A stretch of 64,000 nucleotides of DNA from Pedobacter sp. PLR. GTDB lineage: Bacteria > Bacteroidota > Bacteroidia > Sphingobacteriales > Sphingobacteriaceae. Made by a program: the position numbers and the translations under genes. The DNA lies in contig NZ_JAPIVQ010000002.1 of NCBI RefSeq assembly GCF_026239675.1, forward strand, positions 62,001 through 126,000, read 5' to 3'. Below are positions 1-64,000 of this stretch, one piece after another. The notes under the pieces were generated by a model. It saw only the letters and a list, made by a program, of their open reading frames with translations, searched no databases and was not told where the DNA came from. The number at the start of each line of letters is the position of its first letter. Within the stretch, counting starts at the first letter, position 1.

Positions 1-133
1 TATTTTAGGCGAAATAACGGACGGATTATTGTGCTAAATCGAAATGTTGATAGGGGAAAATATTGATAAATAATTCATTGTTATTGAGCATTACCCTATA
101 TATTTGAAATTTTTAGCAACGAAAAGATTTATA

Positions 134-1009
134 ATGACTCCGAAGGGTAAACTAATAATTATAGGTGGTGCAATAAACACCGGAAGTTTCACAGAGACAA
201 CTTTTGGATTGCCCCAGAACATGAATTTCTTTGAAAGAGGAATTCTGAAGAAAATTATGACGGAATCGATAAAGGGCACTGCATCTCGTTTTGAAATCAT
301 GACTACGGCCTCTTTAATTCCTGAAAAAGTGGGAGAGGAGTACATTAAAGCTTTTGCGCAGCTGGATGTTCAGGATGTTGGTGTTTTAAATATCATCACC
401 AGAGAACAAGCCAATTCAGAAGAAAATTGTGCAAGGATCAAAGCCGCAGATGTGATTGTTTTTACCGGTGGTGATCAATTGCGTTTGTCTTCTATTTTCG
501 GCGGTACCGCCATTCATCAGATTCTGCTGGACAAATATCAGGACGAAGCCGTGGTGATTGCGGGAACTTCCGCAGGTGCTGCAGCAAGCTCTAAAAATAT
601 GATTTATCAAGGTAGTAGTAAAGATGCCCTGCTGAAAGGCGAGGTTAAAATTACCGGTGGTCTTGGTTTTATTGATGGTGTAATTGTAGATACCCATTTT
701 GTGCAGAGAGGAAGGATTGGCAGGTTGCTATATGCGACTGCAAGTAGCCCTGGTATCCTTGGAATCGGCTTAGGGGAAGATACCGGCCTGTTTATTTCCA
801 ATGGAAATATCATGGAAGCCATCGGCTCAGGAATGGTCATTCTTGTAGACGGAAGAAACATGACTGACACCAATCTGACTGATGTAGAAATGGGGCAACC
901 GGTTTCCATCAGTAACATGACGGTTCATGTGATGTGCGACGGTGATATTTATGACCTTAGCGAACACAAATTAACCATTCATCACCCCAAAGTGATCCCG
1001 GTAGATTAA
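134..1009 (+). CDS. cphB: Cyanophycinase (peptidase S51 family)
   Basis: Predicted serine exopeptidase that cuts cyanophycin (multi-L-arginyl-poly-L-aspartate) into beta-Asp-Arg dipeptides. The 291-residue product has the S51 layout: an N-terminal KLIIIGGA strand, a VFTGGDQ motif and the nucleophile elbow GTSAGA with Ser at about residue 146. The ATG at 134 is preferred over an in-frame TTG at 104, which would add ten residues with no family resemblance. The next gene, 27 bp downstream on the same strand, encodes an isoaspartyl peptidase that would finish the degradation, so the two look like an operon. No cyanophycin synthetase lies in the window, so the polymer could be made by a gene outside it or scavenged. 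Family assignment is strong; the natural substrate is inferred. Confidence 0.9.
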   Translation: MTPKGKLIIIGGAINTGSFTETTFGLPQNMNFFERGILKKIMTESIKGTASRFEIMTTASLIPEKVGEEYIKAFAQLDVQDVGVLNIITREQANSEENCARIKAADVIVFTGGDQLRLSSIFGGTAIHQILLDKYQDEAVVIAGTSAGAAASSKNMIYQGSSKDALLKGEVKITGGLGFIDGVIVDTHFVQRGRIGRLLYATASSPGILGIGLGEDTGLFISNGNIMEAIGSGMVILVDGRNMTDTNLTDVEMGQPVSISNMTVHVMCDGDIYDLSEHKLTIHHPKVIPVD

Positions 1010-1036
1010 CATCAGTTCATACCCTAAATTAAAAGG

Positions 1037-1879
1037 ATGAAAATTATTATTCATGGCGGTTTTTTCAGCGAGTCTGGAACCAACCAGGAAACCAAAATAG
1101 CAAAACAGAAAGCCCTGGCGGCTATTGTAAGCCAATCTCATCAGTATTTAAGCACGCATACCGCATTGGAAACCGTAGTTTATGCCGTGAGTTTATTAGA
1201 AGATGATCCGCTTTTTAACGCCGGATTGGGGTCACAGATTCAAAGCGATGGTGAGCTGCGCCTGAGTGCTGCTTTAATGGATGGTAAAAGCCAGAAGTTT
1301 TCAGGTGTGATCAATATTCAAAATGTGAAAAACCCGATACAGGTTTCCGAAAAGCTGCTCAGCTATGACGACCGCGTATTGAGCGGTGCAGGGGCATTAG
1401 ATTTTGCCCGTGACCAGGGCTTTGATTTTTTCGATCCGGTCATTCCGCAGAGAAGGCAGGAATATGAAGAGAAATTACAGCAATCTTCCAGATTAGGTAC
1501 TGTAGGATGTGTCGCCTTAGACGCGGATGGTAACCTTGCTGCGGCAACCTCTACAGGCGGAAAAGGATTTGAAATCCCTTGTCGCGTAAGTGATTCAGCC
1601 ACGGTAGCCGGAAATTTTGCCAATGAACATGCAGGGATTTCCTGCACCGGAGTTGGAGAAGATATTGTAAGTGCAGCACTGGCAGCTAAAATTGTGACCC
1701 GTGTGACTGACGGCTTTACACTAAAAAATGCCTGTGATAAATCATTTGAAGAACTGAAAGCCTTTGATGGTTTTGCAGGGGTAATCGGCATTAGTGCCTC
1801 CGGAGAATTGTATCATACCGACTCTCATCCTTATATGGTCTGGGCTGCATTTGACGGTAGTTTACAGGTGTTTAACTAA
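1037..1879 (+). CDS. iaaA: Isoaspartyl peptidase / plant-type L-asparaginase (Ntn hydrolase)
   Basis: Predicted threonine-type N-terminal nucleophile hydrolase that cleaves beta-aspartyl dipeptides such as beta-Asp-Arg, and often L-asparagine. The protein has 280 residues. The autoprocessing site is the GTVG motif, with the future N-terminal Thr at about residue 155, followed by the beta-subunit motif with TSTGG. The alpha part carries NAGLGS. In this family the precursor cuts itself into alpha and beta chains. The ATG follows an AAAAGG stretch and sits 27 bp after the cyanophycinase stop. Together they form the second and last step of cyanophycin breakdown to Asp and Arg (known for the families; inferred here). 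No signal peptide is visible. Confidence 0.92.
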   Translation: MKIIIHGGFFSESGTNQETKIAKQKALAAIVSQSHQYLSTHTALETVVYAVSLLEDDPLFNAGLGSQIQSDGELRLSAALMDGKSQKFSGVINIQNVKNPIQVSEKLLSYDDRVLSGAGALDFARDQGFDFFDPVIPQRRQEYEEKLQQSSRLGTVGCVALDADGNLAAATSTGGKGFEIPCRVSDSATVAGNFANEHAGISCTGVGEDIVSAALAAKIVTRVTDGFTLKNACDKSFEELKAFDGFAGVIGISASGELYHTDSHPYMVWAAFDGSLQVFN

Positions 1880-1887
1880 AATTGTTA

Positions 1888-1895
1888 TATCTTTG
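1888..1895 (+). promoter_or_regulatory. -7 promoter element TATCTTTG
   Basis: Matches the Bacteroidota sigma-ABfr -7 consensus TAnnTTTG and ends only 4 bases before the ATG at 1900. No clear -33 TTG is visible. If used, the TPR-gene transcript would start at or within a base or two of its start codon. Confidence 0.4.
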
Positions 1896-1899
1896 TAAG

Positions 1900-2580
1900 A
1901 TGAACAAACTTTGTTTAGTTATTCTTTTCCTACTCTTTTCAGGAAAGGCAATGACACAAACCAATACTTTTCTTCCTCAGGAACCACCAGCAACGAGCGG
2001 CGCAATTAATATTGTGACCTCTAGTCTGGAAGAGGCTGATGGCAATACTTATTTTGCAGAAGCACTGAAGAATGAAAGAAGAGGTGACCTCAATGATGCC
2101 CTTAATTTATATACTAAAGCCGCATTTGAGTTCAATTCCTCTAAACTTTTTGTTCGTTATGGAGAGGCATTGATGAAACTAGGAAATGTTCACCTGATGA
2201 TGAATCATTATACCGAAGCAGAACAGGTTATCCTGAATGTAGCCTTGAAAAACTATTCCAAAATCGGCAGTAAAAACGGCCAGATGGAAGCTTACTACCA
2301 ATTGGGCAGGATTTATTTAGCTGCCGGTAAACTGACACAATCACTTTGGTTTTATACCCAGCAGGGCATCCTTGCCAAACAGCTCAACAACAATAATGCG
2401 TATGTAGAGTCTGTTATTGGCATCGCCCAGGTGAAAATTAAGAAAAAAGAATATATCCTCGCTTCAAGAGATTTGAACAGGGCGGAACTGCTGTTGAAAT
2501 CGGCAAATAATGCACAGTTGAAAAGTAGAATTAAAGAAACAAGATCGCTAATTCCCTCAAAATTAGTCGCTAAGAAGTAA
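1900..2580 (+). CDS. Secreted tetratricopeptide-repeat protein
   Basis: A 226-residue protein with a hydrophobic N-terminal signal (MNKLCLVILFLLFSGKAMTQ, cleavage likely after the Ala/Thr region). The rest is alpha-helical with at least three TPR-like units: one around the NERRGDLNDALNLYTKAA motif, one around the MNHYTEAEQVILN motif, and one around YYQLGRIYLAAGKLTQSLWF. TPRs are protein-protein scaffolds; no catalytic domain is present, so the role is unknown. An in-frame TTG at 1882 is possible, but the ATG at 1900 gives a proper signal peptide and lies just after a -7 element. It lies 20 bp after the isoaspartyl peptidase but probably has its own promoter. Likely periplasmic. Confidence 0.75.
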   Translation: MNKLCLVILFLLFSGKAMTQTNTFLPQEPPATSGAINIVTSSLEEADGNTYFAEALKNERRGDLNDALNLYTKAAFEFNSSKLFVRYGEALMKLGNVHLMMNHYTEAEQVILNVALKNYSKIGSKNGQMEAYYQLGRIYLAAGKLTQSLWFYTQQGILAKQLNNNNAYVESVIGIAQVKIKKKEYILASRDLNRAELLLKSANNAQLKSRIKETRSLIPSKLVAKK

Positions 2581-2606
2581 TCTTTTAAACCTCCGAAATT
2601 ATCATC

Positions 2607-2634
2607 AGCCTATGGGTTTTTGTATAGGTTTTTT
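2607..2634 (+). terminator. Probable intrinsic terminator after the TPR gene
   Basis: Seven-pair stem 2607-2613 / 2624-2630 (one G-U) around a 10-base loop, running into a T tract at 2629-2634. Placed 27 bp after the TPR stop codon. Confidence 0.55.
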
Positions 2635-2654
2635 AATTACTTTTGATAAGTTGA

Positions 2655-2690
2655 CAGAAAAGAGACGGTAATAATACTGTCTCTTTTCTG
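2655..2690 (+). other. Strong hairpin upstream of the tail-specific protease
   Basis: Perfect 12-bp inverted repeat 2655-2666 / 2679-2690. An inner extension (G2667-T2678 through A2670-T2675) leaves a 4-base loop at 2671-2674. It follows the terminator-like hairpin at 2607-2634 and precedes the protease start by about 66 bp, with only a short T tract after it. It could be a second terminator, a transcript-stability stem or a leader element. Confidence 0.6.
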
Positions 2691-2756
2691 TTTAATCGTG
2701 ATATTGGTATCATATTAGTTGTGGATTATAAAATGGATTTTAAATTATTCAAAGAA

Positions 2757-4922
2757 ATGTTAAAAAGAACATTACTGGTCATCTTTACTGCTGCTGTACT
2801 GGCATGCCAAGCTTCCCCTAAGCCACAACCACTGGTTCAGGGCGTAAGTAATATTGTGCCTGACGAACGCCAGGCATTAGTAGTTAGGGAGGTCGTGGGC
2901 CTGATCGAAAACTATAACTACAAAAAGATAAAGCTCAATGATTCTATCTCTTCTTTGATTCTTGATAAATATATCAAGGATCTGGATCCATATAGATATT
3001 ATTTTCTGGCTTCAGATATTAAGGATTTTGAACAGTTTAGGAACACCCTGGACGATGATTTCAGAAATGGCGACCTAAGCGCACCCTTTTACATCTTTAA
3101 CGTTTATTTGAAAAGATACAACGAGTGGCTGAACTATACGCTTACTCAGGTGAAAGGTAAATATGATTTCAAGGAAGATGATACTTATGTATTTGACCGC
3201 GAGAAAATGCCATGGGAAACTACCATAACAGGATTACAGGAGATCTGGAAGAAAAAAGTAAAATACGATCTGGTCAACCTGAAAATCGCAGGTACGCCGC
3301 CATCAAAAAACATAGAAACACTAACTAAAAGATATGAAAACCTAAAGTCTCAGACCAATAAGGTAAACAATCAGGATGTGTTTCAAATTGTGATGGATGC
3401 TTTTACCGAAACCATCGATCCGCACACCAATTATTTTAACCCGGCAAATGCGCAACAGTTCAATGAAGATATGGCGCGCTCTTTTGAGGGAATCGGTGCA
3501 AGACTTAAACTGGAAAATGACATCCTGAAGATTGATGAAGTAATCCCGGGTGGACCTGCTTTCAAAAGTAAATTACTAAGTGCCGGCGACCGTATTGTCG
3601 GTGTTGCGCAAGGTAATGGCGAATTTGAAGACATTATCGGCTGGAGAATCGACAATTCAGTTTCTAAAATAAAAGGCCCTAAAGGCACTAAAGTAAGGTT
3701 GAAAATTATCCCTGCCGGACGTGAGCTTTCCTCTAAGCCTGTCATTATTGAATTAATGAGAGAGCGTATTGTGATGGAAGATCAATCGGCTAAGAAAACC
3801 GTGAAAACGATACTGTCTGATGGTAAACCGTATAAAATCGGGATCATCAGGGTTCCTGCTTTCTATGCAGACTTTAAAGCGGCTAATGCCGGTGATCCGA
3901 ACTACAAAAGCACCACCCGTGATGTGAGGCTATTGATTGATACGCTGAAAAATAAAGATAAAGTGGATGCTATTGTGATGGACTTACGTGCCAATGGTGG
4001 TGGTTCATTAGTGGAAGCGATTGATTTGACAGGCCTGTTTATTGATAAAGGTCCGGTGGTACAAGTGAAAAACACCAAGAATGAAATTGAAGTGAATGAA
4101 GATACCAATCCGGGTGTAGTCTGGGACGGCCCGCTGGGTGTGATGGTAGATCGCCTGAGTGCTTCTGCTTCTGAGATTTTTGCTGGTGCAATCCAGGATT
4201 ATGGAAGAGGAGTGATCATGGGTACACAAACTTATGGTAAAGGTACGGTGCAGTCTTCTATTGACCTGAACAGACTGGTTAATCCTTCATTATTGCAAAG
4301 GATTGCTGCTTTGGTAAATAAAGATGCTAAAACAACGGTGACTACGACTAAAGACGGTGCGCCAATTCAATTGGGACAAATCAACTTAACAATGGCTAAG
4401 TTTTACCGTGTTAATGGTAGCAGTACACAACATAAAGGTGTAATGCCGGATATTCAGTTCCCTTCTCTTTACCCATTGAATAAAATAGGTGAAGATACAG
4501 AGCCGTCAGCTTTGCCCTGGGATGAAGTGCCTAAATCGAACTTTGCACCTGTAGCTAACCTCGCTCCATTGAAACCGGAACTGGTAAAACGACATGAAGA
4601 AAGAATGGCGAAATCTCTGGATTATAAAACATTGGAACAAGATATCGCAGACATGAAAAAGCGTGACGGAGAGATCTCTATCACTTTAAATGAAAGCAAG
4701 CTTAAAGCGGAACGCGATAGCCTGGAAACAAAATCTCTGGATAGAATTAATAAGTTAAGAGCTTCAAAAGGCCTTCCTCCGGTAAAAAAAGGAGATAAGG
4801 TGAAGAAAGAAGAGAACATTGACTTTATTGAAGATGAAAGTTTACAGATCATTGCCGACTTAATCAAGTTGAGTGATCCAAAGAAAACGGAACTGGTAAA
4901 TAGAGCAGGCGGTTTTAATTAG
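2757..4922 (+). CDS. prc: Tail-specific (C-terminal processing) periplasmic protease, S41A
   Basis: Predicted Prc/CtpA-type serine protease that degrades or trims envelope proteins from their C-termini. From the ATG at 2757 the product has 721 residues and begins with a lipoprotein signal ending VLAC (Cys17). ATG 2733 and GTG 2721 are in frame and would lengthen the signal. An N-terminal TSP region is followed by a PDZ domain (after FEGIGARLKLENDILKI) and the S41 catalytic core. DRLSASASE carries the nucleophile Ser (about residue 470), and TYGKGTVQ carries the general-base Lys 25 residues later (about 495), the spacing of E. coli Prc. The C-terminus is a charged DUF3340-type region with KKGDK repeats. 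It stands alone between a leader hairpin and a terminator. Confidence 0.93.
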   Translation: MLKRTLLVIFTAAVLACQASPKPQPLVQGVSNIVPDERQALVVREVVGLIENYNYKKIKLNDSISSLILDKYIKDLDPYRYYFLASDIKDFEQFRNTLDDDFRNGDLSAPFYIFNVYLKRYNEWLNYTLTQVKGKYDFKEDDTYVFDREKMPWETTITGLQEIWKKKVKYDLVNLKIAGTPPSKNIETLTKRYENLKSQTNKVNNQDVFQIVMDAFTETIDPHTNYFNPANAQQFNEDMARSFEGIGARLKLENDILKIDEVIPGGPAFKSKLLSAGDRIVGVAQGNGEFEDIIGWRIDNSVSKIKGPKGTKVRLKIIPAGRELSSKPVIIELMRERIVMEDQSAKKTVKTILSDGKPYKIGIIRVPAFYADFKAANAGDPNYKSTTRDVRLLIDTLKNKDKVDAIVMDLRANGGGSLVEAIDLTGLFIDKGPVVQVKNTKNEIEVNEDTNPGVVWDGPLGVMVDRLSASASEIFAGAIQDYGRGVIMGTQTYGKGTVQSSIDLNRLVNPSLLQRIAALVNKDAKTTVTTTKDGAPIQLGQINLTMAKFYRVNGSSTQHKGVMPDIQFPSLYPLNKIGEDTEPSALPWDEVPKSNFAPVANLAPLKPELVKRHEERMAKSLDYKTLEQDIADMKKRDGEISITLNESKLKAERDSLETKSLDRINKLRASKGLPPVKKGDKVKKEENIDFIEDESLQIIADLIKLSDPKKTELVNRAGGFN

Positions 4923-4936
4923 AAAATATAGCTTAT

Positions 4937-4977
4937 AAAAAAAGGGGATGCCAGCAATGGACATCCCCTTTTTTTAT
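4937..4977. terminator. Bidirectional intrinsic terminator
   Basis: Perfect 14-bp stem (seven A then GGGGATG at 4937-4950, its complement from 4962) with an 11-base loop. It lies between the convergent prc and SPFH genes, with U tracts for both directions. Confidence 0.9.
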
Positions 4978-4991
4978 AGACTGATATTGGT

Positions 4992-5921
4992 TTATTTATC
5001 GTCTTTGTTTTTCTGGAGCTGCATGGCCATCATTTCTTTCATGGTTTTATTCATGCCTTCTGTTGAGCCATCAAGGAAAATCACATTGCCATCGCTGTTT
5101 TCTGCAAAATGTTTGATGGATTCTGTCCACATGGTGAATAAGATCACAGAGATATCCAGATTGGCTTCTTCCATTTCCTGTGCGGCCTTGGTCATCCCAT
5201 GCGCTACTTCTGCACGGAATAAAGCGATACCCTGTCCGCGTAACTGAGCGGCTTCTCTTTCTGCTGCTGCGGCAATTTTGATGGCATTACCATCTGCTTC
5301 TGCACCTTTGGTTTTGGTAATCAATAAAGCCTGACCTTCATTCTCTGCTGCTGCTTTTAAGTTATTGGAAGCCACAACTCTACTCATCGAGCGCATAATT
5401 TCATCATCGAAAGTAATGTCGTTCAATTGAAGATCCTGTAGATGATAGCCCCAGCTTTCCAAAACCTGGTCGATCTGGTGCTTTACATGGTCTACAATCT
5501 CATTACGCTGCGCCAATACATTAGCTTGTCGCTGTGTAGCAACATAGGCCCTGATCGATCCTTCAATCGTCCGGATCAATGCCTGCATGAGGTTAGTCGC
5601 GTCTACAAATTTAAAGGCTACGTTTTTAATGGTTTCTTCGTCGTGGTTCAGCACAGAATAAAGCAGCATGGCTTTAAAGTACACATTGGCCTGATCCTGG
5701 GTAACCGCCTGGAAAGAGAGCTCTACAGAGCGGTTCTGTATCGAGATTCTGGATTGAACAACTTCAAATAAAGGGATTTTGAAACTTAAACCCGGTCTTA
5801 ACAATCGTCTGTATTTTCCAAAAATTGTAACGACAGCGATCGTTCCTTGTTTTACGGTAACGAAGGAGCTGATCAAAATAACTAGTGCGATAAACACTAT
5901 AATGTAAAGGGTAAGATTCAT
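4992..5921 (-). CDS. SPFH/Band 7 family membrane protein
   Basis: A 309-residue stomatin/prohibitin-like protein. One N-terminal transmembrane segment (MNLTLYIIVFIALVILISSF) is followed by a Band 7 domain starting at VKQGTIAVVTIFGKY, and then an Ala/Glu-rich coiled-coil region that is typical of SPFH oligomerisation. The C-terminus is Met/Lys rich. Such proteins form membrane-microdomain scaffolds or protease-associated rings; the partner here is unknown. The ATG at 5921 is chosen because further upstream in-frame codons encode a stretch unlike the family. Convergent with prc, with which it shares a terminator. Confidence 0.85.
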   Translation of the reverse strand: MNLTLYIIVFIALVILISSFVTVKQGTIAVVTIFGKYRRLLRPGLSFKIPLFEVVQSRISIQNRSVELSFQAVTQDQANVYFKAMLLYSVLNHDEETIKNVAFKFVDATNLMQALIRTIEGSIRAYVATQRQANVLAQRNEIVDHVKHQIDQVLESWGYHLQDLQLNDITFDDEIMRSMSRVVASNNLKAAAENEGQALLITKTKGAEADGNAIKIAAAAEREAAQLRGQGIALFRAEVAHGMTKAAQEMEEANLDISVILFTMWTESIKHFAENSDGNVIFLDGSTEGMNKTMKEMMAMQLQKNKDDK

Positions 5922-6071
5922 AATGAAGCGTTTTTTGGTGAAATATGTTGGCTTCAAGATACAAAGAATTTTGATTTTCAGGTGATCCTGAGTGGTGTTC
6001 GGAATGTTGGAGACATCTGAAAAGAGTTGAGGCATAGATTTTGCCTTGTCATCATAAACAACACAAATCTT

Positions 6072-6257
6072 ATGAACGTAAAACGCACTTTCGGAACAAT
6101 ATTAACCATACTGGGCATTGTAGGGCTTATTTATGCCGGTTATGGCTTTGTGAAACACAGTCTGCAAAGCAGAGAACTGATCGTAGCAGGAATCATTGGG
6201 TTGATCTTCTTTGTATCCGGTATTGGATTAGTGAAAAATACTAAGGACGAAGCTTAA
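6072..6257 (+). CDS. Small two-helix membrane protein
   Basis: A 61-residue protein with two hydrophobic helices (TILTILGIVGLIYAGYGF and ELIVAGIIGLIFFVSGIGLV) separated by a short polar loop with KHSLQSRE. The N- and C-termini are charged. It resembles short conserved hypothetical membrane proteins of Bacteroidota but carries no motif that gives a function. The ATG at 6072 gives a compact, well-formed protein; upstream in-frame codons look random. It is divergent from the SPFH gene and overlaps the CapA-like gene end to end by 4 bp (its stop TAA is 6255-6257, the other gene's stop is 6254-6256). Confidence 0.6.
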   Translation: MNVKRTFGTILTILGIVGLIYAGYGFVKHSLQSRELIVAGIIGLIFFVSGIGLVKNTKDEA

Positions 6258-7360
6258 AATTTTTTGCGCCCGATTTTTCCATTTTCAGAGAAGTCCAGCT
6301 GGTGGCCAGGGAAATCAGTGTCGGTCAGGGTTTTTATTTTATGAAATGCAGCATCCTGATCATCCAGTCTCAGGCGGTTGATCTTGTCTTGTTTTACGGA
6401 AATAACGTCAGCAGACAGGAAATCGCCGTCGCCGTTTAACTTTATTTGCAGGAGTGGAGCAATGCCATTAGGACCTTTCAGACTGAACATTCCGTAGGTA
6501 CAGAAGTTGCCCAGACTGTAAGCGATAAACTTATTTTTATACAATTCCACTGCCCTGGTTACATGGGGGCCATGACCTAAGACGATATCTGCACCGGCAT
6601 CAATCACCCCATGTGCAAAGCGATATACATCACCACGGTTTTCTTTGTAAAAGATTTCATTTGCCCGGGGAACATGCTCAAATCTGGCGCCTTCTGCTCC
6701 TCCGTGAAAAGAAACAATGACAATATTTGCCTGTTGCTTTAAGCGGCTGACCAATTCTTTTGCCGCGACCAGGTTGTTGATAGAAAGCGTGTTTTCGTTG
6801 GGTGCAAAAGCACAGATCGCGTATTTTACACTGTCTATTTCGAAGATCTGGAAAGGATGAGATTGTAAACCAGCATAATTAATTTGTAAAGAATCCAGGA
6901 TTGCCATGGTGCGCTTTCTGCCTTTACTGCCAAAATCGCCGACATGGTTATTGGCAATACTTAGGACATTAAATCTCGCATCTTTAACAATTCCGGCATA
7001 ACGTTCCGGCATTCTGAAAGCAAAACAGCTGTTGCTTAGCGTGTCTTTACATTTGGTAGATTTCCCGTTGTTCAGGAAGCAACCTTCGAGGTTTCCGAAA
7101 ATCAGGTCTCCTTTTAAATAAGGGGTTACCTCCTGAAAACTGTTTACCGCATCGTCTGTAGGTAGATTTGCTTTGGTCGGATAGGCAGAACCCAGCATAA
7201 TATCGCCGACAGCAGCAATCCTGATGGTATCTTTTTTAACCTTAGGGATAGTATCGGTTTTAACGAATGAAGCCGTAGGTACACTCGCGCGGTTTCCTTC
7301 GCAGCTAAATAAGAATAAAGCGGATAAACAGAGTAAGGCAAGCGTATTTAGTGGTTTCAT
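6254..7360 (-). CDS. CapA-family metallophosphatase-like lipoprotein
   Basis: A 368-residue lipoprotein (signal MKPLNTLALLCLSALFLFSC, lipobox Cys20) with a PGA_cap/CapA domain. Motifs seen in order are AAVGDIMLGS, GNLEGC, ANNHVGDFG, SFHGGAEG and LGHGPHV, which supply the Asp/His/Asn ligands expected of a calcineurin-like di-metal centre. CapA homologues act in poly-gamma-glutamate capsule synthesis or anchoring, but no capB/capC genes are nearby, so the role is open. The upstream gene is separated by an intrinsic terminator, so this gene probably has its own promoter or depends on read-through. Confidence 0.85.
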   Translation of the reverse strand: MKPLNTLALLCLSALFLFSCEGNRASVPTASFVKTDTIPKVKKDTIRIAAVGDIMLGSAYPTKANLPTDDAVNSFQEVTPYLKGDLIFGNLEGCFLNNGKSTKCKDTLSNSCFAFRMPERYAGIVKDARFNVLSIANNHVGDFGSKGRKRTMAILDSLQINYAGLQSHPFQIFEIDSVKYAICAFAPNENTLSINNLVAAKELVSRLKQQANIVIVSFHGGAEGARFEHVPRANEIFYKENRGDVYRFAHGVIDAGADIVLGHGPHVTRAVELYKNKFIAYSLGNFCTYGMFSLKGPNGIAPLLQIKLNGDGDFLSADVISVKQDKINRLRLDDQDAAFHKIKTLTDTDFPGHQLDFSENGKIGRKKF

Positions 7361-7383
7361 GAGTAAGCGTTTATTTTTTTCAT

Positions 7384-7414
7384 AAAAAAAGTCCTCCCGG
7401 TATGATGGGAGGAC
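7384..7414 (-). terminator. Intrinsic terminator for the NlpC/P60 gene
   Basis: Perfect 8-bp stem 7391-7398 / 7407-7414 (GTCCTCCC/GGGAGGAC). On the minus strand it is followed by a run of seven T. It lies 26 bp after the NlpC/P60 stop. Confidence 0.9.
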
Positions 7415-7439
7415 TAAATGTCTTTTGGTTTGTGAAGGA

Positions 7440-7994
7440 TTATTCCTCCATCAGGTCATTTTTCACAGGGTCCAGAATTCTGCCACCTTTGTAAAAATAC
7501 CTCGAATAATAAGGGTCGTTTAAATTGCTGATTACTACTCCGCGACTGGAAGAGGCATGAGCGAAGCGGTTATCACCAAGAAAAATGCCAATATGCGTAA
7601 TGCTGCGGCTTTTGATCTTGAAAAATACCAGATCTCCTTCTTTTAGCTCGTCTTTTGGCAATGGATCTACCATGCTAAAAATGTCGCGTGAATTGCGGAG
7701 TATCGTTGTGTTGAAAACTTTATCGTAAATCGCTTTTGTAAAAGCGGAACAATCAATGCCTTTTTTGGTATTTCCACCGAATCGGTAAGGAGTACCTATC
7801 CATTCGTAAATGAATTTGTAAAGTTTGATGTTTGAAGTCGCATCTACTGCAACACCCATTACCTGAGAAAAATATTGGGAAGCTAAATTATCAGGATCTT
7901 CTAATTTATTGGTTTCTTTTGATTTTGTCTGTGCATGAACGGCAGAGAGGCTGCACGCGACAATTAGGGTAGAAAACAAAAATCTTTTTATCAT
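7440..7994 (-). CDS. NlpC/P60 cell-wall endopeptidase, secreted
   Basis: A 184-residue exported protein (signal MIKRFLFSTLIVACSLSAVHA) with a single NlpC/P60 domain. The catalytic Cys is in KKGIDCSAF (about Cys82), the His in ITHIGIF, and the third polar residue probably in FAHASSSRG. Enzymes of this family cut gamma-D-Glu to diaminopimelate bonds in peptidoglycan stem peptides. No SH3 or other binding domain is present, so it is a minimal hydrolase. The ATG at 7994 is chosen for the signal peptide; further in-frame codons upstream have none. A good promoter lies about 65-100 bp upstream, divergent from pdhA. Confidence 0.9.
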   Translation of the reverse strand: MIKRFLFSTLIVACSLSAVHAQTKSKETNKLEDPDNLASQYFSQVMGVAVDATSNIKLYKFIYEWIGTPYRFGGNTKKGIDCSAFTKAIYDKVFNTTILRNSRDIFSMVDPLPKDELKEGDLVFFKIKSRSITHIGIFLGDNRFAHASSSRGVVISNLNDPYYSRYFYKGGRILDPVKNDLMEE

Positions 7995-8060
7995 ACTCTT
8001 AAGTTTGGGTAATAGACACTTACACTTAAACGTACACCACTGGGGCTTATTGTCCGGTGT

Positions 8061-8092
8061 CAAAACTATGTATTTTACAAATGTTATCCAAA
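8061..8092 (-). promoter_or_regulatory. Promoter of the NlpC/P60 gene
   Basis: On the minus strand TTTG (8092-8089) and TAGTTTTG (8068-8061) are separated by 20 bases, a close match to the Bacteroidota TTG-N17-23-TAnnTTTG consensus. It predicts a leader of roughly 60 nt. Confidence 0.65.
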
Positions 8093-8157
8093 TGTAAACT
8101 GTTTAAAAGTAAAAGTTATCCACATTTTCTGTAACCTTAGTGTTCATTTTACATGTT

Positions 8158-8192
8158 TTTGTTCAATATGTTGCAATAAAAAAGTAGATTTG
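8158..8192 (+). promoter_or_regulatory. Promoter of pdhA
   Basis: TTTG at 8158-8161 and TAGATTTG at 8185-8192, with 23 bases between them, fit the Bacteroidota promoter consensus. The pdhA ATG follows 29 bases after the -7 element. Confidence 0.6.
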
Positions 8193-8221
8193 CTCTTGTA
8201 AATAAAAACCAATACCCAAAA

Positions 8222-9217
8222 ATGAGTGCAGTAGAAATTAATAAAGATACCTATCTGAAGTGGTTTGAGTCGATGTTGCTGATGCGCAAGTTCGAAGAAA
8301 AAACAGGTCAACTATACGGACAACAAAAAATCCGTGGTTTTTGTCATCTATACATTGGTCAGGAAGCTGTCGTAGCAGGTGCTATTTCAGCGTTAAGACC
8401 AGAAGATTCTATGATCACCGCATACCGCGATCATGCACATGCTCTTGCAAAAGGTGTAAGTGCAAACAGCATTATGGCTGAGATGTACGGTAAAGCAACA
8501 GGATGTTCAAAAGGTAAAGGTGGTTCTATGCACATGTTTAGCAAGGAGTTTAACTTTTACGGTGGACACGGTATCGTTGGTGGACAGGTTCCATTGGGAG
8601 CAGGTATCGCTTTTGCTGAGAAATATAAAGGCACAAAAAATGTAAACGTTTGTTACATGGGTGATGGAGCTGTTCGTCAGGGCGCTTTACACGAGGCTTT
8701 TAACATGGCGATGTTGTGGAAACTGCCGGTTATCTTTGTTTGTGAGAATAATGGTTATGCAATGGGTACTTCTGTAGAACGTACTACAAACATGACTGAT
8801 ATATATAAAATAGGTTTAGGTTTTGATATGCCATGTGCTCCTGTAGATGGTATGGATCCAGTAGCAGTTCACACCGCAATGGATGAAGCTGCACAACGTG
8901 CCAGAAATGGTGACGGACCAACCTTCCTGGAAATCAGAACTTATCGCTACCGCGGACACTCTATGTCTGACCCGGCTAAATATCGTTCTAAAGACGAATT
9001 GGAAGCTTACAAATCGAAAGATCCAATTGAGCAGGTAAGAGAAACTATTCTTAAAGAAAAATATGCTGATCAAGCATGGATCGAAGAGATCGAAGCAAAA
9101 GTGAAACAAATCGTTGATGATTCTGTTAAATTTGCTGAAGAGTCTCCATGGCCGGAAGCATCAGAATTGTTTACTGATGTATACGTACAAACAGACTATC
9201 CATACGTACAAGATTAA
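8222..9217 (+). CDS. pdhA: Pyruvate dehydrogenase E1 component, alpha subunit
   Basis: A 331-residue thiamine-diphosphate enzyme subunit that decarboxylates pyruvate and passes the acetyl group to E2. The TPP/Mg motif GDG...CENN is seen (GDGAVRQGALHEAF to VFVCENN region), with HGIVGGQVPLGAG and the YRYRGHSMSDP loop of the alpha2beta2 type. The next gene, 30 bp downstream, is the E2 subunit, so this is a pdhA-pdhC operon. The E1-beta and E3 genes are not in the window. The start has a promoter 29 bases upstream and no better alternative. Confidence 0.95.
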   Translation: MSAVEINKDTYLKWFESMLLMRKFEEKTGQLYGQQKIRGFCHLYIGQEAVVAGAISALRPEDSMITAYRDHAHALAKGVSANSIMAEMYGKATGCSKGKGGSMHMFSKEFNFYGGHGIVGGQVPLGAGIAFAEKYKGTKNVNVCYMGDGAVRQGALHEAFNMAMLWKLPVIFVCENNGYAMGTSVERTTNMTDIYKIGLGFDMPCAPVDGMDPVAVHTAMDEAAQRARNGDGPTFLEIRTYRYRGHSMSDPAKYRSKDELEAYKSKDPIEQVRETILKEKYADQAWIEEIEAKVKQIVDDSVKFAEESPWPEASELFTDVYVQTDYPYVQD

Positions 9218-9247
9218 TTTAGAACGCATTTCATTTAATAATATAGA

Positions 9248-10897
9248 ATGGCTGAAATAGTTAGAATGCCCAAAATGAGCGATACCATGACCGAAGGTGT
9301 GATGGCTAAGTGGCATAAGAAAGTTGGCGATAAAGTTAAAAGTGGCGATGTAATGGCCGAAGTGGAAACCGATAAGGCAACCATGGATCTTGAATCTTAC
9401 TGGGATGGTACCATTTTATACATTGGTGTAGAAGAAGGTCAGTCTGTTCCTGTGGATGCAGTTATCGCTGTAATAGGTAAAGAAGGAGAAGACTATAAAG
9501 CGGCATTAGCAGCAGAAGAAGGTGCTGCGGCTCCTAAAGCTGAAGCGGCGCCTGCTGAAACAGCTGCTCCGGTTGAAGATAAAAAAGAAGCAACTGCAGG
9601 AATTACTGATGCTGATCTTGAAAAGATCGGTGTAACTGTAATCAGAATGCCTTTGCTAAGTGATACAATGACTGAAGGCGTAATCGCTGAATGGCATAAA
9701 AAAGTTGGTGATAAAGTTAAAAATGATGATATCCTTGCTGATGTAGAAACCGATAAGGCGACTATGGAAGTAATGGGTTATGCAGACGGAACTTTATTGC
9801 ATATTGGTGTGGAAAAAGGTGCTGCCGCGAAAGTGAATGGCATTATGGCGATTGTTGGCCCGGAAGGAACTGACATTAGCGAATTCCTTAAACAAGGTGA
9901 TGCTCCTGCAAAACCTGCCGCTGATAAAAAAGCTGATGCTCCGGTAGCTGAAGCTGCTCCTGTAGCCGCAGAAGAAACTACAGCAGCTCCTGCTGAAGGA
10001 TCTGACCGCGTAAAAGCATCTCCTCTTGCAAAGAGAATTGCGAAAGACAAAGGTATTGACCTTGCTAAAGTTGCAGGTAGTGCTGATGGCGGACGTATCA
10101 TCAAAAAAGACATCGAAAACTTTAAACCAGCCGCAGCAGCAGCCCCTCAGGCAGCAGCAAGTGCAGCACCTGCTGAGAAATCAGCTTCGGTAAGCATTCC
10201 TGTGTTTGTTGGTGAAGAGAAATATACAGAGAAACCAGTTACGCAAATGCGTAAAGTGATTGCTAAGCGTTTAGCTGAAAGCTTGTTCACTGCACCGCAT
10301 TTCTACTTAACAATGGCTATTGATATGGACGGCGCAATTGCTGCACGTACCAAAATCAATGAATATTCTCCGGTAAAAATCTCTTTCAATGATATGGTGT
10401 TAAAAGCAGTTGCAATTGCTTTAAAACAACACCCTAATGTAAACTCTTCATGGTTAGGCGATAAAATTCGTTACAATGAGCATGTGAACATTGGTGTGGC
10501 TGTAGCTGTTGAAGATGGTTTACTAGTTCCTGTAGTTCGTTTTGCTGACGGTAAATCATTGTCGCATATCTCTGCGGAAGTGAAAGACTTTGCACAACGT
10601 GCTAAAGCTAAAAAATTACAACCATCGGATTGGGAAGGTTCTACATTCACCATTTCTAATTTAGGAATGTTCGGAATTGAAGAATTTACTGCCATCATTA
10701 ACCCACCTGACGCATGTATTCTTGCGATCGGAGGAATCTCTCAGGTTCCTGTGGTTAAAAACGGTGCGGTAGTTCCGGGGAACGTAATGAAAGTTACTTT
10801 AAGTTGCGATCACCGCGTAGTGGATGGTGCAACAGGATCTGCTTTCTTACAGACGCTAAAAGCATTGTTAGAAGAACCAGTAAGACTATTGGTTTAA
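9248..10897 (+). CDS. pdhC: Pyruvate dehydrogenase E2, dihydrolipoamide acetyltransferase
   Basis: A 549-residue E2 subunit. It has two lipoyl domains with the lipoyl lysine in ETDKAT (about Lys43 and Lys170), joined by Ala/Pro-rich flexible linkers. A peripheral-subunit-binding domain follows (ASPLAKRIAKDKGIDL...GRIIKKDI), then the 2-oxoacid acyltransferase domain with the active-site SCDHRVVDG (His about 522). It moves the acetyl group from E1 to CoA and forms the core of the complex. Two lipoyl domains are common in this phylum, as is separation from the E1-beta gene (family knowledge). A UUCG-loop terminator follows. Confidence 0.95.
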   Translation: MAEIVRMPKMSDTMTEGVMAKWHKKVGDKVKSGDVMAEVETDKATMDLESYWDGTILYIGVEEGQSVPVDAVIAVIGKEGEDYKAALAAEEGAAAPKAEAAPAETAAPVEDKKEATAGITDADLEKIGVTVIRMPLLSDTMTEGVIAEWHKKVGDKVKNDDILADVETDKATMEVMGYADGTLLHIGVEKGAAAKVNGIMAIVGPEGTDISEFLKQGDAPAKPAADKKADAPVAEAAPVAAEETTAAPAEGSDRVKASPLAKRIAKDKGIDLAKVAGSADGGRIIKKDIENFKPAAAAAPQAAASAAPAEKSASVSIPVFVGEEKYTEKPVTQMRKVIAKRLAESLFTAPHFYLTMAIDMDGAIAARTKINEYSPVKISFNDMVLKAVAIALKQHPNVNSSWLGDKIRYNEHVNIGVAVAVEDGLLVPVVRFADGKSLSHISAEVKDFAQRAKAKKLQPSDWEGSTFTISNLGMFGIEEFTAIINPPDACILAIGGISQVPVVKNGAVVPGNVMKVTLSCDHRVVDGATGSAFLQTLKALLEEPVRLLV

Positions 10898-10916
10898 TTA
10901 ATATCCTAAATAATCT

Positions 10917-10942
10917 AAAAAGCTGCTTCGGCAGCTTTTTTT
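10917..10942 (+). terminator. Intrinsic terminator after pdhC
   Basis: Perfect 10-bp stem 10917-10926 / 10931-10940 closed by a stable TTCG tetraloop and followed by T. It sits 19 bp after the E2 stop. Confidence 0.92.
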
Positions 10943-10959
10943 ATGCCTGTTACTTTTTG

Positions 10960-10967
10960 TACTTTTG
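10960..10967 (+). promoter_or_regulatory. -7 promoter element TACTTTTG of hisS
   Basis: A TAnnTTTG match directly after the pdhC terminator, ending 5 bases before the chosen hisS ATG (10973). The -33 position falls inside the terminator stem and has no TTG. It rules against the upstream in-frame ATG at 10943 as the start. Confidence 0.5.
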
Positions 10968-10972
10968 TCGCT

Positions 10973-12358
10973 ATGTCGAATATTAAACCTTCTCTAGTTA
11001 AAGGAACCCGTGATTTTTCACCCCAGGAAATGGTCAAACGCAATCATATTTTTGATACCATTAAGACGGTATTTAAAAAGTATGGCTATGCCGAAATACA
11101 AACCCCAACGATGGAAAACCTGAGTACTTTAACAGGTAAATATGGAGATGAGGGCGATAAGCTGATCTTTAAGGTGCTAAATAGTGGAGATTACCTTTCT
11201 AAAGTGAAACCGGAACTCCTGGCAACGGCCAACTCAAATGCCATCACCTCCTCGATTTCTGAAAAAGCATTGAGGTATGATCTGACTGTCCCTTTTGCCC
11301 GTTACGTAGTCATGCACCAGAATGATATTTCCCTGCCTTTTAAGCGCTTTCAGATTCAACCGGTGTGGAGAGCTGACCGACCACAAAAAGGTCGCTATAG
11401 AGAGTTCTATCAGTGTGATGTGGACGTAGTAGGTTCGGATAGCTTGTTAAATGAAGCAGAATTCGTGCTGATCTATCAGGAAGCGCTGAGTAACCTGGGT
11501 CTTAAAGACTTCACGATTAAATTAAATAACCGCAAAATCCTTTCTGGAATTGCAGAAATTATAGGTAAACCGGAGTTGATCATCGACATGACGGTAGCCA
11601 TTGATAAACTGGATAAAATTGGCCTGGATGGCGTAAGTAAAGAGCTGTTGGAGCGCGGTTTTACGGAAGAAGACCTGGAGAAATTGAAGCCGGTTATTTT
11701 ATTGCAAGGCAGTAACGAAGAGAAACTGGAAAGCCTGCGTACCGTATTGGCAGATTCGTCAACCGGAATGAACGGGATTGCAGAGATCGAAACGGTGTTC
11801 AAATACCTAAAAGGATTGTTGCAAAGCGCTCCGGAACTTACACCGGACCTGGAACTGGACATTACCCTGGCACGTGGTTTAAACTACTATACCGGCTGTA
11901 TCTTCGAAGTGAAAACCAATGAAGCTGCAATGGGCAGTATTGGTGGTGGTGGTCGTTATGATGACCTGACCGGTATGTTTGGCTTAAAAAATCTAACAGG
12001 TGTCGGGATTTCTTTTGGCGCAGACCGTATTTACGATGTGTTGCTGGAACTGAATCTTTTCCCTGAATCTGTTGCTGCAGGAACGAAAGTCCTGATCAGT
12101 AATTTTGATGAGGCAGCAGAATTATATGCATTACCTATCGTACAACAACTGAGAAATGCGGATATTGCTGCGGAACTCTATCCTACTGCTGCAAAGCTGA
12201 AAAAGCAAATGAGTTATGCGGATGATAAAAACATCCCTTACGTGATTTTGATTGGTAGTGATGAGTTAGAAAGCGGTCTGTTAACGTTAAAAGATATGCA
12301 CAGTGGCGTACAGGAGAAACTATCCCTGACCGACATTATTGAAAAAATTAAAGATTAA
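10973..12358 (+). CDS. hisS: Histidyl-tRNA synthetase
   Basis: A 461-residue class II aminoacyl-tRNA synthetase that charges tRNA-His. The N-terminus KPSLVKGTRDFSP is characteristic; motif 2 lies around FKRFQIQPVWRADRPQKGRYREFYQCDVD; the histidine-specific motif LARGLNYYTG and the GGGGRYDDL loop follow, and then a C-terminal anticodon-binding domain (from about KVLISNFDEAAE). The ATG at 10973 is chosen over 10943, because the latter would place a -7 promoter element inside the gene and add non-conserved residues. Its 3' end overlaps the convergent SnoaL-like gene by 11 bp. Confidence 0.96.
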   Translation: MSNIKPSLVKGTRDFSPQEMVKRNHIFDTIKTVFKKYGYAEIQTPTMENLSTLTGKYGDEGDKLIFKVLNSGDYLSKVKPELLATANSNAITSSISEKALRYDLTVPFARYVVMHQNDISLPFKRFQIQPVWRADRPQKGRYREFYQCDVDVVGSDSLLNEAEFVLIYQEALSNLGLKDFTIKLNNRKILSGIAEIIGKPELIIDMTVAIDKLDKIGLDGVSKELLERGFTEEDLEKLKPVILLQGSNEEKLESLRTVLADSSTGMNGIAEIETVFKYLKGLLQSAPELTPDLELDITLARGLNYYTGCIFEVKTNEAAMGSIGGGGRYDDLTGMFGLKNLTGVGISFGADRIYDVLLELNLFPESVAAGTKVLISNFDEAAELYALPIVQQLRNADIAAELYPTAAKLKKQMSYADDKNIPYVILIGSDELESGLLTLKDMHSGVQEKLSLTDIIEKIKD

Positions 12359-12833
12359 TCTCCGGATTTTTTCTTGACCTATAAGCGGCCAGTTTAGCGC
12401 TGGCCTGCTTTCTTACCTTGTTTCTGAGGAAGGAAGTCCAACCCAATAACATTCCGGTAAGTCCCAGCGATTGTTTCGACCATTTATAGAAGTCGAACTG
12501 GTCCCGGTGGCGGATGATTTTTCCGTTTTCGATGACAAACTGCGCATCTATCTGATTCAAAACTTTTCTTCCCGTTGCCGAAAAGGTATAATACGCATCC
12601 CAATGTGCCGTAGCGCCGTTTTCTGTTGCTTTAACCTCGCTAAATTCAATACGCATGTCTTTTCCGCTTTGAATCAGCATGGCCCACATGGCACGCAGCG
12701 CTGTGGCATTCAGATTGGTAAATACGGGGTCGCTGAAAGTCGCCTGGTCGCTGTAACAATCTTGCATTCCGGCAATATCTTTATTTTGAAAAGCCGTGTA
12801 GAATTTGGTGATCAGTTCCTGATTGGCGTTCAT
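12348..12833 (-). CDS. SnoaL/NTF2-like fold protein
   Basis: A 161-residue cytoplasmic protein with the N-terminal pattern of the SnoaL-like/nuclear-transport-factor-2 fold (ELITKFYTAFQNKDIAGMQDCYSDQATFSDPVF), then an HRDQFDFYKW stretch and a basic C-terminal tail. The fold binds small ligands or acts as an isomerase or cyclase; no catalytic assignment can be made. It ends inside the last codons of hisS on the opposite strand. The response regulator gene lies 11 bp upstream, so the two may be co-transcribed. Confidence 0.75.
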   Translation of the reverse strand: MNANQELITKFYTAFQNKDIAGMQDCYSDQATFSDPVFTNLNATALRAMWAMLIQSGKDMRIEFSEVKATENGATAHWDAYYTFSATGRKVLNQIDAQFVIENGKIIRHRDQFDFYKWSKQSLGLTGMLLGWTSFLRNKVRKQASAKLAAYRSRKNPEINL

Positions 12834-12844
12834 CTTGTTGAGTT

Positions 12845-13237
12845 TTAGTAAACTTTTCCGGCAAGGATGCCCTCGATTCTATCGAGCAAATCGTCAATGT
12901 CAAATGGTTTAGCCAGAAATCCGTTAGGCTTAAAAGCACCATGCTGGATATTGGCTTCGGTATATCTGGCGGAGATCATCAATACAGGAATTTCAGCAGT
13001 GTTGACATCAGATCTGAGCTGCGTTAACAGTTCTCTGCCATCTCCATCAGGCAGCATAATGTCCATAATAACAAGATCTGGCCTGCATTGTTCAATATGG
13101 CTCATCATGTTGATGCTCTTATTCAGGCCGGTTACTTTATACGCTTCGCTTTGTAAGATCAGCGTAATGACATCAAGTATGGCATGATTGTCCTCAACGA
13201 CGAGTATGTTTTTGTAAATTTTAGAGCTATTTGCCAA
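12845..13237 (-). CDS. Single-domain response regulator (receiver only)
   Basis: A receiver domain with no output domain. The acidic pair is in VVEDN, the phospho-accepting Asp is in DLVIMDIMLPDGDG, the conserved Ser in MISAR and the Lys in LAKPFD. Such stand-alone receivers act in phosphorelays or by protein contact. There is no ATG near the N-terminus. The TTG at 13264 falls within a -7 promoter element (TATATTTG, 13262-13269), so the TTG at 13237 is chosen, giving about 130 residues; the exact start is uncertain. No histidine kinase is adjacent. Confidence 0.8.
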   Translation of the reverse strand: MANSSKIYKNILVVEDNHAILDVITLILQSEAYKVTGLNKSINMMSHIEQCRPDLVIMDIMLPDGDGRELLTQLRSDVNTAEIPVLMISARYTEANIQHGAFKPNGFLAKPFDIDDLLDRIEGILAGKVY

Positions 13238-13261
13238 AATCGAGGGGGGTTGGATGTAATA

Positions 13262-13269
13262 CAAATATA
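13262..13269 (-). promoter_or_regulatory. -7 promoter element TATATTTG of the response regulator
   Basis: On the minus strand, TAnnTTTG about 25 bases before the TTG at 13237. No convincing -33 element is seen. It overlaps the alternative TTG start at 13264. Confidence 0.4.
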
Positions 13270-13473
13270 TTTAACAGGATTGATTTGTTAATACATTTAC
13301 TTGTTTTTATCAACAAATTCTGGTAAAAATATTTGCCAACTGGGTATAGGCTCAAATAGGGGGTGTTGACTGGAATAAAGATAGAAATGTTGCGTTATTG
13401 TAGAAAAAAACATTTCCCAATCAAACCTTTTGTGTTTTCGCGTGTCTTACTACTAAGTTTTAGGTTTTTAAGG

Positions 13474-13505
13474 AAGGTGCAATTGTGGCGATTGTGCCTT
13501 TTTTA
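13474..13505 (+). terminator. Orphan plus-strand intrinsic terminator
   Basis: Ten-pair stem 13474-13483 / 13491-13500 (two G-U pairs), loop of 7, followed by a T-rich run to 13505. The T tract is on the plus strand, although both flanking genes are on the minus strand. Only about 170 bp of unassigned sequence precede it, with no good coding frame. Confidence 0.55.
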
Positions 13506-14948
13506 TTACCCCTTAAATTCAATGATCCGCCTGGCCATGCCGTCGAAAATGAAAATATGGAAAGGGAACATGGCATACCAGTAGATCCTTCCCCATAAGC
13601 CGGAAGGACGGAAGGTCGCAATCTGAGACAGAAAATATTGCCCATGGAATTCAATGACTTTAAATTCTAACCAGGCTTCTCCGGGAACTTTCATTTCAGC
13701 AAATAATAATAAGCGCTTGTTTTGCTGATCGGCTAATAAAACCCGCCAGAAATCCAAAACATCGCCAGCATGTATAGAGGTGTTACTTGTTCTTCCTCTG
13801 CGTGTCCCTACACCACCCATCAGCTTATCCAAAAAACCCCTTAAATTCCATAGCCAGTTGGCATAATACCAACCCCTGTTTCCGCCAATGCTCCATAAGT
13901 TTTCAAATACTTCCTGCGGGTTTCTCTCAAAAGGCATTTTGACCTTATACTTCAATGTTCCGTTTTGTGGAACTTTCACCTGATCCATGAAGCTCGTATC
14001 CAGATACCCCCTGTTCAGGGCATCTTTCCAGCTGGAAACAATAGAGTTTTGTTCAATTTTCTCGAAAGCAAGCTGCAGGGTTTTTCGGTAAGGTAAACAA
14101 GTGCCCGGAACAACGCTGTTGATGTTATTCTCTTTACAAATGACCTCATTTTTCATACTGTCTACCAGACTCCTTGCTAAAGTATAAGGCACCGAAGTGA
14201 CCATGTTTAGCCATAACGATGATAAACGGGGCGTAAGCAGTGGTAAAGTGATAATGAACCGTTTTAAATGCCTTTCTTCTGCATATTGGAGCATCATTTC
14301 TTTGTAACTCAGAATGTCTGGTCCCCCAATGTCAAAGGTCTGGCAGAGTGCTTTGTCATTTGACAGTACTCCGCTTAAATAACGGAGTACATCCCGTATA
14401 CCAATCGGTTGACACTTAGTTTTGATCCATTTTGGCGCTACCATGACCGGTAATTTCTCCGTCAGGTCTCTGATGATTTCAAATGATGCACTTCCGGAGC
14501 CGATAATGATGGCTGCTCTTAAAATAGTAAAGGGAATCCCCGATTGTTTCAATACCTGCTCCACGGCCAGTCTGGAACTTAAATGTTCCGATAATCCGGA
14601 ATCATTGACAATACCAGTGAGATAAATCATCTGCTTGCATTGCGTAGGTTTCAGGCCTTTGAGAAAGTTTTTTGCAGCGCTGTTTTCCAACCCGGAAAAG
14701 CCATGTTCACTGGCAGACATAGAATGGACCAGATAATAAGCTGCAGTAATATCGATTGGGATTTCTACAAGGGTTTCGGGTTTGAGTAGGTCTCCGCTGA
14801 TGATTTGCACCTGATCTCCAAAATCTGAGGCCTCAGCAAAACGCCTTTTATCTCTCACCATACAGACCACTTCATGCCCTGCTGCTAAAAGAACTGGAAG
14901 TAATCGGGTGCCGATATAACCATTTGCACCTGTCAGCAGGATTTTCAT
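13506..14948 (-). CDS. NAD(P)-binding SDR protein with DUF2867 C-terminus
   Basis: A 480-residue fusion. The N-terminal half is an atypical short-chain dehydrogenase/NAD-dependent epimerase domain (Rossmann motif TGANGYIGTRLLPVLLAAGH). The C-terminal half looks like DUF2867 (AFEKIEQNSIVSSWKDALNRG onward, ending in a WRVLLADQQ...AEMKVPGEAWLEF region). The combination is known as a conserved DUF2867 oxidoreductase of unknown substrate. It overlaps the upstream ABC1 kinase gene by 4 bp (ATGA), so it is translated in an operon with the kinase and the TetR-type gene. Confidence 0.85.
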   Translation of the reverse strand: MKILLTGANGYIGTRLLPVLLAAGHEVVCMVRDKRRFAEASDFGDQVQIISGDLLKPETLVEIPIDITAAYYLVHSMSASEHGFSGLENSAAKNFLKGLKPTQCKQMIYLTGIVNDSGLSEHLSSRLAVEQVLKQSGIPFTILRAAIIIGSGSASFEIIRDLTEKLPVMVAPKWIKTKCQPIGIRDVLRYLSGVLSNDKALCQTFDIGGPDILSYKEMMLQYAEERHLKRFIITLPLLTPRLSSLWLNMVTSVPYTLARSLVDSMKNEVICKENNINSVVPGTCLPYRKTLQLAFEKIEQNSIVSSWKDALNRGYLDTSFMDQVKVPQNGTLKYKVKMPFERNPQEVFENLWSIGGNRGWYYANWLWNLRGFLDKLMGGVGTRRGRTSNTSIHAGDVLDFWRVLLADQQNKRLLLFAEMKVPGEAWLEFKVIEFHGQYFLSQIATFRPSGLWGRIYWYAMFPFHIFIFDGMARRIIEFKG

Positions 14949-16249
14949 TTTAAGGTATGAGGTTGGAAAGTATCCGTATTCACGACAGATTTTAACTCCT
15001 GTAGTATGGTATATAAGCCGAAATTAGTCCGGTTCACATAAATGAAGTGTTTTACGCCCCGGGCCTGTTTGAACTCAGGCATAGTGGCCACTTTTTCGGC
15101 ATATTTATAGAGCTGCTCAAAGAATTCAGGCTTACTGAAATCGAAGGTTTTGCTGGTATATGGCCTGGCAAAAAGCTCAATCATTTCGCGGTAAGCTTTA
15201 TAATAAAACTCAATCTGACTTTCCGTGTCTTCGGGATGAATCATTTCCAGTTGCCTGAAGGCAGCAATGGTTTTCGCTTTGTCCTGAAGCACATCTGTAG
15301 AGATCAGGGAGAAAAACGGATAGTAAAAATCATCCGGCATTTCCTTAATACAGCCAAAATCAATGACCCCTAATTTCTCATCCGGCGTGATCATGAAATT
15401 ACCGGGATGTGGGTCCGCGTGTACCGCTCTTAGTTCATGCTGCTGGAAATTGTAAAAGTCCCACAATGCCTGTCCGATTTTATTTCTCAGCTCCTGTGAA
15501 GGCTTGGTTTTCAAAAACTCTTTCAGATGCAAGCCCTCAATCCAATCCATGGTGATGATCCGTTTTCTGGAAAGTTCCGGGTAATATTTCGGGAAGACCA
15601 CATTTTGTAAATGACTACAAGCTTCAGAAAACTCGATAGAGCGGCGAACTTCAAGCTCATAATCTGTCTCTTCCAGTAATCTTTCTTCTACTTCTTTAAT
15701 GTAGATATTGAGCTCCTTTTCGTTCATTCCCAACAGGCGAAAAGCAAAAGGCTTCACCAGTTTCAGGTCGGAAGAAATGCTGTCGCCTACACCGGGATAT
15801 TGAATTTTAACGGCTAAGGTTTTTCCCTGTAGCTCCGCCTGATGCACTTGTCCGATAGAGGCGGCATTGCTCGAATGTAGGTTAAATTTATCATAAATCT
15901 GTTCCGGAGTTTTTCCGAAATGCTTGCTGAAAGTTCTTACAATGAGTGGTCCGGAAAGGGGAGGTGCGTTGTACTGCGACTGTGTAAACTTGTCGATATA
16001 AGATTTTGGCAGGATATTTTTGTCCATACTCAGCATCTGGGCAACCTTTAAAGCGCTGCCTTTAAGTTCGCTCAGCGATTTATAAATATCGGTAGCATTG
16101 TCCTCATTCAGCTCATCTCTGCTCAGATCAGGGTTAAATAGTTTCTTGGAATAATGCTTGATATAATTGCCGCCAATCTGGATCCCTGTTTTTACAAACT
16201 TCGCTGATCTCTGTCCCTTCGTTACCGGAATACGCTCTTGTGCTTTCAT
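14945..16249 (-). CDS. ABC1/AarF-family atypical kinase (UbiB-like)
   Basis: A 434-residue member of the ABC1/UbiB family. Family-specific features are seen: KxGQ-like LSELKGSALKVAQMLS, the Ala-rich loop NAASIGQVHQAEL with the ATP-binding Lys in LAVKIQYPG, the catalytic-loop region HADPHPGNFMI and VIDFGCIKEMP supplying the metal-binding Asp. These proteins support lipid or quinone metabolism; the substrate here is unknown. No C-terminal transmembrane pair is obvious. It sits between a TetR-type regulator (5 bp upstream) and an SDR gene (4-bp overlap downstream). Confidence 0.9.
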   Translation of the reverse strand: MKAQERIPVTKGQRSAKFVKTGIQIGGNYIKHYSKKLFNPDLSRDELNEDNATDIYKSLSELKGSALKVAQMLSMDKNILPKSYIDKFTQSQYNAPPLSGPLIVRTFSKHFGKTPEQIYDKFNLHSSNAASIGQVHQAELQGKTLAVKIQYPGVGDSISSDLKLVKPFAFRLLGMNEKELNIYIKEVEERLLEETDYELEVRRSIEFSEACSHLQNVVFPKYYPELSRKRIITMDWIEGLHLKEFLKTKPSQELRNKIGQALWDFYNFQQHELRAVHADPHPGNFMITPDEKLGVIDFGCIKEMPDDFYYPFFSLISTDVLQDKAKTIAAFRQLEMIHPEDTESQIEFYYKAYREMIELFARPYTSKTFDFSKPEFFEQLYKYAEKVATMPEFKQARGVKHFIYVNRTNFGLYTILQELKSVVNTDTFQPHTLK

Positions 16250-16254
16250 GAATT

Positions 16255-16908
16255 TTATAGTCCCATCTTTTCTTTAAAGTTTCCGTTTCTGGAAAGGAAT
16301 TTTCCGTATTCCAGGAGGTTATCCAGCGGAGAGCGCTCAAAAAGGTCGAATGTTACATTTACGCCTTTTTCAATTACTTCATCAGTTTTTTCAAACCCGG
16401 CACTGTCATCAGTGGTCCAGAAGTTCACGATAAAACCAAATTGTACCCAAACGGCATCTTTATAGCGCTTGCTTAAGAATTTTCGGTTGGCCAATTCACC
16501 ACTTTCCAATCCTTCATTGATCACCCCTTCTGCGAAATTCTCAAAAATCGACCTTACGCCAGATAAAACTTCTGGTGTACCGAACTTATGCTGATGTTTT
16601 TTTAAGCTATAGATGATGAAACTCCGGTGTTTTTTTAAAACTTCTACATAGCTGTAAAAGAAAGAAAGGATTTTCTCTCTTGAAGAGTACTGGCTCCAAA
16701 CTTCCTGCGCTTCAATCGCATGGATCGTTTCGAGGGTAAGTTCTACCCAGAGGTTCTTTTCAATACTATCAAAAGAGGGGTAGAAGTCATAAAAATCAGT
16801 CTCCGCAATTTTTAGTTTCTTAACGAAGCTATATACTGATGCTGGTTGTTCACCGTTGAGAAGTACATAATCAATGTACCCGTTTTTGATTTGCTGAGCA
16901 GTTGCCAT
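16255..16908 (-). CDS. TetR/AcrR-type regulator
   Basis: A 217-residue all-alpha protein. The N-terminal 45 residues fit a TetR helix-turn-helix (ASVYSFVKKLKIAETDFYDFYPSFDSIE, with the aromatic FYxFYxSF pattern). The rest resembles a TetR C-terminal ligand/dimer domain. It is the first gene of a three-gene operon with the ABC1 kinase and SDR, so it probably controls that operon in response to a lipid-like or other small ligand (inference). The start at 16908 is the only ATG giving a complete HTH. Confidence 0.75.
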   Translation of the reverse strand: MATAQQIKNGYIDYVLLNGEQPASVYSFVKKLKIAETDFYDFYPSFDSIEKNLWVELTLETIHAIEAQEVWSQYSSREKILSFFYSYVEVLKKHRSFIIYSLKKHQHKFGTPEVLSGVRSIFENFAEGVINEGLESGELANRKFLSKRYKDAVWVQFGFIVNFWTTDDSAGFEKTDEVIEKGVNVTFDLFERSPLDNLLEYGKFLSRNGNFKEKMGL

Positions 16909-16932
16909 TTCTTTTTATTTAATAAACGTTAA

Positions 16933-16960
16933 AGCGGTCTGCTTAGTTTCGCAGACCGCT
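16933..16960 (-). terminator. Hairpin after hutU, likely terminator
   Basis: Perfect 10-bp stem 16933-16942 / 16951-16960 (AGCGGTCTGC/GCAGACCGCT) with an 8-base loop. On the minus strand it is followed by TTTAACGTTT, a weak U tract. It lies between hutU and the TetR gene. Confidence 0.6.
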
Positions 16961-17111
16961 CAATTTAGCTTATTATTCCATCACGGTTTTGTAATAAAAA
17001 CGCAGGGCGCTTATTCAAAAGGCAAGGTGATTGATGAAAATGCACAGCGATTAAAAGAAATACCGGAGTATTCAAAGAATCGCAAATGAATTCAGGAAAA
17101 CGCCATATGGA

Positions 17112-18764
17112 TTATAAACCAAGGCGGTGTTTTCTTAAAGTATCTTTTGCTAGGTCATAACCTGCATCTGCATGTCTGATTACACCCATAGCCGGATCAT
17201 TATGTAATACGCGTTTGATTCTGATGGCGGCATCTTCGGTTCCATCTGCAACGATGACCATACCGGCATGGATAGAATATCCGATACCCACGCCCCCACC
17301 ATGGTGTAACGATACCCAACTGGCACCACCCGCAGTATTGATCAGCGCATTCAGGATCGGCCAGTCGGCAACAGCATCAGAACCATCCAGCATTGCTTCC
17401 GTTTCCCGGTTTGGAGAAGCCACAGAACCAGTGTCTAAATGGTCTCTGCCAATTACCAAAGGCGCTTTTACCCTGCCCTCAGCCACCAGCTTGTTAAATG
17501 CCAGTCCGGCTTTCTCTCTTTCTCCCTGTCCGAGCCAGCAAATTCTTGCCGGTAGTCCCTGGAAAGCAATACGTTCCTGTGCCATGGTAATCCATTGTTT
17601 CAGACTCTCATTCTCCGGGAAAAGCTCCAGAATTACTTTATCTGTTTCATAAATATCCTGTGGATCACCACTCAGTGCTGCCCATCGGAAAGGACCTTTT
17701 CCTTCGCAAAATAGCGGACGGATATAGGCAGGAACAAATCCGGGAAAGTCGAATGCATTTTCTACGCCGGCCTCCAATGCCCTTCCGCGCAGGTTATTCC
17801 CATAATCAAAAGTGATAGCACCGCGATCCTGGAGTATCAACATCTGACGAACATGCTTCGCCATCGTCTCATAGCTCTTTTTAACATAGGTCTCCGGATC
17901 TGCTTTGCGCAGATCATTCGCTTCTGCTACGGTTAAGCCTTCCGGAAAATAACCGATCAAAGGATCATGTGCAGAAGTCTGATCCGTCAGTGTATCCGGT
18001 GTGATGTTGCGGTCGATCAGGCGTTGAAGTAATTCTACAGCATTGCAAACTACACCAATCGACAATGCTTTTCCGTCTTTTTTATATTGTAAGGCTTTGT
18101 CAATAGCCGTATCGATATCATGTTCAATTTCGTCGATGTAACGTGTTTCAAGACGTTTTTGAATGCGCCATTCTTCTACATCTGCAGCCAGACAAACCCC
18201 CTGATTCATGGTGATGGCTAAAGGTTGCGCGCCACCCATACCACCCAATCCGGCAGTAACGTTTAGCGTCCCTTTCAGGTTGCTGTTGAAATGTTTTCGG
18301 GCCAATGCCGAGTAAGTTTCATACGTTCCCTGAACGATTCCCTGCGAGCCGATATAAATCCAGGACCCTGCGGTCATCTGTCCATACATCATGAGGCCTT
18401 TATCTTCCAGCTCATCAAAATGTTTTTGCGTAGCCCATTTTGGGACCAGTTGCGAGTTCGAAATCAAGACCCTTGGGGCATCTTTATGCGTAGGTAAGAT
18501 ACCTACAGGTTTCCCCGATTGGATCAATAAAGTCTCCGTATCTTCTAAATTCTGAAGCGCTTTAATGATTAATGCCAAAGCTTCCTTATTTCTGGCAGCT
18601 TTTCCACGTCCTCCATAAACGATCAGCTCTTCCGGCCGCTCAGCTACGTCAGGGTCAAGGTTGTTCAGTAGCATCCGTAATGCAGCTTCCTGTACCCATC
18701 CTTTACAAGTCAATGTATTTCCGGTTGGGGTTTGTCTTTTACTTAAATCTAAACTTAAATCCAT
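17112..18764 (-). CDS. hutU: Urocanate hydratase (urocanase)
   Basis: A 550-residue NAD-dependent enzyme that converts urocanate to imidazolone propionate, step two of histidine degradation. Conserved stretches include [10 protein letters not shown], the [10 protein letters not shown] nucleotide-binding region with [11 protein letters not shown], and [16 protein letters not shown] near the C-terminus. ATG 18764 is chosen; ATG 18785 is in frame 7 codons upstream and is also possible. A -7 element (TACATTTG) lies at 18796-18803. The histidine ammonia-lyase gene is on the same strand but 3.3 kb away, separated by a plus-strand receptor pair. hutI and hutG are absent from the window. Confidence 0.95.
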
Positions 18765-18795
18765 TATGCGGTCATGTAAGGGCAATGTTATAAAA

Positions 18796-18803
18796 CAAAT
18801 GTA
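18796..18803 (-). promoter_or_regulatory. -7 promoter element TACATTTG of hutU
   Basis: TAnnTTTG on the minus strand, 11 bases before ATG 18785 and 32 before ATG 18764. No clear -33 TTG. Confidence 0.4.
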
Positions 18804-18840
18804 TGTAATTATGTGAGATTGCGTATTTTAGCAGTCGAAT

Positions 18841-19173
18841 TTGAAACAGCGCCGGCAACATATCCATAGAATTTTATCCATAGCATTGCTTTGGGTATTT
18901 GCGATAGCTTTGACGCCGTTTAGTGCCTTCCACCACCATGAGGAAGAAGTGCTTTGCCAGAACGAAAAAATATGTACCCATAAATTACACATTGGGAGTC
19001 ATGTAGAAACCTGCCTGGTTTGTGCCGCACATTTCGAAAAAAACTACCTTCAGGAACAGACTCAATTTCAGGTTTACCTGGAAACTATTCCTGTTATCAA
19101 GCATTACGCTTTATTAACTGGTTCCTATACCGAACTCATTAGTACCTCACTTCGGGGTCCTCCAGCCACCTGA
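18841..19173 (+). CDS. Small secreted His/Cys-rich protein, probably metal-related
   Basis: A 110-residue protein starting at TTG 18841; there is no in-frame ATG near the N-terminus. A basic start (MKQRRQHIHR) leads into a hydrophobic signal (ILSIALLWVFAIALTPFSA). The mature part begins FHHHEEE and contains Cys/His spaced as CQNEKICTHKLHIGSHVETCLVCAAHFE. The His/Cys arrangement suggests metal binding in the periplasm, but no family is recognised. It precedes a TonB receptor that has metal-receptor-like features, with 430 bp between. It is divergent from hutU. I am fairly sure it is coding; the function is inference. Confidence 0.6.
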   Translation: MKQRRQHIHRILSIALLWVFAIALTPFSAFHHHEEEVLCQNEKICTHKLHIGSHVETCLVCAAHFEKNYLQEQTQFQVYLETIPVIKHYALLTGSYTELISTSLRGPPAT

Positions 19174-19606
19174 TCTTTTTATTTTCCTTCGGGATATCAA
19201 ATACGTTGTCAACTATAAGGATTGGCCATGCGCTTATACTGGATTTTTCAGGGATTTCTGCTGTTTTTAACTGTAGCTCTGCTGCGGCATAATTATCGTC
19301 TGAGCGTCTTGATGTATTCATGTATATCCTTTAAAGGTTCTAATGGCTGATGCCGCTCCTAAAACGGTGCCTTTTATAGGTGTTTTGGACTGATGTCACT
19401 GTTGTGTTAACCTTTAAATTGCTAAATCTAAACGTAAATAAGGATGCAGCCGGTTATAGGCGGGAACCCGTATTTTGATCCTGTTAGGGCGGCTGATCCT
19501 GGCTCAATTACTCAATTTGTCATTTATAAAACTGGCTTCGGCCAATATGATGCTGTGCGCAACAAAATACAATTAACACCGCAAAGCATTCCTACACACA
19601 AAACAC
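19174..19606 (+). other. 433-bp intergenic stretch before the TonB receptor
   Basis: No convincing gene. A 40-codon frame from ATG 19228 to 19350 (MRLYWIFQGFLLFLTVALLR...) has one hydrophobic segment and could be a tiny membrane peptide, but has no supporting context. A second frame from 19444 runs into the receptor start out of frame and looks random. I see no B12-riboswitch core and no clear -7/-33 promoter. The region probably holds the receptor's promoter and leader. Confidence 0.4.
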
Positions 19607-21907
19607 ATGAAAAAGATACATCTGGTATTAATGGTCTTATTATATACCTTTTTTTCGGCCCCTGCATTTGCTGCCGGACTGGCAGAATTTAAAGGTAAAG
19701 TTACCGATGCCGACAATCAGGAGCCACTGGTTGGTGCAACGGTTTACATCAGCGACTTAAAAGCGGTTACCAGCACCAATGCAAATGGAGAATTTGTCTT
19801 AAAGAACATCCCTGCAAAAGGGCGATTCCTGTTGGAAGTTCGCTTTGTGGGCTATAAAACCTATTCACAAATCGTAGACCTGAGTTCGGTTAACAAGCTA
19901 AACATCGCTATGGCATCTTCTGCTATAGAAAGCGAGGAAGTGGTAATTACCGGATCCCCCTTTAGTGCAAACAACAAAACCAATAGTTTATCGGTAGTTA
20001 CCATAGGGAAAGACAAACTGGCACAGGCTGGCGGGACTAACCTGGTAGATGCCATTGCTAAGGTTCCGGGGATATCTCAGGTCAGCACTGGCGGTGCGAT
20101 TTCTAAACCGACTATCCGCGGACTAGGCTACAACCGCGTTTTGACCATGGTAGATGGTGCAAGGGAAGAAGCGCAACAATGGGGCGATGAGCACGGAATT
20201 GAAGTAGATCAGTTCTCTGCCGCAAGAGTAGAAATCTTAAAAGGCCCTGCAAGTTTACTTTATGGCTCTGATGCTTTAGGTGGTGTGATCAATATTATCG
20301 ATGATCTTGTACCTCCTCCGGGTTCTTTTAACGGGAATTTCACGACTTCTTATGCCACAAATAACGGATTAACAGCTTCCTCATTAATGCTTCAGGGCAA
20401 TGACAATGGCTTTGTATACCGCGGTCGCGCTTCCTATAAAAACGCGTATGGCTTTGCATACAAAGATGCGGTAGTGCCTAACTCTGGTTTCAACGAGTTC
20501 AATTTAAACGGAATGATAGGTTTAAATAAGAGCTGGGGATATTCTCACCTGACTTTCTCCCGCTTTCATACCAATATCGGTTTAGTAGAACATGGACCTA
20601 ATGAGCAAGGCGAATATGTAAATGAAGAAGGTGAAGTAATCACTAAAGCCGAAGCACAGGAACGCAGAATCGGATTGCCATTTCAGAACATTAACCATTA
20701 TCGTGCAGCATTAAACAGTAATTTTATTCTTGGAACCGGACAGTTGAAAACAACTTTTGCTTTTCAACGCAATATGAGGAAGGAATTTGAAGAAAGTACG
20801 ACCGAACCAGGGCTGAATTTAAACCTGAATTCTTATACCTATGATGTGAAATACTATCTCCCGAATGCGGGGAAATGGGAGCCGGCAATTGGTGTTCAGG
20901 GCATGTACCAGAACAACGTAAATAAAGGTGATGAGTTCCTGATCCCTGATTATAACAGCAATAACATTGGTGCTTTTGTATACCTGAAACGTAATTTTGA
21001 AAAAGGAGCCTTTAATATTGGTGCCCGTTACGATTACAAAAAGGTAAACGGAAAAGGATTAGCAGTAGATGGAGAACCGCTATTCACCGCTTTCGACAAT
21101 CAGTTCTCCAATGTTTCCGGATCAGTAGGTTTTGCTTATGAAGTGGCTAAAAACCTGGTGTTAAAAGGAAATGCCGGATCAGGATTCCGCGCACCAAATA
21201 TTGCTGAACTGGCTGCCAATGGCCGCCATGAAGGAACATTCAGGTATGAGATCGGAAACTCAAACCTAAAACAGGAAACCAGTTTGCAATTTGACCTTGG
21301 CCTGGAATACACGGCTAATTCGGTGACTTTCGGACTAAACGCCTACGCCAACCGCATCTATAACTACATCTATGCCGGAAACTTTAACAATGAAACTAAA
21401 GGTGTCAGCGATGATGCAGGTATGTCAGAAACCTTACCTGTTTACCGTTTTGTGCAGACCAATGCCGATCTGATTGGCGGAGAAGCATCAATGGATTTCC
21501 ACCTCATCAAATCACTGCATTTTGAAAACTCCTTTGCCTATGTAAAAGGAACCAACCGTGCCGATGATCAGCCATTGCCTTTCATACCGGCAGCATCGAT
21601 CAACAACGAATTGCGTTTTGAACCAAATATAAAAGGATTGGCCGGGACGTATGTGAAAGTCGGCTTAACCAATGTATTGAAACAAGCGCGTTTTGATAGT
21701 TTTGAAACTCAAACCGATGGCTATACGCTATTAGATGCTGGAATCGGAACTACGATCAATACCAAAAAGGGCAAATTAAACCTTTGGGTGACCGGACAAA
21801 ACCTATTGGATAAGAAATATTTTAATCACCTGAGCAGATACAAAATGGAAGGGATTTACAATACCGGGCGTAATGTAACATTCGGTATCAGTGTACCTTT
21901 CTTATAA
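19607..21907 (+). CDS. TonB-dependent outer-membrane receptor, candidate metal receptor
   Basis: A 766-residue receptor. The signal peptide (MKKIHLVLMVLLYTFFSAPAFA) is followed by a CarboxypepD_reg-like domain (FKGKVTDADNQEPLVGATVYI), a plug domain with RGLGYNRVLTMVDGAREE, and the plug-end ARVEILKGPASLLYGSDALGGVINI. A 22-strand barrel follows, ending in an aromatic-type terminal strand (NVTFGISVPFL). The plug loop carries WGDEHGIEVD, a His/Asp/Glu cluster reminiscent of ZnuD-like zinc receptors. With the His/Cys-rich secreted protein upstream this suggests metal uptake; the substrate is inferred. There is no STN domain and no sigma/anti-sigma pair beside it. Confidence 0.85.
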   Translation: MKKIHLVLMVLLYTFFSAPAFAAGLAEFKGKVTDADNQEPLVGATVYISDLKAVTSTNANGEFVLKNIPAKGRFLLEVRFVGYKTYSQIVDLSSVNKLNIAMASSAIESEEVVITGSPFSANNKTNSLSVVTIGKDKLAQAGGTNLVDAIAKVPGISQVSTGGAISKPTIRGLGYNRVLTMVDGAREEAQQWGDEHGIEVDQFSAARVEILKGPASLLYGSDALGGVINIIDDLVPPPGSFNGNFTTSYATNNGLTASSLMLQGNDNGFVYRGRASYKNAYGFAYKDAVVPNSGFNEFNLNGMIGLNKSWGYSHLTFSRFHTNIGLVEHGPNEQGEYVNEEGEVITKAEAQERRIGLPFQNINHYRAALNSNFILGTGQLKTTFAFQRNMRKEFEESTTEPGLNLNLNSYTYDVKYYLPNAGKWEPAIGVQGMYQNNVNKGDEFLIPDYNSNNIGAFVYLKRNFEKGAFNIGARYDYKKVNGKGLAVDGEPLFTAFDNQFSNVSGSVGFAYEVAKNLVLKGNAGSGFRAPNIAELAANGRHEGTFRYEIGNSNLKQETSLQFDLGLEYTANSVTFGLNAYANRIYNYIYAGNFNNETKGVSDDAGMSETLPVYRFVQTNADLIGGEASMDFHLIKSLHFENSFAYVKGTNRADDQPLPFIPAASINNELRFEPNIKGLAGTYVKVGLTNVLKQARFDSFETQTDGYTLLDAGIGTTINTKKGKLNLWVTGQNLLDKKYFNHLSRYKMEGIYNTGRNVTFGISVPFL

Positions 21908-21977
21908 GCGTAATGGATATGGCAATCAATGCCTGAAGCCACCAGAAAACAGATTGTGAGCAGGGTTAATTGCTATA

Positions 21978-22019
21978 AAACAAAAGAGAAGTATCATTCC
22001 ATGATCTTCTCTTTTGTTT
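21978..22019. terminator. Bidirectional terminator between the receptor and hutH
   Basis: Perfect 14-bp stem 21978-21991 / 22006-22019. A 4-bp inner helix sits in the loop, and there are T/A runs at both ends. The flanking genes converge. Confidence 0.85.
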
Positions 22020-22027
22020 GTCGATTA

Positions 22028-23536
22028 TTAAATCAATTCTGTTTTCATCAGCCCTTCTTTTGTTCGCAAAAATACCACCGAAGCGGCGATATCAACCGCA
22101 AGCAAACGATCTGCTTCATTAAAAGAAACAAAGCCCCTGTAATCCGAAACCAGGTCTTCTATTGCCTCAGAAGAGCGCAATGGCTTCCTCAGGTCTAAGG
22201 CCTGTGCTGCTGTCAATAGCTCTATCGCTAAAATCCTTTCCAGATTATTCACTACACGTAAACACTTCGTTGCAGCATTTGCGCCCATGCTCACATGGTC
22301 TTCCTGACCGTTACTGGAAACAATACTATCTACCGAAGCCGGCGTACATAACTGCTTGTTTTCACTGGCAATCGAAGCTGCGGTATACTGGGTAATCATC
22401 AACCCGGAGTTCAATCCTGCATTTTTCACCAGGAATGGTGGCAAGCCCCTTTGTCCGGAAATCAATTGAAAAGTCCTTCTTTCCGAGATAGAGCCCAACT
22501 CAGCAAGGGCAATACAAAGGAAATCCAGCGTTAAAGCCAGTGGCTGACCATGAAAATTTCCCGCAGAAATAATGCGGTCCTCCTCAGGGAAAACATTGGG
22601 ATTATCAGTCACGGAATTGATCTCCGTTTCAAATACCGAGCGGATATAATTGATACTATCCTTACTTGCCCCATGCACCTGAGGCACACAGCGGAAAGAA
22701 TAAGGATCCTGCGTTTGTTTACCTGGTCTGCTGATCAGTTCGCTTCCGGAAAGCCATTTGGAAATGCTTGCGGCAGTATGAACCTGTCCGGCATGAGGTC
22801 TGATGATGTGGCTAAAAGTCTCAAAAGGATCGATTCTGCAATCAAAACCATCGATAGACATAGCGGCAATGGCATCTGCCCAATTCATCAGACTTTGGGA
22901 TTTTAACAAGCAAAATACCCCGTAAGCACTCATAAACTGAGTCCCGTTGATCAAAGCCAGACCTTCTTTCGACTGCAGTTTTAAAGGTTCCCAGCCTAAT
23001 TTATCATAGAGCCCCGAAACCGCTATTTTCTCTCCCTGATACCAAACTATGCCTTCGCCGATTAGTGGCAAGGCCAGATGTGCGAGGGGGGCAAGATCAC
23101 CGGAAGCTCCTAAAGAACCCTGGGTGTAAATCACAGGTAAAATATCATGATTGTAAAAGTCGAGTAGTCTTGAAACCGTAGCTAAGGCTATGGCAGAATG
23201 ACCATAGCTTAAAGACTGGATCTTTAAAAGCAACATCAACTTAACGATCTCCGGAGCTACCTCCTCACCAGTTCCGCAGGCATGGGATAGCAAAAGGTTA
23301 TGTTGTAACTGAGAAAGTTTTTCAGATTCAATCTCTACGTTTTGCAAATAGCCAAAGCCGGTATTTATCCCATAAACAGGCCCTTCATGAAGGGCTAACT
23401 TGTCGTCCAGATAGCTTCTGCATTTTTCTATTTTTGCAATGGCTGCATCGGATAATTCTAGCAAAGTTTTTTCGGCGATGATCCCGGAAATCTGATCCAT
23501 AGTTAACCGCTCCAAACCTATTTGGTGACTGCTCAT
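22028..23536 (-). CDS. hutH: Histidine ammonia-lyase
   Basis: A roughly 502-residue lyase that deaminates histidine to urocanate, step one of histidine breakdown. The Ala-Ser-Gly triad that forms the MIO cofactor is in GSLGASGDLAPLAHL. The YGINTGFG motif and QDPYSFRCVPQVHGA region are also typical. A -7 promoter element at 23553-23560 means the distal in-frame ATG at 23617 would lie upstream of transcription, so ATG 23536 (MSSHQIG) or 23500 (MDQISG) is the start. hutU is 3.3 kb downstream on the same strand but not contiguous. Divergent from the alpha/beta hydrolase. Confidence 0.94.
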   Translation of the reverse strand: MSSHQIGLERLTMDQISGIIAEKTLLELSDAAIAKIEKCRSYLDDKLALHEGPVYGINTGFGYLQNVEIESEKLSQLQHNLLLSHACGTGEEVAPEIVKLMLLLKIQSLSYGHSAIALATVSRLLDFYNHDILPVIYTQGSLGASGDLAPLAHLALPLIGEGIVWYQGEKIAVSGLYDKLGWEPLKLQSKEGLALINGTQFMSAYGVFCLLKSQSLMNWADAIAAMSIDGFDCRIDPFETFSHIIRPHAGQVHTAASISKWLSGSELISRPGKQTQDPYSFRCVPQVHGASKDSINYIRSVFETEINSVTDNPNVFPEEDRIISAGNFHGQPLALTLDFLCIALAELGSISERRTFQLISGQRGLPPFLVKNAGLNSGLMITQYTAASIASENKQLCTPASVDSIVSSNGQEDHVSMGANAATKCLRVVNNLERILAIELLTAAQALDLRKPLRSSEAIEDLVSDYRGFVSFNEADRLLAVDIAASVVFLRTKEGLMKTELI

Positions 23537-23552
23537 ACATTTTATATTTCCC

Positions 23553-23560
23553 CAAAAATA
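23553..23560 (-). promoter_or_regulatory. -7 promoter element TATTTTTG of hutH
   Basis: TAnnTTTG on the minus strand, 16 bases before ATG 23536. It decides the start choice for hutH. No clear -33 TTG. Confidence 0.45.
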
Positions 23561-23620
23561 TAAATAATGCTTAAGTTTAGAACTTTCAGTTCCTATTATT
23601 GTTTTTCCTAAAATCATTTT

Positions 23621-24610
23621 ATGTTTTATAAGAAAGTTGCCCTTTACTTCTGCTTACTTTTCAGTGCCACAGCGAGTTTGGCCCAACAGGCAGATACCCT
23701 CTCTATCACCTTAGAAAACGTTAAATACCCGTATCCGGTCAAGTATTTCCCCATTCATTCCGAGGGACAGAATTTAAATATGGCCTATATGGATGTGGCT
23801 CCCCAGGGCAAAGCCAATGGCAGAACAGTAGTATTGTTACACGGTAAAAATTTTGGTGGATACTATTGGGGAAGCACGATAAAAGCATTGAGCGACCGCG
23901 GGTTTAGGGTAGTCGTGCCGGATCAGATCGGCTTTGGCAGATCTTCCAAACCATTTATTCATTACAGTTTCCAGCAGCTGTCACGCTGGACTAAACAACT
24001 GCTGGATACCTTAGGTATCCAAAAAGCAAATATTCTGGGTCACTCGATGGGAGGGATGCTGGCTACGCGTTTTGCATTGATGTATCCTGAAAATACCGAA
24101 AAGCTATTACTGGAAAACCCGATTGGCTTAGAAGATTACCGCAGTTTCATTCCATATGTGAGCACTGATCAGCAATACCAGTCAGAATTAAAAGCAACCG
24201 CAGAAAGTGTTAAAAAATATTATCAAAGCTCCTACTTCACCGTTTGGAAGCCAGAATATGATGAATTGGTTCGCATTGCGGGAGGCATGACAAAAAGTGC
24301 AGATTTCCCAAGACTGGCCAGAGTTAATGCCATGACTTATACCATGATTTACGAACAACCGGTAGTACACGAATTTATTAACGTACGTGTTCCTACGGTC
24401 TTGTTTATTGGAAAAGAGGACAAAACTATTGTTGGAAAAGGCTTGTTAAGTCCGGATCAACAGGCTTTACATGGACAATATCGGTTTTTAGGCAAGCAGA
24501 CTGCTGCTAAAATACCAGGTGCAAAGATCGTGGAGTTCGAAGGCTGTGGGCACATTCCACATATAGAAGTACCCACAGAATTCAATGTTGCAATATTGGG
24601 CAGTCTATAA
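23621..24610 (+). CDS. Secreted alpha/beta-fold hydrolase
   Basis: A 329-residue exported hydrolase (signal MFYKKVALYFCLLFSATASLAQ). The oxyanion loop HGKNFGG, the nucleophile elbow GHSMGGML (Ser), the acid in IGKEDKT and the His in CGHIPHIE make a full catalytic triad. A lid region lies around RSFIPYVSTDQQYQSELKA. It may act on an ester or similar substrate in the periplasm; specificity cannot be told. It overlaps the convergent MtfA-like gene by 6 bp. Confidence 0.88.
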   Translation: MFYKKVALYFCLLFSATASLAQQADTLSITLENVKYPYPVKYFPIHSEGQNLNMAYMDVAPQGKANGRTVVLLHGKNFGGYYWGSTIKALSDRGFRVVVPDQIGFGRSSKPFIHYSFQQLSRWTKQLLDTLGIQKANILGHSMGGMLATRFALMYPENTEKLLLENPIGLEDYRSFIPYVSTDQQYQSELKATAESVKKYYQSSYFTVWKPEYDELVRIAGGMTKSADFPRLARVNAMTYTMIYEQPVVHEFINVRVPTVLFIGKEDKTIVGKGLLSPDQQALHGQYRFLGKQTAAKIPGAKIVEFEGCGHIPHIEVPTEFNVAILGSL

Positions 24611-25384
24611 AGGCTTGCCCGCCAGGTCCTGCGAAAATATCTCCGATAAGCTTTCATAAAGCTCCGGGTGTTTCGACTTAAACTGATCTGGCTTTTCAAA
24701 GAAATATTCAGATACTACCGCAAAAAATTCTGCCTCGTTGGTGATGGCATAAGGGTTAATGTCTGATTTTCCTTTTTCAATTCTTTTCATTTCCTCATGG
24801 ATCATCCTTACCCATGGCATGACATACTCATGCCTCATCAGGTTTTCAGGAATACCATCGGTAGCGCCGTCTGACTTGTCCAGCAAGTGTACAAATTCAT
24901 GAATGGCCGTGTTCTCTTTATCCGTAGCATTGGAAAATCCTTTGACCAACGCAGCTCTGGATAAGATCATTTGCCCGTTCATATAACCAGAACCGACCAT
25001 CCCTAAGATATTCCGCTGACCGCCTTCATATTGGAAATCCTCGTTAAAAGTATCCGGATATAAGAGCACATTGGTCAGGTTGCGGTAACGCCAGTCCTCA
25101 AAACCAAACACAGGAATCACTGCACTCGAAGCAATCAATAACTTGTCAAGTACAGTCACCGGAGTGCCTACGCCTTCAATTTTTACCTCCGCCAGAAACG
25201 CAGAAATACGTTGCTCAAACCGCAAACGGTCTTCTACAGTGAGGTGTTGGTAATAAACCACATGCTGGAAAAGCATCTGTTTATCTTCTTCGCTTAAAGT
25301 CACATAATTGCGGTGACTGTCTTTTCTAAAGATAAAATAGATGACCAGCAGCAAAATCGGGATCAGGATGAAAAATGCCTGCAT
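24605..25384 (-). CDS. MtfA-family zinc peptidase
   Basis: A 259-residue protein with an N-terminal transmembrane segment (AFFILIPILLLVIYFIF) and a zinc-peptidase domain with the gluzincin motif HEFVH in NTAIHEFVHLLDKSDGATDGIP. E. coli MtfA binds the repressor Mlc and has aminopeptidase activity; whether a repressor target exists here is unknown. The membrane anchor differs from soluble E. coli MtfA. It follows the Gfo/Idh/MocA gene by 3 bp, probably as an operon. Confidence 0.85.
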   Translation of the reverse strand: MQAFFILIPILLLVIYFIFRKDSHRNYVTLSEEDKQMLFQHVVYYQHLTVEDRLRFEQRISAFLAEVKIEGVGTPVTVLDKLLIASSAVIPVFGFEDWRYRNLTNVLLYPDTFNEDFQYEGGQRNILGMVGSGYMNGQMILSRAALVKGFSNATDKENTAIHEFVHLLDKSDGATDGIPENLMRHEYVMPWVRMIHEEMKRIEKGKSDINPYAITNEAEFFAVVSEYFFEKPDQFKSKHPELYESLSEIFSQDLAGKPL

Positions 25385-25387
25385 GGG

Positions 25388-26401
25388 TTAAGCCTCCAAT
25401 ATTTCCAGTTGTGTAAGTACTTGTTCTTCTGTTACAGGGTAGGCTATGTCGTTTACGATCGTCTGATAAACCGATTCAAAAAGTGGCAGATAACTTCCTT
25501 GTAAAGCAGGAATGTTATGCGTAGTTTTTACACCAGCTTCATCCAGTAAATACAGTTTTCCTTCCGTTCCCGGTGCTTCAATACCATAGGCAATGTCATT
25601 AACCTTCATCCCTGCCAGTAATTGTGCTTCCTGTGCATCCGCTCTAACCTTATGCAGAGAACCATTTGTTCCGTTGATCACGAATGCAGGTAAAGATTCT
25701 ACCACCATCATATTAGAATGAACAAACACATTGACACTGTTTGGATAACTCAGGTGAATAGAGAAATAATCGTCTACCCGGGTATTTACGCGGTTTTTAC
25801 CCAGTATCTTATGAAAAGCATCAGGCTTACCGAAAATACTTAAAGCCTGATCCAGTAAATGAGGACCAAGATCATACATCAGACCGGCGGCGGCAATCGG
25901 GTCTTCTTTAAAGCTTTTTACGCCAATCGTAGAACGATACCGGTCGTAGCGGAAATGCACTTCACTCAATTTTCCTAATTTGCCACTTTCGATGACCTCA
26001 CGAACTGCTCTGAAATCACTGTCCCATCTTCTGTTTTGATAGAAAAGAACCTTCCTGTTTAGCGTTGCTGCCAGCGCAAGGATTTCTTTCGCTTCTTCAA
26101 CAGTAGCTGTAAAAGGCTTTTCTACCAGAATATGTTTCCCTGCCTGTAATGCTTTTTTAGCATAATCATAGTGGGTATTGTTTGGCGTATTGATGATGAT
26201 CAGTTCAATCTGATCATCGGCCAGTAAATCTTCAATCGTATTATAGCTGATGATTTCCGGATAATCTGTTGCCGCATTTTTCTGATTTCGCTCGGTTACT
26301 GCACGTAGCGTAAAGCCGGGGTGTGCCTCCACAAAAGGGGCATGAAATACTTTGCCAGACATTCCATAGGCCATCAGACCTGTAATTATTTTTTTTTCCA
26401 T
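25388..26401 (-). CDS. Gfo/Idh/MocA-family oxidoreductase
   Basis: A 337-residue NAD(P)-dependent oxidoreductase. The N-terminal Rossmann domain starts KIITGLMAYGMSGKVFHAPF, and the EKPFTATVEEAKEI motif carries the conserved Lys-Pro of the family. The C-terminal domain is of the GFO_IDH_MocA_C type. It resembles the YdgJ/YhhX subgroup; the substrate (sugar or inositol type) is not determined. The ATG at 26401 is chosen over 26422, because the extra residues are not conserved. A possible -7 element TAAATTTG lies at 26444-26451 (minus). First gene of a two-gene unit with the MtfA-like peptidase. Confidence 0.88.
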   Translation of the reverse strand: MEKKIITGLMAYGMSGKVFHAPFVEAHPGFTLRAVTERNQKNAATDYPEIISYNTIEDLLADDQIELIIINTPNNTHYDYAKKALQAGKHILVEKPFTATVEEAKEILALAATLNRKVLFYQNRRWDSDFRAVREVIESGKLGKLSEVHFRYDRYRSTIGVKSFKEDPIAAAGLMYDLGPHLLDQALSIFGKPDAFHKILGKNRVNTRVDDYFSIHLSYPNSVNVFVHSNMMVVESLPAFVINGTNGSLHKVRADAQEAQLLAGMKVNDIAYGIEAPGTEGKLYLLDEAGVKTTHNIPALQGSYLPLFESVYQTIVNDIAYPVTEEQVLTQLEILEA

Positions 26402-26594
26402 AGATATGTAATTGTTTTTCAATGGTTATGGAGCTATCATCAACAAATTTATTGCTGTTTTTAAGCGGTATGCTCATGATGGTTCCATAGGTATATAATC
26501 TCTTTTTAAACTAATCAGCTGATATAGGCTAAAATAGTAAAACCAAGAGCTAAACCCTTAATTTTATTGTAATAAAGCACAACTGCTTAATTTG

Positions 26595-26602
26595 TATCTT
26601 TG
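26595..26602 (+). promoter_or_regulatory. -7 promoter element TATCTTTG
   Basis: TAnnTTTG ending 4 bases before ATG 26607. A TTG at 26567-26569 lies 25 bases upstream of it, slightly long for a -33 box. Confidence 0.5.
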
Positions 26603-26606
26603 GCAT

Positions 26607-26975
26607 ATGAAACCTGCAGAAATACACGCGAAATGGAAAGTTTTGCAACAAAAGATAGCTCAGGAGTTTGATTCTGATGTACCCGATTTAAAGGTAATGC
26701 TGTTTTTAATCGGTGTGCAGGAGTTAGGCAAAGGACCTGGCAAGTACAGTAAAAGACAAAAGGAAGAGTTAATGCATATTGCAACCTGCCGTTTGTTGAG
26801 TGAAATGGGCTTTTATGAACTGGAAGGATTAGACCAGGATGGATGGCCGCATTGGAAACTCCTGAAACCCGTTCCTTCATTTGCAATGATGGAGCAGGAG
26901 TTGTTACTAAAGTCCCTGACGGTATCTTATTTTGAAGATATCTACGGTACTCCGGAACAACAAGAAGCTGAATAA
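26607..26975 (+). CDS. Small conserved hypothetical protein
   Basis: A 122-residue soluble protein with no signal peptide. It contains VMLFLIGVQELGKGPGKYSKRQKEELMHIATCRLLSEMGFYEL, an alpha-helical segment with a Gly/Lys loop, and a second aromatic region (GWPHWKLLKPVPSF). No domain is recognised; it looks like a Bacteroidota-specific conserved protein. It is followed by a strong terminator and preceded by a nearby -7 element, so it is a monocistronic unit. Confidence 0.7.
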   Translation: MKPAEIHAKWKVLQQKIAQEFDSDVPDLKVMLFLIGVQELGKGPGKYSKRQKEELMHIATCRLLSEMGFYELEGLDQDGWPHWKLLKPVPSFAMMEQELLLKSLTVSYFEDIYGTPEQQEAE

Positions 26976-26992
26976 AAAAATCTGATCACATA

Positions 26993-27027
26993 AAAAAACC
27001 CGAAGTACATAGTACGACGGGTTTTTT
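26993..27027. terminator. Bidirectional intrinsic terminator
   Basis: Ten-bp stem 26993-27002 / 27018-27027 (AAAAAACCCG/CGGGTTTTTT), with an inner GTAC/GTAC helix in the loop. It serves the convergent hypothetical and OmpA genes. Confidence 0.9.
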
Positions 27028-27051
27028 ATTTATAGGTAGATGTAGATGTTC

Positions 27052-27732
27052 TTATTTGCCTTGTTGTGTAGCTTGTTGTTTCAATTGATCATTGGCAACA
27101 ATTACCACTTCAACTCTACGGTTAGCAGCTCTTCCAGCCTCAGTGCTGTTGTCAGCAATTGGCTCAGACATACCTTTTCCGATAGTGATTAAACGTGATG
27201 ACGGAACACCTTGAGACACTGCATAAGCTTTAACAGCTGCGGCTCTTCTCTCAGAAAGACTCATGTTATAAGCTTCTTTTCCGATGTTATCAGTATGGCC
27301 AATTACTTTAATGTCCGTTCCAGGATATTTAGTAAGAGAAGCCGCTAATGATTGTACGTTAGTTTTAGCAGCAGGAGTTAAGTCAGATTTGTCGAATCCA
27401 AAAAGGATACCACTATCAAACTTCACAATAATACCTTCACCTTCACGGATTACTTCAGCATTAGGGATTGCATTTTGAATCTCTGCCGCTTGTTTGTCCA
27501 TTCTTTTTCCAATAAATCCACCTGCAGTACCACCAACAGCAGCACCAATGATAGCCCCAACAGCAGTATTACCCGCTTTTTTTCCGATAAGAGCACCTAG
27601 AACACCACCTGCGGTAGCACCAATACCTGCGCCTTTTTGTGTTTTAGTTAAGCTATCACAGCCCTGGAATGTCATTGCACCCATTGCTAACGCGATACTA
27701 AATGCTGCTATTTTAAATTTTGAAGTAACCAT
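27052..27732 (-). CDS. OmpA-family lipoprotein with glycine-zipper domain
   Basis: A 226-residue lipoprotein (signal ending MTFQGC; Cys retained). A glycine-zipper segment follows (GAGIGATAGGVLGALIGKKAGNTAVGAIIGAAVGGTAGGFIGKRM), then an OmpA C-terminal peptidoglycan-binding domain with DKSDLTPAAKTNVQSLA, VIGHTDNIGKEAYNMSLSERRA and NRRVEVVI. The layout matches YiaD/OmpA-like proteins that tether the outer membrane to the cell wall. The ATG at 27732 is chosen; an upstream in-frame codon at 27780 would add residues without a signal. Confidence 0.9.
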   Translation of the reverse strand: MVTSKFKIAAFSIALAMGAMTFQGCDSLTKTQKGAGIGATAGGVLGALIGKKAGNTAVGAIIGAAVGGTAGGFIGKRMDKQAAEIQNAIPNAEVIREGEGIIVKFDSGILFGFDKSDLTPAAKTNVQSLAASLTKYPGTDIKVIGHTDNIGKEAYNMSLSERRAAAVKAYAVSQGVPSSRLITIGKGMSEPIADNSTEAGRAANRRVEVVIVANDQLKQQATQQGK

Positions 27733-27914
27733 AGTTTTATAATTTATTTTACTCAGAGCGTTAATCAAACGGAATGCCAACTTTCGTGTTTTGTAAAATT
27801 ATTGTGTCATAGGAATAATTTAACAGCTAAATGTCATCAAAAACCGAAGCGAAGGAGTTGATTCTGGTTAAAAAGGGGATGACTACTGACTATAATTCTG
27901 TACAATGGCAGGTA

Positions 27915-28613
27915 TTACTCTGCAAAATAAGCTTCCAATTCGCTTAATGTATTTTCTGTTTTTCGTATATCTTTAATAACCAGACCTTTTTCCATTAAAA
28001 TTATCCTGTCACATACGTCAGTGACATGGTTTAAATCATGACTGGAAATCAGAGTAGACATCTTGCGTTCTGCTTTCAGGGAACGGATCAGCGTTTTCAA
28101 GCGGATCTGTGTAGTCGGGTCAAGATTGGCAAAAGGCTCATCTAGAATTAACAACTCCGGATTTTGCATCAAGGCAGCGGCAATACCTATCTTATTTTGA
28201 TTTCCTTTAGAGAAGTCCCTGATATACTTGCCTTTCTTCATAATTTCCCCGTTAAAGAAATCCTCGAATTGTAGCAGGAAATCGGTTACATCGGCTGCGG
28301 TCATCTGATGAAGACCCGCGATAAACATAAAATATTCTTCTGCGGTGAGGTAATCAATCAGAAAACCTTCATCAAGGTAAGAAGCGGTATAATCTTTCCA
28401 TCCGTCATGACGGTCCACCAATTCCCCTTTAGAGCGGATTTCTCCTTCGCTAGGGCGGATCAGGTCCAGTACCATTCTAAACATCGTGGTTTTTCCTGCA
28501 CCATTGTTACCCACAATTCCCACAGTTTCCCCGGAATTGATCTCCAGGGATTCAATATGGACAACGGTTCTATCGCCGTAAATCTTTTTTAAGTTCGAAA
28601 TTTCTAAAATCAT
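27915..28613 (-). CDS. ABC transporter ATP-binding protein
   Basis: A 232-residue ATPase. Walker A GNNGAGKT, the Q-loop region, signature FSKGNQNKIG (a degenerate LSGGQ), Walker B LLILDEPFANLDP and the H-loop SSHDLNH are all present. The upstream gene encodes the DUF5687 membrane partner and overlaps it by 4 bp. Together they form an ABC exporter-like system of unknown cargo. Last gene of a minus-strand operon. Confidence 0.93.
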   Translation of the reverse strand: MILEISNLKKIYGDRTVVHIESLEINSGETVGIVGNNGAGKTTMFRMVLDLIRPSEGEIRSKGELVDRHDGWKDYTASYLDEGFLIDYLTAEEYFMFIAGLHQMTAADVTDFLLQFEDFFNGEIMKKGKYIRDFSKGNQNKIGIAAALMQNPELLILDEPFANLDPTTQIRLKTLIRSLKAERKMSTLISSHDLNHVTDVCDRIILMEKGLVIKDIRKTENTLSELEAYFAE

Positions 28614-30088
28614 GATTTTTCTCTAAAGCCTGCTGCAATTTTGTATTTTCTCTTATAAAACTCTTTAACTAAAAAATCTACCCAGAACCCACGGGTCAGG
28701 AAGGCGGCAAGGCCACACAATCCTAAGGCCAGCAGTCCCGGGTAAGGGTGGCCGCTCAGAGAAAAGGGTAGGAAAATCAGGAATGGGCATAAAAAATAAG
28801 GGATACCCAGTATCCACTGACTGGCACCTACACCCTGGTAATTGAAAGTGGCACTTTTACTAACGTCAATGGCTTTACAATTTCGTGTGGCAAAGAACAA
28901 CACGATAATTGTTCCTATCCCGATATTATAAAAGTATGCGGCAAACTGAATCAATAATATTTTCCAGCTGATGAATCCATATAAACAGGTCAACAGCGTA
29001 ATCAATGTGGAAAATAATGTGAATAACAGAAATTTCGCCCTGATAAAGTCTTTGATATCAATTTTATTAGCCATCAGGCCATCAAAATGTGCTGCCTGCC
29101 AGCCAAACATGAACTGTCCGTAGATACTAATGGTATTACCCGTCATGAACACCGCGGCAAAAACCATGAGGTTGAACTGGTCTTTATCTAAGGCCTCTTT
29201 TTTATAAAAAAGGAAGCCATAAAATAATAAGAGGGAACTCATGGTTACGGCAGAGCGACTTCTTTTATTCCTCAGGATGAGCTTAATTTCGAGCGCGACC
29301 AGGGTACCCACCTTACCAAAACGATCCAGGAAAGGATAGTCTGTACTGGCTTTTTCCACTTTATTACTACTCAGTTCCTCTACATATAGGTTACTTCGCA
29401 AATACCTGGAATTTGCAATAAACATCAGCACCGCTATAATGGTAAATCCTAAGGCGCTGAAAGGATGGTCGGCAACAAAGCTAAAGACCGTGTTTGAAAT
29501 CGCGGCAATAGAAAACACTTTGAAGTACTCGAGTAATCCGAATCCAACGATAATCAACAATACAATCGGTACCAGTTTCAGGTTTTGGATGCTCAGTCGT
29601 TTGATATATAAAGCGGCATAATTGTTAAAGATCATCAGCGAAAAGATGGCGATCACATACATCACTGAGGCTAATGGGCCAGATATCTCTGATATTGCAG
29701 TTGCGCAAAATGGTAGCAATAAAAATAACGGCAATACATTAAATGCAGAAAACAACGCGCTTACATTTAAAAAGTTAACGATCTTCCTTTTTGGGATTTT
29801 CAAGTGTAAATAGGGAACAATGGCCAGGGTTGGCAAGTCCTGCAACTGTATCCGCATCATGAAATCAATTGCGAAATAGTAAAGAATGAAGCCATTGTAA
29901 ACTTCAAAGACATCCTTTTTTGGGAAAACCTGCGCAATAAATCCTTCTAAACCTATGCCAAGGAAAAACGCGACCCCCAGCAGATATAAGACTATAAATC
30001 CGATGAGCAACTGCGTAGCAATTGTTCCACCTTTATTTTTTGAGCGCCAGAAGGCTTTCCATTGATGGTCCAGAAAGGTTGAAAGCAT
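28610..30088 (-). CDS. DUF5687 membrane protein (ABC permease partner)
   Basis: A 492-residue integral membrane protein with about ten or more hydrophobic segments and soluble N-terminus. It fits the DUF5687 family that pairs with an ABC ATPase in Bacteroidota. The ATPase gene overlaps it by 4 bp (ATGA), a sign of coupling. The transported molecule is unknown. It begins 2 bp after the rarA stop, so it belongs to the same operon. Confidence 0.82.
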   Translation of the reverse strand: MLSTFLDHQWKAFWRSKNKGGTIATQLLIGFIVLYLLGVAFFLGIGLEGFIAQVFPKKDVFEVYNGFILYYFAIDFMMRIQLQDLPTLAIVPYLHLKIPKRKIVNFLNVSALFSAFNVLPLFLLLPFCATAISEISGPLASVMYVIAIFSLMIFNNYAALYIKRLSIQNLKLVPIVLLIIVGFGLLEYFKVFSIAAISNTVFSFVADHPFSALGFTIIAVLMFIANSRYLRSNLYVEELSSNKVEKASTDYPFLDRFGKVGTLVALEIKLILRNKRSRSAVTMSSLLLFYGFLFYKKEALDKDQFNLMVFAAVFMTGNTISIYGQFMFGWQAAHFDGLMANKIDIKDFIRAKFLLFTLFSTLITLLTCLYGFISWKILLIQFAAYFYNIGIGTIIVLFFATRNCKAIDVSKSATFNYQGVGASQWILGIPYFLCPFLIFLPFSLSGHPYPGLLALGLCGLAAFLTRGFWVDFLVKEFYKRKYKIAAGFREKS

Positions 30089-30090
30089 AG

Positions 30091-31371
30091 TTAATAATTG
30101 TATTTATTTTTCCAGTTTTGTCGTAATTTCTCCCTCAGCTTATCTTCCGCAGGATTCTTTCCAGGGTCATATAATTTTGTGCCGCTTAAGGTATCAGGGA
30201 AATACTCCTGTTCCGAAAAATTCCCTTCAAAGCCGTGTGCATATTCGTAATCTTTACCATATCCAATATTTTTCATCAGCTTGGTTGGCGCGTTGCGGAT
30301 ATGTAATGGGACTGGCAAATTTCCGGTTTGTTTCACCAAAGCCTGGGCTTTATTTATGGCCATATAAGCTGCATTGCTTTTTGCCGAAGAAGCCATATAG
30401 GTCACTGCCTGAGAAAGAATGATTCTCGATTCCGGAAAGCCAATTACATTGACCGCCTGAAAACAGTTGTTGGCCATTAAAAGTGCATTGGGATTGGCAT
30501 TGCCGATATCTTCGGAAGCGAGGATCAATAACCTTCTGGCAATAAAAGAAGGATCTTCACCACCTTCAATCATTCTGGCCAGCCAATACACGGCGGCATT
30601 GGGATCACTGCCCCGGATACTTTTTATAAAAGCAGATATGATGTCATAATGCTGTTCACCTGCTTTATCGTATAAAGCCAGGTTCTGCTGCGCATGTTTT
30701 AAAACATTCTCATTGGTCAGCACAATCTTATCTCCACCGATGCCATTGATGGCGATTTCCAGCACGTTCAATAATTTACGGGCATCACCACCGGATAAGC
30801 GGATCAGGGCCTCATGTTCTTTGATCGTAATGTTTTTCTGTTTCAGCACCTTATCCTGTTTGATTGCAGTTTGCAATAAACCGGAAAGCTCTTCCTCGTC
30901 CAGGGATTTTAAAATATACACCTGTGAGCGGGAAAGTAAAGCGGAGATCACCTCAAAAGAAGGGTTTTCGGTGGTTGCACCGATTAAAGTGACCAGCCCC
31001 CTTTCTACGGCACCCAGTAAACTATCTTGTTGTGATTTGCTGAAACGGTGGATCTCATCGATAAAAAGAATCGGAAGACCCATGAAACTGTTTTGGAGCG
31101 CTGCGGCCCGGTCGATCACGTCCCTGATGTCTTTTACGCCGGAATTGATGGCGCTAAGGTTAAAAAAGGGACGGTCTAAGGTTTGAGATATAATGTAAGC
31201 AAGTGTAGTTTTCCCAACACCCGGCGGGCCCCAAAAAATCATTGATGGGAGTTGCCCGCTTTGAATGGCTTTACGCAATACGGCATCAGGACCTACTAAG
31301 TGCTGCTGACCCACATATTCATCCAGATTTTGAGGGCGCATACGCTCTGCTAAAGGAGGTAGGTTTTGCAT
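30091..31371 (-). CDS. rarA: Replication-associated recombination protein A
   Basis: A 426-residue AAA+ ATPase (RarA/MgsA) acting at stalled replication forks. Walker A GPPGVGKTT, Walker B ILFIDEIHRF, sensor 1 in LIGATTENPSF and the C-terminal helical tetramerisation region are present. The N-terminal PLAERMRPQNLDEYVGQQHL is typical. It sits 18 bp after the DEAD helicase gene and 2 bp before the DUF5687 gene. Confidence 0.95.
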   Translation of the reverse strand: MQNLPPLAERMRPQNLDEYVGQQHLVGPDAVLRKAIQSGQLPSMIFWGPPGVGKTTLAYIISQTLDRPFFNLSAINSGVKDIRDVIDRAAALQNSFMGLPILFIDEIHRFSKSQQDSLLGAVERGLVTLIGATTENPSFEVISALLSRSQVYILKSLDEEELSGLLQTAIKQDKVLKQKNITIKEHEALIRLSGGDARKLLNVLEIAINGIGGDKIVLTNENVLKHAQQNLALYDKAGEQHYDIISAFIKSIRGSDPNAAVYWLARMIEGGEDPSFIARRLLILASEDIGNANPNALLMANNCFQAVNVIGFPESRIILSQAVTYMASSAKSNAAYMAINKAQALVKQTGNLPVPLHIRNAPTKLMKNIGYGKDYEYAHGFEGNFSEQEYFPDTLSGTKLYDPGKNPAEDKLREKLRQNWKNKYNY

Positions 31372-31389
31372 AATCAGTAAATTTTATTC

Positions 31390-32907
31390 CTATTCTTTTG
31401 TCGGACTTGCAGTACCTGAATCAGGACTTGCAGTACCGGCCGCACTAGTTGATTTAGTTTTTACTCTTGTATTTGTTTTAGCTGAAGTTTCCTTAACAGG
31501 GTTATTTGCAGCAGAAGTGTTTGCGCTGGAAGGAATGCTTGAACCAGCAGTCGCTGTACCATTGCTTGCAGTAGTAGTAGCGCTGTTAGCAGTACCTGAA
31601 GTTTCTGAACCTCCTGTAGTAGCAGTACCTGGAGTTGCAGCAGCACTTTCTGAACCTCTTGCAGCACCTGTACCTGAACTTTTTCCTTTAGGTTTTTTGC
31701 CCCATACTTTACGTTGCTGTGGCTTTTTGCGGTCATATTTCTTTTCTCCTGCAAAACCATCTGGTGCATCAGCCGGAACTTCTCCAAAATGTTCAGGAAG
31801 TGGCATTCTGTCAATCGTCTTGTCAATCAGCTTTTCAATATTCGCAAATTTACGCTTGTCTTTTTCATTCACCAGGGTGATTGCAGTACCGGTAGTTGCG
31901 GCTCTGGCCGTTCTTCCGATCCTGTGGATATAATCTTCCGGATCATGAGGCACATCAAAATTGATCACCAGACTGATCCCTTCCACATCAATTCCTCTAG
32001 ATAAAACATCTGTTCCAATCAATACCGGAACACGTTTATTCTTGAACTCTGACAAGATCGCCTCACGTTCTTTTTGCCCAAGATCCGAATGGAAAGCTTC
32101 TGCTTTAAATCCTAATCCACGGAATACCTTACCCAGGTTCTTCACTTTTTCCTTCGTAGAAGCGAAAATCAGAATGCTTGGGAAGTCTACATTTTTCATC
32201 AGCTCGGTCAGTAATTTAACTTTCTGCGAGTCATGAACAAGGTAAGCCTGCTGGTTAATTCCTGCTGCTGGTTTTGAAATCGCGATACTGATTTGTTCAG
32301 GCTCATGAAGTAATCTGCCGGCAAGGGTTCTTATTTTTGGAGGCATCGTTGCGGAGAACAATACCGTTTGTCTTTTCTTTGGAAGGAAGCTTACGATGCG
32401 CATGATGTCATCATAAAAGCCCATGTCGAGCATCCTGTCTGCCTCATCTAATACCAGGTGCTGCAACTGATCCAGTTTCAGCAATCCAGAAGAAAGATGG
32501 GAGATTAAACGTCCCGGAGTGGCAATAATGATATCAACACCTTCGCGCATAGAGCGTTTTTGTTGCTCATAAGCGATACCATCTCCACCACCATAAACGG
32601 TTAAAGAGCTGATGTTGGTGAAATAGGAAAGTGCTTCTACCTGTAAATCTATTTGCTGTGCAAGCTCACGTGTCGGGGCCAATATTAAGGTATTGTTATG
32701 GCGGTTTTCCGTCATGCTGATCATATTCATGATCGGCAAGAGGTAAGCACCAGTCTTCCCGGTACCCGTTTGTGCGCAGGCAATTAAATCTTTTTTATCT
32801 AGAATTAGCGGAATAGCGGCTGTTTGAATAGGTGTCGCATTGCGAAAACCCATGGCTAATAAACCCTCTAATAAATCAGGGTTAAAATTAAAATCTTTGA
32901 AATCCAA
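31390..32907 (-). CDS. DEAD-box RNA helicase, RhlE-like, with low-complexity tail
   Basis: A 505-residue ATP-dependent RNA helicase. Q motif (ATPIQTAAIP), motif I AQTGTGKT, PTRELAQQ, DEAD, SAT, then the C-terminal HRIGRTARA motif. The last roughly 110 residues are a Ser/Thr/Ala/Gly-rich tail ending in alternating Lys/Ser/Thr. A basic segment (KKYDRKKPQQRKVWGKKPKGK) precedes it and probably binds RNA. It may help with cold shock, ribosome assembly or RNA turnover. First gene of the operon with rarA, DUF5687 and ABC ATPase. Confidence 0.93.
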   Translation of the reverse strand: MDFKDFNFNPDLLEGLLAMGFRNATPIQTAAIPLILDKKDLIACAQTGTGKTGAYLLPIMNMISMTENRHNNTLILAPTRELAQQIDLQVEALSYFTNISSLTVYGGGDGIAYEQQKRSMREGVDIIIATPGRLISHLSSGLLKLDQLQHLVLDEADRMLDMGFYDDIMRIVSFLPKKRQTVLFSATMPPKIRTLAGRLLHEPEQISIAISKPAAGINQQAYLVHDSQKVKLLTELMKNVDFPSILIFASTKEKVKNLGKVFRGLGFKAEAFHSDLGQKEREAILSEFKNKRVPVLIGTDVLSRGIDVEGISLVINFDVPHDPEDYIHRIGRTARAATTGTAITLVNEKDKRKFANIEKLIDKTIDRMPLPEHFGEVPADAPDGFAGEKKYDRKKPQQRKVWGKKPKGKSSGTGAARGSESAAATPGTATTGGSETSGTANSATTTASNGTATAGSSIPSSANTSAANNPVKETSAKTNTRVKTKSTSAAGTASPDSGTASPTKE

Positions 32908-32992
32908 TATACTTCTATGTTGTTAGTATTATCCTATAAAAGTAACCTTTTATTTATAAGATGTCTAATGTTTTTTCTCCCGTTTAGTACTT

Positions 32993-33026
32993 GCATGGGC
33001 TTGATTATTAATTTATAAGCCCATGC
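32993..33026. other. Perfect 10-bp inverted repeat after the DUF4197 gene
   Basis: GCATGGGCTT at 32993-33002 pairs with AAGCCCATGC at 33017-33026 around an AT-rich 14-base loop. It lies just after the DUF4197 stop and would form in its 3' UTR. On the minus strand no T tract follows, so it may be a 3'-end processing or stability stem rather than a clear terminator. Confidence 0.55.
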
Positions 33027-33029
33027 TGA

Positions 33030-33812
33030 TTATTTTTTCTGGTCGGCGTAGCCAAATACTTTTTGTAAAAGCGGGGTAGACCTTGCACCCAGATTGTCTC
33101 TGATTTTAAGCTCTTCCTGAGCCACCTGTATAAACATTCCTTCGATCGCTTTTTGAGCTACATAGTTGGACAAGTCAGTGTTTACCGGCTTCACCATAGG
33201 AATTTTATTGTATTGTTTGGTGGCATCACCCCAGTATTTTGCTGCGCCAACTTTACTTAAGCTACTCGTGATCACCGGCTGGAATTTCTCCATCAGCTGC
33301 GAAGTAGTTACTCTTTTGAAATAGTTGGTTGCTGCATCCTGCTGACCCAATAAAATATTTGTTGCATCAGCAATTGTCATCTGCTTAATCGCCGAAACAA
33401 AGATTGGTTTGGCCTCTTTTGCTGCATCTTCTGCGGCTCTGTTTAAGCTCAATACCACATTGTCGGCTAAAGAACCTAAACCAACGCTACGTAAGGTTTT
33501 TTCTACCTTCTGTGCTTCCGGTGGGAAAAGTATTTTTACGGCTGCATTGCCCATAAACCCGTCTTTTGCAGACAGTAAATCTGCGCCTCTGCCGATACCT
33601 AATTCTAAAGCTTCTTTTATCCCAAATCCGATTTCGGAAGTACTTGGTGTGCCCGTTGCACCGGTCACGCTATTGCTGGTGTTGCTGGTTGCTGGTTTTG
33701 TAGCAGCGCTTACTTTTTTTAAAATATTACCGAGTTTTGTTTGACTTTGCGCTTCAATACTGCTCAGACTAATCAAGCAGGTGGCGATCAAATAAATGCT
33801 AGTTTTTTTCAT
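33030..33812 (-). CDS. DUF4197 secreted protein
   Basis: A 260-residue exported protein (signal MKKTSIYLIATCLISLSSIEAQSQ). The mature part is alpha-helical and matches the DUF4197 pattern: IGFGIKEALELGIGRGADLLSAKDGFMGNAAVKILFPPEAQKVEKTLR, and later ITSSLSKVGAAKYW. No function is known for the family. Its start codon overlaps the end of the upstream vWA gene by 14 bp (35 bp if the ATG at 33833 is used), so it is coupled to it. Confidence 0.85.
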   Translation of the reverse strand: MKKTSIYLIATCLISLSSIEAQSQTKLGNILKKVSAATKPATSNTSNSVTGATGTPSTSEIGFGIKEALELGIGRGADLLSAKDGFMGNAAVKILFPPEAQKVEKTLRSVGLGSLADNVVLSLNRAAEDAAKEAKPIFVSAIKQMTIADATNILLGQQDAATNYFKRVTTSQLMEKFQPVITSSLSKVGAAKYWGDATKQYNKIPMVKPVNTDLSNYVAQKAIEGMFIQVAQEELKIRDNLGARSTPLLQKVFGYADQKK

Positions 33813-35835
33813 TGACTTTGTTTGTGTTTTCAATACTAAGCAAATCTTTGGCCAATAAAGCGGTCGACTTTACTAATTTTAAAAACTCGGAGCGGTAACC
33901 CTCTGTATCTTTACCCTGTGCGGCTTCTGCAAGGCTGATTACCTGTGCAAAGTTAGCTCCTTGTTTAAAGTCCGACTGGCGCAATAGCAGACCAAACTCT
34001 GCCACAGCGGCAGCAAAGCGGAAATTCTCACTGGCACCGCTAAAGGGGAAGGTCGTATCCAGTACCGCTTTCTGCAACAACTTGCTTTTATCACCATCAG
34101 GTTGTTTGTAACGAAGCTTAACCGTCAGCATTTCCGGACTATTGCTTTTATTGCCCAAAACCTTGTTTTCCTGATATTTTAAAGGATCAACGGAAGGGGT
34201 AAAGCTGCTGTTAACGCCATAAGGAATGATTTCATAAAAAGCGGTTACTGTATGTCCTGCACCCATTTCACCCGCATCTTTACGGTCGTCATTAAAGTCT
34301 TTATCTTCCAGCAAACGGTTTTCATAACCAATTAAACGGTAAGCCTGAACTTTCGAAGGATTGAATTCTACCTGTAGTTTCACATCTTTTGCAACCGTAA
34401 ATAAAGTGCCTCCAAACTCATTGATCAAGACCTTTCTGGCCTCCGTGATATTGTCGATATAAGCATAGTTGCCATTGCCTTTATCAGCAAGTGTCTCCAT
34501 TTTACTGTCCTTGGTGTTACCCATACCATAACCAAGTACGGTTAAGAAGATGCCGCTTTTTCTTTTTTCTTCAATCAGTGTTTCCATTTCCTTATCACTG
34601 GAAAGACCCACATTGAAATCCCCGTCTGTGGCAAGAATCACCCTGTTATTGCCCTTTTTGATAAAATTTTCTGCCGCTACTTTATAGGCCATTTCTAAAC
34701 CTTGTCCGCCGGCAGTTGAGCCGCCAGCCTCTAATTTATTCAGCGCATCTTTAATGGTAGTGGTCGCAGAACCTGGGGTAGAAGGGAGTACCAAAGCCGA
34801 TCTTCCGGCATAGACCACAATCGCCACGCGGTCCTCAGGACGTAATTGATCCGTTAATAATTTGAAAGAAGAAATCAGTAAAGGCAATTTATTTGGTTGA
34901 TTCATAGATCCGGACACATCGATCAGGAATACCAGATTGGCAGCCGGCAAATGTGCTGTTTTTATTTTCCTGGCCTGCAAGGCTATTTTTACGAGTTTAT
35001 GTTGTGGGTTCCATGGTGCTGTGGCGATTTCCGTCAGGATATTTACCGGGTCATTTCCCGTAGGCTGCGGATAGTTGTAATCAAAATAATTGACCATTTC
35101 CTCAATCCTGACCGCATCTTTTGGAGGTAAACCACCATTGTTCAGGTAACGGCGTACATTGCTGTAACCAGCAGCATCTACATCAATTGAAAAAGTAGAA
35201 AGTGGGTTTTTATCGGGCGCCAGAAAAGTGTTCTCCACAATAGGCGCATAGCTTTCAGTATTTCCGTACGGGCCAATGGTAGTGCTACTATAGAGTATGC
35301 CAGTGATACCCGGGGCAGGCTGTGCTTTTCCAATCGGGGCTGCTACATTCATGCTCATGGATGGATCACCACTATATGTTTTCTGTGCCCGGTTAGGACT
35401 GGCAATGCCGCGGATTCTGATGGCCTGTTGTTTGCCTTTTGTCATCACCACTGCCTGGCTCATCGCCTTTTGACTCTGACTCATTGCTTTATCTGAGGTG
35501 ATCACGCTGACTTCGTTCATGATGGGTTCCGGTTTTTCAATTCCAATGGTCATCTGAACATTCAAAATCGTTTTTTTAACAATATTAAGTCGTTGAGATA
35601 TATAACCAGACTTCCTGAAGCTTAGCTCCTGATCGCCGTTTTCTAAAAGGATCACATAATGACCATTTTTATCCGTCCATGCTTGTTTGCTTCCGGATAG
35701 GTTGCTAACCTGTACGCCGGAAATAGGCCTTTTAAGGCCAGATTCGGTTACCGTACCCTGTATTTTTTTTATTGCGGAGGCATTAAATCCTAGTAGCACA
35801 AGAACAAGGAAAAGGGGGAAGAAAAACTTTTTCAT
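33799..35835 (-). CDS. Surface von Willebrand A protein with CarboxypepD_reg domain (YfbK-like)
   Basis: A 678-residue exported protein. After a signal (MKKFFFPLFLVLVLLGFNASA) come a CarboxypepD_reg-like domain (IQGTVTESGLKRPISGVQVSN), a short segment resembling a TonB-receptor plug start (AIRIRGIASPNRA), then a YfbK-type N-domain, and a vWA domain with the MIDAS DVSGSMN in FLIDVSGSMNQPNKLP and later ATDGDF. A DUF3520-type C-terminal domain ends it. It is divergent from an ECF sigma and an anti-sigma-like protein that also carries a CarboxypepD_reg domain, so the three may work together (inference). Confidence 0.88.
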   Translation of the reverse strand: MKKFFFPLFLVLVLLGFNASAIKKIQGTVTESGLKRPISGVQVSNLSGSKQAWTDKNGHYVILLENGDQELSFRKSGYISQRLNIVKKTILNVQMTIGIEKPEPIMNEVSVITSDKAMSQSQKAMSQAVVMTKGKQQAIRIRGIASPNRAQKTYSGDPSMSMNVAAPIGKAQPAPGITGILYSSTTIGPYGNTESYAPIVENTFLAPDKNPLSTFSIDVDAAGYSNVRRYLNNGGLPPKDAVRIEEMVNYFDYNYPQPTGNDPVNILTEIATAPWNPQHKLVKIALQARKIKTAHLPAANLVFLIDVSGSMNQPNKLPLLISSFKLLTDQLRPEDRVAIVVYAGRSALVLPSTPGSATTTIKDALNKLEAGGSTAGGQGLEMAYKVAAENFIKKGNNRVILATDGDFNVGLSSDKEMETLIEEKRKSGIFLTVLGYGMGNTKDSKMETLADKGNGNYAYIDNITEARKVLINEFGGTLFTVAKDVKLQVEFNPSKVQAYRLIGYENRLLEDKDFNDDRKDAGEMGAGHTVTAFYEIIPYGVNSSFTPSVDPLKYQENKVLGNKSNSPEMLTVKLRYKQPDGDKSKLLQKAVLDTTFPFSGASENFRFAAAVAEFGLLLRQSDFKQGANFAQVISLAEAAQGKDTEGYRSEFLKLVKSTALLAKDLLSIENTNKVNEKN

Positions 35836-35907
35836 AATTTCGTTGGTTTACAGAATGATGTAAGCTTTGACGAATTTCCACACCTTTATCAGAAAATATT
35901 TTTATAC

Positions 35908-36513
35908 TTGATCGAATTATGTTCCAGACCGCAATTGAAGTTTATTAAAAATAATACCAGAATTCAGGAGCAGGACGATGCTGCTTTGATTGCCCGATAT
36001 AAAATCAGCGGCGATCTGGAGTCATTGGGGCTGCTTTACAGTAAATACATGCACCTGGTTTTTGGGGTTTGCCTCAATTACCTGAAAGATGAAGAGCAGA
36101 GTAAGGATGCCGTCATGCAGATCTTCGAAGAACTGGTAGTGAAACTGAAGATCCATGAAGTACAAAACTTCAAAAGCTGGCTTCATGTGCTATCCAGGAA
36201 CTACTGTTTAATGGCCATCCGTAAAAATTCCAGGCATACAACCGTCTCTATGGAAGAGAGTTTTGTGGAAAACACGGAATTTGTGCATCTTGATATTGAT
36301 GATACAAAAGAAGAATCGCTGACAGTGATGGAACGGTGTATGGAGAAATTGCCGGAAGAGCAGCGCATCAGTGTGCAATTGTTCTATCTGGAAGAGAAGT
36401 GTTATAAAGAAGTTGCAGATCTTACCGGATATGAAATGTTGAAGGTAAAGAGCTATATCCAAAATGGAAAGCGGAACTTGAAAATTTGTATAGAAAAAAA
36501 TAGTGGTGAATAA
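35908..36513 (+). CDS. ECF-type RNA polymerase sigma factor
   Basis: A roughly 200-residue sigma-70 family protein. Region 2 lies around LESLGLLYSKYMHLVFGVCLNYLKDEEQSKDAVMQIFEEL, and region 4 around LPEEQRISVQLFYLEEKCYKEVADLTGYEMLKVKSYIQNGKRNL. There is no ATG; the start is TTG at 35908 or TTG at 35935. It overlaps the next gene by 11 bp, and both are divergent from the vWA gene. It probably recruits RNA polymerase to an envelope-related regulon and is held by the downstream membrane protein. Confidence 0.88.
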   Translation: MIELCSRPQLKFIKNNTRIQEQDDAALIARYKISGDLESLGLLYSKYMHLVFGVCLNYLKDEEQSKDAVMQIFEELVVKLKIHEVQNFKSWLHVLSRNYCLMAIRKNSRHTTVSMEESFVENTEFVHLDIDDTKEESLTVMERCMEKLPEEQRISVQLFYLEEKCYKEVADLTGYEMLKVKSYIQNGKRNLKICIEKNSGE

Positions 36514-37837
36514 CGATTGGTTAGATATAGGAGTTTTAGAAGATTATCTTGACGGTAAGCTCGACGCAAAAACCATGAACAAGGTGGAGCGGGAAGCACT
36601 GGAAGATCCCTTCGTGGCCGAAGCTTTGGCCGGACTAAGTGCCTCGCCTAAGCGCTCTTTGGCGTCGATTTCCTTACTGCAAAAGCAGTTGAAGGAGCGC
36701 GTTGCAGAACATCATGTGGCTAAGAAAACAAAGGTAATTACCTGGCAACGGCTAAGTATTGCGGCAACAGCAGCAGTATTGTTTATCTCGGTGAGTATCA
36801 TTTTCTGGATGAAAGAAGTGGCAAGGGAAAATCAACTGGCAAAACAAGGAAAAGAAATTGATATCAGTATTAAGCCTGAAAATCCGGTGCTTGCAGGACC
36901 TTCAGCTCCAACAGCGGCAGGATCAACGGCAGTCAAAGGATCAGTCGCTGATGCAGCGGTTGCAGGCGCTGCGCTGGCGAAGAACAGGCATAATCAGGCT
37001 AAACCTTCAGCTAAGGCCAAAAAAGCAGTAAGTCCTGAATCCCCTGCATCAGCAGCTGCAGTAGCTTTAGCAGGGCCGGTATTAGCGTCATCATCGGTTA
37101 TAGCAGCAGATGTGGTCGCTAAGGATGCGACTGTAGAAAAAGCATTGGAGGCAGCAAAGACCAACAGCTATGCTACAAATGCCAGGAAAAGAGCAGTGAC
37201 AAATAGCGTTGTGGTCATAGGCCCAACGCAAAGTCCCGCAGCAGCAGCGGTAATGACAGCTGAGCAAAACGCTTATGCCAGTCCGATGGCAAAATCTGTC
37301 CGTTTAAGGGGAGTACAGGTTCCGGCAATAACGGGGAAAGTAGTTTCCAGGACTGATGGGCAGCCTTTAGCTGGTGCGGAAGTAAGAATTGTTCAGGCAA
37401 GCCCTGGAATTGTGGCCGTCACTGATAGTAATGGTCAATTTAAAATTCCCGCAGATAGCTTAATGAAAGATTACACCATTGCGGTTAGTCATCCGGGCTT
37501 TGCCCCCAATAGGCTTGTTGCCCGTTTAAATGCCCCGGTAGAAGTGCTGTTAAATAAGCAAATGATGATCGGATCGGCTTTTATCCCGGTTGGTGGCTGG
37601 CAGAAGTACAACCAGTATCTTGAGGAAAATAATCGCCTGACCAAAGAGCATACGCTTGGTGCCACAGTACAGGTCAGTTTTCTGATTGGAAAAGACGGCA
37701 AGCCTTATGATTTCAAAATCCTGAGAACTCCTGGAGAGAAGTATGATAAAGAAGCCATCAGACTGATTTCAGCAGGACCTGGATGGGAGCAGCCTGTTAA
37801 TCCGGAAGGAAGAGTGCAGGTAGGGGTTAAGTTCTAA
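36503..37837 (+). CDS. Anti-sigma-like membrane protein with CarboxypepD_reg and TonB-like C-terminus
   Basis: A 444-residue single-pass protein, starting at GTG 36503. Residues 1-75 are a charged cytoplasmic domain (VLEDYLDGKLDAKTMNKVEREALEDPF), which looks like an anti-sigma N-terminus. One transmembrane helix (RLSIAATAAVLFISVSIIFWM) follows, then a long Ala-rich periplasmic linker, a CarboxypepD_reg-like domain (ITGKVVSRTDGQPLAGAEVRIV) and a C-terminal TonB_C-like domain (VQVSFLIGKDGKPYDFKILRTPGEKYDKEAIRLISAGPGW). It probably inhibits the sigma factor, whose gene it overlaps. The TonB-like tail is unusual for an anti-sigma factor. Confidence 0.8.
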   Translation: MVNNDWLDIGVLEDYLDGKLDAKTMNKVEREALEDPFVAEALAGLSASPKRSLASISLLQKQLKERVAEHHVAKKTKVITWQRLSIAATAAVLFISVSIIFWMKEVARENQLAKQGKEIDISIKPENPVLAGPSAPTAAGSTAVKGSVADAAVAGAALAKNRHNQAKPSAKAKKAVSPESPASAAAVALAGPVLASSSVIAADVVAKDATVEKALEAAKTNSYATNARKRAVTNSVVVIGPTQSPAAAAVMTAEQNAYASPMAKSVRLRGVQVPAITGKVVSRTDGQPLAGAEVRIVQASPGIVAVTDSNGQFKIPADSLMKDYTIAVSHPGFAPNRLVARLNAPVEVLLNKQMMIGSAFIPVGGWQKYNQYLEENNRLTKEHTLGATVQVSFLIGKDGKPYDFKILRTPGEKYDKEAIRLISAGPGWEQPVNPEGRVQVGVKF

Positions 37838-37861
37838 TGAGACCTGAAAAATAACAGGCAT

Positions 37862-37895
37862 AAAAAAAACCGAAACAAGCGTTTCGGTTTTTTTT
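37862..37895. terminator. Bidirectional intrinsic terminator
   Basis: Fifteen-bp stem 37862-37876 / 37881-37895 (eight A then CCGAAAC, and its complement) closed by AAGC. It separates the convergent anti-sigma-like and Pit genes. Confidence 0.92.
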
Positions 37896-37960
37896 ATGGG
37901 ATAAACTCCCGATATGATTTTTGCGATGCTGCTGATCAGCACCAATACAAATCCGATGTA

Positions 37961-38971
37961 CTAAAAGAAAAGGTGAATCACACTGTAAACAAGAGCTGCA
38001 AGCGTAGCTGATACCGGAATGGTTAATACCCATGCCCATAGCAAACTTACGGTAACACCCCAGCGTACTGCGGATACTCTTTTCAGTAAACCTACCCCAA
38101 CAATTGATCCTGTGATCGTATGCGTTGTAGATACCGGGATACCAAAATGTTCTGTGATACCTAAGGTTACGGCACCGGCAGTTTCTGCGGCTACGCCTTC
38201 AAAAGCATTCACTTTAGTGATTTTAGAACCCATTGTTTTCACAATTTTCCAGCCACCACTCATTGTTCCTAAAGCGATTGCCGCGTAACAAGAGATTGGA
38301 ATCCATTCCGGCATAGTGTCACCGGTCTTAAGGACATTTGCCGCCACCATCGCTACATAAATGATACCCATTACCTTTTGAGCATCATTACCACCATGCG
38401 TAAAACTCAGGGCAGCAGAAGAGATCAATTGTAATCTTTTGAACCATTTTTCTGCAACCGAAGGGCGTGCATTCTTGGAAATATGAAGGATGATAATAGA
38501 TATAATCACGGAGATCACCATCCCGATTACCGGAGCAAGCACAATAAAGGCCACTACTTTCAGGATAGGAGCAAGGTTAATTGCTTCCATAACACCCACA
38601 CCTAAGGTAAATGCTTTCGCCATACCGGCACCAGCAAAACCACCAATCAGGGTGTGTGAAGAGCTGGAAGGAATTCCGAACCACCAGGTAAAAAGATTCC
38701 AGGTGATGGCTGCCAGAAGGCCGGCCAGGATTACCTCCAGGGTAATGAAGTTTTCCACTACCGTTTTCGCAATTGTATTGGCTACTTTATGGTCGGTGAA
38801 ATAAAAATAGGCAGCGAAATTAAATATCGCAGCCCAGGCTACTGCCTGAAAAGGTGTTAATACTTTCGTGGATACAATGGTTGCAATAGAATTTGCTGCA
38901 TCATGAAAGCCATTGATATAATCGAAGGCAATTGCCAGGACAATTACAACGACCAATAAGGTAGTTACCAT
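37961..38971 (-). CDS. pit: Inorganic phosphate transporter, PiT family
   Basis: A 336-residue integral membrane transporter for phosphate (or metal-phosphate) driven by an ion gradient. It has the paired PHO4 signatures: N-terminal FDYINGFHDAANSIATIVSTKVL and C-terminal GIPVSTTHTITGSIVGVG, plus SFTHGGNDAQKVMGI. About ten hydrophobic helices. The DUF47 gene lies 12 bp upstream on the same strand, the usual partner. Confidence 0.95.
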   Translation of the reverse strand: MVTTLLVVVIVLAIAFDYINGFHDAANSIATIVSTKVLTPFQAVAWAAIFNFAAYFYFTDHKVANTIAKTVVENFITLEVILAGLLAAITWNLFTWWFGIPSSSSHTLIGGFAGAGMAKAFTLGVGVMEAINLAPILKVVAFIVLAPVIGMVISVIISIIILHISKNARPSVAEKWFKRLQLISSAALSFTHGGNDAQKVMGIIYVAMVAANVLKTGDTMPEWIPISCYAAIALGTMSGGWKIVKTMGSKITKVNAFEGVAAETAGAVTLGITEHFGIPVSTTHTITGSIVGVGLLKRVSAVRWGVTVSLLWAWVLTIPVSATLAALVYSVIHLFF

Positions 38972-38983
38972 TTTATTGAAGGT

Positions 38984-39625
38984 TTAAGCGTTCTTTACCA
39001 AAATAGATTCCAACACATTTGCTGCATCCTCACATTTATCTGTAGCCATTTCTAAGGTCTGTAATACCTCTTTTTGTTTGATCAGCTCTATTGCATTGGT
39101 TTCAAATTCGAATAAACGTGCAATCGCAAGGTTCGTCACATAGTCAGCTTGATTCTCTCCACTATTGATTCTCACACAAGCATCAGCAATCACGCGAATG
39201 TTTTTGAAACTTCTCAATTCTTTAATCGCATTGTTCAAATCAGTACACATTTCTACTAACAATTCTGCTAGTTTGATCATCGCATCACCAATATGAACAA
39301 TATTATAAAGCTCAATATTACTTGCAGAAGCATGAATATAATCCGCAATATCATCCACAGCACTAGCCAATGCATGGATATCTTCCCTGTCGAATGGCGT
39401 AATGAAGTTTTTGCTTAATTCTAAGAAGATCGAATGGGTAATGTCGTCTCCAACATGCTCTAAACGTTCTACCTCTTTAATGTATTCTTTTCTTTTTTCA
39501 AGATCTGTTGAACTTAACGCTAGTAATAGTGCCTCAGAAATTTTCAATACATTGCTACCTGCCTGCTCGAATAATGGCTGGAATTTTTTGTCTTTTGGCG
39601 TGAAGAACTTAAAAATGCTATTCAT
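38984..39625 (-). CDS. DUF47/PhoU-like Pit accessory protein
   Basis: A 213-residue all-helical cytosolic protein of the DUF47 (PhoU-like) family, with the pattern KKEYIKEVERLEHVGDDITHSIFLEL and FDREDIHALASAVDDIADYIHASA. The Asp/Glu-rich helices are thought to bind metal clusters and regulate Pit transporters. It is directly upstream of pit and transcribed with it. The sensor kinase gene is 146 bp further up. Confidence 0.93.
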   Translation of the reverse strand: MNSIFKFFTPKDKKFQPLFEQAGSNVLKISEALLLALSSTDLEKRKEYIKEVERLEHVGDDITHSIFLELSKNFITPFDREDIHALASAVDDIADYIHASASNIELYNIVHIGDAMIKLAELLVEMCTDLNNAIKELRSFKNIRVIADACVRINSGENQADYVTNLAIARLFEFETNAIELIKQKEVLQTLEMATDKCEDAANVLESILVKNA

Positions 39626-39771
39626 CTGTTATATTATATTTTGTTTTAATTGTCAGATGAAAACCCGCATAATGCCTTGACCATCCTACTTATAAAATAT
39701 GGTACAAAAGTATGAGTGTAATGTTAAGTTAATGTTAAGTGTTAAGATATTTTGAAAAAGCTTTGTCATTG

Positions 39772-40797
39772 TTAACCAATCTTTTGCAGGGTAAAGGCAA
39801 AAGTGGTCCCGATTTGTAAAGTGCTTCTTACCGAAATAATCTGTTGGTGTGCCTCCAAAATATGTTTAACGATGGCAAGGCCGAGTCCGGTACCACCTTC
39901 CTGTCTGGATCTGTGAGAATCTATTCTATAGAAACGTTCGAACAGGCGAGGGAGGTGTTTTTCTTCAATTCCGATCCCATCGTCGGTCACTTCGATCAGA
40001 TACTGGTCATGAAGTTCGAAAATCTTGATGGCAGTAGAGCCATTTTCCCTGCCATACTTGATAGAATTCTGAATCAGATTGATCATCACCTGACGAATCT
40101 TCTCCCTATCGGCATTTACATACGCAGGGTGCGTGTATTTATCCTTGAAGGATATCGTAATGTTCTTTTTCTTTGCCTTGTCTTCCAGGCCTTCCATCAC
40201 CTCTTTAGCCAGGAGCACAAAGTCGAACTTGGTATAATTGATCGGAATTTCTCCGGTTTCTAATTTAGAGATAGAATCCAGGTCGTTAATCAGGTAACTT
40301 AAGCGTTCTACATTGTTTTCCGCTTTTTTTAGAAACTTCTGCGCCATCTCCGGATCATCAATCAGGCAGTCCTGCAAAGTCTCTATATAACCTTGTACGG
40401 CAAATAAAGGCGTTTTAAATTCATGAGATACGTTCGATAAAAACTCTCTTCTGAACTGTTCCTGTTTTTTCAGGATATCGATTTCACGTTTTTTTGCACC
40501 TGCCCATTCCTTTACTTCCTGCTCCACATCATTGATGGGGTCGCTACTCACATATTCTCCCAATGCATCTTTTAAGTCTTTTCCCAATTTTAAATTGTGA
40601 ATCATCTTATAAATCAGCACGATTTTAGAATAGATGTATTTTTCCAGCAGGTAGTAGAATACAATGAAACTGGTGATAAAGGCCGCTCCAAAAGAAACTG
40701 CCATAAAATACCAGTCTTTTTGAAAATAGAAATTGACCAAACCTATCGATAGGCCTACTGCAAAGGCAGCAATGAGAACAAGGACGCTTAACTTCAT
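39772..40797 (-). CDS. Membrane sensor histidine kinase, PhoR-like
   Basis: A 341-residue kinase with two N-terminal transmembrane segments (LSVLVLIAAFAVGLSIGLVNFY and FMAVSFGAAFITSFIVFYYLL), no sizeable periplasmic domain, a linker helix, a HisKA domain with the phospho-His in FLSNVSHEFKTPLFAVQGY and a HATPase domain with N, G1 and G2 boxes (NLIQNSIKYG, DDGIGI, GGTGLGLAI). It resembles PhoR-type kinases and is next to a phosphate transporter, but no response regulator is adjacent. Confidence 0.92.
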   Translation of the reverse strand: MKLSVLVLIAAFAVGLSIGLVNFYFQKDWYFMAVSFGAAFITSFIVFYYLLEKYIYSKIVLIYKMIHNLKLGKDLKDALGEYVSSDPINDVEQEVKEWAGAKKREIDILKKQEQFRREFLSNVSHEFKTPLFAVQGYIETLQDCLIDDPEMAQKFLKKAENNVERLSYLINDLDSISKLETGEIPINYTKFDFVLLAKEVMEGLEDKAKKKNITISFKDKYTHPAYVNADREKIRQVMINLIQNSIKYGRENGSTAIKIFELHDQYLIEVTDDGIGIEEKHLPRLFERFYRIDSHRSRQEGGTGLGLAIVKHILEAHQQIISVRSTLQIGTTFAFTLQKIG

Positions 40798-40831
40798 GCA
40801 GGCAATTTACAATTTAGATTTAAATTACACG

Positions 40832-41479
40832 TTAAATCTTTCCTTCCCACTCTTTATAGAAATGATCCAGATAAATGAGCATAAAATCATGACGCTGAGT
40901 GGCAATTTCTTTTCCGGTATTTGTTTTCATAAGGTCTTTTAGTCTCAGAAGTTTCTCATAAAAATGATTGATCGTTGGGGCAGTAGAATTTTTATAGACT
41001 TCCTTGCTCATGTTCATATCCGGTGCAATTTCAGGGTCGTATAATACCCTGTTCTTATACCCGCCATAAGTAAAAGCACGGGCGATGCCAATAGCGCCAA
41101 TGGCATCCAGGCGGTCAGCATCCTGCACAATGTCCAGTTCTTCGGACTGGAAAGTTACCGTACCCAGACTTGCTTTATAACTTAAATTTCTGATGATTTT
41201 TTGGACATGGTCGATTTGTTCCGGGGCTAGTCCCAGTTCGGTTAAGAAATCTCCGGCCATTTGGGGACCGATTTCTTCATCGCCATCATTAAACTTCGGG
41301 TCGGCGATGTCATGCAACAGCGCGGCCATGGCCACAATCAGCTCGTCGCCTTTTTCAGTCAGGTTAATGTGCAGGGCATTCTTGTACACACGCTCAATGT
41401 GAAACCAATCATGCCCGGCTTCCGCTCCTGCTAAAGTTTTTTTAACAAATGCGATGGTCTTTTCCAGTAACGCTTCCAT
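40832..41479 (-). CDS. HD-domain phosphohydrolase
   Basis: A 215-residue protein with an HD domain. His in AGHDWFHIERVYKNA, the HD pair in MAALLHDIADPKF and Asp in DIVQDADRLDAIGAIGIARAF are the metal ligands. It resembles YedJ-like HD hydrolases that act on nucleotides or similar. The ATG at 41479 is chosen over 41500. It lies 34 bp before the kinase gene on the same strand. Confidence 0.9.
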   Translation of the reverse strand: MEALLEKTIAFVKKTLAGAEAGHDWFHIERVYKNALHINLTEKGDELIVAMAALLHDIADPKFNDGDEEIGPQMAGDFLTELGLAPEQIDHVQKIIRNLSYKASLGTVTFQSEELDIVQDADRLDAIGAIGIARAFTYGGYKNRVLYDPEIAPDMNMSKEVYKNSTAPTINHFYEKLLRLKDLMKTNTGKEIATQRHDFMLIYLDHFYKEWEGKI

Positions 41480-41540
41480 AATAATCTTGCTTTGCAGCAA
41501 AAGTATCTGAAATCAACCGGAAAAAAAATGATGTGGAGAA

Positions 41541-41801
41541 TTATCCGGAAGCTCTTAAGGCTTCAACAAATTCTGCGGGTTTAAAATAAAGTAATTGATT
41601 AGGCTTGACATCAAGGATGCTTGCGATCTGGCATAAGCGCTCTACAGTTAGTTTACTGTGGCCGAGTTCGATTTTGCTGTACGCATTTTGAGAGATGTGG
41701 AGTTTTGCGGCAAGATACTCCTGAGTCAGGGATTTGATTTTCCTGATTTTTTTGATGGTAGAGGGAATCTCTCTAACGTTAATTTCGATTTGGTCATTCA
41801 T
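41541..41801 (-). CDS. Small XRE-family HTH regulator
   Basis: An 86-residue protein that is essentially one Cro/CI-type helix-turn-helix: IRKIKSLTQEYLAAKLHISQNAYSKIELGHSKLTVERLCQIASILDV, with a short tail (QLLYFKPAEFVEALRASG). It has no ligand domain. It lies alone, with an unusual inverted-repeat region directly upstream that could be its own operator. The target genes are unknown. Confidence 0.85.
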   Translation of the reverse strand: MNDQIEINVREIPSTIKKIRKIKSLTQEYLAAKLHISQNAYSKIELGHSKLTVERLCQIASILDVKPNQLLYFKPAEFVEALRASG

Positions 41802-41811
41802 AATTTGGGAA

Positions 41812-41873
41812 GTTTAGTTTACATTTATTCTAATATATAAGCTAATATATAAATGTATAAACGTAAACTAAAC
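41812..41873. promoter_or_regulatory. Nested inverted repeats upstream of the XRE gene, candidate operator
   Basis: An 11-bp perfect inverted repeat (GTTTAGTTTAC 41812-41822 / GTAAACTAAAC 41863-41873) encloses an 8-bp one (ACATTTAT 41821-41828 / ATAAATGT 41849-41856). Inside lies a direct repeat of CTAATATATA (41830-41839 and 41842-41851). It begins 11 bp before the XRE start codon, the position expected for an autoregulatory operator. Confidence 0.6.
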
Positions 41874-41917
41874 AGGAATAGATTTAAAAAAAGAAAATAA
41901 ATCGTATTTTCTCTAAA

Positions 41918-43102
41918 CTATTCCACTATCTCCTTAGGATCTGGTCTTCTTGTTCCATCATACAACTCATATTCGAGCATACGACAATCTAGCTTCCCAT
42001 TGTAAAATTCTATTTTCTTGGTGGCTTTAAGGCCGATTTTCTTCGCAAGGTCAGGATTTCCGGTAAAAATGTATCCGAAATAACCTTTACATTCCTGTTT
42101 CATAAAATCACCTACTCTTTTATAGGTCGCTTCTAAAACCGAGTGTACACCTAAGCGTTCTCCGTATTCCGGATTGAAAACTACCACACCTTTTCCGCCT
42201 TCAGGGACTTTTGTTTCTGCGAAATCGCAAACTTCAAAAGTAATCAGGGTATCAACACCGGCAGTTTGTGCATTCTTGCGACTGATGTCAACGGCATCTT
42301 CGGAAAGATCTGTTGCAATAATCGTCAGGTCTACATTTTTAATCACCTGTTCTTTCAGAATACGGCGTTCCGCGAAGAACACTTCTTCATCATAACCAAG
42401 GATGTGCATAAAACCGTAGTTCATGCGGAACAATCCAGGGCGGCGGTTTGTGGCCAGCAAAGCTGCCTCAATAGCCAGGGTTCCGGAACCACACATCGGG
42501 TTAACGAATGGTGATTTTTGATCCCATTGCGTACTCATGATCACACCCGCGGCCAATGCTTCTAACATCGGTGCTTTTCCAGGGATTTTACGGTAACCGT
42601 GTTTGGCCAGCGTTTCTCCGGAAGTGTCCATAAAGATGTCCGCCTCACTGTCTTTCCAGTAAAGGTGCACCACTGCTTTATTGGCATCTGATCCTGAATT
42701 CGGACGAATTCCTTTTTTGTCTTTAATTCTGTCTACAATCGCATCTTTTACTTTTAGATTGGCAAAAAGTGGCGTCGTAATGGTTGGGTTATCCACATTT
42801 GAGGTCACCGAGAAGTATCCCGAGAAATCAATCAGCGATTCCCACTCCATATCCACCAGCTCCCGGTACAATTCTTCCGGGTTATTGGCTTTGAAGCTTT
42901 TTAAGCAATATAAAATCTGACTGGCACACCTCAGGTTTAAATTCAACTTGATGCATTCAGTAAGGGTTATATTTAACTCCACCCCTGTAGGGAAATCCCT
43001 AACAATAGTGTAGCCCAGGGCTTTAACCTCTTCCTGTAGATATGGCGATAATCGCTTGTTGCAGGTTAAGATAACCTTGCTTTTTGTGTGGAAAACTTGC
43101 AT
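41918..43102 (-). CDS. THUMP-domain RNA methyltransferase (RlmL/TrmN-like)
   Basis: A 394-residue SAM-dependent methyltransferase. An N-terminal THUMP-type RNA-binding region (YLQEEVKALGYTIV...) is followed by a Rossmann methyltransferase core. PMCGSGTLAIEAALLATN is the SAM-binding motif and NPEYGERLG the NPPY-type catalytic motif (an NPEY variant). This matches proteins annotated as 23S rRNA m2G2445-type methyltransferases, though tRNA targets are possible. ATG 43102 is chosen over 43198. Confidence 0.9.
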   Translation of the reverse strand: MQVFHTKSKVILTCNKRLSPYLQEEVKALGYTIVRDFPTGVELNITLTECIKLNLNLRCASQILYCLKSFKANNPEELYRELVDMEWESLIDFSGYFSVTSNVDNPTITTPLFANLKVKDAIVDRIKDKKGIRPNSGSDANKAVVHLYWKDSEADIFMDTSGETLAKHGYRKIPGKAPMLEALAAGVIMSTQWDQKSPFVNPMCGSGTLAIEAALLATNRRPGLFRMNYGFMHILGYDEEVFFAERRILKEQVIKNVDLTIIATDLSEDAVDISRKNAQTAGVDTLITFEVCDFAETKVPEGGKGVVVFNPEYGERLGVHSVLEATYKRVGDFMKQECKGYFGYIFTGNPDLAKKIGLKATKKIEFYNGKLDCRMLEYELYDGTRRPDPKEIVE

Positions 43103-43174
43103 AATATATTGTGCGAAGTTATCAATAAAAATATAGAGATTTGAACTTTGTACGAGAATAAAATAGTAATTGTT

Positions 43175-43540
43175 ATGGAAATAAAAGGAAAAGTGCATGA
43201 AATTGGTGCATTACAACAGGTGAGTGAGACTTTTAAGAAACGTGACCTGATTATAGAATACGCAGAAAATCCTACTTATCCAGAGTACATCAGATTTGAA
43301 GCTTTACAAGATAAAACAGCTTTATTCGATAGCCTGAAAACTGGTGATGATGTGGAAGTTTCTTTTAACTTACGCGGTCGTCCATGGACTGATAAAACAG
43401 GGAAAACATCATATTTCAATAGTCTGGTCGTATGGCGTATCAATGCCTTGACTCCGGGAGCAGCAGCAGCAACACCAGCTTACGCTCCGCCAGCAGATTT
43501 GAACAATGCTCCAGGTGAGGAAGACGATCTTCCTTTCTAA
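43175..43540 (+). CDS. DUF3127 OB-fold protein with SSB-like acidic tip
   Basis: A 121-residue protein. The first 90 residues fit DUF3127, a predicted single-strand nucleic-acid-binding OB fold (MEIKGKVHEIGALQQVSETFKKRDLIIEY...VSFNLRGRPWTD...TSYFNSLVVWRI). A Pro/Ala-rich linker leads to the C-terminus GEEDDLPF, which closely resembles the DDDIPF tip of SSB that recruits repair and replication proteins. It may bind ssDNA or RNA; the role is inferred. It is divergent from the RNA methyltransferase and followed by a strong terminator. Confidence 0.85.
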   Translation: MEIKGKVHEIGALQQVSETFKKRDLIIEYAENPTYPEYIRFEALQDKTALFDSLKTGDDVEVSFNLRGRPWTDKTGKTSYFNSLVVWRINALTPGAAAATPAYAPPADLNNAPGEEDDLPF

Positions 43541-43574
43541 AGATCTTTTTTAAACGATAGACAAATTGACCACG

Positions 43575-43608
43575 AGCCTGTCCGATCATTCGGACAGGCT
43601 TTATTTTT
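43575..43608 (+). terminator. Intrinsic terminator of the DUF3127 gene
   Basis: Perfect 11-bp stem 43575-43585 / 43590-43600 (AGCCTGTCCGA/TCGGACAGGCT) with loop TCAT, followed by a T-rich run. Confidence 0.93.
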
Positions 43609-43698
43609 TTGCCGTTTTTTTAGCGGACTCCCGGTTCCCTTTCAATGGCCCTCAGGTTTTCTTTAATCTATCTTCGGAATCCCTCAGTCTGCTATGCA

Positions 43699-43815
43699 GT
43701 AGCAGGTTGCCGAAGGATTGTCGGAGAGGTGCTGAAGACCTGAAGAAGGGTTTGCCTCCGGCAAGCCTCCCTTACTCCTGAGTAATTCTCCGACAATCCT
43801 TCGGCAACCTGCTAC
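43699..43815. repeat. 117-bp element with perfect 29-bp inverted arms (REP/MITE-like)
   Basis: The arms at 43699-43727 and 43787-43815 are exact reverse complements over 29 bases. The left arm begins GTAG, and the right ends CTAC. The 59-bp centre folds into a further GC-rich hairpin with TCCG loop (43746-43772). It may be a BIME-type pair of REP sequences or a MITE. No second copy was noticed in the window. Confidence 0.7.
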
Positions 43816-43990
43816 ACGATACTATTCCCGTACATTTTCTCCGGGTTTCCTCCTGTTTCTCTGATTACGTTATTTAGTCTCAAAATCATATTCCACATTA
43901 AAAGCAATAAACAGACTTTAGGCATCGTAATTTAGGCGCAATCAGCGTGTTAAAAAGTGTTAAATAAGCGGGTTTGTGCCCGACCTTAGC

Positions 43991-43998
43991 TATTTTTG
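43991..43998 (+). promoter_or_regulatory. -7 promoter element TATTTTTG of the two-component operon
   Basis: TAnnTTTG, 12 bases before ATG 44011. A TTTG at 43973-43976 is too close (14 bases) to be an ideal -33 box. Confidence 0.4.
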
Positions 43999-44010
43999 AG
44001 CTATCACATA

Positions 44011-45849
44011 ATGAAAAAAAGAAGTCTTTGGTTAATCACCGCTCTAATGACCATAGCTTTGCTTGGTGTCTTTGTAATGCAATTGTATTACATCAGGGAG
44101 GCGTATGCCCTAAAATCTCAACTTTTTGAACAGGATGTGAGCCAGGCTTTAAATGCTGTAGTCAACAAAGTGCAGAAGAGATATGCGGCTACGCATCTGT
44201 ACAAAAAAGAAGATCAGCTGAAAGAAGAAAGAGAAGCAGAGCTGAGGGATAAAGCGCAGATTCTGGTAGAATTTAAGGAACAGCATAAGGCAAAAGAGGA
44301 ACGCCGGAAACTGGAACAGCAAAAGAAAATTATTGCGGATCTGAATATGCAGGACAGTGTGATCCGCAGCAACTATCTGAACCCAACGATCATTCCCGAG
44401 ACAGAATACCTGTCAATGTCGAATGGGGAGGATGACAAGAAATCTCCTTTACAGGTAGATATGAATTTTGGAGTCGATAAGGCCGGGAATGTGGTCACCG
44501 CCAATGTCAATCAGGTCTATATCCCTGAGAAATCGCAAACTTTTAGCGTCTCTACCGACAAGCTTCCGGATAGTATCCGATATCTGGCTTTTAATCCTTT
44601 TACTAAAAAACCTCTGCTGATTACGCTGCCACGTGTTTCTCCGGATATGGTGTCGAAGTTTAAAAGTGAAGATGAGATCGAAAATCAGAAATTTTCAAGG
44701 GCTTTTAAAGACTTGTTAAAGGATACGGTAATCATTAAAACCAATAGCCTGAGTTACCTGGAGGATGTCGCCAAGGAGATGCGTCAGGAAAGTGTGCCGA
44801 TGGATGAACGGGTGCCCAGAGATGTGCTGGATACACTGATCAAAACGGAACTCCTGAACAGGAATATCAAGCTCGACTATGATTTCTGGGTGAAACTGGC
44901 AAGTAAAGACTCTGTGGTTTACCGTAAGGTGTCTAAGGAAAGCGTGATACCTACCCAGGCAAATTTACATACGGTAACCTTGTTTAGCGACGATATCTTT
45001 AGAGATCCAGGGTTGTTATACGTCACGTTCCCTAAAGAAGATTCTTTGATATTTAGCAACCTGAGCGTCACGATGGCCTCTTCGGCCGCCTTATTGCTCG
45101 TGCTCGTCTTTATTTTTTCCTATACGATATATACGATTTTAAAGCAGAAGAAAATCTCGGAGATGAAAACTGATTTCATCAACAACATGACCCATGAGTT
45201 TAAAACTCCGGTGGCTACCATTATGATTGCCAGTGAGGCGCTGAAGGATCCCGAGATCGCAGAAGACAAGAGCAGAGTGAAAAGACTGGCAGGGATCATC
45301 TATGATGAAAACGTGCGTCTGGGAAATCATATTGAAAGGGTTTTGAGTATCGCCCGACTGGAAAAGAAAGAATTGAAACTGGAAGAAACCATTGTGAATG
45401 TCAACGAGCTGATCCTCGTTGTGGTAGACAGTATGGACTTGCAGCTGAAAAAGAAAGGAACAGTATTGAAACTGGACCTTGCTGCCACACAACCGCTGAT
45501 TTTAGCGGACGAGCTGCATTTTTCCAATGTCATTTATAACCTGATTGATAACGCCAATAAATACAGTACCGGAACGCCGGAAATTAAGATCGGCACCAGG
45601 AATATCAATAAACACCTGGTGATTGAAGTGTCGGATGCTGGTATTGGCATGACAACAGAAGAAACAAAACGTATTTTTGATCAGTTCTACAGAGTACCCA
45701 CCGGAAATTTGCATGATGTCAAAGGATTTGGCCTTGGCCTGAACTACGTCCAGGACATCGTCCAGCAGATGGAAGGGAAAATTAAGGTGTATAGTGAAAA
45801 AGATAAAGGCACTGTATTTGAAATAATCTTACCCCTAAACCGTAAATAA
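44011..45849 (+). CDS. Sensor histidine kinase with large periplasmic domain
   Basis: A 612-residue kinase. N-terminal transmembrane segment (LWLITALMTIALLGVFVMQLYYI); a long periplasmic domain of about 330 residues with a Glu/Lys-rich coiled coil at residues 70-110; a second membrane segment (SSAALLLVLVFIFSYTIYTIL); HisKA with the phospho-His in NNMTHEFKTPVAT (about His395); HATPase with NLIDNANKYS, DAGIGM and GFGLGLNYV. It overlaps its response regulator by one base (TAATG). The layout resembles RprX-type kinases of Bacteroides, but I do not assign the name firmly. Confidence 0.93.
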   Translation: MKKRSLWLITALMTIALLGVFVMQLYYIREAYALKSQLFEQDVSQALNAVVNKVQKRYAATHLYKKEDQLKEEREAELRDKAQILVEFKEQHKAKEERRKLEQQKKIIADLNMQDSVIRSNYLNPTIIPETEYLSMSNGEDDKKSPLQVDMNFGVDKAGNVVTANVNQVYIPEKSQTFSVSTDKLPDSIRYLAFNPFTKKPLLITLPRVSPDMVSKFKSEDEIENQKFSRAFKDLLKDTVIIKTNSLSYLEDVAKEMRQESVPMDERVPRDVLDTLIKTELLNRNIKLDYDFWVKLASKDSVVYRKVSKESVIPTQANLHTVTLFSDDIFRDPGLLYVTFPKEDSLIFSNLSVTMASSAALLLVLVFIFSYTIYTILKQKKISEMKTDFINNMTHEFKTPVATIMIASEALKDPEIAEDKSRVKRLAGIIYDENVRLGNHIERVLSIARLEKKELKLEETIVNVNELILVVVDSMDLQLKKKGTVLKLDLAATQPLILADELHFSNVIYNLIDNANKYSTGTPEIKIGTRNINKHLVIEVSDAGIGMTTEETKRIFDQFYRVPTGNLHDVKGFGLGLNYVQDIVQQMEGKIKVYSEKDKGTVFEIILPLNRK

Positions 45850-46544
45850 TGAAAAAAATTCTATTGGTAGAAGATGATCCGAACCTGGGTTTGCTTTTGC
45901 AAGATTACCTGCAATTGAAAGGGAAATTTGAGGTGGTACTTTGTGTGGATGGAGAAGAAGGCATCAAGGCTTTTTCAAAACAGGAATTTGACCTTTGCAT
46001 TCTGGACGTCATGATGCCTAAGAAAGATGGTTTCACCCTGGGGAAAGAGATTAGAAAGATCAACCAGCAGGTGCCCATTATTTTTGCTACGGCAAAGGCC
46101 ATGATGGAAGATAAAGCTTCAGCATACGATCTGGGGGGAGACGATTACATCACCAAACCTTTTCGTATAGAAGAATTATTGCTGCGCATCAATGCACTGT
46201 TGAAACGGGTGTCTGCAAAAGAGACCGCAGAAGTGGCTCCGGTTGAAACGCAGTTCCAGATCGGCGACTATACCTTTGATTATACCACGCAGCTGATTCA
46301 CTATAAAGGACAGCAACAAAAGCTCAGTACTAAAGAAGCCGAGTTGTTGCAGTTGTTATGCTTAAAGAAGAATGCGGTGTTGACCAGAGAAGAGGCTTTG
46401 TTAAGCATCTGGCATGACGACAATTATTTTAACGGTCGTAGTATGGATGTTTTCCTGAGTAAGTTAAGGAAGTACCTTAGGGAAGACCCTAAGGTAGAAA
46501 TCCTCAACGTACATGGAAAAGGCTATAAATTATTAGTCAACTAA
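45849..46544 (+). CDS. OmpR/PhoB-family response regulator
   Basis: A 231-residue regulator. Receiver domain with VEDDPN, phospho-Asp in DLCILDVMMPKKDG, Thr in FATAKAMMEDK and Lys in TKPF; C-terminal winged-helix Trans_reg_C domain (LSTKEAELLQLLCLKKNAVLTREEALLSIW...SMDVFLSKLRKYL). Translationally coupled to the kinase (1-base overlap). Its stop overlaps the end of the convergent GLPGLI gene by 4 bp. Confidence 0.95.
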   Translation: MKKILLVEDDPNLGLLLQDYLQLKGKFEVVLCVDGEEGIKAFSKQEFDLCILDVMMPKKDGFTLGKEIRKINQQVPIIFATAKAMMEDKASAYDLGGDDYITKPFRIEELLLRINALLKRVSAKETAEVAPVETQFQIGDYTFDYTTQLIHYKGQQQKLSTKEAELLQLLCLKKNAVLTREEALLSIWHDDNYFNGRSMDVFLSKLRKYLREDPKVEILNVHGKGYKLLVN

Positions 46545-47314
46545 ATCGTCAGGGCTTTTAGCACAGTCTGTGCATAAGAGCCCCAATCTTTTATTACCCC
46601 GTTCAGGGTATCGTTTAGTCCTTTTGTATTGACCGCTTTCCCTTTTACCGGCGCTTTCAATTCTGCTGCGGTAACAGGTTTGTCTTTAACAGAGGTGGCA
46701 AACCAGCTCACGTTTTCATGTGGTAAGGCTACACCCAGGATCATGCCCGGTAAGCCGGAAAATGATTCCGGTCCGCCCGAAACAGGGATCTTATCCGTGT
46801 AAAAGGCCACCACATAGATCGAGTCCATCATGATTGCATTGGCTCTTCTGCACTCATATCCTGCAATTTCTCTGGTCTCCGAAGTCAGCTTCCAGTTGAT
46901 CTTTCTCAAACTGTCTCTTATCAAAAATGTTTCTTCAAATACTTTCTTCTGTGTAATGAAGCTGCTGTTCGCCAGGTCGCTGAAAATGGTGTTATTCTGC
47001 GTGCTGTTCGGATCAGATCCCCAAAATCCACCCGCATCTTTTCCGGTATCCGGAAGCGGTGTGAAGAGCGACTTGTCATTTGAAAATGTCAGGGTGCTTT
47101 TCAGGATTTTGAATTGTGGCTGATTTTTCCGGTAGGAATCATAAGCGGGTTGTAAATAGGTTTCATTGTCCTTGTTAATGCGCTTTTTAAGGGTCGCATA
47201 CATATTTGTTTTGCGTTCAAACTCAATCACACCATCCGTAGTAAAGCGTACATTTTGTGCGTAGCTGCTCATAGATCCGAGCAGTATGGTCAGGGTTATT
47301 AGTGTCTTCTTCAT
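46541..47314 (-). CDS. GLPGLI family secreted protein
   Basis: A 257-residue exported protein (signal MKKTLITLTILLGSMSSYAQ) that carries the family motif as SGLPGMILGVAL and the flanking GYECRRANA...VVAFYTDKIPVSGGPESF. GLPGLI proteins are typical of Bacteroidota and often sit with a large outer-membrane protein, as here (4 bp away). Function unknown; probably a periplasmic partner. Confidence 0.93.
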   Translation of the reverse strand: MKKTLITLTILLGSMSSYAQNVRFTTDGVIEFERKTNMYATLKKRINKDNETYLQPAYDSYRKNQPQFKILKSTLTFSNDKSLFTPLPDTGKDAGGFWGSDPNSTQNNTIFSDLANSSFITQKKVFEETFLIRDSLRKINWKLTSETREIAGYECRRANAIMMDSIYVVAFYTDKIPVSGGPESFSGLPGMILGVALPHENVSWFATSVKDKPVTAAELKAPVKGKAVNTKGLNDTLNGVIKDWGSYAQTVLKALTI

Positions 47315-47318
47315 TTGA

Positions 47319-50126
47319 TTATTGTTTTGGAGCGCCTCCGCCCATTTTATTGAAATCCCAGATCAGTGATAGCAAAAAGTATCTTGTGATGGTATTGTAT
47401 CTTCTTTCGGTAATTAAATTGCTGCTGGCACTTCTGCTAAAACCAGTGTTCTGATTTAAGAGGTCATTGCCGGAAAGCGAAAGTTTCAGGTCTTCTGCTT
47501 TGAAGAACTTTTTGCTGATGTAGGCATTCCAGATGAAACGCTCAAATACCTGGTTAAAGGATTTTGTTTTCGCCCTGTATTCATATTCTCCATCTGAAGC
47601 AATTTCAATTTTCCCCGGCAGATAAATGTTGAAGCCCATGCTTCCATTGGCTTTCCAGCCGTTGTCATTCAGGTTTTTCTGTAAGGATGATCCGCTAACG
47701 GTATAGGCAGGCCCTCCGGAAACATAGAAGTTATACTTTTTCTCTTTGTATTGAGAAAGTCTCAGGCCAAATTCATAATTATTGTTGTTGGTGGTATTGA
47801 ACTCATTGTTCACCATGCTGTAACTGGTGTTTCCGGATATCCCGCCATTGATGCCTGCACGTAAATCCAGCACCTTAATCTTTCTGTCGTAATTAACATT
47901 AGCCCGGTAACTGGTTGGCATCTTTCCGTCAATATTGATCGGTTTGTAGGTGTTTTTACCTTCGGCATTGGTGGTGGTAGAGTTGGCGATGGCATTGGAT
48001 GTAAAGTTTACACTGGCATTAAACCAAACGGACTCACCACTCATCACTTTGTAATTGCCAAAATTCATGCTCATGCCATTGTTGAACGAAGGTCTCAGAT
48101 CAGGATTTCCATCATAAATATTTAACTGGTCATTGTTCACTCTTACCGGTTGCAACTGAGTGATGCTTGGCTGTGTGGTGTTTCCATAGTAATAGAATCT
48201 CAGGGATTTCTGCTGCGTAAAATTATACGTGTAGGAGGCCTGAGGATTCCAGTTGGTGAATTTTCTGTTGAAACGCGCTTGTGTAAGCCCGTCGATTTGT
48301 TTGAAGCTCACATCAGCAACCTTACCACCGAAGTTGAAAACGGTCTTCCCTTGCTTGTAATTAAAGGTGGCTCCCCCCTGATTAGACACCTGGTCTAGTT
48401 TAAAGTCATTACTGAATTCCCTATCCAGGATCGTATAATCGCCATTGGCATCCTGGTTGAAAGAGCTTCTGTCGGAAGTTCCACTGCTCAGGCTCAGTCC
48501 ATAACTCAGCAATACCGACCATGATTTAGAAAGTGGTTCGGTATAAGTAGCATTGGAGCTGAATTTAGAGGTGCTGTTATGCGAGGTTTTGTATTGATTC
48601 AGTAAGGAGTCTCTTTTGAAATCTCCGTTTAATTCGAAATACTGGGTTAAGGAGTAGATATTCCCTTTATTATTTTTTTCGCTGGTGTTTTGTGCCAGGG
48701 CTAAAGATAAGGTACGGCCTTTTTTCTTTAGCTTTTGGGTGTACAGGATATTGGCATTCAGGTCTCTCTGGTCTCCTTTATTGTCATTGATGGTGCTGCT
48801 GTTGTTGATGGCGGTGCCGTCTAAACGTTCACTGTTGGAATGACCTTCTGAATCTGAATTGTTGTTCTTTAGCAATCCATCTACACCTACCTTGATGGTC
48901 GCCGAACTATCCAGCGCAATGGTATAGGCGATATTTGCTTTTTGACGGAACAATCGCTTGTCCGATCTTTCTTCTGAAGTACTAAAAATCACCGGGGTTT
49001 CCGATCCTGCAGGCAGGTTATTCTGCGTCAGGGTACTGTTAACACCGGCTACATTAATTTCACCAATTTTATAATTGGCATTGATGCTTTCTTTGTCTTT
49101 GTTCCACTTATTGGAGAACTGAGCACCGCCACTTTTAGTTTTTGGCATACCTTCTCCACTGTACTGACCGTCGTAGGAATCTAATCCGTCATCACGACCA
49201 CCACCAGAATACATATACATTCCATCGTCACTCATCTGGAAGTTACTACTGCCGAATTTGTCATTATCACTCCAGGATAAACCGGTTTTTCCGTTATTTG
49301 CCAGGTTTCCGAAAGCAGCAAATTTCTTCTTTCCTTTGAAGGCATTGATCATGGCTTGTCCCGAATAGAAATCATCAGTACCTCCGCCAATATCTACTTT
49401 TCCGAAATAGCCTTGCTTCTTATCTTCTTTCAATTTGATGTTGATGGTTTTTGCTTTTTGTCCGTCGTCGATACCGGTAAATGCAGCCTGATCGCTGGTC
49501 TTGTCGAACAGCTGTACTTTATCTACCATGTCGCCACGTAGGTTTTTAGTGACCAGGGTTGGGTCATCACCGAAAAATTCTTCCCCGTCTACAAGTACTT
49601 TATTAACGGCCTGGCCCTGAGCCGTGATTTTTCCATCTTTATCGATGGTGATGCCGGGCAGTTGTTTCAACAGGTCTTCGACCTTAGAATTGGGTTGAAT
49701 CACATAAGCTGCGGCATTAAATTCGGTGGTATCTCCCTTCATTTTGATCGCACTGATGTTTCCTTTGATGATAACACCCTCTAAAAGGGTTGATTTTAAC
49801 ATCAGGTTTAAGCGGCCAAAATCGTGCACCTTTTTGACATCGTCTAAATTGAATTCCTCCACATAATCGGCATAGCCGGGGTAGGTAACGAGGATGATAA
49901 ATTTTCCGGCTTTCGGCGGATGGAGTTTAAAGGCTCCGTCTGTGCCTGCGCGGACATATTTGACGAGCGTTGAGTCTTTGGCGTTTAAAATGGTGACTGT
50001 GGTGTTGACCATTTTGTAAGTCGCTGCGGTGTCAGTGATTACACCCTTAACTTCATAATTACTTTGCGAGAACACTAAAAAAGGGTAATAGCAGACTAAA
50101 AATAGTAGGAATACTTTAAGTTTCAT
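47319..50126 (-). CDS. Large outer-membrane beta-barrel protein, TonB-receptor-like
   Basis: A 935-residue protein. Signal (MKLKVFLLFLVCYYPFLVFSQ), CarboxypepD_reg-like domain (YEVKGVITDTAATYKMVNTTVTI), a plug-like domain (VEDLLKQLPGITIDKDGKITAQGQAVNKVLVDGEEFFGDDP), and a long barrel of aromatic-rich strands ending LLSLIWDFNKMGGGAPKQ. The plug motif LPGI/DGEEFFGDDP is found in the outer-membrane beta-barrel family partnered with GLPGLI proteins. It may export or assemble a surface product rather than import; this is open. Confidence 0.88.
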   Translation of the reverse strand: MKLKVFLLFLVCYYPFLVFSQSNYEVKGVITDTAATYKMVNTTVTILNAKDSTLVKYVRAGTDGAFKLHPPKAGKFIILVTYPGYADYVEEFNLDDVKKVHDFGRLNLMLKSTLLEGVIIKGNISAIKMKGDTTEFNAAAYVIQPNSKVEDLLKQLPGITIDKDGKITAQGQAVNKVLVDGEEFFGDDPTLVTKNLRGDMVDKVQLFDKTSDQAAFTGIDDGQKAKTINIKLKEDKKQGYFGKVDIGGGTDDFYSGQAMINAFKGKKKFAAFGNLANNGKTGLSWSDNDKFGSSNFQMSDDGMYMYSGGGRDDGLDSYDGQYSGEGMPKTKSGGAQFSNKWNKDKESINANYKIGEINVAGVNSTLTQNNLPAGSETPVIFSTSEERSDKRLFRQKANIAYTIALDSSATIKVGVDGLLKNNNSDSEGHSNSERLDGTAINNSSTINDNKGDQRDLNANILYTQKLKKKGRTLSLALAQNTSEKNNKGNIYSLTQYFELNGDFKRDSLLNQYKTSHNSTSKFSSNATYTEPLSKSWSVLLSYGLSLSSGTSDRSSFNQDANGDYTILDREFSNDFKLDQVSNQGGATFNYKQGKTVFNFGGKVADVSFKQIDGLTQARFNRKFTNWNPQASYTYNFTQQKSLRFYYYGNTTQPSITQLQPVRVNNDQLNIYDGNPDLRPSFNNGMSMNFGNYKVMSGESVWFNASVNFTSNAIANSTTTNAEGKNTYKPINIDGKMPTSYRANVNYDRKIKVLDLRAGINGGISGNTSYSMVNNEFNTTNNNNYEFGLRLSQYKEKKYNFYVSGGPAYTVSGSSLQKNLNDNGWKANGSMGFNIYLPGKIEIASDGEYEYRAKTKSFNQVFERFIWNAYISKKFFKAEDLKLSLSGNDLLNQNTGFSRSASSNLITERRYNTITRYFLLSLIWDFNKMGGGAPKQ

Positions 50127-50156
50127 TTTTGGTTATTTGGATTAACCTAAGTTATA

Positions 50157-50170
50157 ACTAAATATTTAGT
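50157..50170. promoter_or_regulatory. 14-bp perfect palindrome upstream of the large barrel gene
   Basis: ACTAAATATTTAGT at 50157-50170, 30 bp upstream of the start at 50126. A candidate binding site for a dimeric regulator of that gene or the divergent sigma gene. Confidence 0.35.
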
Positions 50171-50344
50171 GATAGGCATTAATAAACCATGAAATTTGTT
50201 AAATTATGTTAAAGATTATTTATTGTTGGATATTTATAATCTACACGAGCTATCTGATGCGCTTGTTTATCCCTTTTTTTTGCGTTTTCTTTGGGATGTG
50301 ATTCGGGCTGAACTATTTATTACCTTAGCCCTCAACATTAATTT

Positions 50345-50914
50345 ATGGGGAACTACAGCAAACTTTCTGATGAAGAATTGGTTGATTTTATCAAAACCAA
50401 TAATGAGGCGGCTTTTGTTGAGCTTTATAAGCGTTATTGGGAAGGTTTGTACAAATTGTGCTTTCAGATTCTTCAGGATCAGGATGCTGCGAAAGATGTT
50501 TTACAAGAGGTTTTTGTGTGGTTCTGGACACACCGTGCCGAGTTAAAGGTATATGCGGTTCGTAATTATTTGTTCGTAGCCGTAAAACATAAGGTGGCCA
50601 ACTATATCAGAAAGGACCATACCAGAAACGTTTTCTATGAAAGGATTAAGCTGCAAAATGTAGACGAAGCTTTCGTTGATTCTTCTTTAGAAGTAAAAGA
50701 ACTCATCGCGTTTATCCGGGACTTTACTTTAGAGCTCCCCGACAAATGCCGGACGGTTTTTCAGATGAGCCGTACAGAGTATCTCAGCAATAAAGAAATT
50801 GCAAACCGGTTAAATATCTCTGAAAAGACCGTAGAAACTCATCTGACAACCGCATTAAACAAGCTAAGGAAGAAAATGGGCAGAACTTCTGCCTGGCTGT
50901 TCTTTTTAAGTTAA
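50345..50914 (+). CDS. ECF sigma factor of a FecR/SusC locus
   Basis: A 189-residue sigma-70 family protein with region 2 (YKRYWEGLYKLCFQILQDQDAAKDVLQEVFVWFWTHRA) and region 4 (LPDKCRTVFQMSRTEYLSNKEIANRLNISEKTVETHLTTALNKLRKK). It is followed by a FecR-type anti-sigma, then SusC with an STN domain, so it is the regulator of a cell-surface signalling system, turned on when SusC binds its ligand. Confidence 0.94.
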   Translation: MGNYSKLSDEELVDFIKTNNEAAFVELYKRYWEGLYKLCFQILQDQDAAKDVLQEVFVWFWTHRAELKVYAVRNYLFVAVKHKVANYIRKDHTRNVFYERIKLQNVDEAFVDSSLEVKELIAFIRDFTLELPDKCRTVFQMSRTEYLSNKEIANRLNISEKTVETHLTTALNKLRKKMGRTSAWLFFLS

Positions 50915-50986
50915 GGATCTTGTTTTCGCTATTATTTTTTTTCATGCGACTAAGGGATGGTGCTTTGGCAAGTGCCTTATAGATAT

Positions 50987-52156
50987 ATGCCACAGATAGA
51001 AAGAGCGGATTACGTAAAAATATTGGAGCGGGTTGCTGATGGTTCTGCCACAGATCAGGAGATTATGCAATATAATTTCTGGATTACTGTAGTGCAGGAA
51101 AAAGGTGCTTCCCGGGAGGAGCCGCTGATGGGGAACAAAGCTCAGCTGGAGCAGGATATTTTAACAGGAATTCTGCTGGAGATCCATCAAAAACCGGTTG
51201 CAAAACCTTATAAATTATGGAAAAGTATCAGCATTGCGGCTTCCATTTTGCTGATTTCAGGGCTGGCATTCTATACATTTAATCCTAATCCTAACGAATT
51301 GCGCCCTGGGTTTCCAAAGACTGAGATCATCAACGATATTCTTCCTGGTTCAGAGCAAGCCACACTTACCCTTGGTAATGGTCAGAAGATCGTATTGGAT
51401 GGAGTGGTGAATGGAAAAATTGCCGAGCAAGCTGGAATAAGTATCAGCAAGACAGCAGATGGTCAACTGGTCTATTCAGTCACTGAAGTTGCCGGAAAGA
51501 AGGACGTCATTGAGGCTGATGCTATGAATACGATTGCCACGCCAAGAGGAGGGCAGTATCAGCTGAACCTGCCTGATGGTACGAAGGTATGGCTGAATGC
51601 CGCCTCTTCTTTGAAATATCCAGTCCGGTTTTCTGCCAGGCAACGTCTGGTAGAATTAACAGGAGAAGGTTATTTTGAGGTGGCTAAAGATCCAGCCAGA
51701 CCCTTTAAAGTTAAAACCGGGACTGAGGAATTACAGGTGTTGGGTACGCATTTCAACATCAATAGCTACACCGACGAAGCCGCAAGAAAAACGACTTTAC
51801 TCGAGGGGGCTGTGCGCATCAACTCTAAATCATGGAGCCAGCCAATCGTCCTTAGCCCCGGTCAGCAGGCGGTTGTCAGCAATCAGGGATTAAAAATATT
51901 GAAAGTGAACACCGATGAAATCATCGACTGGAAGAACGGGAACTTCATTTTTCAGGAAGAGCCGCTGGAAAGCATCATGAGAAAAGTAGCACGATGGTAT
52001 GATGTGGAAGTGAAGTATGAGGGGAGCCCCGGCGACCTGACTTTTACCGGCGTAGTTTCCAGGTCTAAAAATATCTCTGCCATGTTAAACGCATTGGATA
52101 AAACAGGAAAAGTTCATTTTAAAGTAGCAGGAAAAGTAGTAACCGTTTTACAATAG
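50987..52156 (+). CDS. FecR-family anti-sigma factor
   Basis: A 389-residue single-pass protein. Cytoplasmic N-terminal anti-sigma region, one transmembrane helix (ISIAASILLISGLAFYTF), then a FecR periplasmic domain (IATPRGGQYQLNLPDGTKVWLNAASSLKYPVRF...VELTGEGYFEVAKD) and a C-terminal STN-like DUF4974-type segment. It holds the sigma factor at the membrane until SusC signals. ATG 50987 is chosen over an earlier in-frame GTG-like start at 50957 that would add unlike residues. Confidence 0.92.
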   Translation: MPQIERADYVKILERVADGSATDQEIMQYNFWITVVQEKGASREEPLMGNKAQLEQDILTGILLEIHQKPVAKPYKLWKSISIAASILLISGLAFYTFNPNPNELRPGFPKTEIINDILPGSEQATLTLGNGQKIVLDGVVNGKIAEQAGISISKTADGQLVYSVTEVAGKKDVIEADAMNTIATPRGGQYQLNLPDGTKVWLNAASSLKYPVRFSARQRLVELTGEGYFEVAKDPARPFKVKTGTEELQVLGTHFNINSYTDEAARKTTLLEGAVRINSKSWSQPIVLSPGQQAVVSNQGLKILKVNTDEIIDWKNGNFIFQEEPLESIMRKVARWYDVEVKYEGSPGDLTFTGVVSRSKNISAMLNALDKTGKVHFKVAGKVVTVLQ

Positions 52157-52377
52157 TATTAATAAACCTATAACCAAATCAAACCAAGTATGAATAGAAA
52201 CACACCTCCTTAAGGATGCGCATTGCCCTGTTTTGGAAAATCGGGAGTGCTCGTGACACTCCCGGGGTATTCCGGGCTACTTCAATGCTTTGCTGAACAA
52301 ATTATCAATTTAACACCTGCTCTGCTTCCCTGATCTTTTGGAGGAGAGGGAAGCTACGCGTAAACCAAACCAAATGT
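52157..52377 (+). other. Structured leader region of the SusC gene
   Basis: Holds no gene except a 7-codon frame at 52190 (MNRNTPP). Hairpin A 52242-52249 / 52257-52264 (perfect 8 bp, CGGGAGTG) shares bases with hairpin B 52261-52265 / 52272-52276, so the two are mutually exclusive. A third 8-bp stem, 52324-52331 / 52347-52354, encloses a GGAGGAG at 52340-52346. The layout suggests a cis-acting leader for SusC, possibly an attenuator (inference). Confidence 0.5.
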
Positions 52378-55300
52378 ATGAAATTTTACCATCTGTTTAG
52401 AAGTGGCAAATTAGCCGGACCTTCTAAAACTATCCTGCGAATTATGAAGCTCACCATGATAATTATTACCACTTGTTTGCTACAAGTGACGGCAGCTGGT
52501 TTTGCACAAAGAGTTACCCTTTCTGAAAAAAATATATCCCTTGGAAAGGTTATCGAGAAAATAAGAGTGCAAACGGGCTATGACTTTATGATCGACAGCA
52601 AGCTGTTGAAGAAGGCAGAAACGGTCACTGTAAACTTGCAGGGCGCGACGATAGAGGAGGCAATGAAAGCCTGTTTAGTAGGACAGGAAATTACCTTTTC
52701 TATTGAAAATAAAATCGTCTTGCTTAGTCTTAAAGAAACTTCAGTTATTGATCGGATTCTGGATTATATCAATGCCATTGACCTTAAGGGAAAGGTATTG
52801 GATGAAACCGGACAGGCACTTCCAGGTGCAAGTGTAAAGGTAAAAGGGCAAAATCAAACTGCTGTTACCGATGCAAACGGGATGTTCGCTTTAAAGAATC
52901 TTAAAGACGATGATCTTTTACAAGTATCTTATGTGGGCTATGTAACCCAGGAGCTGAAAGTCTCCAAATCTGCCAACTTAGTGATTAAGCTAGTACCACA
53001 ACCTTCGGAACTGGGAGAGCTGGTGGTAGTGGGTTTCGGTACCCAAAAGAAAGCGAATTTAATCGGATCTGTTGCTCAGGTTTCTGCAAAAGAGATCAAT
53101 GACCGTCCGGTGAGTTCTTTGTCGAATGCGCTGACGGGTATGTTGCCGGGGGTGAGTATCATTCAACGCAGCGGGCAACCTGGTTTAACCAGTACGGCCA
53201 TTCAGGTAAGGGGAGTAGGCTCTTTCGGTGCGAGTGCATCAGCTTTGATTCTTGTGGATGGAATTCCTGTAAATTCATTTGATGATATTGACCCGAATGA
53301 TGTGGAAAATATCTCCGTTTTGAAGGATGCTTCTACAGCGGCCATCTATGGTTCCCGTGCGGCTAACGGAGTGATTCTGGTTACCACAAAGACCGGTAAA
53401 AGCTCAGACGGAAAGATAAAAATAGCTTACAATGGTTACTTCGGAACACAAAGGGCCACAGCTTATCCGGAATTCGTTAATTCTGCGGATTATGCGACAC
53501 TAATGAATGAGGCAGTACCAGGTGCGTACACGCCAGCACAGATCCAGAAATATAGAGATGGTTCTGATCCGGATAACTACCCGAATGTAGATTATATGGA
53601 CCTGGTGTTGAAGAAATCTACGGTTCAAACCGGACATAATCTTTCCTTCTCCAATAGCACACAGAATACCCAGTATCTCTTGTCGATGGGCTACCTGTAT
53701 CAAAATGGGATCGTGAAAAACAATGATTATAACCGCTATAATCTGCGGTTCAATATGACAAACACGATTACACCAAACTTAAAATTAACCACTCGTTTGT
53801 CGGGAGCGCAATACCTGAATCATGAACCCGCACCACCTGCTACTTTAGACTGGAACAATATGCTTACCAGTATCAGTCAGGTGATCAGGGTTCCGGCTAT
53901 TTATGTGAATAAACTCAGCAATGGAGATTATGGATTGGGCGTAGTGGGAAAAGGAACACCTGTTTCCTATATGAATAATGATTCCTTTTATAAGGATAAA
54001 CAAACGGATTTATTGGTCAATACCCGCCTGGATTGGGAGGTAATCAAAGACCTGAAATTATCCGTTGTTGCCGGTTATACGCAGTTAAATGATAACTCAC
54101 AACGATTCCTGGCCAATCAACGTCTGAACTCGGTGGTCACCCTCGGGCCAGGTTCATTAAGCCAGATGAATGGGCTGAATACTTATAAAACTTTACAGCA
54201 ACTGGCAGAATATAAAAAAGTGATCAGCAAACATGAGTTTGGTGTATTGCTGGGACATTCTTATGAATATAATAAATTTTCTTCTTTCGCGGCAAATAGA
54301 ACAGGTTACAACAGTAACAGCCTGACCGAATTAAATGCTGGTGATGCCAATACTCAAAAGAATAGCGGAAACGCTGCGGAGTATGCGCTGGATTCTTATT
54401 TCGGCAGACTGAACTATAATTATGGCGGTAAATATCTTGCCGAAGGGACGATCAGGTACGACGGTTCTTCCCGCTTTCCTACAGATAAGAAATATGCAGG
54501 ATTTTCTGCGATGGCTTTAGGCTGGAGGATTTCTGAAGAATCCTTTTTGAAAGACAAACTCAGCTGGCTGACAGATCTAAAGTTAAAAGCTTCTATCGGG
54601 GTGCTCGGTAATCAGAATATTGTAAGTGCTGATGGCTCACAAGATTATTATCCTTACCAGGGGAAACTAGACCCGGGATATAATTATCCTATAGGAGGAG
54701 CTTTATCTTCCGGAGTTGCTTATGTGAACTTAACAGATCCGACCATTCACTGGGAGTCTACCCGGACGAAAGATGCAGGAATTGATGCCAGCTTATTTAA
54801 AGGGAAGCTGAACCTGTCTGTCACTTATTTTGACCGTTATACTTATGATATCTTAGTGAGTCCTTCGGGCAGTGTTTCTAAAGTACTGGGCTTTAATGTA
54901 GGGGTGCAGAACTCTGGAAAGTTAAGCAATAAGGGCTGGGAATTAACGGCGGCATACCGTGATCAGATTGGTGAATTTTCTTTCAATATCAGCACCAATC
55001 TTTCCATCATCAACAATAAAGTACTTGATCTTGGTGTAGGAAACATCAGTCAGTTGAATGGCTTAACAGGTAATGGAAGTAGCTTGTTTATTGGCTACCC
55101 AATGAATCTTTACTATGGATATGTTGCAGAAGGTTTATTTAAGGATGCCAATGATATTGCCGGTTACGCAGATCAAAAAAGTATCAATCCAAAAGTTCAG
55201 CCGGGCGATATCCGCTATAAGGATATCAGCGGTCCGAACGGCCTGCCTGATGGTAAAGTAGACGCAGTTTATGACCGTACAGTGCTGGGCAGCAGAATTC

Positions 55301-55785
55301 CTAAGTACAGCTATGGAATCAATCTGACTGCTGCTTACCATAATTTTGACATCTCTGTCCTCCTGCAAGGGGTGGCCAAAGTAAATGGTTATTTGAGCGA
55401 TTATGCCGGTTATGCTTTCTATCAGAATGGTAATATTCAGAAATGGCAGGCGGAGGACCATTGGTCGGTAAATAATCCAAACCCAAATGCGAAATATCCA
55501 CGCCTGGAGGCCATCACCAATCAGGGGACTGCAAATACACTGACTTCCTCTTTCTGGATGCTGAATGGAAATTATCTGAAGGTTAGAAATATACAGTTGG
55601 GTTATAAGTTTAACAGCCAGAGTCTAAAGAAAGCGGGTATCGAAAACCTGAGGATTTATGCCACCGCACAAAACCCATTGGCCTTCAGTAATTATCCTAA
55701 AGGCTGGGATCCGGAAATCAATACGGGAGGTAGCTATTATCCCATTATGGCGAATTATACGCTTGGTCTAAATGTTAATTTCTAA
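52378..55785 (+). CDS. SusC/RagA-type TonB-dependent receptor with STN domain
   Basis: A 1135-residue outer-membrane transporter. After the signal (to about residue 40) comes an STN domain (ISLGKVIEKIRVQTGYDFMIDSKLLKKAETVTVNLQGATIEEAMKACL), which contacts the FecR anti-sigma. Then a CarboxypepD_reg domain (LKGKVLDETGQALPGASVKVKG), a plug with GFGTQKKANLIGSVAQVS, RGVGSFGASASALILVDG and DPNDVENISVLKDASTAAIYGSRAANGVILVTTK, and a large barrel. With SusD it binds and imports oligosaccharide-like substrates. The N-terminal STN marks it as a signalling receptor. Confidence 0.96.
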   Translation: MKFYHLFRSGKLAGPSKTILRIMKLTMIIITTCLLQVTAAGFAQRVTLSEKNISLGKVIEKIRVQTGYDFMIDSKLLKKAETVTVNLQGATIEEAMKACLVGQEITFSIENKIVLLSLKETSVIDRILDYINAIDLKGKVLDETGQALPGASVKVKGQNQTAVTDANGMFALKNLKDDDLLQVSYVGYVTQELKVSKSANLVIKLVPQPSELGELVVVGFGTQKKANLIGSVAQVSAKEINDRPVSSLSNALTGMLPGVSIIQRSGQPGLTSTAIQVRGVGSFGASASALILVDGIPVNSFDDIDPNDVENISVLKDASTAAIYGSRAANGVILVTTKTGKSSDGKIKIAYNGYFGTQRATAYPEFVNSADYATLMNEAVPGAYTPAQIQKYRDGSDPDNYPNVDYMDLVLKKSTVQTGHNLSFSNSTQNTQYLLSMGYLYQNGIVKNNDYNRYNLRFNMTNTITPNLKLTTRLSGAQYLNHEPAPPATLDWNNMLTSISQVIRVPAIYVNKLSNGDYGLGVVGKGTPVSYMNNDSFYKDKQTDLLVNTRLDWEVIKDLKLSVVAGYTQLNDNSQRFLANQRLNSVVTLGPGSLSQMNGLNTYKTLQQLAEYKKVISKHEFGVLLGHSYEYNKFSSFAANRTGYNSNSLTELNAGDANTQKNSGNAAEYALDSYFGRLNYNYGGKYLAEGTIRYDGSSRFPTDKKYAGFSAMALGWRISEESFLKDKLSWLTDLKLKASIGVLGNQNIVSADGSQDYYPYQGKLDPGYNYPIGGALSSGVAYVNLTDPTIHWESTRTKDAGIDASLFKGKLNLSVTYFDRYTYDILVSPSGSVSKVLGFNVGVQNSGKLSNKGWELTAAYRDQIGEFSFNISTNLSIINNKVLDLGVGNISQLNGLTGNGSSLFIGYPMNLYYGYVAEGLFKDANDIAGYADQKSINPKVQPGDIRYKDISGPNGLPDGKVDAVYDRTVLGSRIPKYSYGINLTAAYHNFDISVLLQGVAKVNGYLSDYAGYAFYQNGNIQKWQAEDHWSVNNPNPNAKYPRLEAITNQGTANTLTSSFWMLNGNYLKVRNIQLGYKFNSQSLKKAGIENLRIYATAQNPLAFSNYPKGWDPEINTGGSYYPIMANYTLGLNVNF

Positions 55786-55800
55786 ATAAAATCTATTAAA

Positions 55801-57459
55801 ATGAAGGTTACCTATCTATATAAATTTATGTTGCCGGTATTGTTGATCCCGGGAATACTAAGCTCTTGTAAAAAGGAGTTGAATAAATCACCATTGGCGC
55901 AGTTTTCTACGGAGGCTTTCTGGACCAGCCAGGCCAATGTAAACCTTGCGCTGGCAGGGTTGTACAAAGGAAATATCCAAATGTCAGTAAATCCGACCAG
56001 TGCAGAGTATTCTGCTACTGATTGGTGGTCTTATCACGGGTTATTATATACCGAGTTTGCTACTGATAATGCGTATGACAGGCGTGGTGATAACTCAGGC
56101 TATAATACCCTTACGAATGGGACGTTGACGGCTACCAATGGCTATCTGGCGAATTACTGGACGGCAAGCTATGCGCGGATTGCCAGGAGTAATTACTTTC
56201 TGGAAAATATTTCCAAAGCAGCGATTGATCCAGCTATTGTAGCAAGGATGATAGCCGAAGCACGCTTTATCAGAGCTTGTCAGTATTTTTACCTTTCTCA
56301 GTTTTTTGGTTCTGTACCTTTGGTACAAAAAACACTGACGCCATCAGAAGCGAATACCGTAACGAAGGCAACCAAACAGGCGGTTCAGGATTTTGCGGAA
56401 CAGGAGTTTAAAGAGTCGGCAGCTGCATTGCCGCGATATGGACAGATGGCAGGCACTGACAGGGGTAGAGCAACCGCACAAGCTGCCCTGGCCTTTTTGG
56501 GTAGATTGTACCTGGCAGAAGAAAAATGGCCGGATGCCGCTGCTACCTATAAACAGATCATCGACTTTGGGGATAACCTCATTGACCCTAATTTTGAGAG
56601 CTTGTTTAACGGGACAAACGAAACGAGTAAAGAGATCATTTTTGCTACACAATACCTGCAGGATCTGGCGCCAAATGGGATGATGCAGCACAATTATCCA
56701 GCTATCCTGGGTGGCTTTATGCTGGAATGTCCGCTGGGAAGTCTGGTAGAATCTTATGAGTTTACCGATGGTACGCCTTTCTCTTTTAGTGATCCAAGAT
56801 ATAATGCCGCTAACCCTGCCTTAAACCGTGATCCAAGGTTGAAATTTACAGTGCTTGCCAATGGACAACCGTTTAAAAACATCACCTACAATAGTCATCC
56901 TGATGCGACCAGTTCCCCGGATCAATTGACGACTACGAAGCAGGGAACCAGAACAGGTTTTGCTTTAAAGAAATTCAATAGTGAAGCCTTTAGTGGTGGA
57001 GATTTACAAAATTCAGGTATCGACCTGCCGATCATCCGCTATGCGGAAGTATTGTTGGGTTATCTGGAAGCGAAACTGGAAGCCGGACAAGCCGGGGATC
57101 AGGCTCTGCTTGATGCCACTATAAATAAAGTAAGGGCCCGCAGTACGGTGAACATGCCACGCGTTACAGAAATGAACCCGGCAGCACTGCGTGTAATTCT
57201 ACGTCGCGAGCGTAGAAATGAGCTGGCACTGGAGGGGATCCGCTATTGGGATCTGCTGAGGTGGAAAAACATCGGACAGGTATTGAACGGGGATTTTTAT
57301 GGAGCTGCATTTCCCGGAGCAACAAACCTCCGTAAGAAAGGAAGTACGGTGGATCCTTATAGCCGTTGGTATGTGACCTCAAAAGCATTTCGTGTTGGAC
57401 AGGATGAACTGTGGCCTATCCCGCAGTCGGAGGTAAGCATCAACCCAAATCTGAAATAA
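55801..57459 (+). CDS. SusD/RagB-type surface glycan-binding lipoprotein
   Basis: A 552-residue lipoprotein (signal ending GILSSC, Cys23), with the SusD features: an N-terminal Asn/Lys-rich stretch, TPR-like helices (ARFIRACQYFYLSQFFGSVPLV and AALAFLGRLYLAEEKWPDAA) and the C-terminal RRERRNELALEGIRYWDLLRWK. It caps the SusC barrel and captures substrate. The SusC gene precedes it by 15 bp, so they are one operon. Confidence 0.96.
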   Translation: MKVTYLYKFMLPVLLIPGILSSCKKELNKSPLAQFSTEAFWTSQANVNLALAGLYKGNIQMSVNPTSAEYSATDWWSYHGLLYTEFATDNAYDRRGDNSGYNTLTNGTLTATNGYLANYWTASYARIARSNYFLENISKAAIDPAIVARMIAEARFIRACQYFYLSQFFGSVPLVQKTLTPSEANTVTKATKQAVQDFAEQEFKESAAALPRYGQMAGTDRGRATAQAALAFLGRLYLAEEKWPDAAATYKQIIDFGDNLIDPNFESLFNGTNETSKEIIFATQYLQDLAPNGMMQHNYPAILGGFMLECPLGSLVESYEFTDGTPFSFSDPRYNAANPALNRDPRLKFTVLANGQPFKNITYNSHPDATSSPDQLTTTKQGTRTGFALKKFNSEAFSGGDLQNSGIDLPIIRYAEVLLGYLEAKLEAGQAGDQALLDATINKVRARSTVNMPRVTEMNPAALRVILRRERRNELALEGIRYWDLLRWKNIGQVLNGDFYGAAFPGATNLRKKGSTVDPYSRWYVTSKAFRVGQDELWPIPQSEVSINPNLK

Positions 57460-57518
57460 TTTATCATTAGCAAGCCCTATTGTTTCTAACTTAGGGCTTG
57501 CTTAAACTACACACACAA

Positions 57519-59042
57519 ATGAATAAGAGCCTTTTAACCCTTTTTGCTATGGCACTGGCGTGTACCGCCTTTGGCCAGTCTGCTAAGAAAACCACTAAGA
57601 ACCGACCCAATGTTATTTTTATTTGTGCGGATGATCTCGGTTATGGCGACCTGAGTTGTTATGGAGCCACAAAAATCAATACACCAAATTTAGATCGCCT
57701 TGCGGCAGAAGGAATTCGCTTTACCGATGGGCATGCTACTTCAGCAACCTGCACGCCTTCACGCTATGCCTTCATGACCGGCCAATATCCATGGCGGAAA
57801 AAAGGAACAGGTATTTTGCCTGGTGATGCCGCTTTAATTATACCTACTGATAAAACTACCCTGCCTAATTTGTTTAAAAAAGCAGGATACCAAACGGGAA
57901 TTGTCGGCAAATGGCACCTTGGAATAGGAGAGACTGTTGCTAAAGACTGGAATGGCGAACTGAAACCCGGACCTAATGAGGTGGGCTTTGACTATTCTTT
58001 CATCTTTCCCGCTACCGCGGATCGTGTTCCTACCGTATTTCTGGAAAACCATAAAGTATTGGCTTTAGATGCCAATGATCCTATTCAGGTAGATTATGCT
58101 AAAAAGGTAGGGAATGACCCAACTGGAAAAGATCATCCTGAATTGCTGAAAATGCAAAGTTCTCCAGGTCAGGGACACAACCAAACCATCGTAAATGGTA
58201 TTGGCCGTATCGGCTATATGAGCGGTGGTAAGATGGCCAGATGGGTGGATGAAGAGATTTCTACTACGTTTTTGAATGTTGCACAGGGCTTTATCGAAAA
58301 AAATCAGGAAAAACCTTTCTTTTTATATTACGCCTTAACTGAGCCACATGTGCCGCGTATGCCAGCCACAAGATTTAAAGGGAAAAGTGGGTTAGGCTTG
58401 CGTGGAGATGCGATTTTACAGTTAGACTGGACGATTGGCGAGATCATGAAACAGCTGAAATTGCTGGGCATTGATAAAAATACCATGATTGTTTTTACCA
58501 GTGATAACGGTCCGGTACTGGACGATGGTTACCAGGATGAGGCGGTAACTAAACTGAACGGGCATAAGCCTGCCGGTGTATTGCGTGGTGGTAAATACAG
58601 TGCGCTGGAAGGCGGGACAAGGGTTCCTTTTATTCTGAGCTGGCCGGGTCAGGTGAAGCCACAGGTATCTTCGGCTTTGGTGAGCCAGATGGATTTAATT
58701 GCAAGTTTTTCAAAGTTGATCGGACAATCGATTCCTGCCGGCGATGCGCCGGATAGTGAGAATTTACTGGATGCTTTTACTGGAAAATCTCCGAAGGGTA
58801 GGTCGGTACTTGTAGAACAAGGAGCTTCCATCTCTCTTTTGAAAGACGGCTGGAAATATATTGTTCCTGGTAAAGGCGCCGCTTTTATGCAGGATGTCGG
58901 GATTGAAACCGGAAACCTGCCAATCGCACAGCTGTATCATTTGACAGAAGATTTAGCAGAGAAAAGCAACCTGGCTGCGAAATATCCGGAGCGTGTAAAA
59001 GAAATGGCTGCTCTCCTTGAAAAGATTCAGGAACAGAAATAA
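57519..59042 (+). CDS. Secreted sulfatase (formylglycine-dependent)
   Basis: A 507-residue exported sulfatase (signal MNKSLLTLFAMALACTAFGQ). The formylglycine motif CTPSR has its Cys at about residue 78. Metal ligands lie in NVIFICADDLGYGDLSCYG and FTSDNGPV. KWHLG and RGGKYSALEGGTRVPFI are also typical. It removes sulfate esters from a carbohydrate, so the locus probably targets a sulfated glycan. No formylglycine-generating enzyme lies in the window. Start 57519 is chosen over TTG 57498 for the signal peptide. Lies 59 bp after SusD. Confidence 0.93.
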   Translation: MNKSLLTLFAMALACTAFGQSAKKTTKNRPNVIFICADDLGYGDLSCYGATKINTPNLDRLAAEGIRFTDGHATSATCTPSRYAFMTGQYPWRKKGTGILPGDAALIIPTDKTTLPNLFKKAGYQTGIVGKWHLGIGETVAKDWNGELKPGPNEVGFDYSFIFPATADRVPTVFLENHKVLALDANDPIQVDYAKKVGNDPTGKDHPELLKMQSSPGQGHNQTIVNGIGRIGYMSGGKMARWVDEEISTTFLNVAQGFIEKNQEKPFFLYYALTEPHVPRMPATRFKGKSGLGLRGDAILQLDWTIGEIMKQLKLLGIDKNTMIVFTSDNGPVLDDGYQDEAVTKLNGHKPAGVLRGGKYSALEGGTRVPFILSWPGQVKPQVSSALVSQMDLIASFSKLIGQSIPAGDAPDSENLLDAFTGKSPKGRSVLVEQGASISLLKDGWKYIVPGKGAAFMQDVGIETGNLPIAQLYHLTEDLAEKSNLAAKYPERVKEMAALLEKIQEQK

Positions 59043-59071
59043 AATTCAAAAGAAAATATAAAAATCATTTG

Positions 59072-59105
59072 ATGAGCCCGGCCTGGTGTCGGGTTCATTT
59101 TGTTT
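59072..59105 (+). terminator. Intrinsic terminator after the sulfatase
   Basis: Nine-pair stem 59072-59080 / 59090-59098 (one G-U) with a 9-base loop and T-rich tail. Ends the sigma-to-sulfatase locus. Confidence 0.8.
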
Positions 59106-59203
59106 ATAGCTTAATATTCTGCTGATTTGCGGGAATAGGAAGCCTGTCTTTTATGTCGTAAAACGATTGATTTTTAATCATTATTAATTAACAGCATTCT
59201 TCT

Positions 59204-59211
59204 TATCTTTG
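59204..59211 (+). promoter_or_regulatory. -7 promoter element TATCTTTG of the Pif1-like helicase
   Basis: TAnnTTTG, 46 bases before ATG 59258. No suitable -33 TTG within range. Confidence 0.4.
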
Positions 59212-59257
59212 AGCACAACAATTTAAAGATGGTTTATTTTTAATTGATGCCTATAAT

Positions 59258-61540
59258 ATGTCTGAACAAAACCCCGCCGAGCTTGCTGCTAGATTCGTAA
59301 ACTATACTTCTAAACACATCTTTCTAACAGGAAAGGCCGGCACCGGAAAAACTACCTTTTTGCGTAACCTGATCGAGCTGACTCATAAAAAGACAGTGAT
59401 CGCGGCGCCGACGGGTATTGCAGCAATTAACGCCGCGGGTGTGACCATTCATTCTTTGTTCCAATTGCCTTTTGGCACCTACCTGCCTAAAGCTCCCGCC
59501 GCAGATGGCGACCATTATAACCAGCAGTACAATACCCCTAAATCTATCGTCCGCCATTTAAACATGACTTCCTCAAAAAGAAAAGTACTGATTGATATGG
59601 AATTGCTGATCATAGATGAGGTAAGTATGCTGCGCGCAGACTTATTGGATGCCATAGATATGGTGTTGCGTTATATCAGAAGGAACAATACCGCAAGTTT
59701 TGGAGGAGTACAGGTTTTGTTTATCGGTGATTTACACCAGCTGCCACCAGTTGTTAAATCTTCGGAATGGAACCTTTTAGGGCAGTTTTATAACTCTGCC
59801 TATTTCTTCGATGCCCTCGCCCTGCATAATAATCCGCCGATTTATATCGAGCTGGAGAAAATATACAGACAGGCAGATCAGGTTTTTATCAACCTGCTCA
59901 ATAACCTGCGTAATAATGAGGTGACCGCTCAGGATGTGGCCTTATTGGATCAATATTATAAGGCTGATTTTAAGCCTGCTGTCAACGATAAATACATTAC
60001 ACTAACTACCCATAATAATAAGGCCGATACCTTAAATAAGGACAGACTGGATGAGCTAAATGCATCTTCTTACCTGTATACGGCTAAAGTTGAGAACGAT
60101 TTTAGCGAATACGCCTATCCCGCAGAGCATATTTTAGAGCTCAAAAAAGGGGCACAGGTAATGTTTATTAAAAATGATCCTACCGGTGAACAGCGGTTTT
60201 TCAATGGAAAGATTGCCGTGGTTACCGAACTTAGAACAGACCTGATTGAGGTGCAGGCAGAAGGAACAAATGAGAAGATTATCCTGGAAAAATATACCTG
60301 GAAAAATATTAAATATACTACAGATAAAGTAACCGGAGAGATTGAAGAGGAGCTCGCTGGTACCTTTACACAGTATCCTTTGAAACTGGCCTGGGCGATT
60401 ACCGTGCATAAGAGTCAGGGTTTAACTTTCGATAAGGCGATTATCGATATCGGTAGTGCTTTTGCACCCGGACAGATTTATGTGGCGCTATCCCGTCTCC
60501 GCTCACTGGATGGGCTGATCCTGACTTCCAGAATTTCAGGCTCCGGAATCCGCCAGGATCAAAACGTATCTTTCTTTTCGAAAACTAAAGAAAACCAATT
60601 GAGTCTGGATACACAGATCCTGACCGAAAGTGATGCTTTCCTGAGGTCTTACCTGTTGCAGTGTTTTGACTTAACTCCTTTGGACAATTATGTGTACGAG
60701 CATGTACATTCTTATACCAAGGATATTAATAAATCTGCCAAGCAAAAACATGTGAAATGGGCAGGGCAGCTGCTGAAAGATCTGAGTGAGGTGAAGGCAA
60801 ATGCCAATAAATTTCTGAGCCAGATTCAACGCATGTATGCAGTAGATACGCCGGAAGGCAGGACGGCCTTACTGGAAAGAACCATCGCTGCGGAAAACTA
60901 TTTCAACCCGATTGTAGTCGGCTTTTCTAAGCGTATTTTTGAACGTATGGAGTTGGTAAAACTGGATAAACAGGTAACCGCTTATCTAACCGAACTTTTG
61001 GAAATGGAGGCTTTGTTTTATGATCAGTATAAGAAAATAAGAAAAGCAACGGCCATGCTGAATTCTACGATCAACGGAACGGAGTTTACTAAAAAGGATG
61101 TTACCGCCTTGATGAGCCAGGAGGAAAGAGCCGCTACCATGGCTAAAGTGTTCGCTGTTCCGGGTAAACTGGACTTTACCGCTAAGAAAGGTAAGGCTGT
61201 AAAAGGGAAGACTGCTGCGCCAAAGGTGGAAAAGGAACCTAAAGTAGATACGAAAGAGGTTTCTCTGGAAATGCTGAAAGCGGGAAAAACATTATCTGAG
61301 ATTGCTTCGGAGCGTAAAATGGTAATCGGTACCATCGAAGGGCACCTTGCGTTTTATGTGGCGAAGCATGAGGTTTCCGCCAAAGATATCATCGGTAAAA
61401 AGAAGCTGGATAAGATTCTCAAAGCGATTCAGGACTTAAAAACCCTCCAGATGAATCCGATCAGGGAACATCTGGGTAGGGACTATACGTTTGGTGAAAT
61501 AAAAATCGGTGTGGCGGCACACCTTGCAGAAGGGGAGTAG
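59258..61540 (+). CDS. Pif1-like helicase with C-terminal RecQ-type HTH
   Basis: A 760-residue SF1B helicase. Walker A GKAGTGKTTFLRNL, Walker B LLIIDEVSMLRADLLDAIDMVLR, GDLHQLPPV (motif III), and WAITVHKSQGLTFDKAIIDIGSAFAPGQIYVALSRLRSLDGL (motifs V and VI). The last roughly 120 residues hold a basic linker (KAVKGKTAAPKVEKEPK) and an HTH (SLEMLKAGKTLSEIASERKMVIGTIEGHLAFYV) like the helix-turn-helix added to RecQ/helicase C-termini. It probably resolves G-quadruplex or other structured DNA during replication. Its stop abuts the convergent dapF stop. Confidence 0.93.
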   Translation: MSEQNPAELAARFVNYTSKHIFLTGKAGTGKTTFLRNLIELTHKKTVIAAPTGIAAINAAGVTIHSLFQLPFGTYLPKAPAADGDHYNQQYNTPKSIVRHLNMTSSKRKVLIDMELLIIDEVSMLRADLLDAIDMVLRYIRRNNTASFGGVQVLFIGDLHQLPPVVKSSEWNLLGQFYNSAYFFDALALHNNPPIYIELEKIYRQADQVFINLLNNLRNNEVTAQDVALLDQYYKADFKPAVNDKYITLTTHNNKADTLNKDRLDELNASSYLYTAKVENDFSEYAYPAEHILELKKGAQVMFIKNDPTGEQRFFNGKIAVVTELRTDLIEVQAEGTNEKIILEKYTWKNIKYTTDKVTGEIEEELAGTFTQYPLKLAWAITVHKSQGLTFDKAIIDIGSAFAPGQIYVALSRLRSLDGLILTSRISGSGIRQDQNVSFFSKTKENQLSLDTQILTESDAFLRSYLLQCFDLTPLDNYVYEHVHSYTKDINKSAKQKHVKWAGQLLKDLSEVKANANKFLSQIQRMYAVDTPEGRTALLERTIAAENYFNPIVVGFSKRIFERMELVKLDKQVTAYLTELLEMEALFYDQYKKIRKATAMLNSTINGTEFTKKDVTALMSQEERAATMAKVFAVPGKLDFTAKKGKAVKGKTAAPKVEKEPKVDTKEVSLEMLKAGKTLSEIASERKMVIGTIEGHLAFYVAKHEVSAKDIIGKKKLDKILKAIQDLKTLQMNPIREHLGRDYTFGEIKIGVAAHLAEGE

Positions 61541-62326
61541 TTATACATTAACTTCTCCTTTGAAAACCTGCACTGCCGGTCCACATAAAAATATATTGCG
61601 GAATTTTGAGCCGTCATAATCAAACTGGATGCTTAAATCGCCTCCTAATACCTTGATTGGCGTTTCTATATGCCCTTCTTGTTTTAAATGTTGTGCCATA
61701 GATAGGGCTACCGCGGTTACACCGGTTCCACAGGCATAAGTTTCATCTTCTACGCCTCTTTCGAACGTGCGTACGAAGAAATGATCACCCTGATTTTCTA
61801 CAAAATTCACATTGATTCCTGCTGCTTTATAGGTTTCATTGTTGCGGATGGCTTTTCCTTCACTGAAGACATCCTTGTCCTTTAAGCCAGTCACTTGTAA
61901 TACATAATGTGGTGAGCCAGTATTTAAAACATAGGCATTTCCGTCTTTTTCTATGGTATCTATGTCGATCATTTGTAGATTTACCCAATCGCCTTCTGCT
62001 GAAATTTTGGCATAATGCGGGCCGTCGACTGCCAAAAATTCAGTCTCTATATCAATGATGTCCAGGTACTTGGCAAAGGCAACGATGCATCTTCCACCGT
62101 TTCCGCACATGCTTCCCGGGTTTCCGTCTGCATTGAAGTATAACATCTCAAAATCATAGGTTTCATGGTTCTGAAGCAGCATTAATCCGTCCGCTCCGAT
62201 GCCAAACCGCCTGTTACACAGGTCTAAAACCGTATTATTATCCTTATATTGGAAAGATAAATCCCGGTTGTCAATTAGAATAAAGTCATTTCCTGCGCCC
62301 TGGTACTTAAAGAAGTTGGTTTTCAT
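61541..62326 (-). CDS. dapF: Diaminopimelate epimerase
   Basis: A 261-residue racemase-type enzyme that converts LL- to meso-diaminopimelate for lysine and peptidoglycan synthesis. The two catalytic cysteines are in SMCGNGGRC (Cys74) and YACGTGVTA (Cys199). The N-terminus FFKYQGAGNDFILIDN is characteristic. Its stop codon starts one base after the stop of the helicase gene, with no space between. Confidence 0.96.
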   Translation of the reverse strand: MKTNFFKYQGAGNDFILIDNRDLSFQYKDNNTVLDLCNRRFGIGADGLMLLQNHETYDFEMLYFNADGNPGSMCGNGGRCIVAFAKYLDIIDIETEFLAVDGPHYAKISAEGDWVNLQMIDIDTIEKDGNAYVLNTGSPHYVLQVTGLKDKDVFSEGKAIRNNETYKAAGINVNFVENQGDHFFVRTFERGVEDETYACGTGVTAVALSMAQHLKQEGHIETPIKVLGGDLSIQFDYDGSKFRNIFLCGPAVQVFKGEVNV

Positions 62327-62407
62327 AAACGGTCTGTGGTTGCTGTTTTAACATTTTTTAACAGTTTTAATCGCCTGTTACTAATGCAAATATCGTTGAT
62401 CTGGTAT

Positions 62408-62415
62408 TAAATTTG
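62408..62415 (+). promoter_or_regulatory. -7 promoter element TAAATTTG of the HtrA gene
   Basis: TAnnTTTG about 130 bases before ATG 62548. It would give a leader of around 130 nt that includes a small CCAATC/GATTGG hairpin (62478-62494). Confidence 0.35.
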
Positions 62416-62547
62416 ACTAATCCATTGAAAAGAAAAGTTCTTAACGGGTAAAAAAAATAAATACTTCTGGCTTTTCGCCAATCGGGTAGATTGGTTGAAT
62501 CAGAAGGAATTGGAGTTAATTAAAAACATACAAAAAAAAGGAGACAA

Positions 62548-64000
62548 ATGAAAAGAATAGGATTGATAGCATTGGCCGCATTATTTGGTGGAGCGGCTGC
62601 ATTAGGTGGCTATAAATTATTAGAAGGTAATCAGGGTGGTCAGACATTCGCTGAGCAACAAAATGTACTTTTCGCCAACAACCCTGCGAAGATTTCTTCG
62701 ACAGGTGCGGTAGATTTTGTACAGGCAGCGGCGGCGGTATCACCTGGCGTTGTACACATTAAAACTACTTATGGTGGTAAAAGTTCTGAGCAATCAGCTG
62801 GTTCTGCAGCAGACATGTTCGAAGAATTCTTTGGCCGTGGTGGCCGTAGTATGCCTCGTGCGCCTAGAGCGGCTTCAGGTTCCGGTGTTATTTTAACTCC
62901 GGACGGGTATATTGTAACCAATAACCACGTGGTAGAAAATGCAGATAAAATTGAGGTAATCCTTTCCGACCGCCGTAAGGTAGTGGCTAAGGTAATTGGT
63001 ACAGATCCAAATACTGACCTTGCTTTAATTAAGGTGGAAGAAACTGGTTTGCCAGTGGTAAAAATGGGTAACTCTGATAATGTGCAGATTGGGGAATGGG
63101 TATTGGCAGTAGGTTTCCCGCTGGATCTTCAAACTACCGTTACTGCAGGTATTGTGAGCGCAAAAGCCAGAAGTATTGGTATCCTTGCGAGACAACAAAA
63201 CCAGCTTACAGAACAAGAGTATGAAGAATACCGCAGAACTGGTAAAGCGCCTCAACGTGTGAACACCAGTATTGAGTCTTTCATTCAGACTGATGCCGCG
63301 ATTAACCCTGGAAATAGTGGTGGTGCCCTGGTGAATGCTAACGGTGAATTGATTGGTATCAATGCAGCGATTGCTTCACAAACAGGTACTAACGAAGGTT
63401 ATGGTTTCGCTATTCCAGTGAACCTTGCTAAAAAGATCCTGGATGATTTCAGGAAGTATGGTTCCGTAAAACGTGGTTATATCGGCGTTTCTTTCGTGCC
63501 GCTGGATGCAGATGTTGCGGAAAGTCTGAAAGTTAAAGACATTAACGGTTTATACGTTAAAGAGGTAGTTGCAAATGGTGGCGGTGCCGCTGCGGGTATC
63601 AAAGAAGGTGATATCATCAAAAAGGTAGAAGGTCAGCCAATTTTTGACTCTCCTGATTTACAGGAAAAAATTGGTCGTATGAGCCCTGGTGATAAAATCA
63701 ACCTGAGTATTTTAAGAGATGGTGCCTTGAAAGATATTACCGTAACCTTAAAAGGTGAAAGTAGTGTAAATGCGCCTAAAACTGCAGCATCAGGTAAAGC
63801 TACAGGTGCAACGATTGGTAAACTGGGTGCTAGTTTTGCACCAGCTCCAGCACAGCTGAAAGCAAAATTAGGTGCTAAATCAGGAGTTGTGGTAACTGCT
63901 GTTGAGCCAGGTAAATTATTCGATTCTCTGGAGATTCCAAAAGGATTGCTGATTACTGGTGTAAACGGTAGACCGGTAAACTCTGCAAAAGATGTTGAAG
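62548..64000 (+). CDS. HtrA/DegP-type serine protease (partial, cut by window end)
   Basis: The first 484 codons of a Do-family periplasmic protease. An N-terminal signal or anchor (MKRIGLIALAALFGGAAALGGYKLL) follows an AAAAGGAGA ribosome site. The trypsin-like triad is complete: His127 in IVTNNHVVE, Asp157 in TDLALIK and Ser257 in NPGNSGGAL. A first PDZ domain starts near YIGVSFVPLDADVAESLKV and a second near ATIGKLGASFAPAPAQLKA, running past the edge. The family refolds or degrades misfolded envelope proteins under stress. Confidence 0.95.
   Translation, partial: MKRIGLIALAALFGGAAALGGYKLLEGNQGGQTFAEQQNVLFANNPAKISSTGAVDFVQAAAAVSPGVVHIKTTYGGKSSEQSAGSAADMFEEFFGRGGRSMPRAPRAASGSGVILTPDGYIVTNNHVVENADKIEVILSDRRKVVAKVIGTDPNTDLALIKVEETGLPVVKMGNSDNVQIGEWVLAVGFPLDLQTTVTAGIVSAKARSIGILARQQNQLTEQEYEEYRRTGKAPQRVNTSIESFIQTDAAINPGNSGGALVNANGELIGINAAIASQTGTNEGYGFAIPVNLAKKILDDFRKYGSVKRGYIGVSFVPLDADVAESLKVKDINGLYVKEVVANGGGAAAGIKEGDIIKKVEGQPIFDSPDLQEKIGRMSPGDKINLSILRDGALKDITVTLKGESSVNAPKTAASGKATGATIGKLGASFAPAPAQLKAKLGAKSGVVVTAVEPGKLFDSLEIPKGLLITGVNGRPVNSAKDVE

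Follow-up and report, generated by a model that had tools for sequence, protein, structure and literature searches.

Between a DUF3127 gene and a putative sensor histidine kinase gene of Pedobacter sp. PLR lies an inverted repeat whose two 29-bp arms, set 59 bp apart, are exact reverse complements, which raises the question of what kind of element this is and how it came to occupy the site. The original prediction, made from the letters of the 64,000-nucleotide stretch analyzed here as a whole (the window), assigned it to a dispersed palindromic repeat family and, pointing to the letters GTAG at its left tip, proposed a REP sequence handled by a RAYT protein.

A perfect inverted repeat built from phased 11-bp units

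The repeat stood up well to comparison with chance, as an arm match was found in none of 100 dinucleotide shuffles, and the arm, with up to three mismatches allowed, occurred at two places only within the window. The G+C-rich hairpin that had been placed in the 59-bp centre corresponds to the small stem listed in Table 1, and the segment 43690-43825, folded as DNA, reached a z of -10 against 200 shuffles. Self-comparison of the element revealed a finer order, an 11-bp phasing: the self-match at lag 11 was 20/33, whereas all other lags from 7 to 15 stayed at or below 17, and 1 of 2000 single-base shuffles scored as high. The element resides in a 470-bp spacer, downstream of the terminator-like hairpin of DUF3127, which is intact. 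Elsewhere in the window, an imperfect 28-bp A+T-rich inverted repeat (82%, 41812-41873) is located just upstream of a small gene whose product looks helix-turn-helix-like by eye.

Table 1. Features of the array and its surroundings (window positions)
Feature	Position	Strand	Basis and remarks
Whole element, ~150 bp	43683..43832	.	Match to covariance model R1, 125 bits (equals G000:C12:105683-105832)
Left exact arm, 29 bp	43699..43727	+	Sequence comparison of arms
Right exact arm, 29 bp	43787..43815	-	Sequence comparison of arms
Four 11-bp units, left side (GTTGCCGAAGG ATTGTCGGAGA GGTGCTGAAGA CCTGAAGAAGG)	43706..43749	+	Lag-11 self-match
Four 11-bp frames, right side	43765..43808	-	Read directly; outer two equal left units, inner two degenerate
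Central small G+C-rich stem-loop	43750..43766	.	Sequence reading and folding
DUF3127 flanking gene (context only)	43148..43540	+	Pfam PF11325; ATG start at 43175
Terminator-like hairpin and T run after DUF3127	43575..43610	+	Read directly; kept in alignments of close relatives
Putative sensor histidine kinase gene (context)	44011..45849	+	ORF list; orthologues in relatives; name from the original prediction

The element belongs to a dispersed family in the host genome

A plain DNA search of the 5.8-Mb host assembly (G000) retrieved a single relative of the element (E 3.6e-4). A loose pattern, giving 220 matches as compared to 94 for its reversed control, led upon inspection of the places to eight elements, whose alignment shows a centre flanked on one side by four degenerate 11-bp units (GTTGAYGAAGR) and on the other by the units inverted, with TATA-like motifs on the outside. 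A covariance model, for which 150 of 941 candidates were scored, recovered these eight elements and did not add another at E 1; because scoring was restricted in this way, and to 21 candidates per genome in the genus search described below, all element copy numbers are lower bounds. The matches of model R1 to the window element and to the other seven hold by construction, since R1 was built from these eight copies. A pattern of tandem units gave 162 matches against 52 in its control, and 20 of the 22 matches having at most two mismatches fell inside the eight elements. A strict lag-11 detector requiring two arms proved too stringent, as it missed the window element itself. With at least eight family members uncovered by the genome-wide search for further copies, the element is not single-copy, and a unique hairpin or a plain terminator is ruled out; membership in a dispersed palindromic repeat family, as originally proposed, is thereby confirmed.

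The family is dispersed, intergenic and hairpin-forming. None of the eight elements is overlapped by an ORF of at least 90 aa; improbable ORFs of 72 and 66 aa overlap two of them. Together the eight occupy three contigs, which make up 43% of the genome. A second array type (GCAAAAC) occurs in the same genome, once before a DUF6266 gene (C34:81444) and once as a solo, that is, gene-less array (C34:160925). The eight copies have diverged from each other, showing a mean column identity of 66-67%. Given this divergence, the exact arms do not by themselves mark the window copy as young, and recent movement of the GTTG-type arrays is not visible in the host genome. The idea that the exact arms reflect a recent arrival thus fared unevenly, being in line with the polymorphic state of the site among close relatives but not with the diverged copies in the host genome.

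The same spacer carries different arrays in related species

We compared the site across DUF3127 loci from 80 named records, which set the host within Pedobacter, in the vicinity of P. gandavensis, P. polysacchareus, P. steynii and P. caeni. The comparison with strains lacking the element, as the original prediction had advised, yielded two cases, because no array was detected in the DUF3127-kinase spacer of P. gandavensis (kinase 90% identical) and strain N36a (87%). In P. polysacchareus the spacer contains an array with a unit different from that of the window; P. steynii, strains BAL39 and L105 and a Pedobacter MAG (L153) carry spacer arrays of quite different 11-bp units; and weaker arrays were read by eye in P. 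caeni and strain KBW06. Self-similarity of at least 24/33 was reached among the 80 loci by nine at lag 11 and four at lag 22, and by 0-1 at each other lag from 5 to 23; at a laxer threshold of 22/33, the numbers were 13 for lag 11, 10 for lag 22, nine for lag 9 and six for lag 15. At the very site of the window element, P. ginsengisoli Gsoil 104 harbors an array together with two DUF6266 genes. Solo arrays as remnants left behind by lost DUF6266 genes are possible, and we set this reading aside because, within the fetched extent of the 80 DUF3127 loci, DUF6266 was present in that of P. ginsengisoli alone.

In the wider genus, a plain DNA search with the element found no match at E 0.01 in 118 other genomes. 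At E 0.01 the covariance model detected relatives in 21 genomes out of 145 of the genus, a count that includes the host, and lag-11 scans detected relatives as well; the units of these relatives differ, with GTTGATACGGG in genome G077 and GTTGCTATAGG in G100, for example. Some of the separately counted elements are orthologues in close genomes (e.g. loci L070, L089 and L205). Several sites are common to species having different units, namely the window site (G100, G077), a position near tig (G060), one near purB (G095) and one at the neighbouring gene of rpsL (G118).

Other repeats were seen as well. In the P. kyungheensis group (L177, L181, L183, L189, L190, L197, L203), the DUF3127-kinase spacer holds another, shorter palindrome of the ACTTCCGAAGTTT type, and the spacer therefore accepts several unrelated palindromes; in P. 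soli (L178) it is nearly empty. Arrays of GTGGACTNNNN recur in several Pedobacter species (G077 L273 9981-10035 and L275 4999-5060; L130, L137, L150), and in the loci fetched no DUF6266 partner was present for them.

Arrays with 11-bp phasing precede many DUF6266 genes

One family member of the host genome (C1:79694-79844) is positioned upstream of two tandem genes encoding DUF6266 (PF19781), one of them at C1:78807-79388. Counting this case, DUF6266 adjoins the array in 10 of 53 element loci, eight times as two genes in tandem; within the window, DUF6266 is absent. The gene is multicopy, with 29 matches in the host genome and 11-35 in each of eight Pedobacter genomes searched, and two other genomes of the genus, included in the phylum draw described below, had no DUF6266 match.

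Inspecting the 450 bp upstream of 30 Pedobacter DUF6266 genes, which were taken, best E-values first, from eight genomes picked for carrying arrays, we found a lag-11 self-match of at least 20/33 in 15 and of at least 22/33 in 10, as compared to 0-2 reaching 20/33 at lags 7-10 and 12-15. Within the host genome, the upstream 450 bp attained 20/33 at lag 11 for 8 of 25 DUF6266 ORFs versus 12 of 694 other ORFs (Fisher 6e-8), and other lags gave 0-2 of the 25. The 694 control ORFs are six-frame ORFs of at least 100 aa from 800 kb, spurious ones included, and their 12 cases represent background, because other lags from 8 to 14 give 8-28. In a draw of 296 Bacteroidota genomes that were not selected for arrays, DUF6266 occurred in 21 (own included), usually with 1-5 matches and in several families. 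For 27 DUF6266 ORFs from other Bacteroidota, the upstream region reached 20/33 at lag 11 in 14 cases and 22/33 in 11, with lags 8, 9 and 10 reaching 20/33 in 1, 3 and 5 cases and lags 12-15 in none. Neighbouring control ORFs had an array in 0 of 12 cases in the phylum set and in 1 of 18 in Pedobacter, where the figure for DUF6266 was 18 of 36. The self-match thresholds were picked while inspecting the data. Counting against a partnership between array and gene, 17 of the 25 host DUF6266 ORFs and 13 of the 27 in other Bacteroidota lack an array at threshold; the two Pedobacter genomes of the draw without a DUF6266 match weigh in the same direction. A literature search, judged by title and abstract, found no description of such arrays. 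According to these data, the arrays before many DUF6266 genes suggest an undescribed repeat-plus-protein system that is different from the known REP/RAYT.

Unit type follows the DUF6266 protein, and solo arrays tend to resemble those of their own genome

The units differ from one DUF6266 gene to another. Unit similarity tracked DUF6266 protein identity with a Mantel r of 0.29 (1 of 5000 permutations as high), and for pairs below 60% identity r was 0.21 (4 of 5000). The test comprised the 31 genes with arrays among 68 distinct DUF6266 genes examined, and 10 of the 31 came from loci found via their arrays or site.

A corresponding link connects gene-less and gene-associated arrays. In 20 of 39 cases, a solo array was best matched by the DUF6266 arrays of its own genome, whereas chance would give about 4.9 (Wilcoxon 2.7e-4; label shuffle, 5 of 2000); this set omits 11 of 43 covariance-model solos, whose genomes had no fetched DUF6266 to compare with, and adds seven found de novo, with three A+T-rich low-complexity segments excluded. 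By genome, the own arrays ranked first for 4/4 solos in G060, 4/4 in G047, 3/3 in G100, 6/11 in G077 and 3/9 in the host, and for 0/1 in G095, 0/3 in G118 and 0/4 in G015, where two (G118) and one (G015) DUF6266 arrays were available for comparison. Against a partnership, the GTTG solos of the host genome placed its own DUF6266 arrays first in just 1 of 7 cases. For the window element, the DUF6266 arrays of its own genome ranked third of eight, and its link to DUF6266 therefore rests mainly on the family member in front of the DUF6266 pair.

Dispersed copies with sharp ends occur in other Pedobacter genomes

Multiple dispersed copies with defined ends are present in two genomes, G077 and G015. 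In G077, the unit pattern produced 81 matches and none in the control, corresponding to about 14 dispersed arrays, one of them at a DUF6266 gene; in G015, unrelated sites hold four solo copies that resemble each other and end sharply. The DUF6266 genes are themselves duplicated: several in the host genome are dispersed duplicates, 82-94% identical in DNA, whose shared stretch comprises part of the 5' leader plus the gene. In duplicate groups A, B and D this stretch runs to the stop codon or up to about 85 bp beyond it, and in group C it stops inside the gene.

Among 11 G077 copies, covariation between the arms amounted to 0.116 as compared to 0.079 in shuffles (0 of 500 as high), and cells changed on both sides numbered 22 versus 15.6 (10 of 500). 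Only these two of five measures clearly exceeded the shuffles, the percentage paired, pairs changed and pair types not being above them (70, 113 and 419 of 500). Four sites in G077:C1 (171194, 1442388, 2200201 and 4976724) bear a sister hairpin with GTTGAGAAGGGGTTGATAAGG in both arms and appear to be young copies. The G077:C1 arrays of one type extend from 0.8 to 5.1 Mb, with 12 of 14 in 37% of the chromosome (simulated p ~0.007, Rayleigh p ~0.011), and the crowded side surrounds a GC skew change from minus to plus at ~3.4-3.6 Mb, one plus sample lying at 3.0 Mb.

A resident protein may read and spread the arrays

Stated most safely, the window element represents a solo array from a repeat family associated with DUF6266. 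Going further, we consider the chances evenly balanced that it is a solo, REPIN-like hairpin array of ~150 bp whose partner protein, DUF6266, reads and spreads such arrays. By analogy with REPIN-RAYT pairs, recognition and spreading would proceed as follows. Eleven bp is about one helical turn, and a DUF6266 protein could thus read its cognate units side by side on one face of the DNA; arrays would spread and persist because of DUF6266, as REPINs do with RAYTs; the exact arms of the window copy may stem from homogenisation between both arms rather than from youth; and this copy would sit in a tolerant spacer between the terminator and the kinase gene. More tentatively, DUF6266 and its cognate 11-bp-phased inverted arrays might constitute an undescribed two-part system of Bacteroidota, with clade-specific units, multiplication without a known transposase, and co-divergence of array and protein.

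The main rival, which we regard as rather unlikely, is that the arrays are operators: DUF6266 or another regulator would bind the phased units and control its own gene, solo arrays would make up a regulon, and nothing would move. Arrays upstream of DUF6266 genes fit this arrangement, as do the positions common to several species (those close to tig and to purB, that by the neighbour of rpsL, and the DUF3127-kinase spacer), which are compatible with regulatory sites or a hotspot as well and in this respect speak against spreading. Among the 41 solos flanked by a gene at either end, divergent pairs enclose 12 and co-directional pairs 23, in favour of operators, but convergent pairs enclose six. 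Moreover, arrays at the same site differ between species and go undetected in close relatives, and the four G015 copies look copied.

It appears improbable that the element is an ordinary MITE of a DDE-type transposon, with the DUF6266 genes as passengers or sharing only its insertion preference. The arrays resemble MITEs in being short, non-coding, dispersed, intergenic and polymorphic, and in G015 their outer motifs are TIR-like (TATATGR...CCATATA). In contrast to MITEs, however, they are statistically linked to a gene family. Phased arrays before DUF6266 recur with different units in several Bacteroidota families, passenger status would not explain why the unit type tracks the protein, and no target-site duplication was seen, there being no clean filled/empty pair and the spacers being too diverged.

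A still smaller chance falls to a transcribed hairpin, whose long stem would act as a 5' leader or a processed double-stranded RNA. Eleven bp is also about one turn of A-form RNA, the fold is strong and the arms co-vary; yet no Rfam family matched the window element above its gathering score, solos occur in all gene orientations, and complementarity is often lacking in the inner and outer unit pairs.

To a GTAG-type REP or REPIN mobilised by a RAYT we give hardly any credence: the element is an intergenic hairpin with GTAG letters at its tip, but these letters are found in one of the eight family members (the window copy itself; alignments A1-A3), the other seven having different letters there, its build, ~150 bp of 11-bp direct repeats arranged in inverted arms, differs from a palindromic unit of 20-40 bp, and no Y1_Tnp gene (PF01797) was matched in the genome at E 0.01. 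The original remark that the window lacks a RAYT gene can hence be extended to the whole genome, in a search that did return matches in 6 of 14 genomes. In seven other genomes with arrays, PF01797 was absent from six, and G015 gave one truncated match. The GTAG letters were correctly read, and membership in the REP/RAYT class is contradicted by these results.

Relation to known repeat systems

In plasmid partition of the ParR/parC type, an 11-bp iteron array lies next to a gene. The arrays described here differ in forming inverted pairs, in being dispersed in the chromosome and in standing beside a gene of another family, DUF6266. A likeness also exists with REPIN-RAYT systems (REPtrons), for which PMC3733652 and PMC3116915 describe dispersed intergenic hairpins of inverted units, related copies beside a resident gene, and repeat-specific genes of the IS200/IS605-like Y1 transposases. 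Both systems combine dispersed intergenic hairpins of inverted units with copies by a resident gene, and they differ in that the present arrays pair with DUF6266, have no conserved GTAG, yielded no Y1/HUH gene, and measure ~150 bp with phased 11-bp units as against REPs of 20-40 bp. The Bacteroidetes TnpA_REP subclass 2.6 is portrayed in PMC6006769 as having 'atypical secondary structures', with hairpins that flank the gene and have copies elsewhere in the genome. The two share the phylum and a gene whose hairpin structures recur in the genome, but the subclass 2.6 gene is a Y1 transposase, whereas no PF01797 match was found in the host genome and 6 of the 7 others. If DUF6266 proteins recognise or spread the arrays, a repeat-gene partnership like that of REPINs and RAYTs would have arisen from an unrelated protein, and the gene-by-gene divergence of units would offer natural material for work on the evolution of DNA recognition.

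The DUF6266 protein

The family, multicopy in the eight Pedobacter genomes searched and present in several Bacteroidota families, is now tied to a specific, searchable DNA signature, and its function thereby becomes testable. We know of no DNA activity of DUF6266, which counts against its being the partner of the arrays, and a literature search for DUF6266/PF19781 returned no mention. Searches with four DUF6266 proteins gave no match in PHROGs and nothing near the cut-offs in NCBIfam; a comparison with PDB sequences gave no match at E 1, and no catalytic motif was seen by eye in the alignment. A confident AlphaFold2 model (pLDDT 90.9) predicts N-terminal strands and helices, followed by a C-terminal half that is FnIII-like. 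Among the 50 matches listed by VIA-align, the modelled C-terminal residues ~110-209 matched FnIII-type chains with Z up to 8.2 (92 residues, rmsd 2.3), a predicted similarity that is within the range of common arrangements. For residues 1-110, the 50 matches listed attained at most Z 2.6, and Foldseek with the model gave no match at E <=0.001, missing fold matches of this kind being compatible with a known enzyme or DNA-binding fold. At four loci (L288, L294, L295 and L302), the DUF6266 proteins carry a C-terminal extension of ~140 residues that looks acetyltransferase-like by eye.
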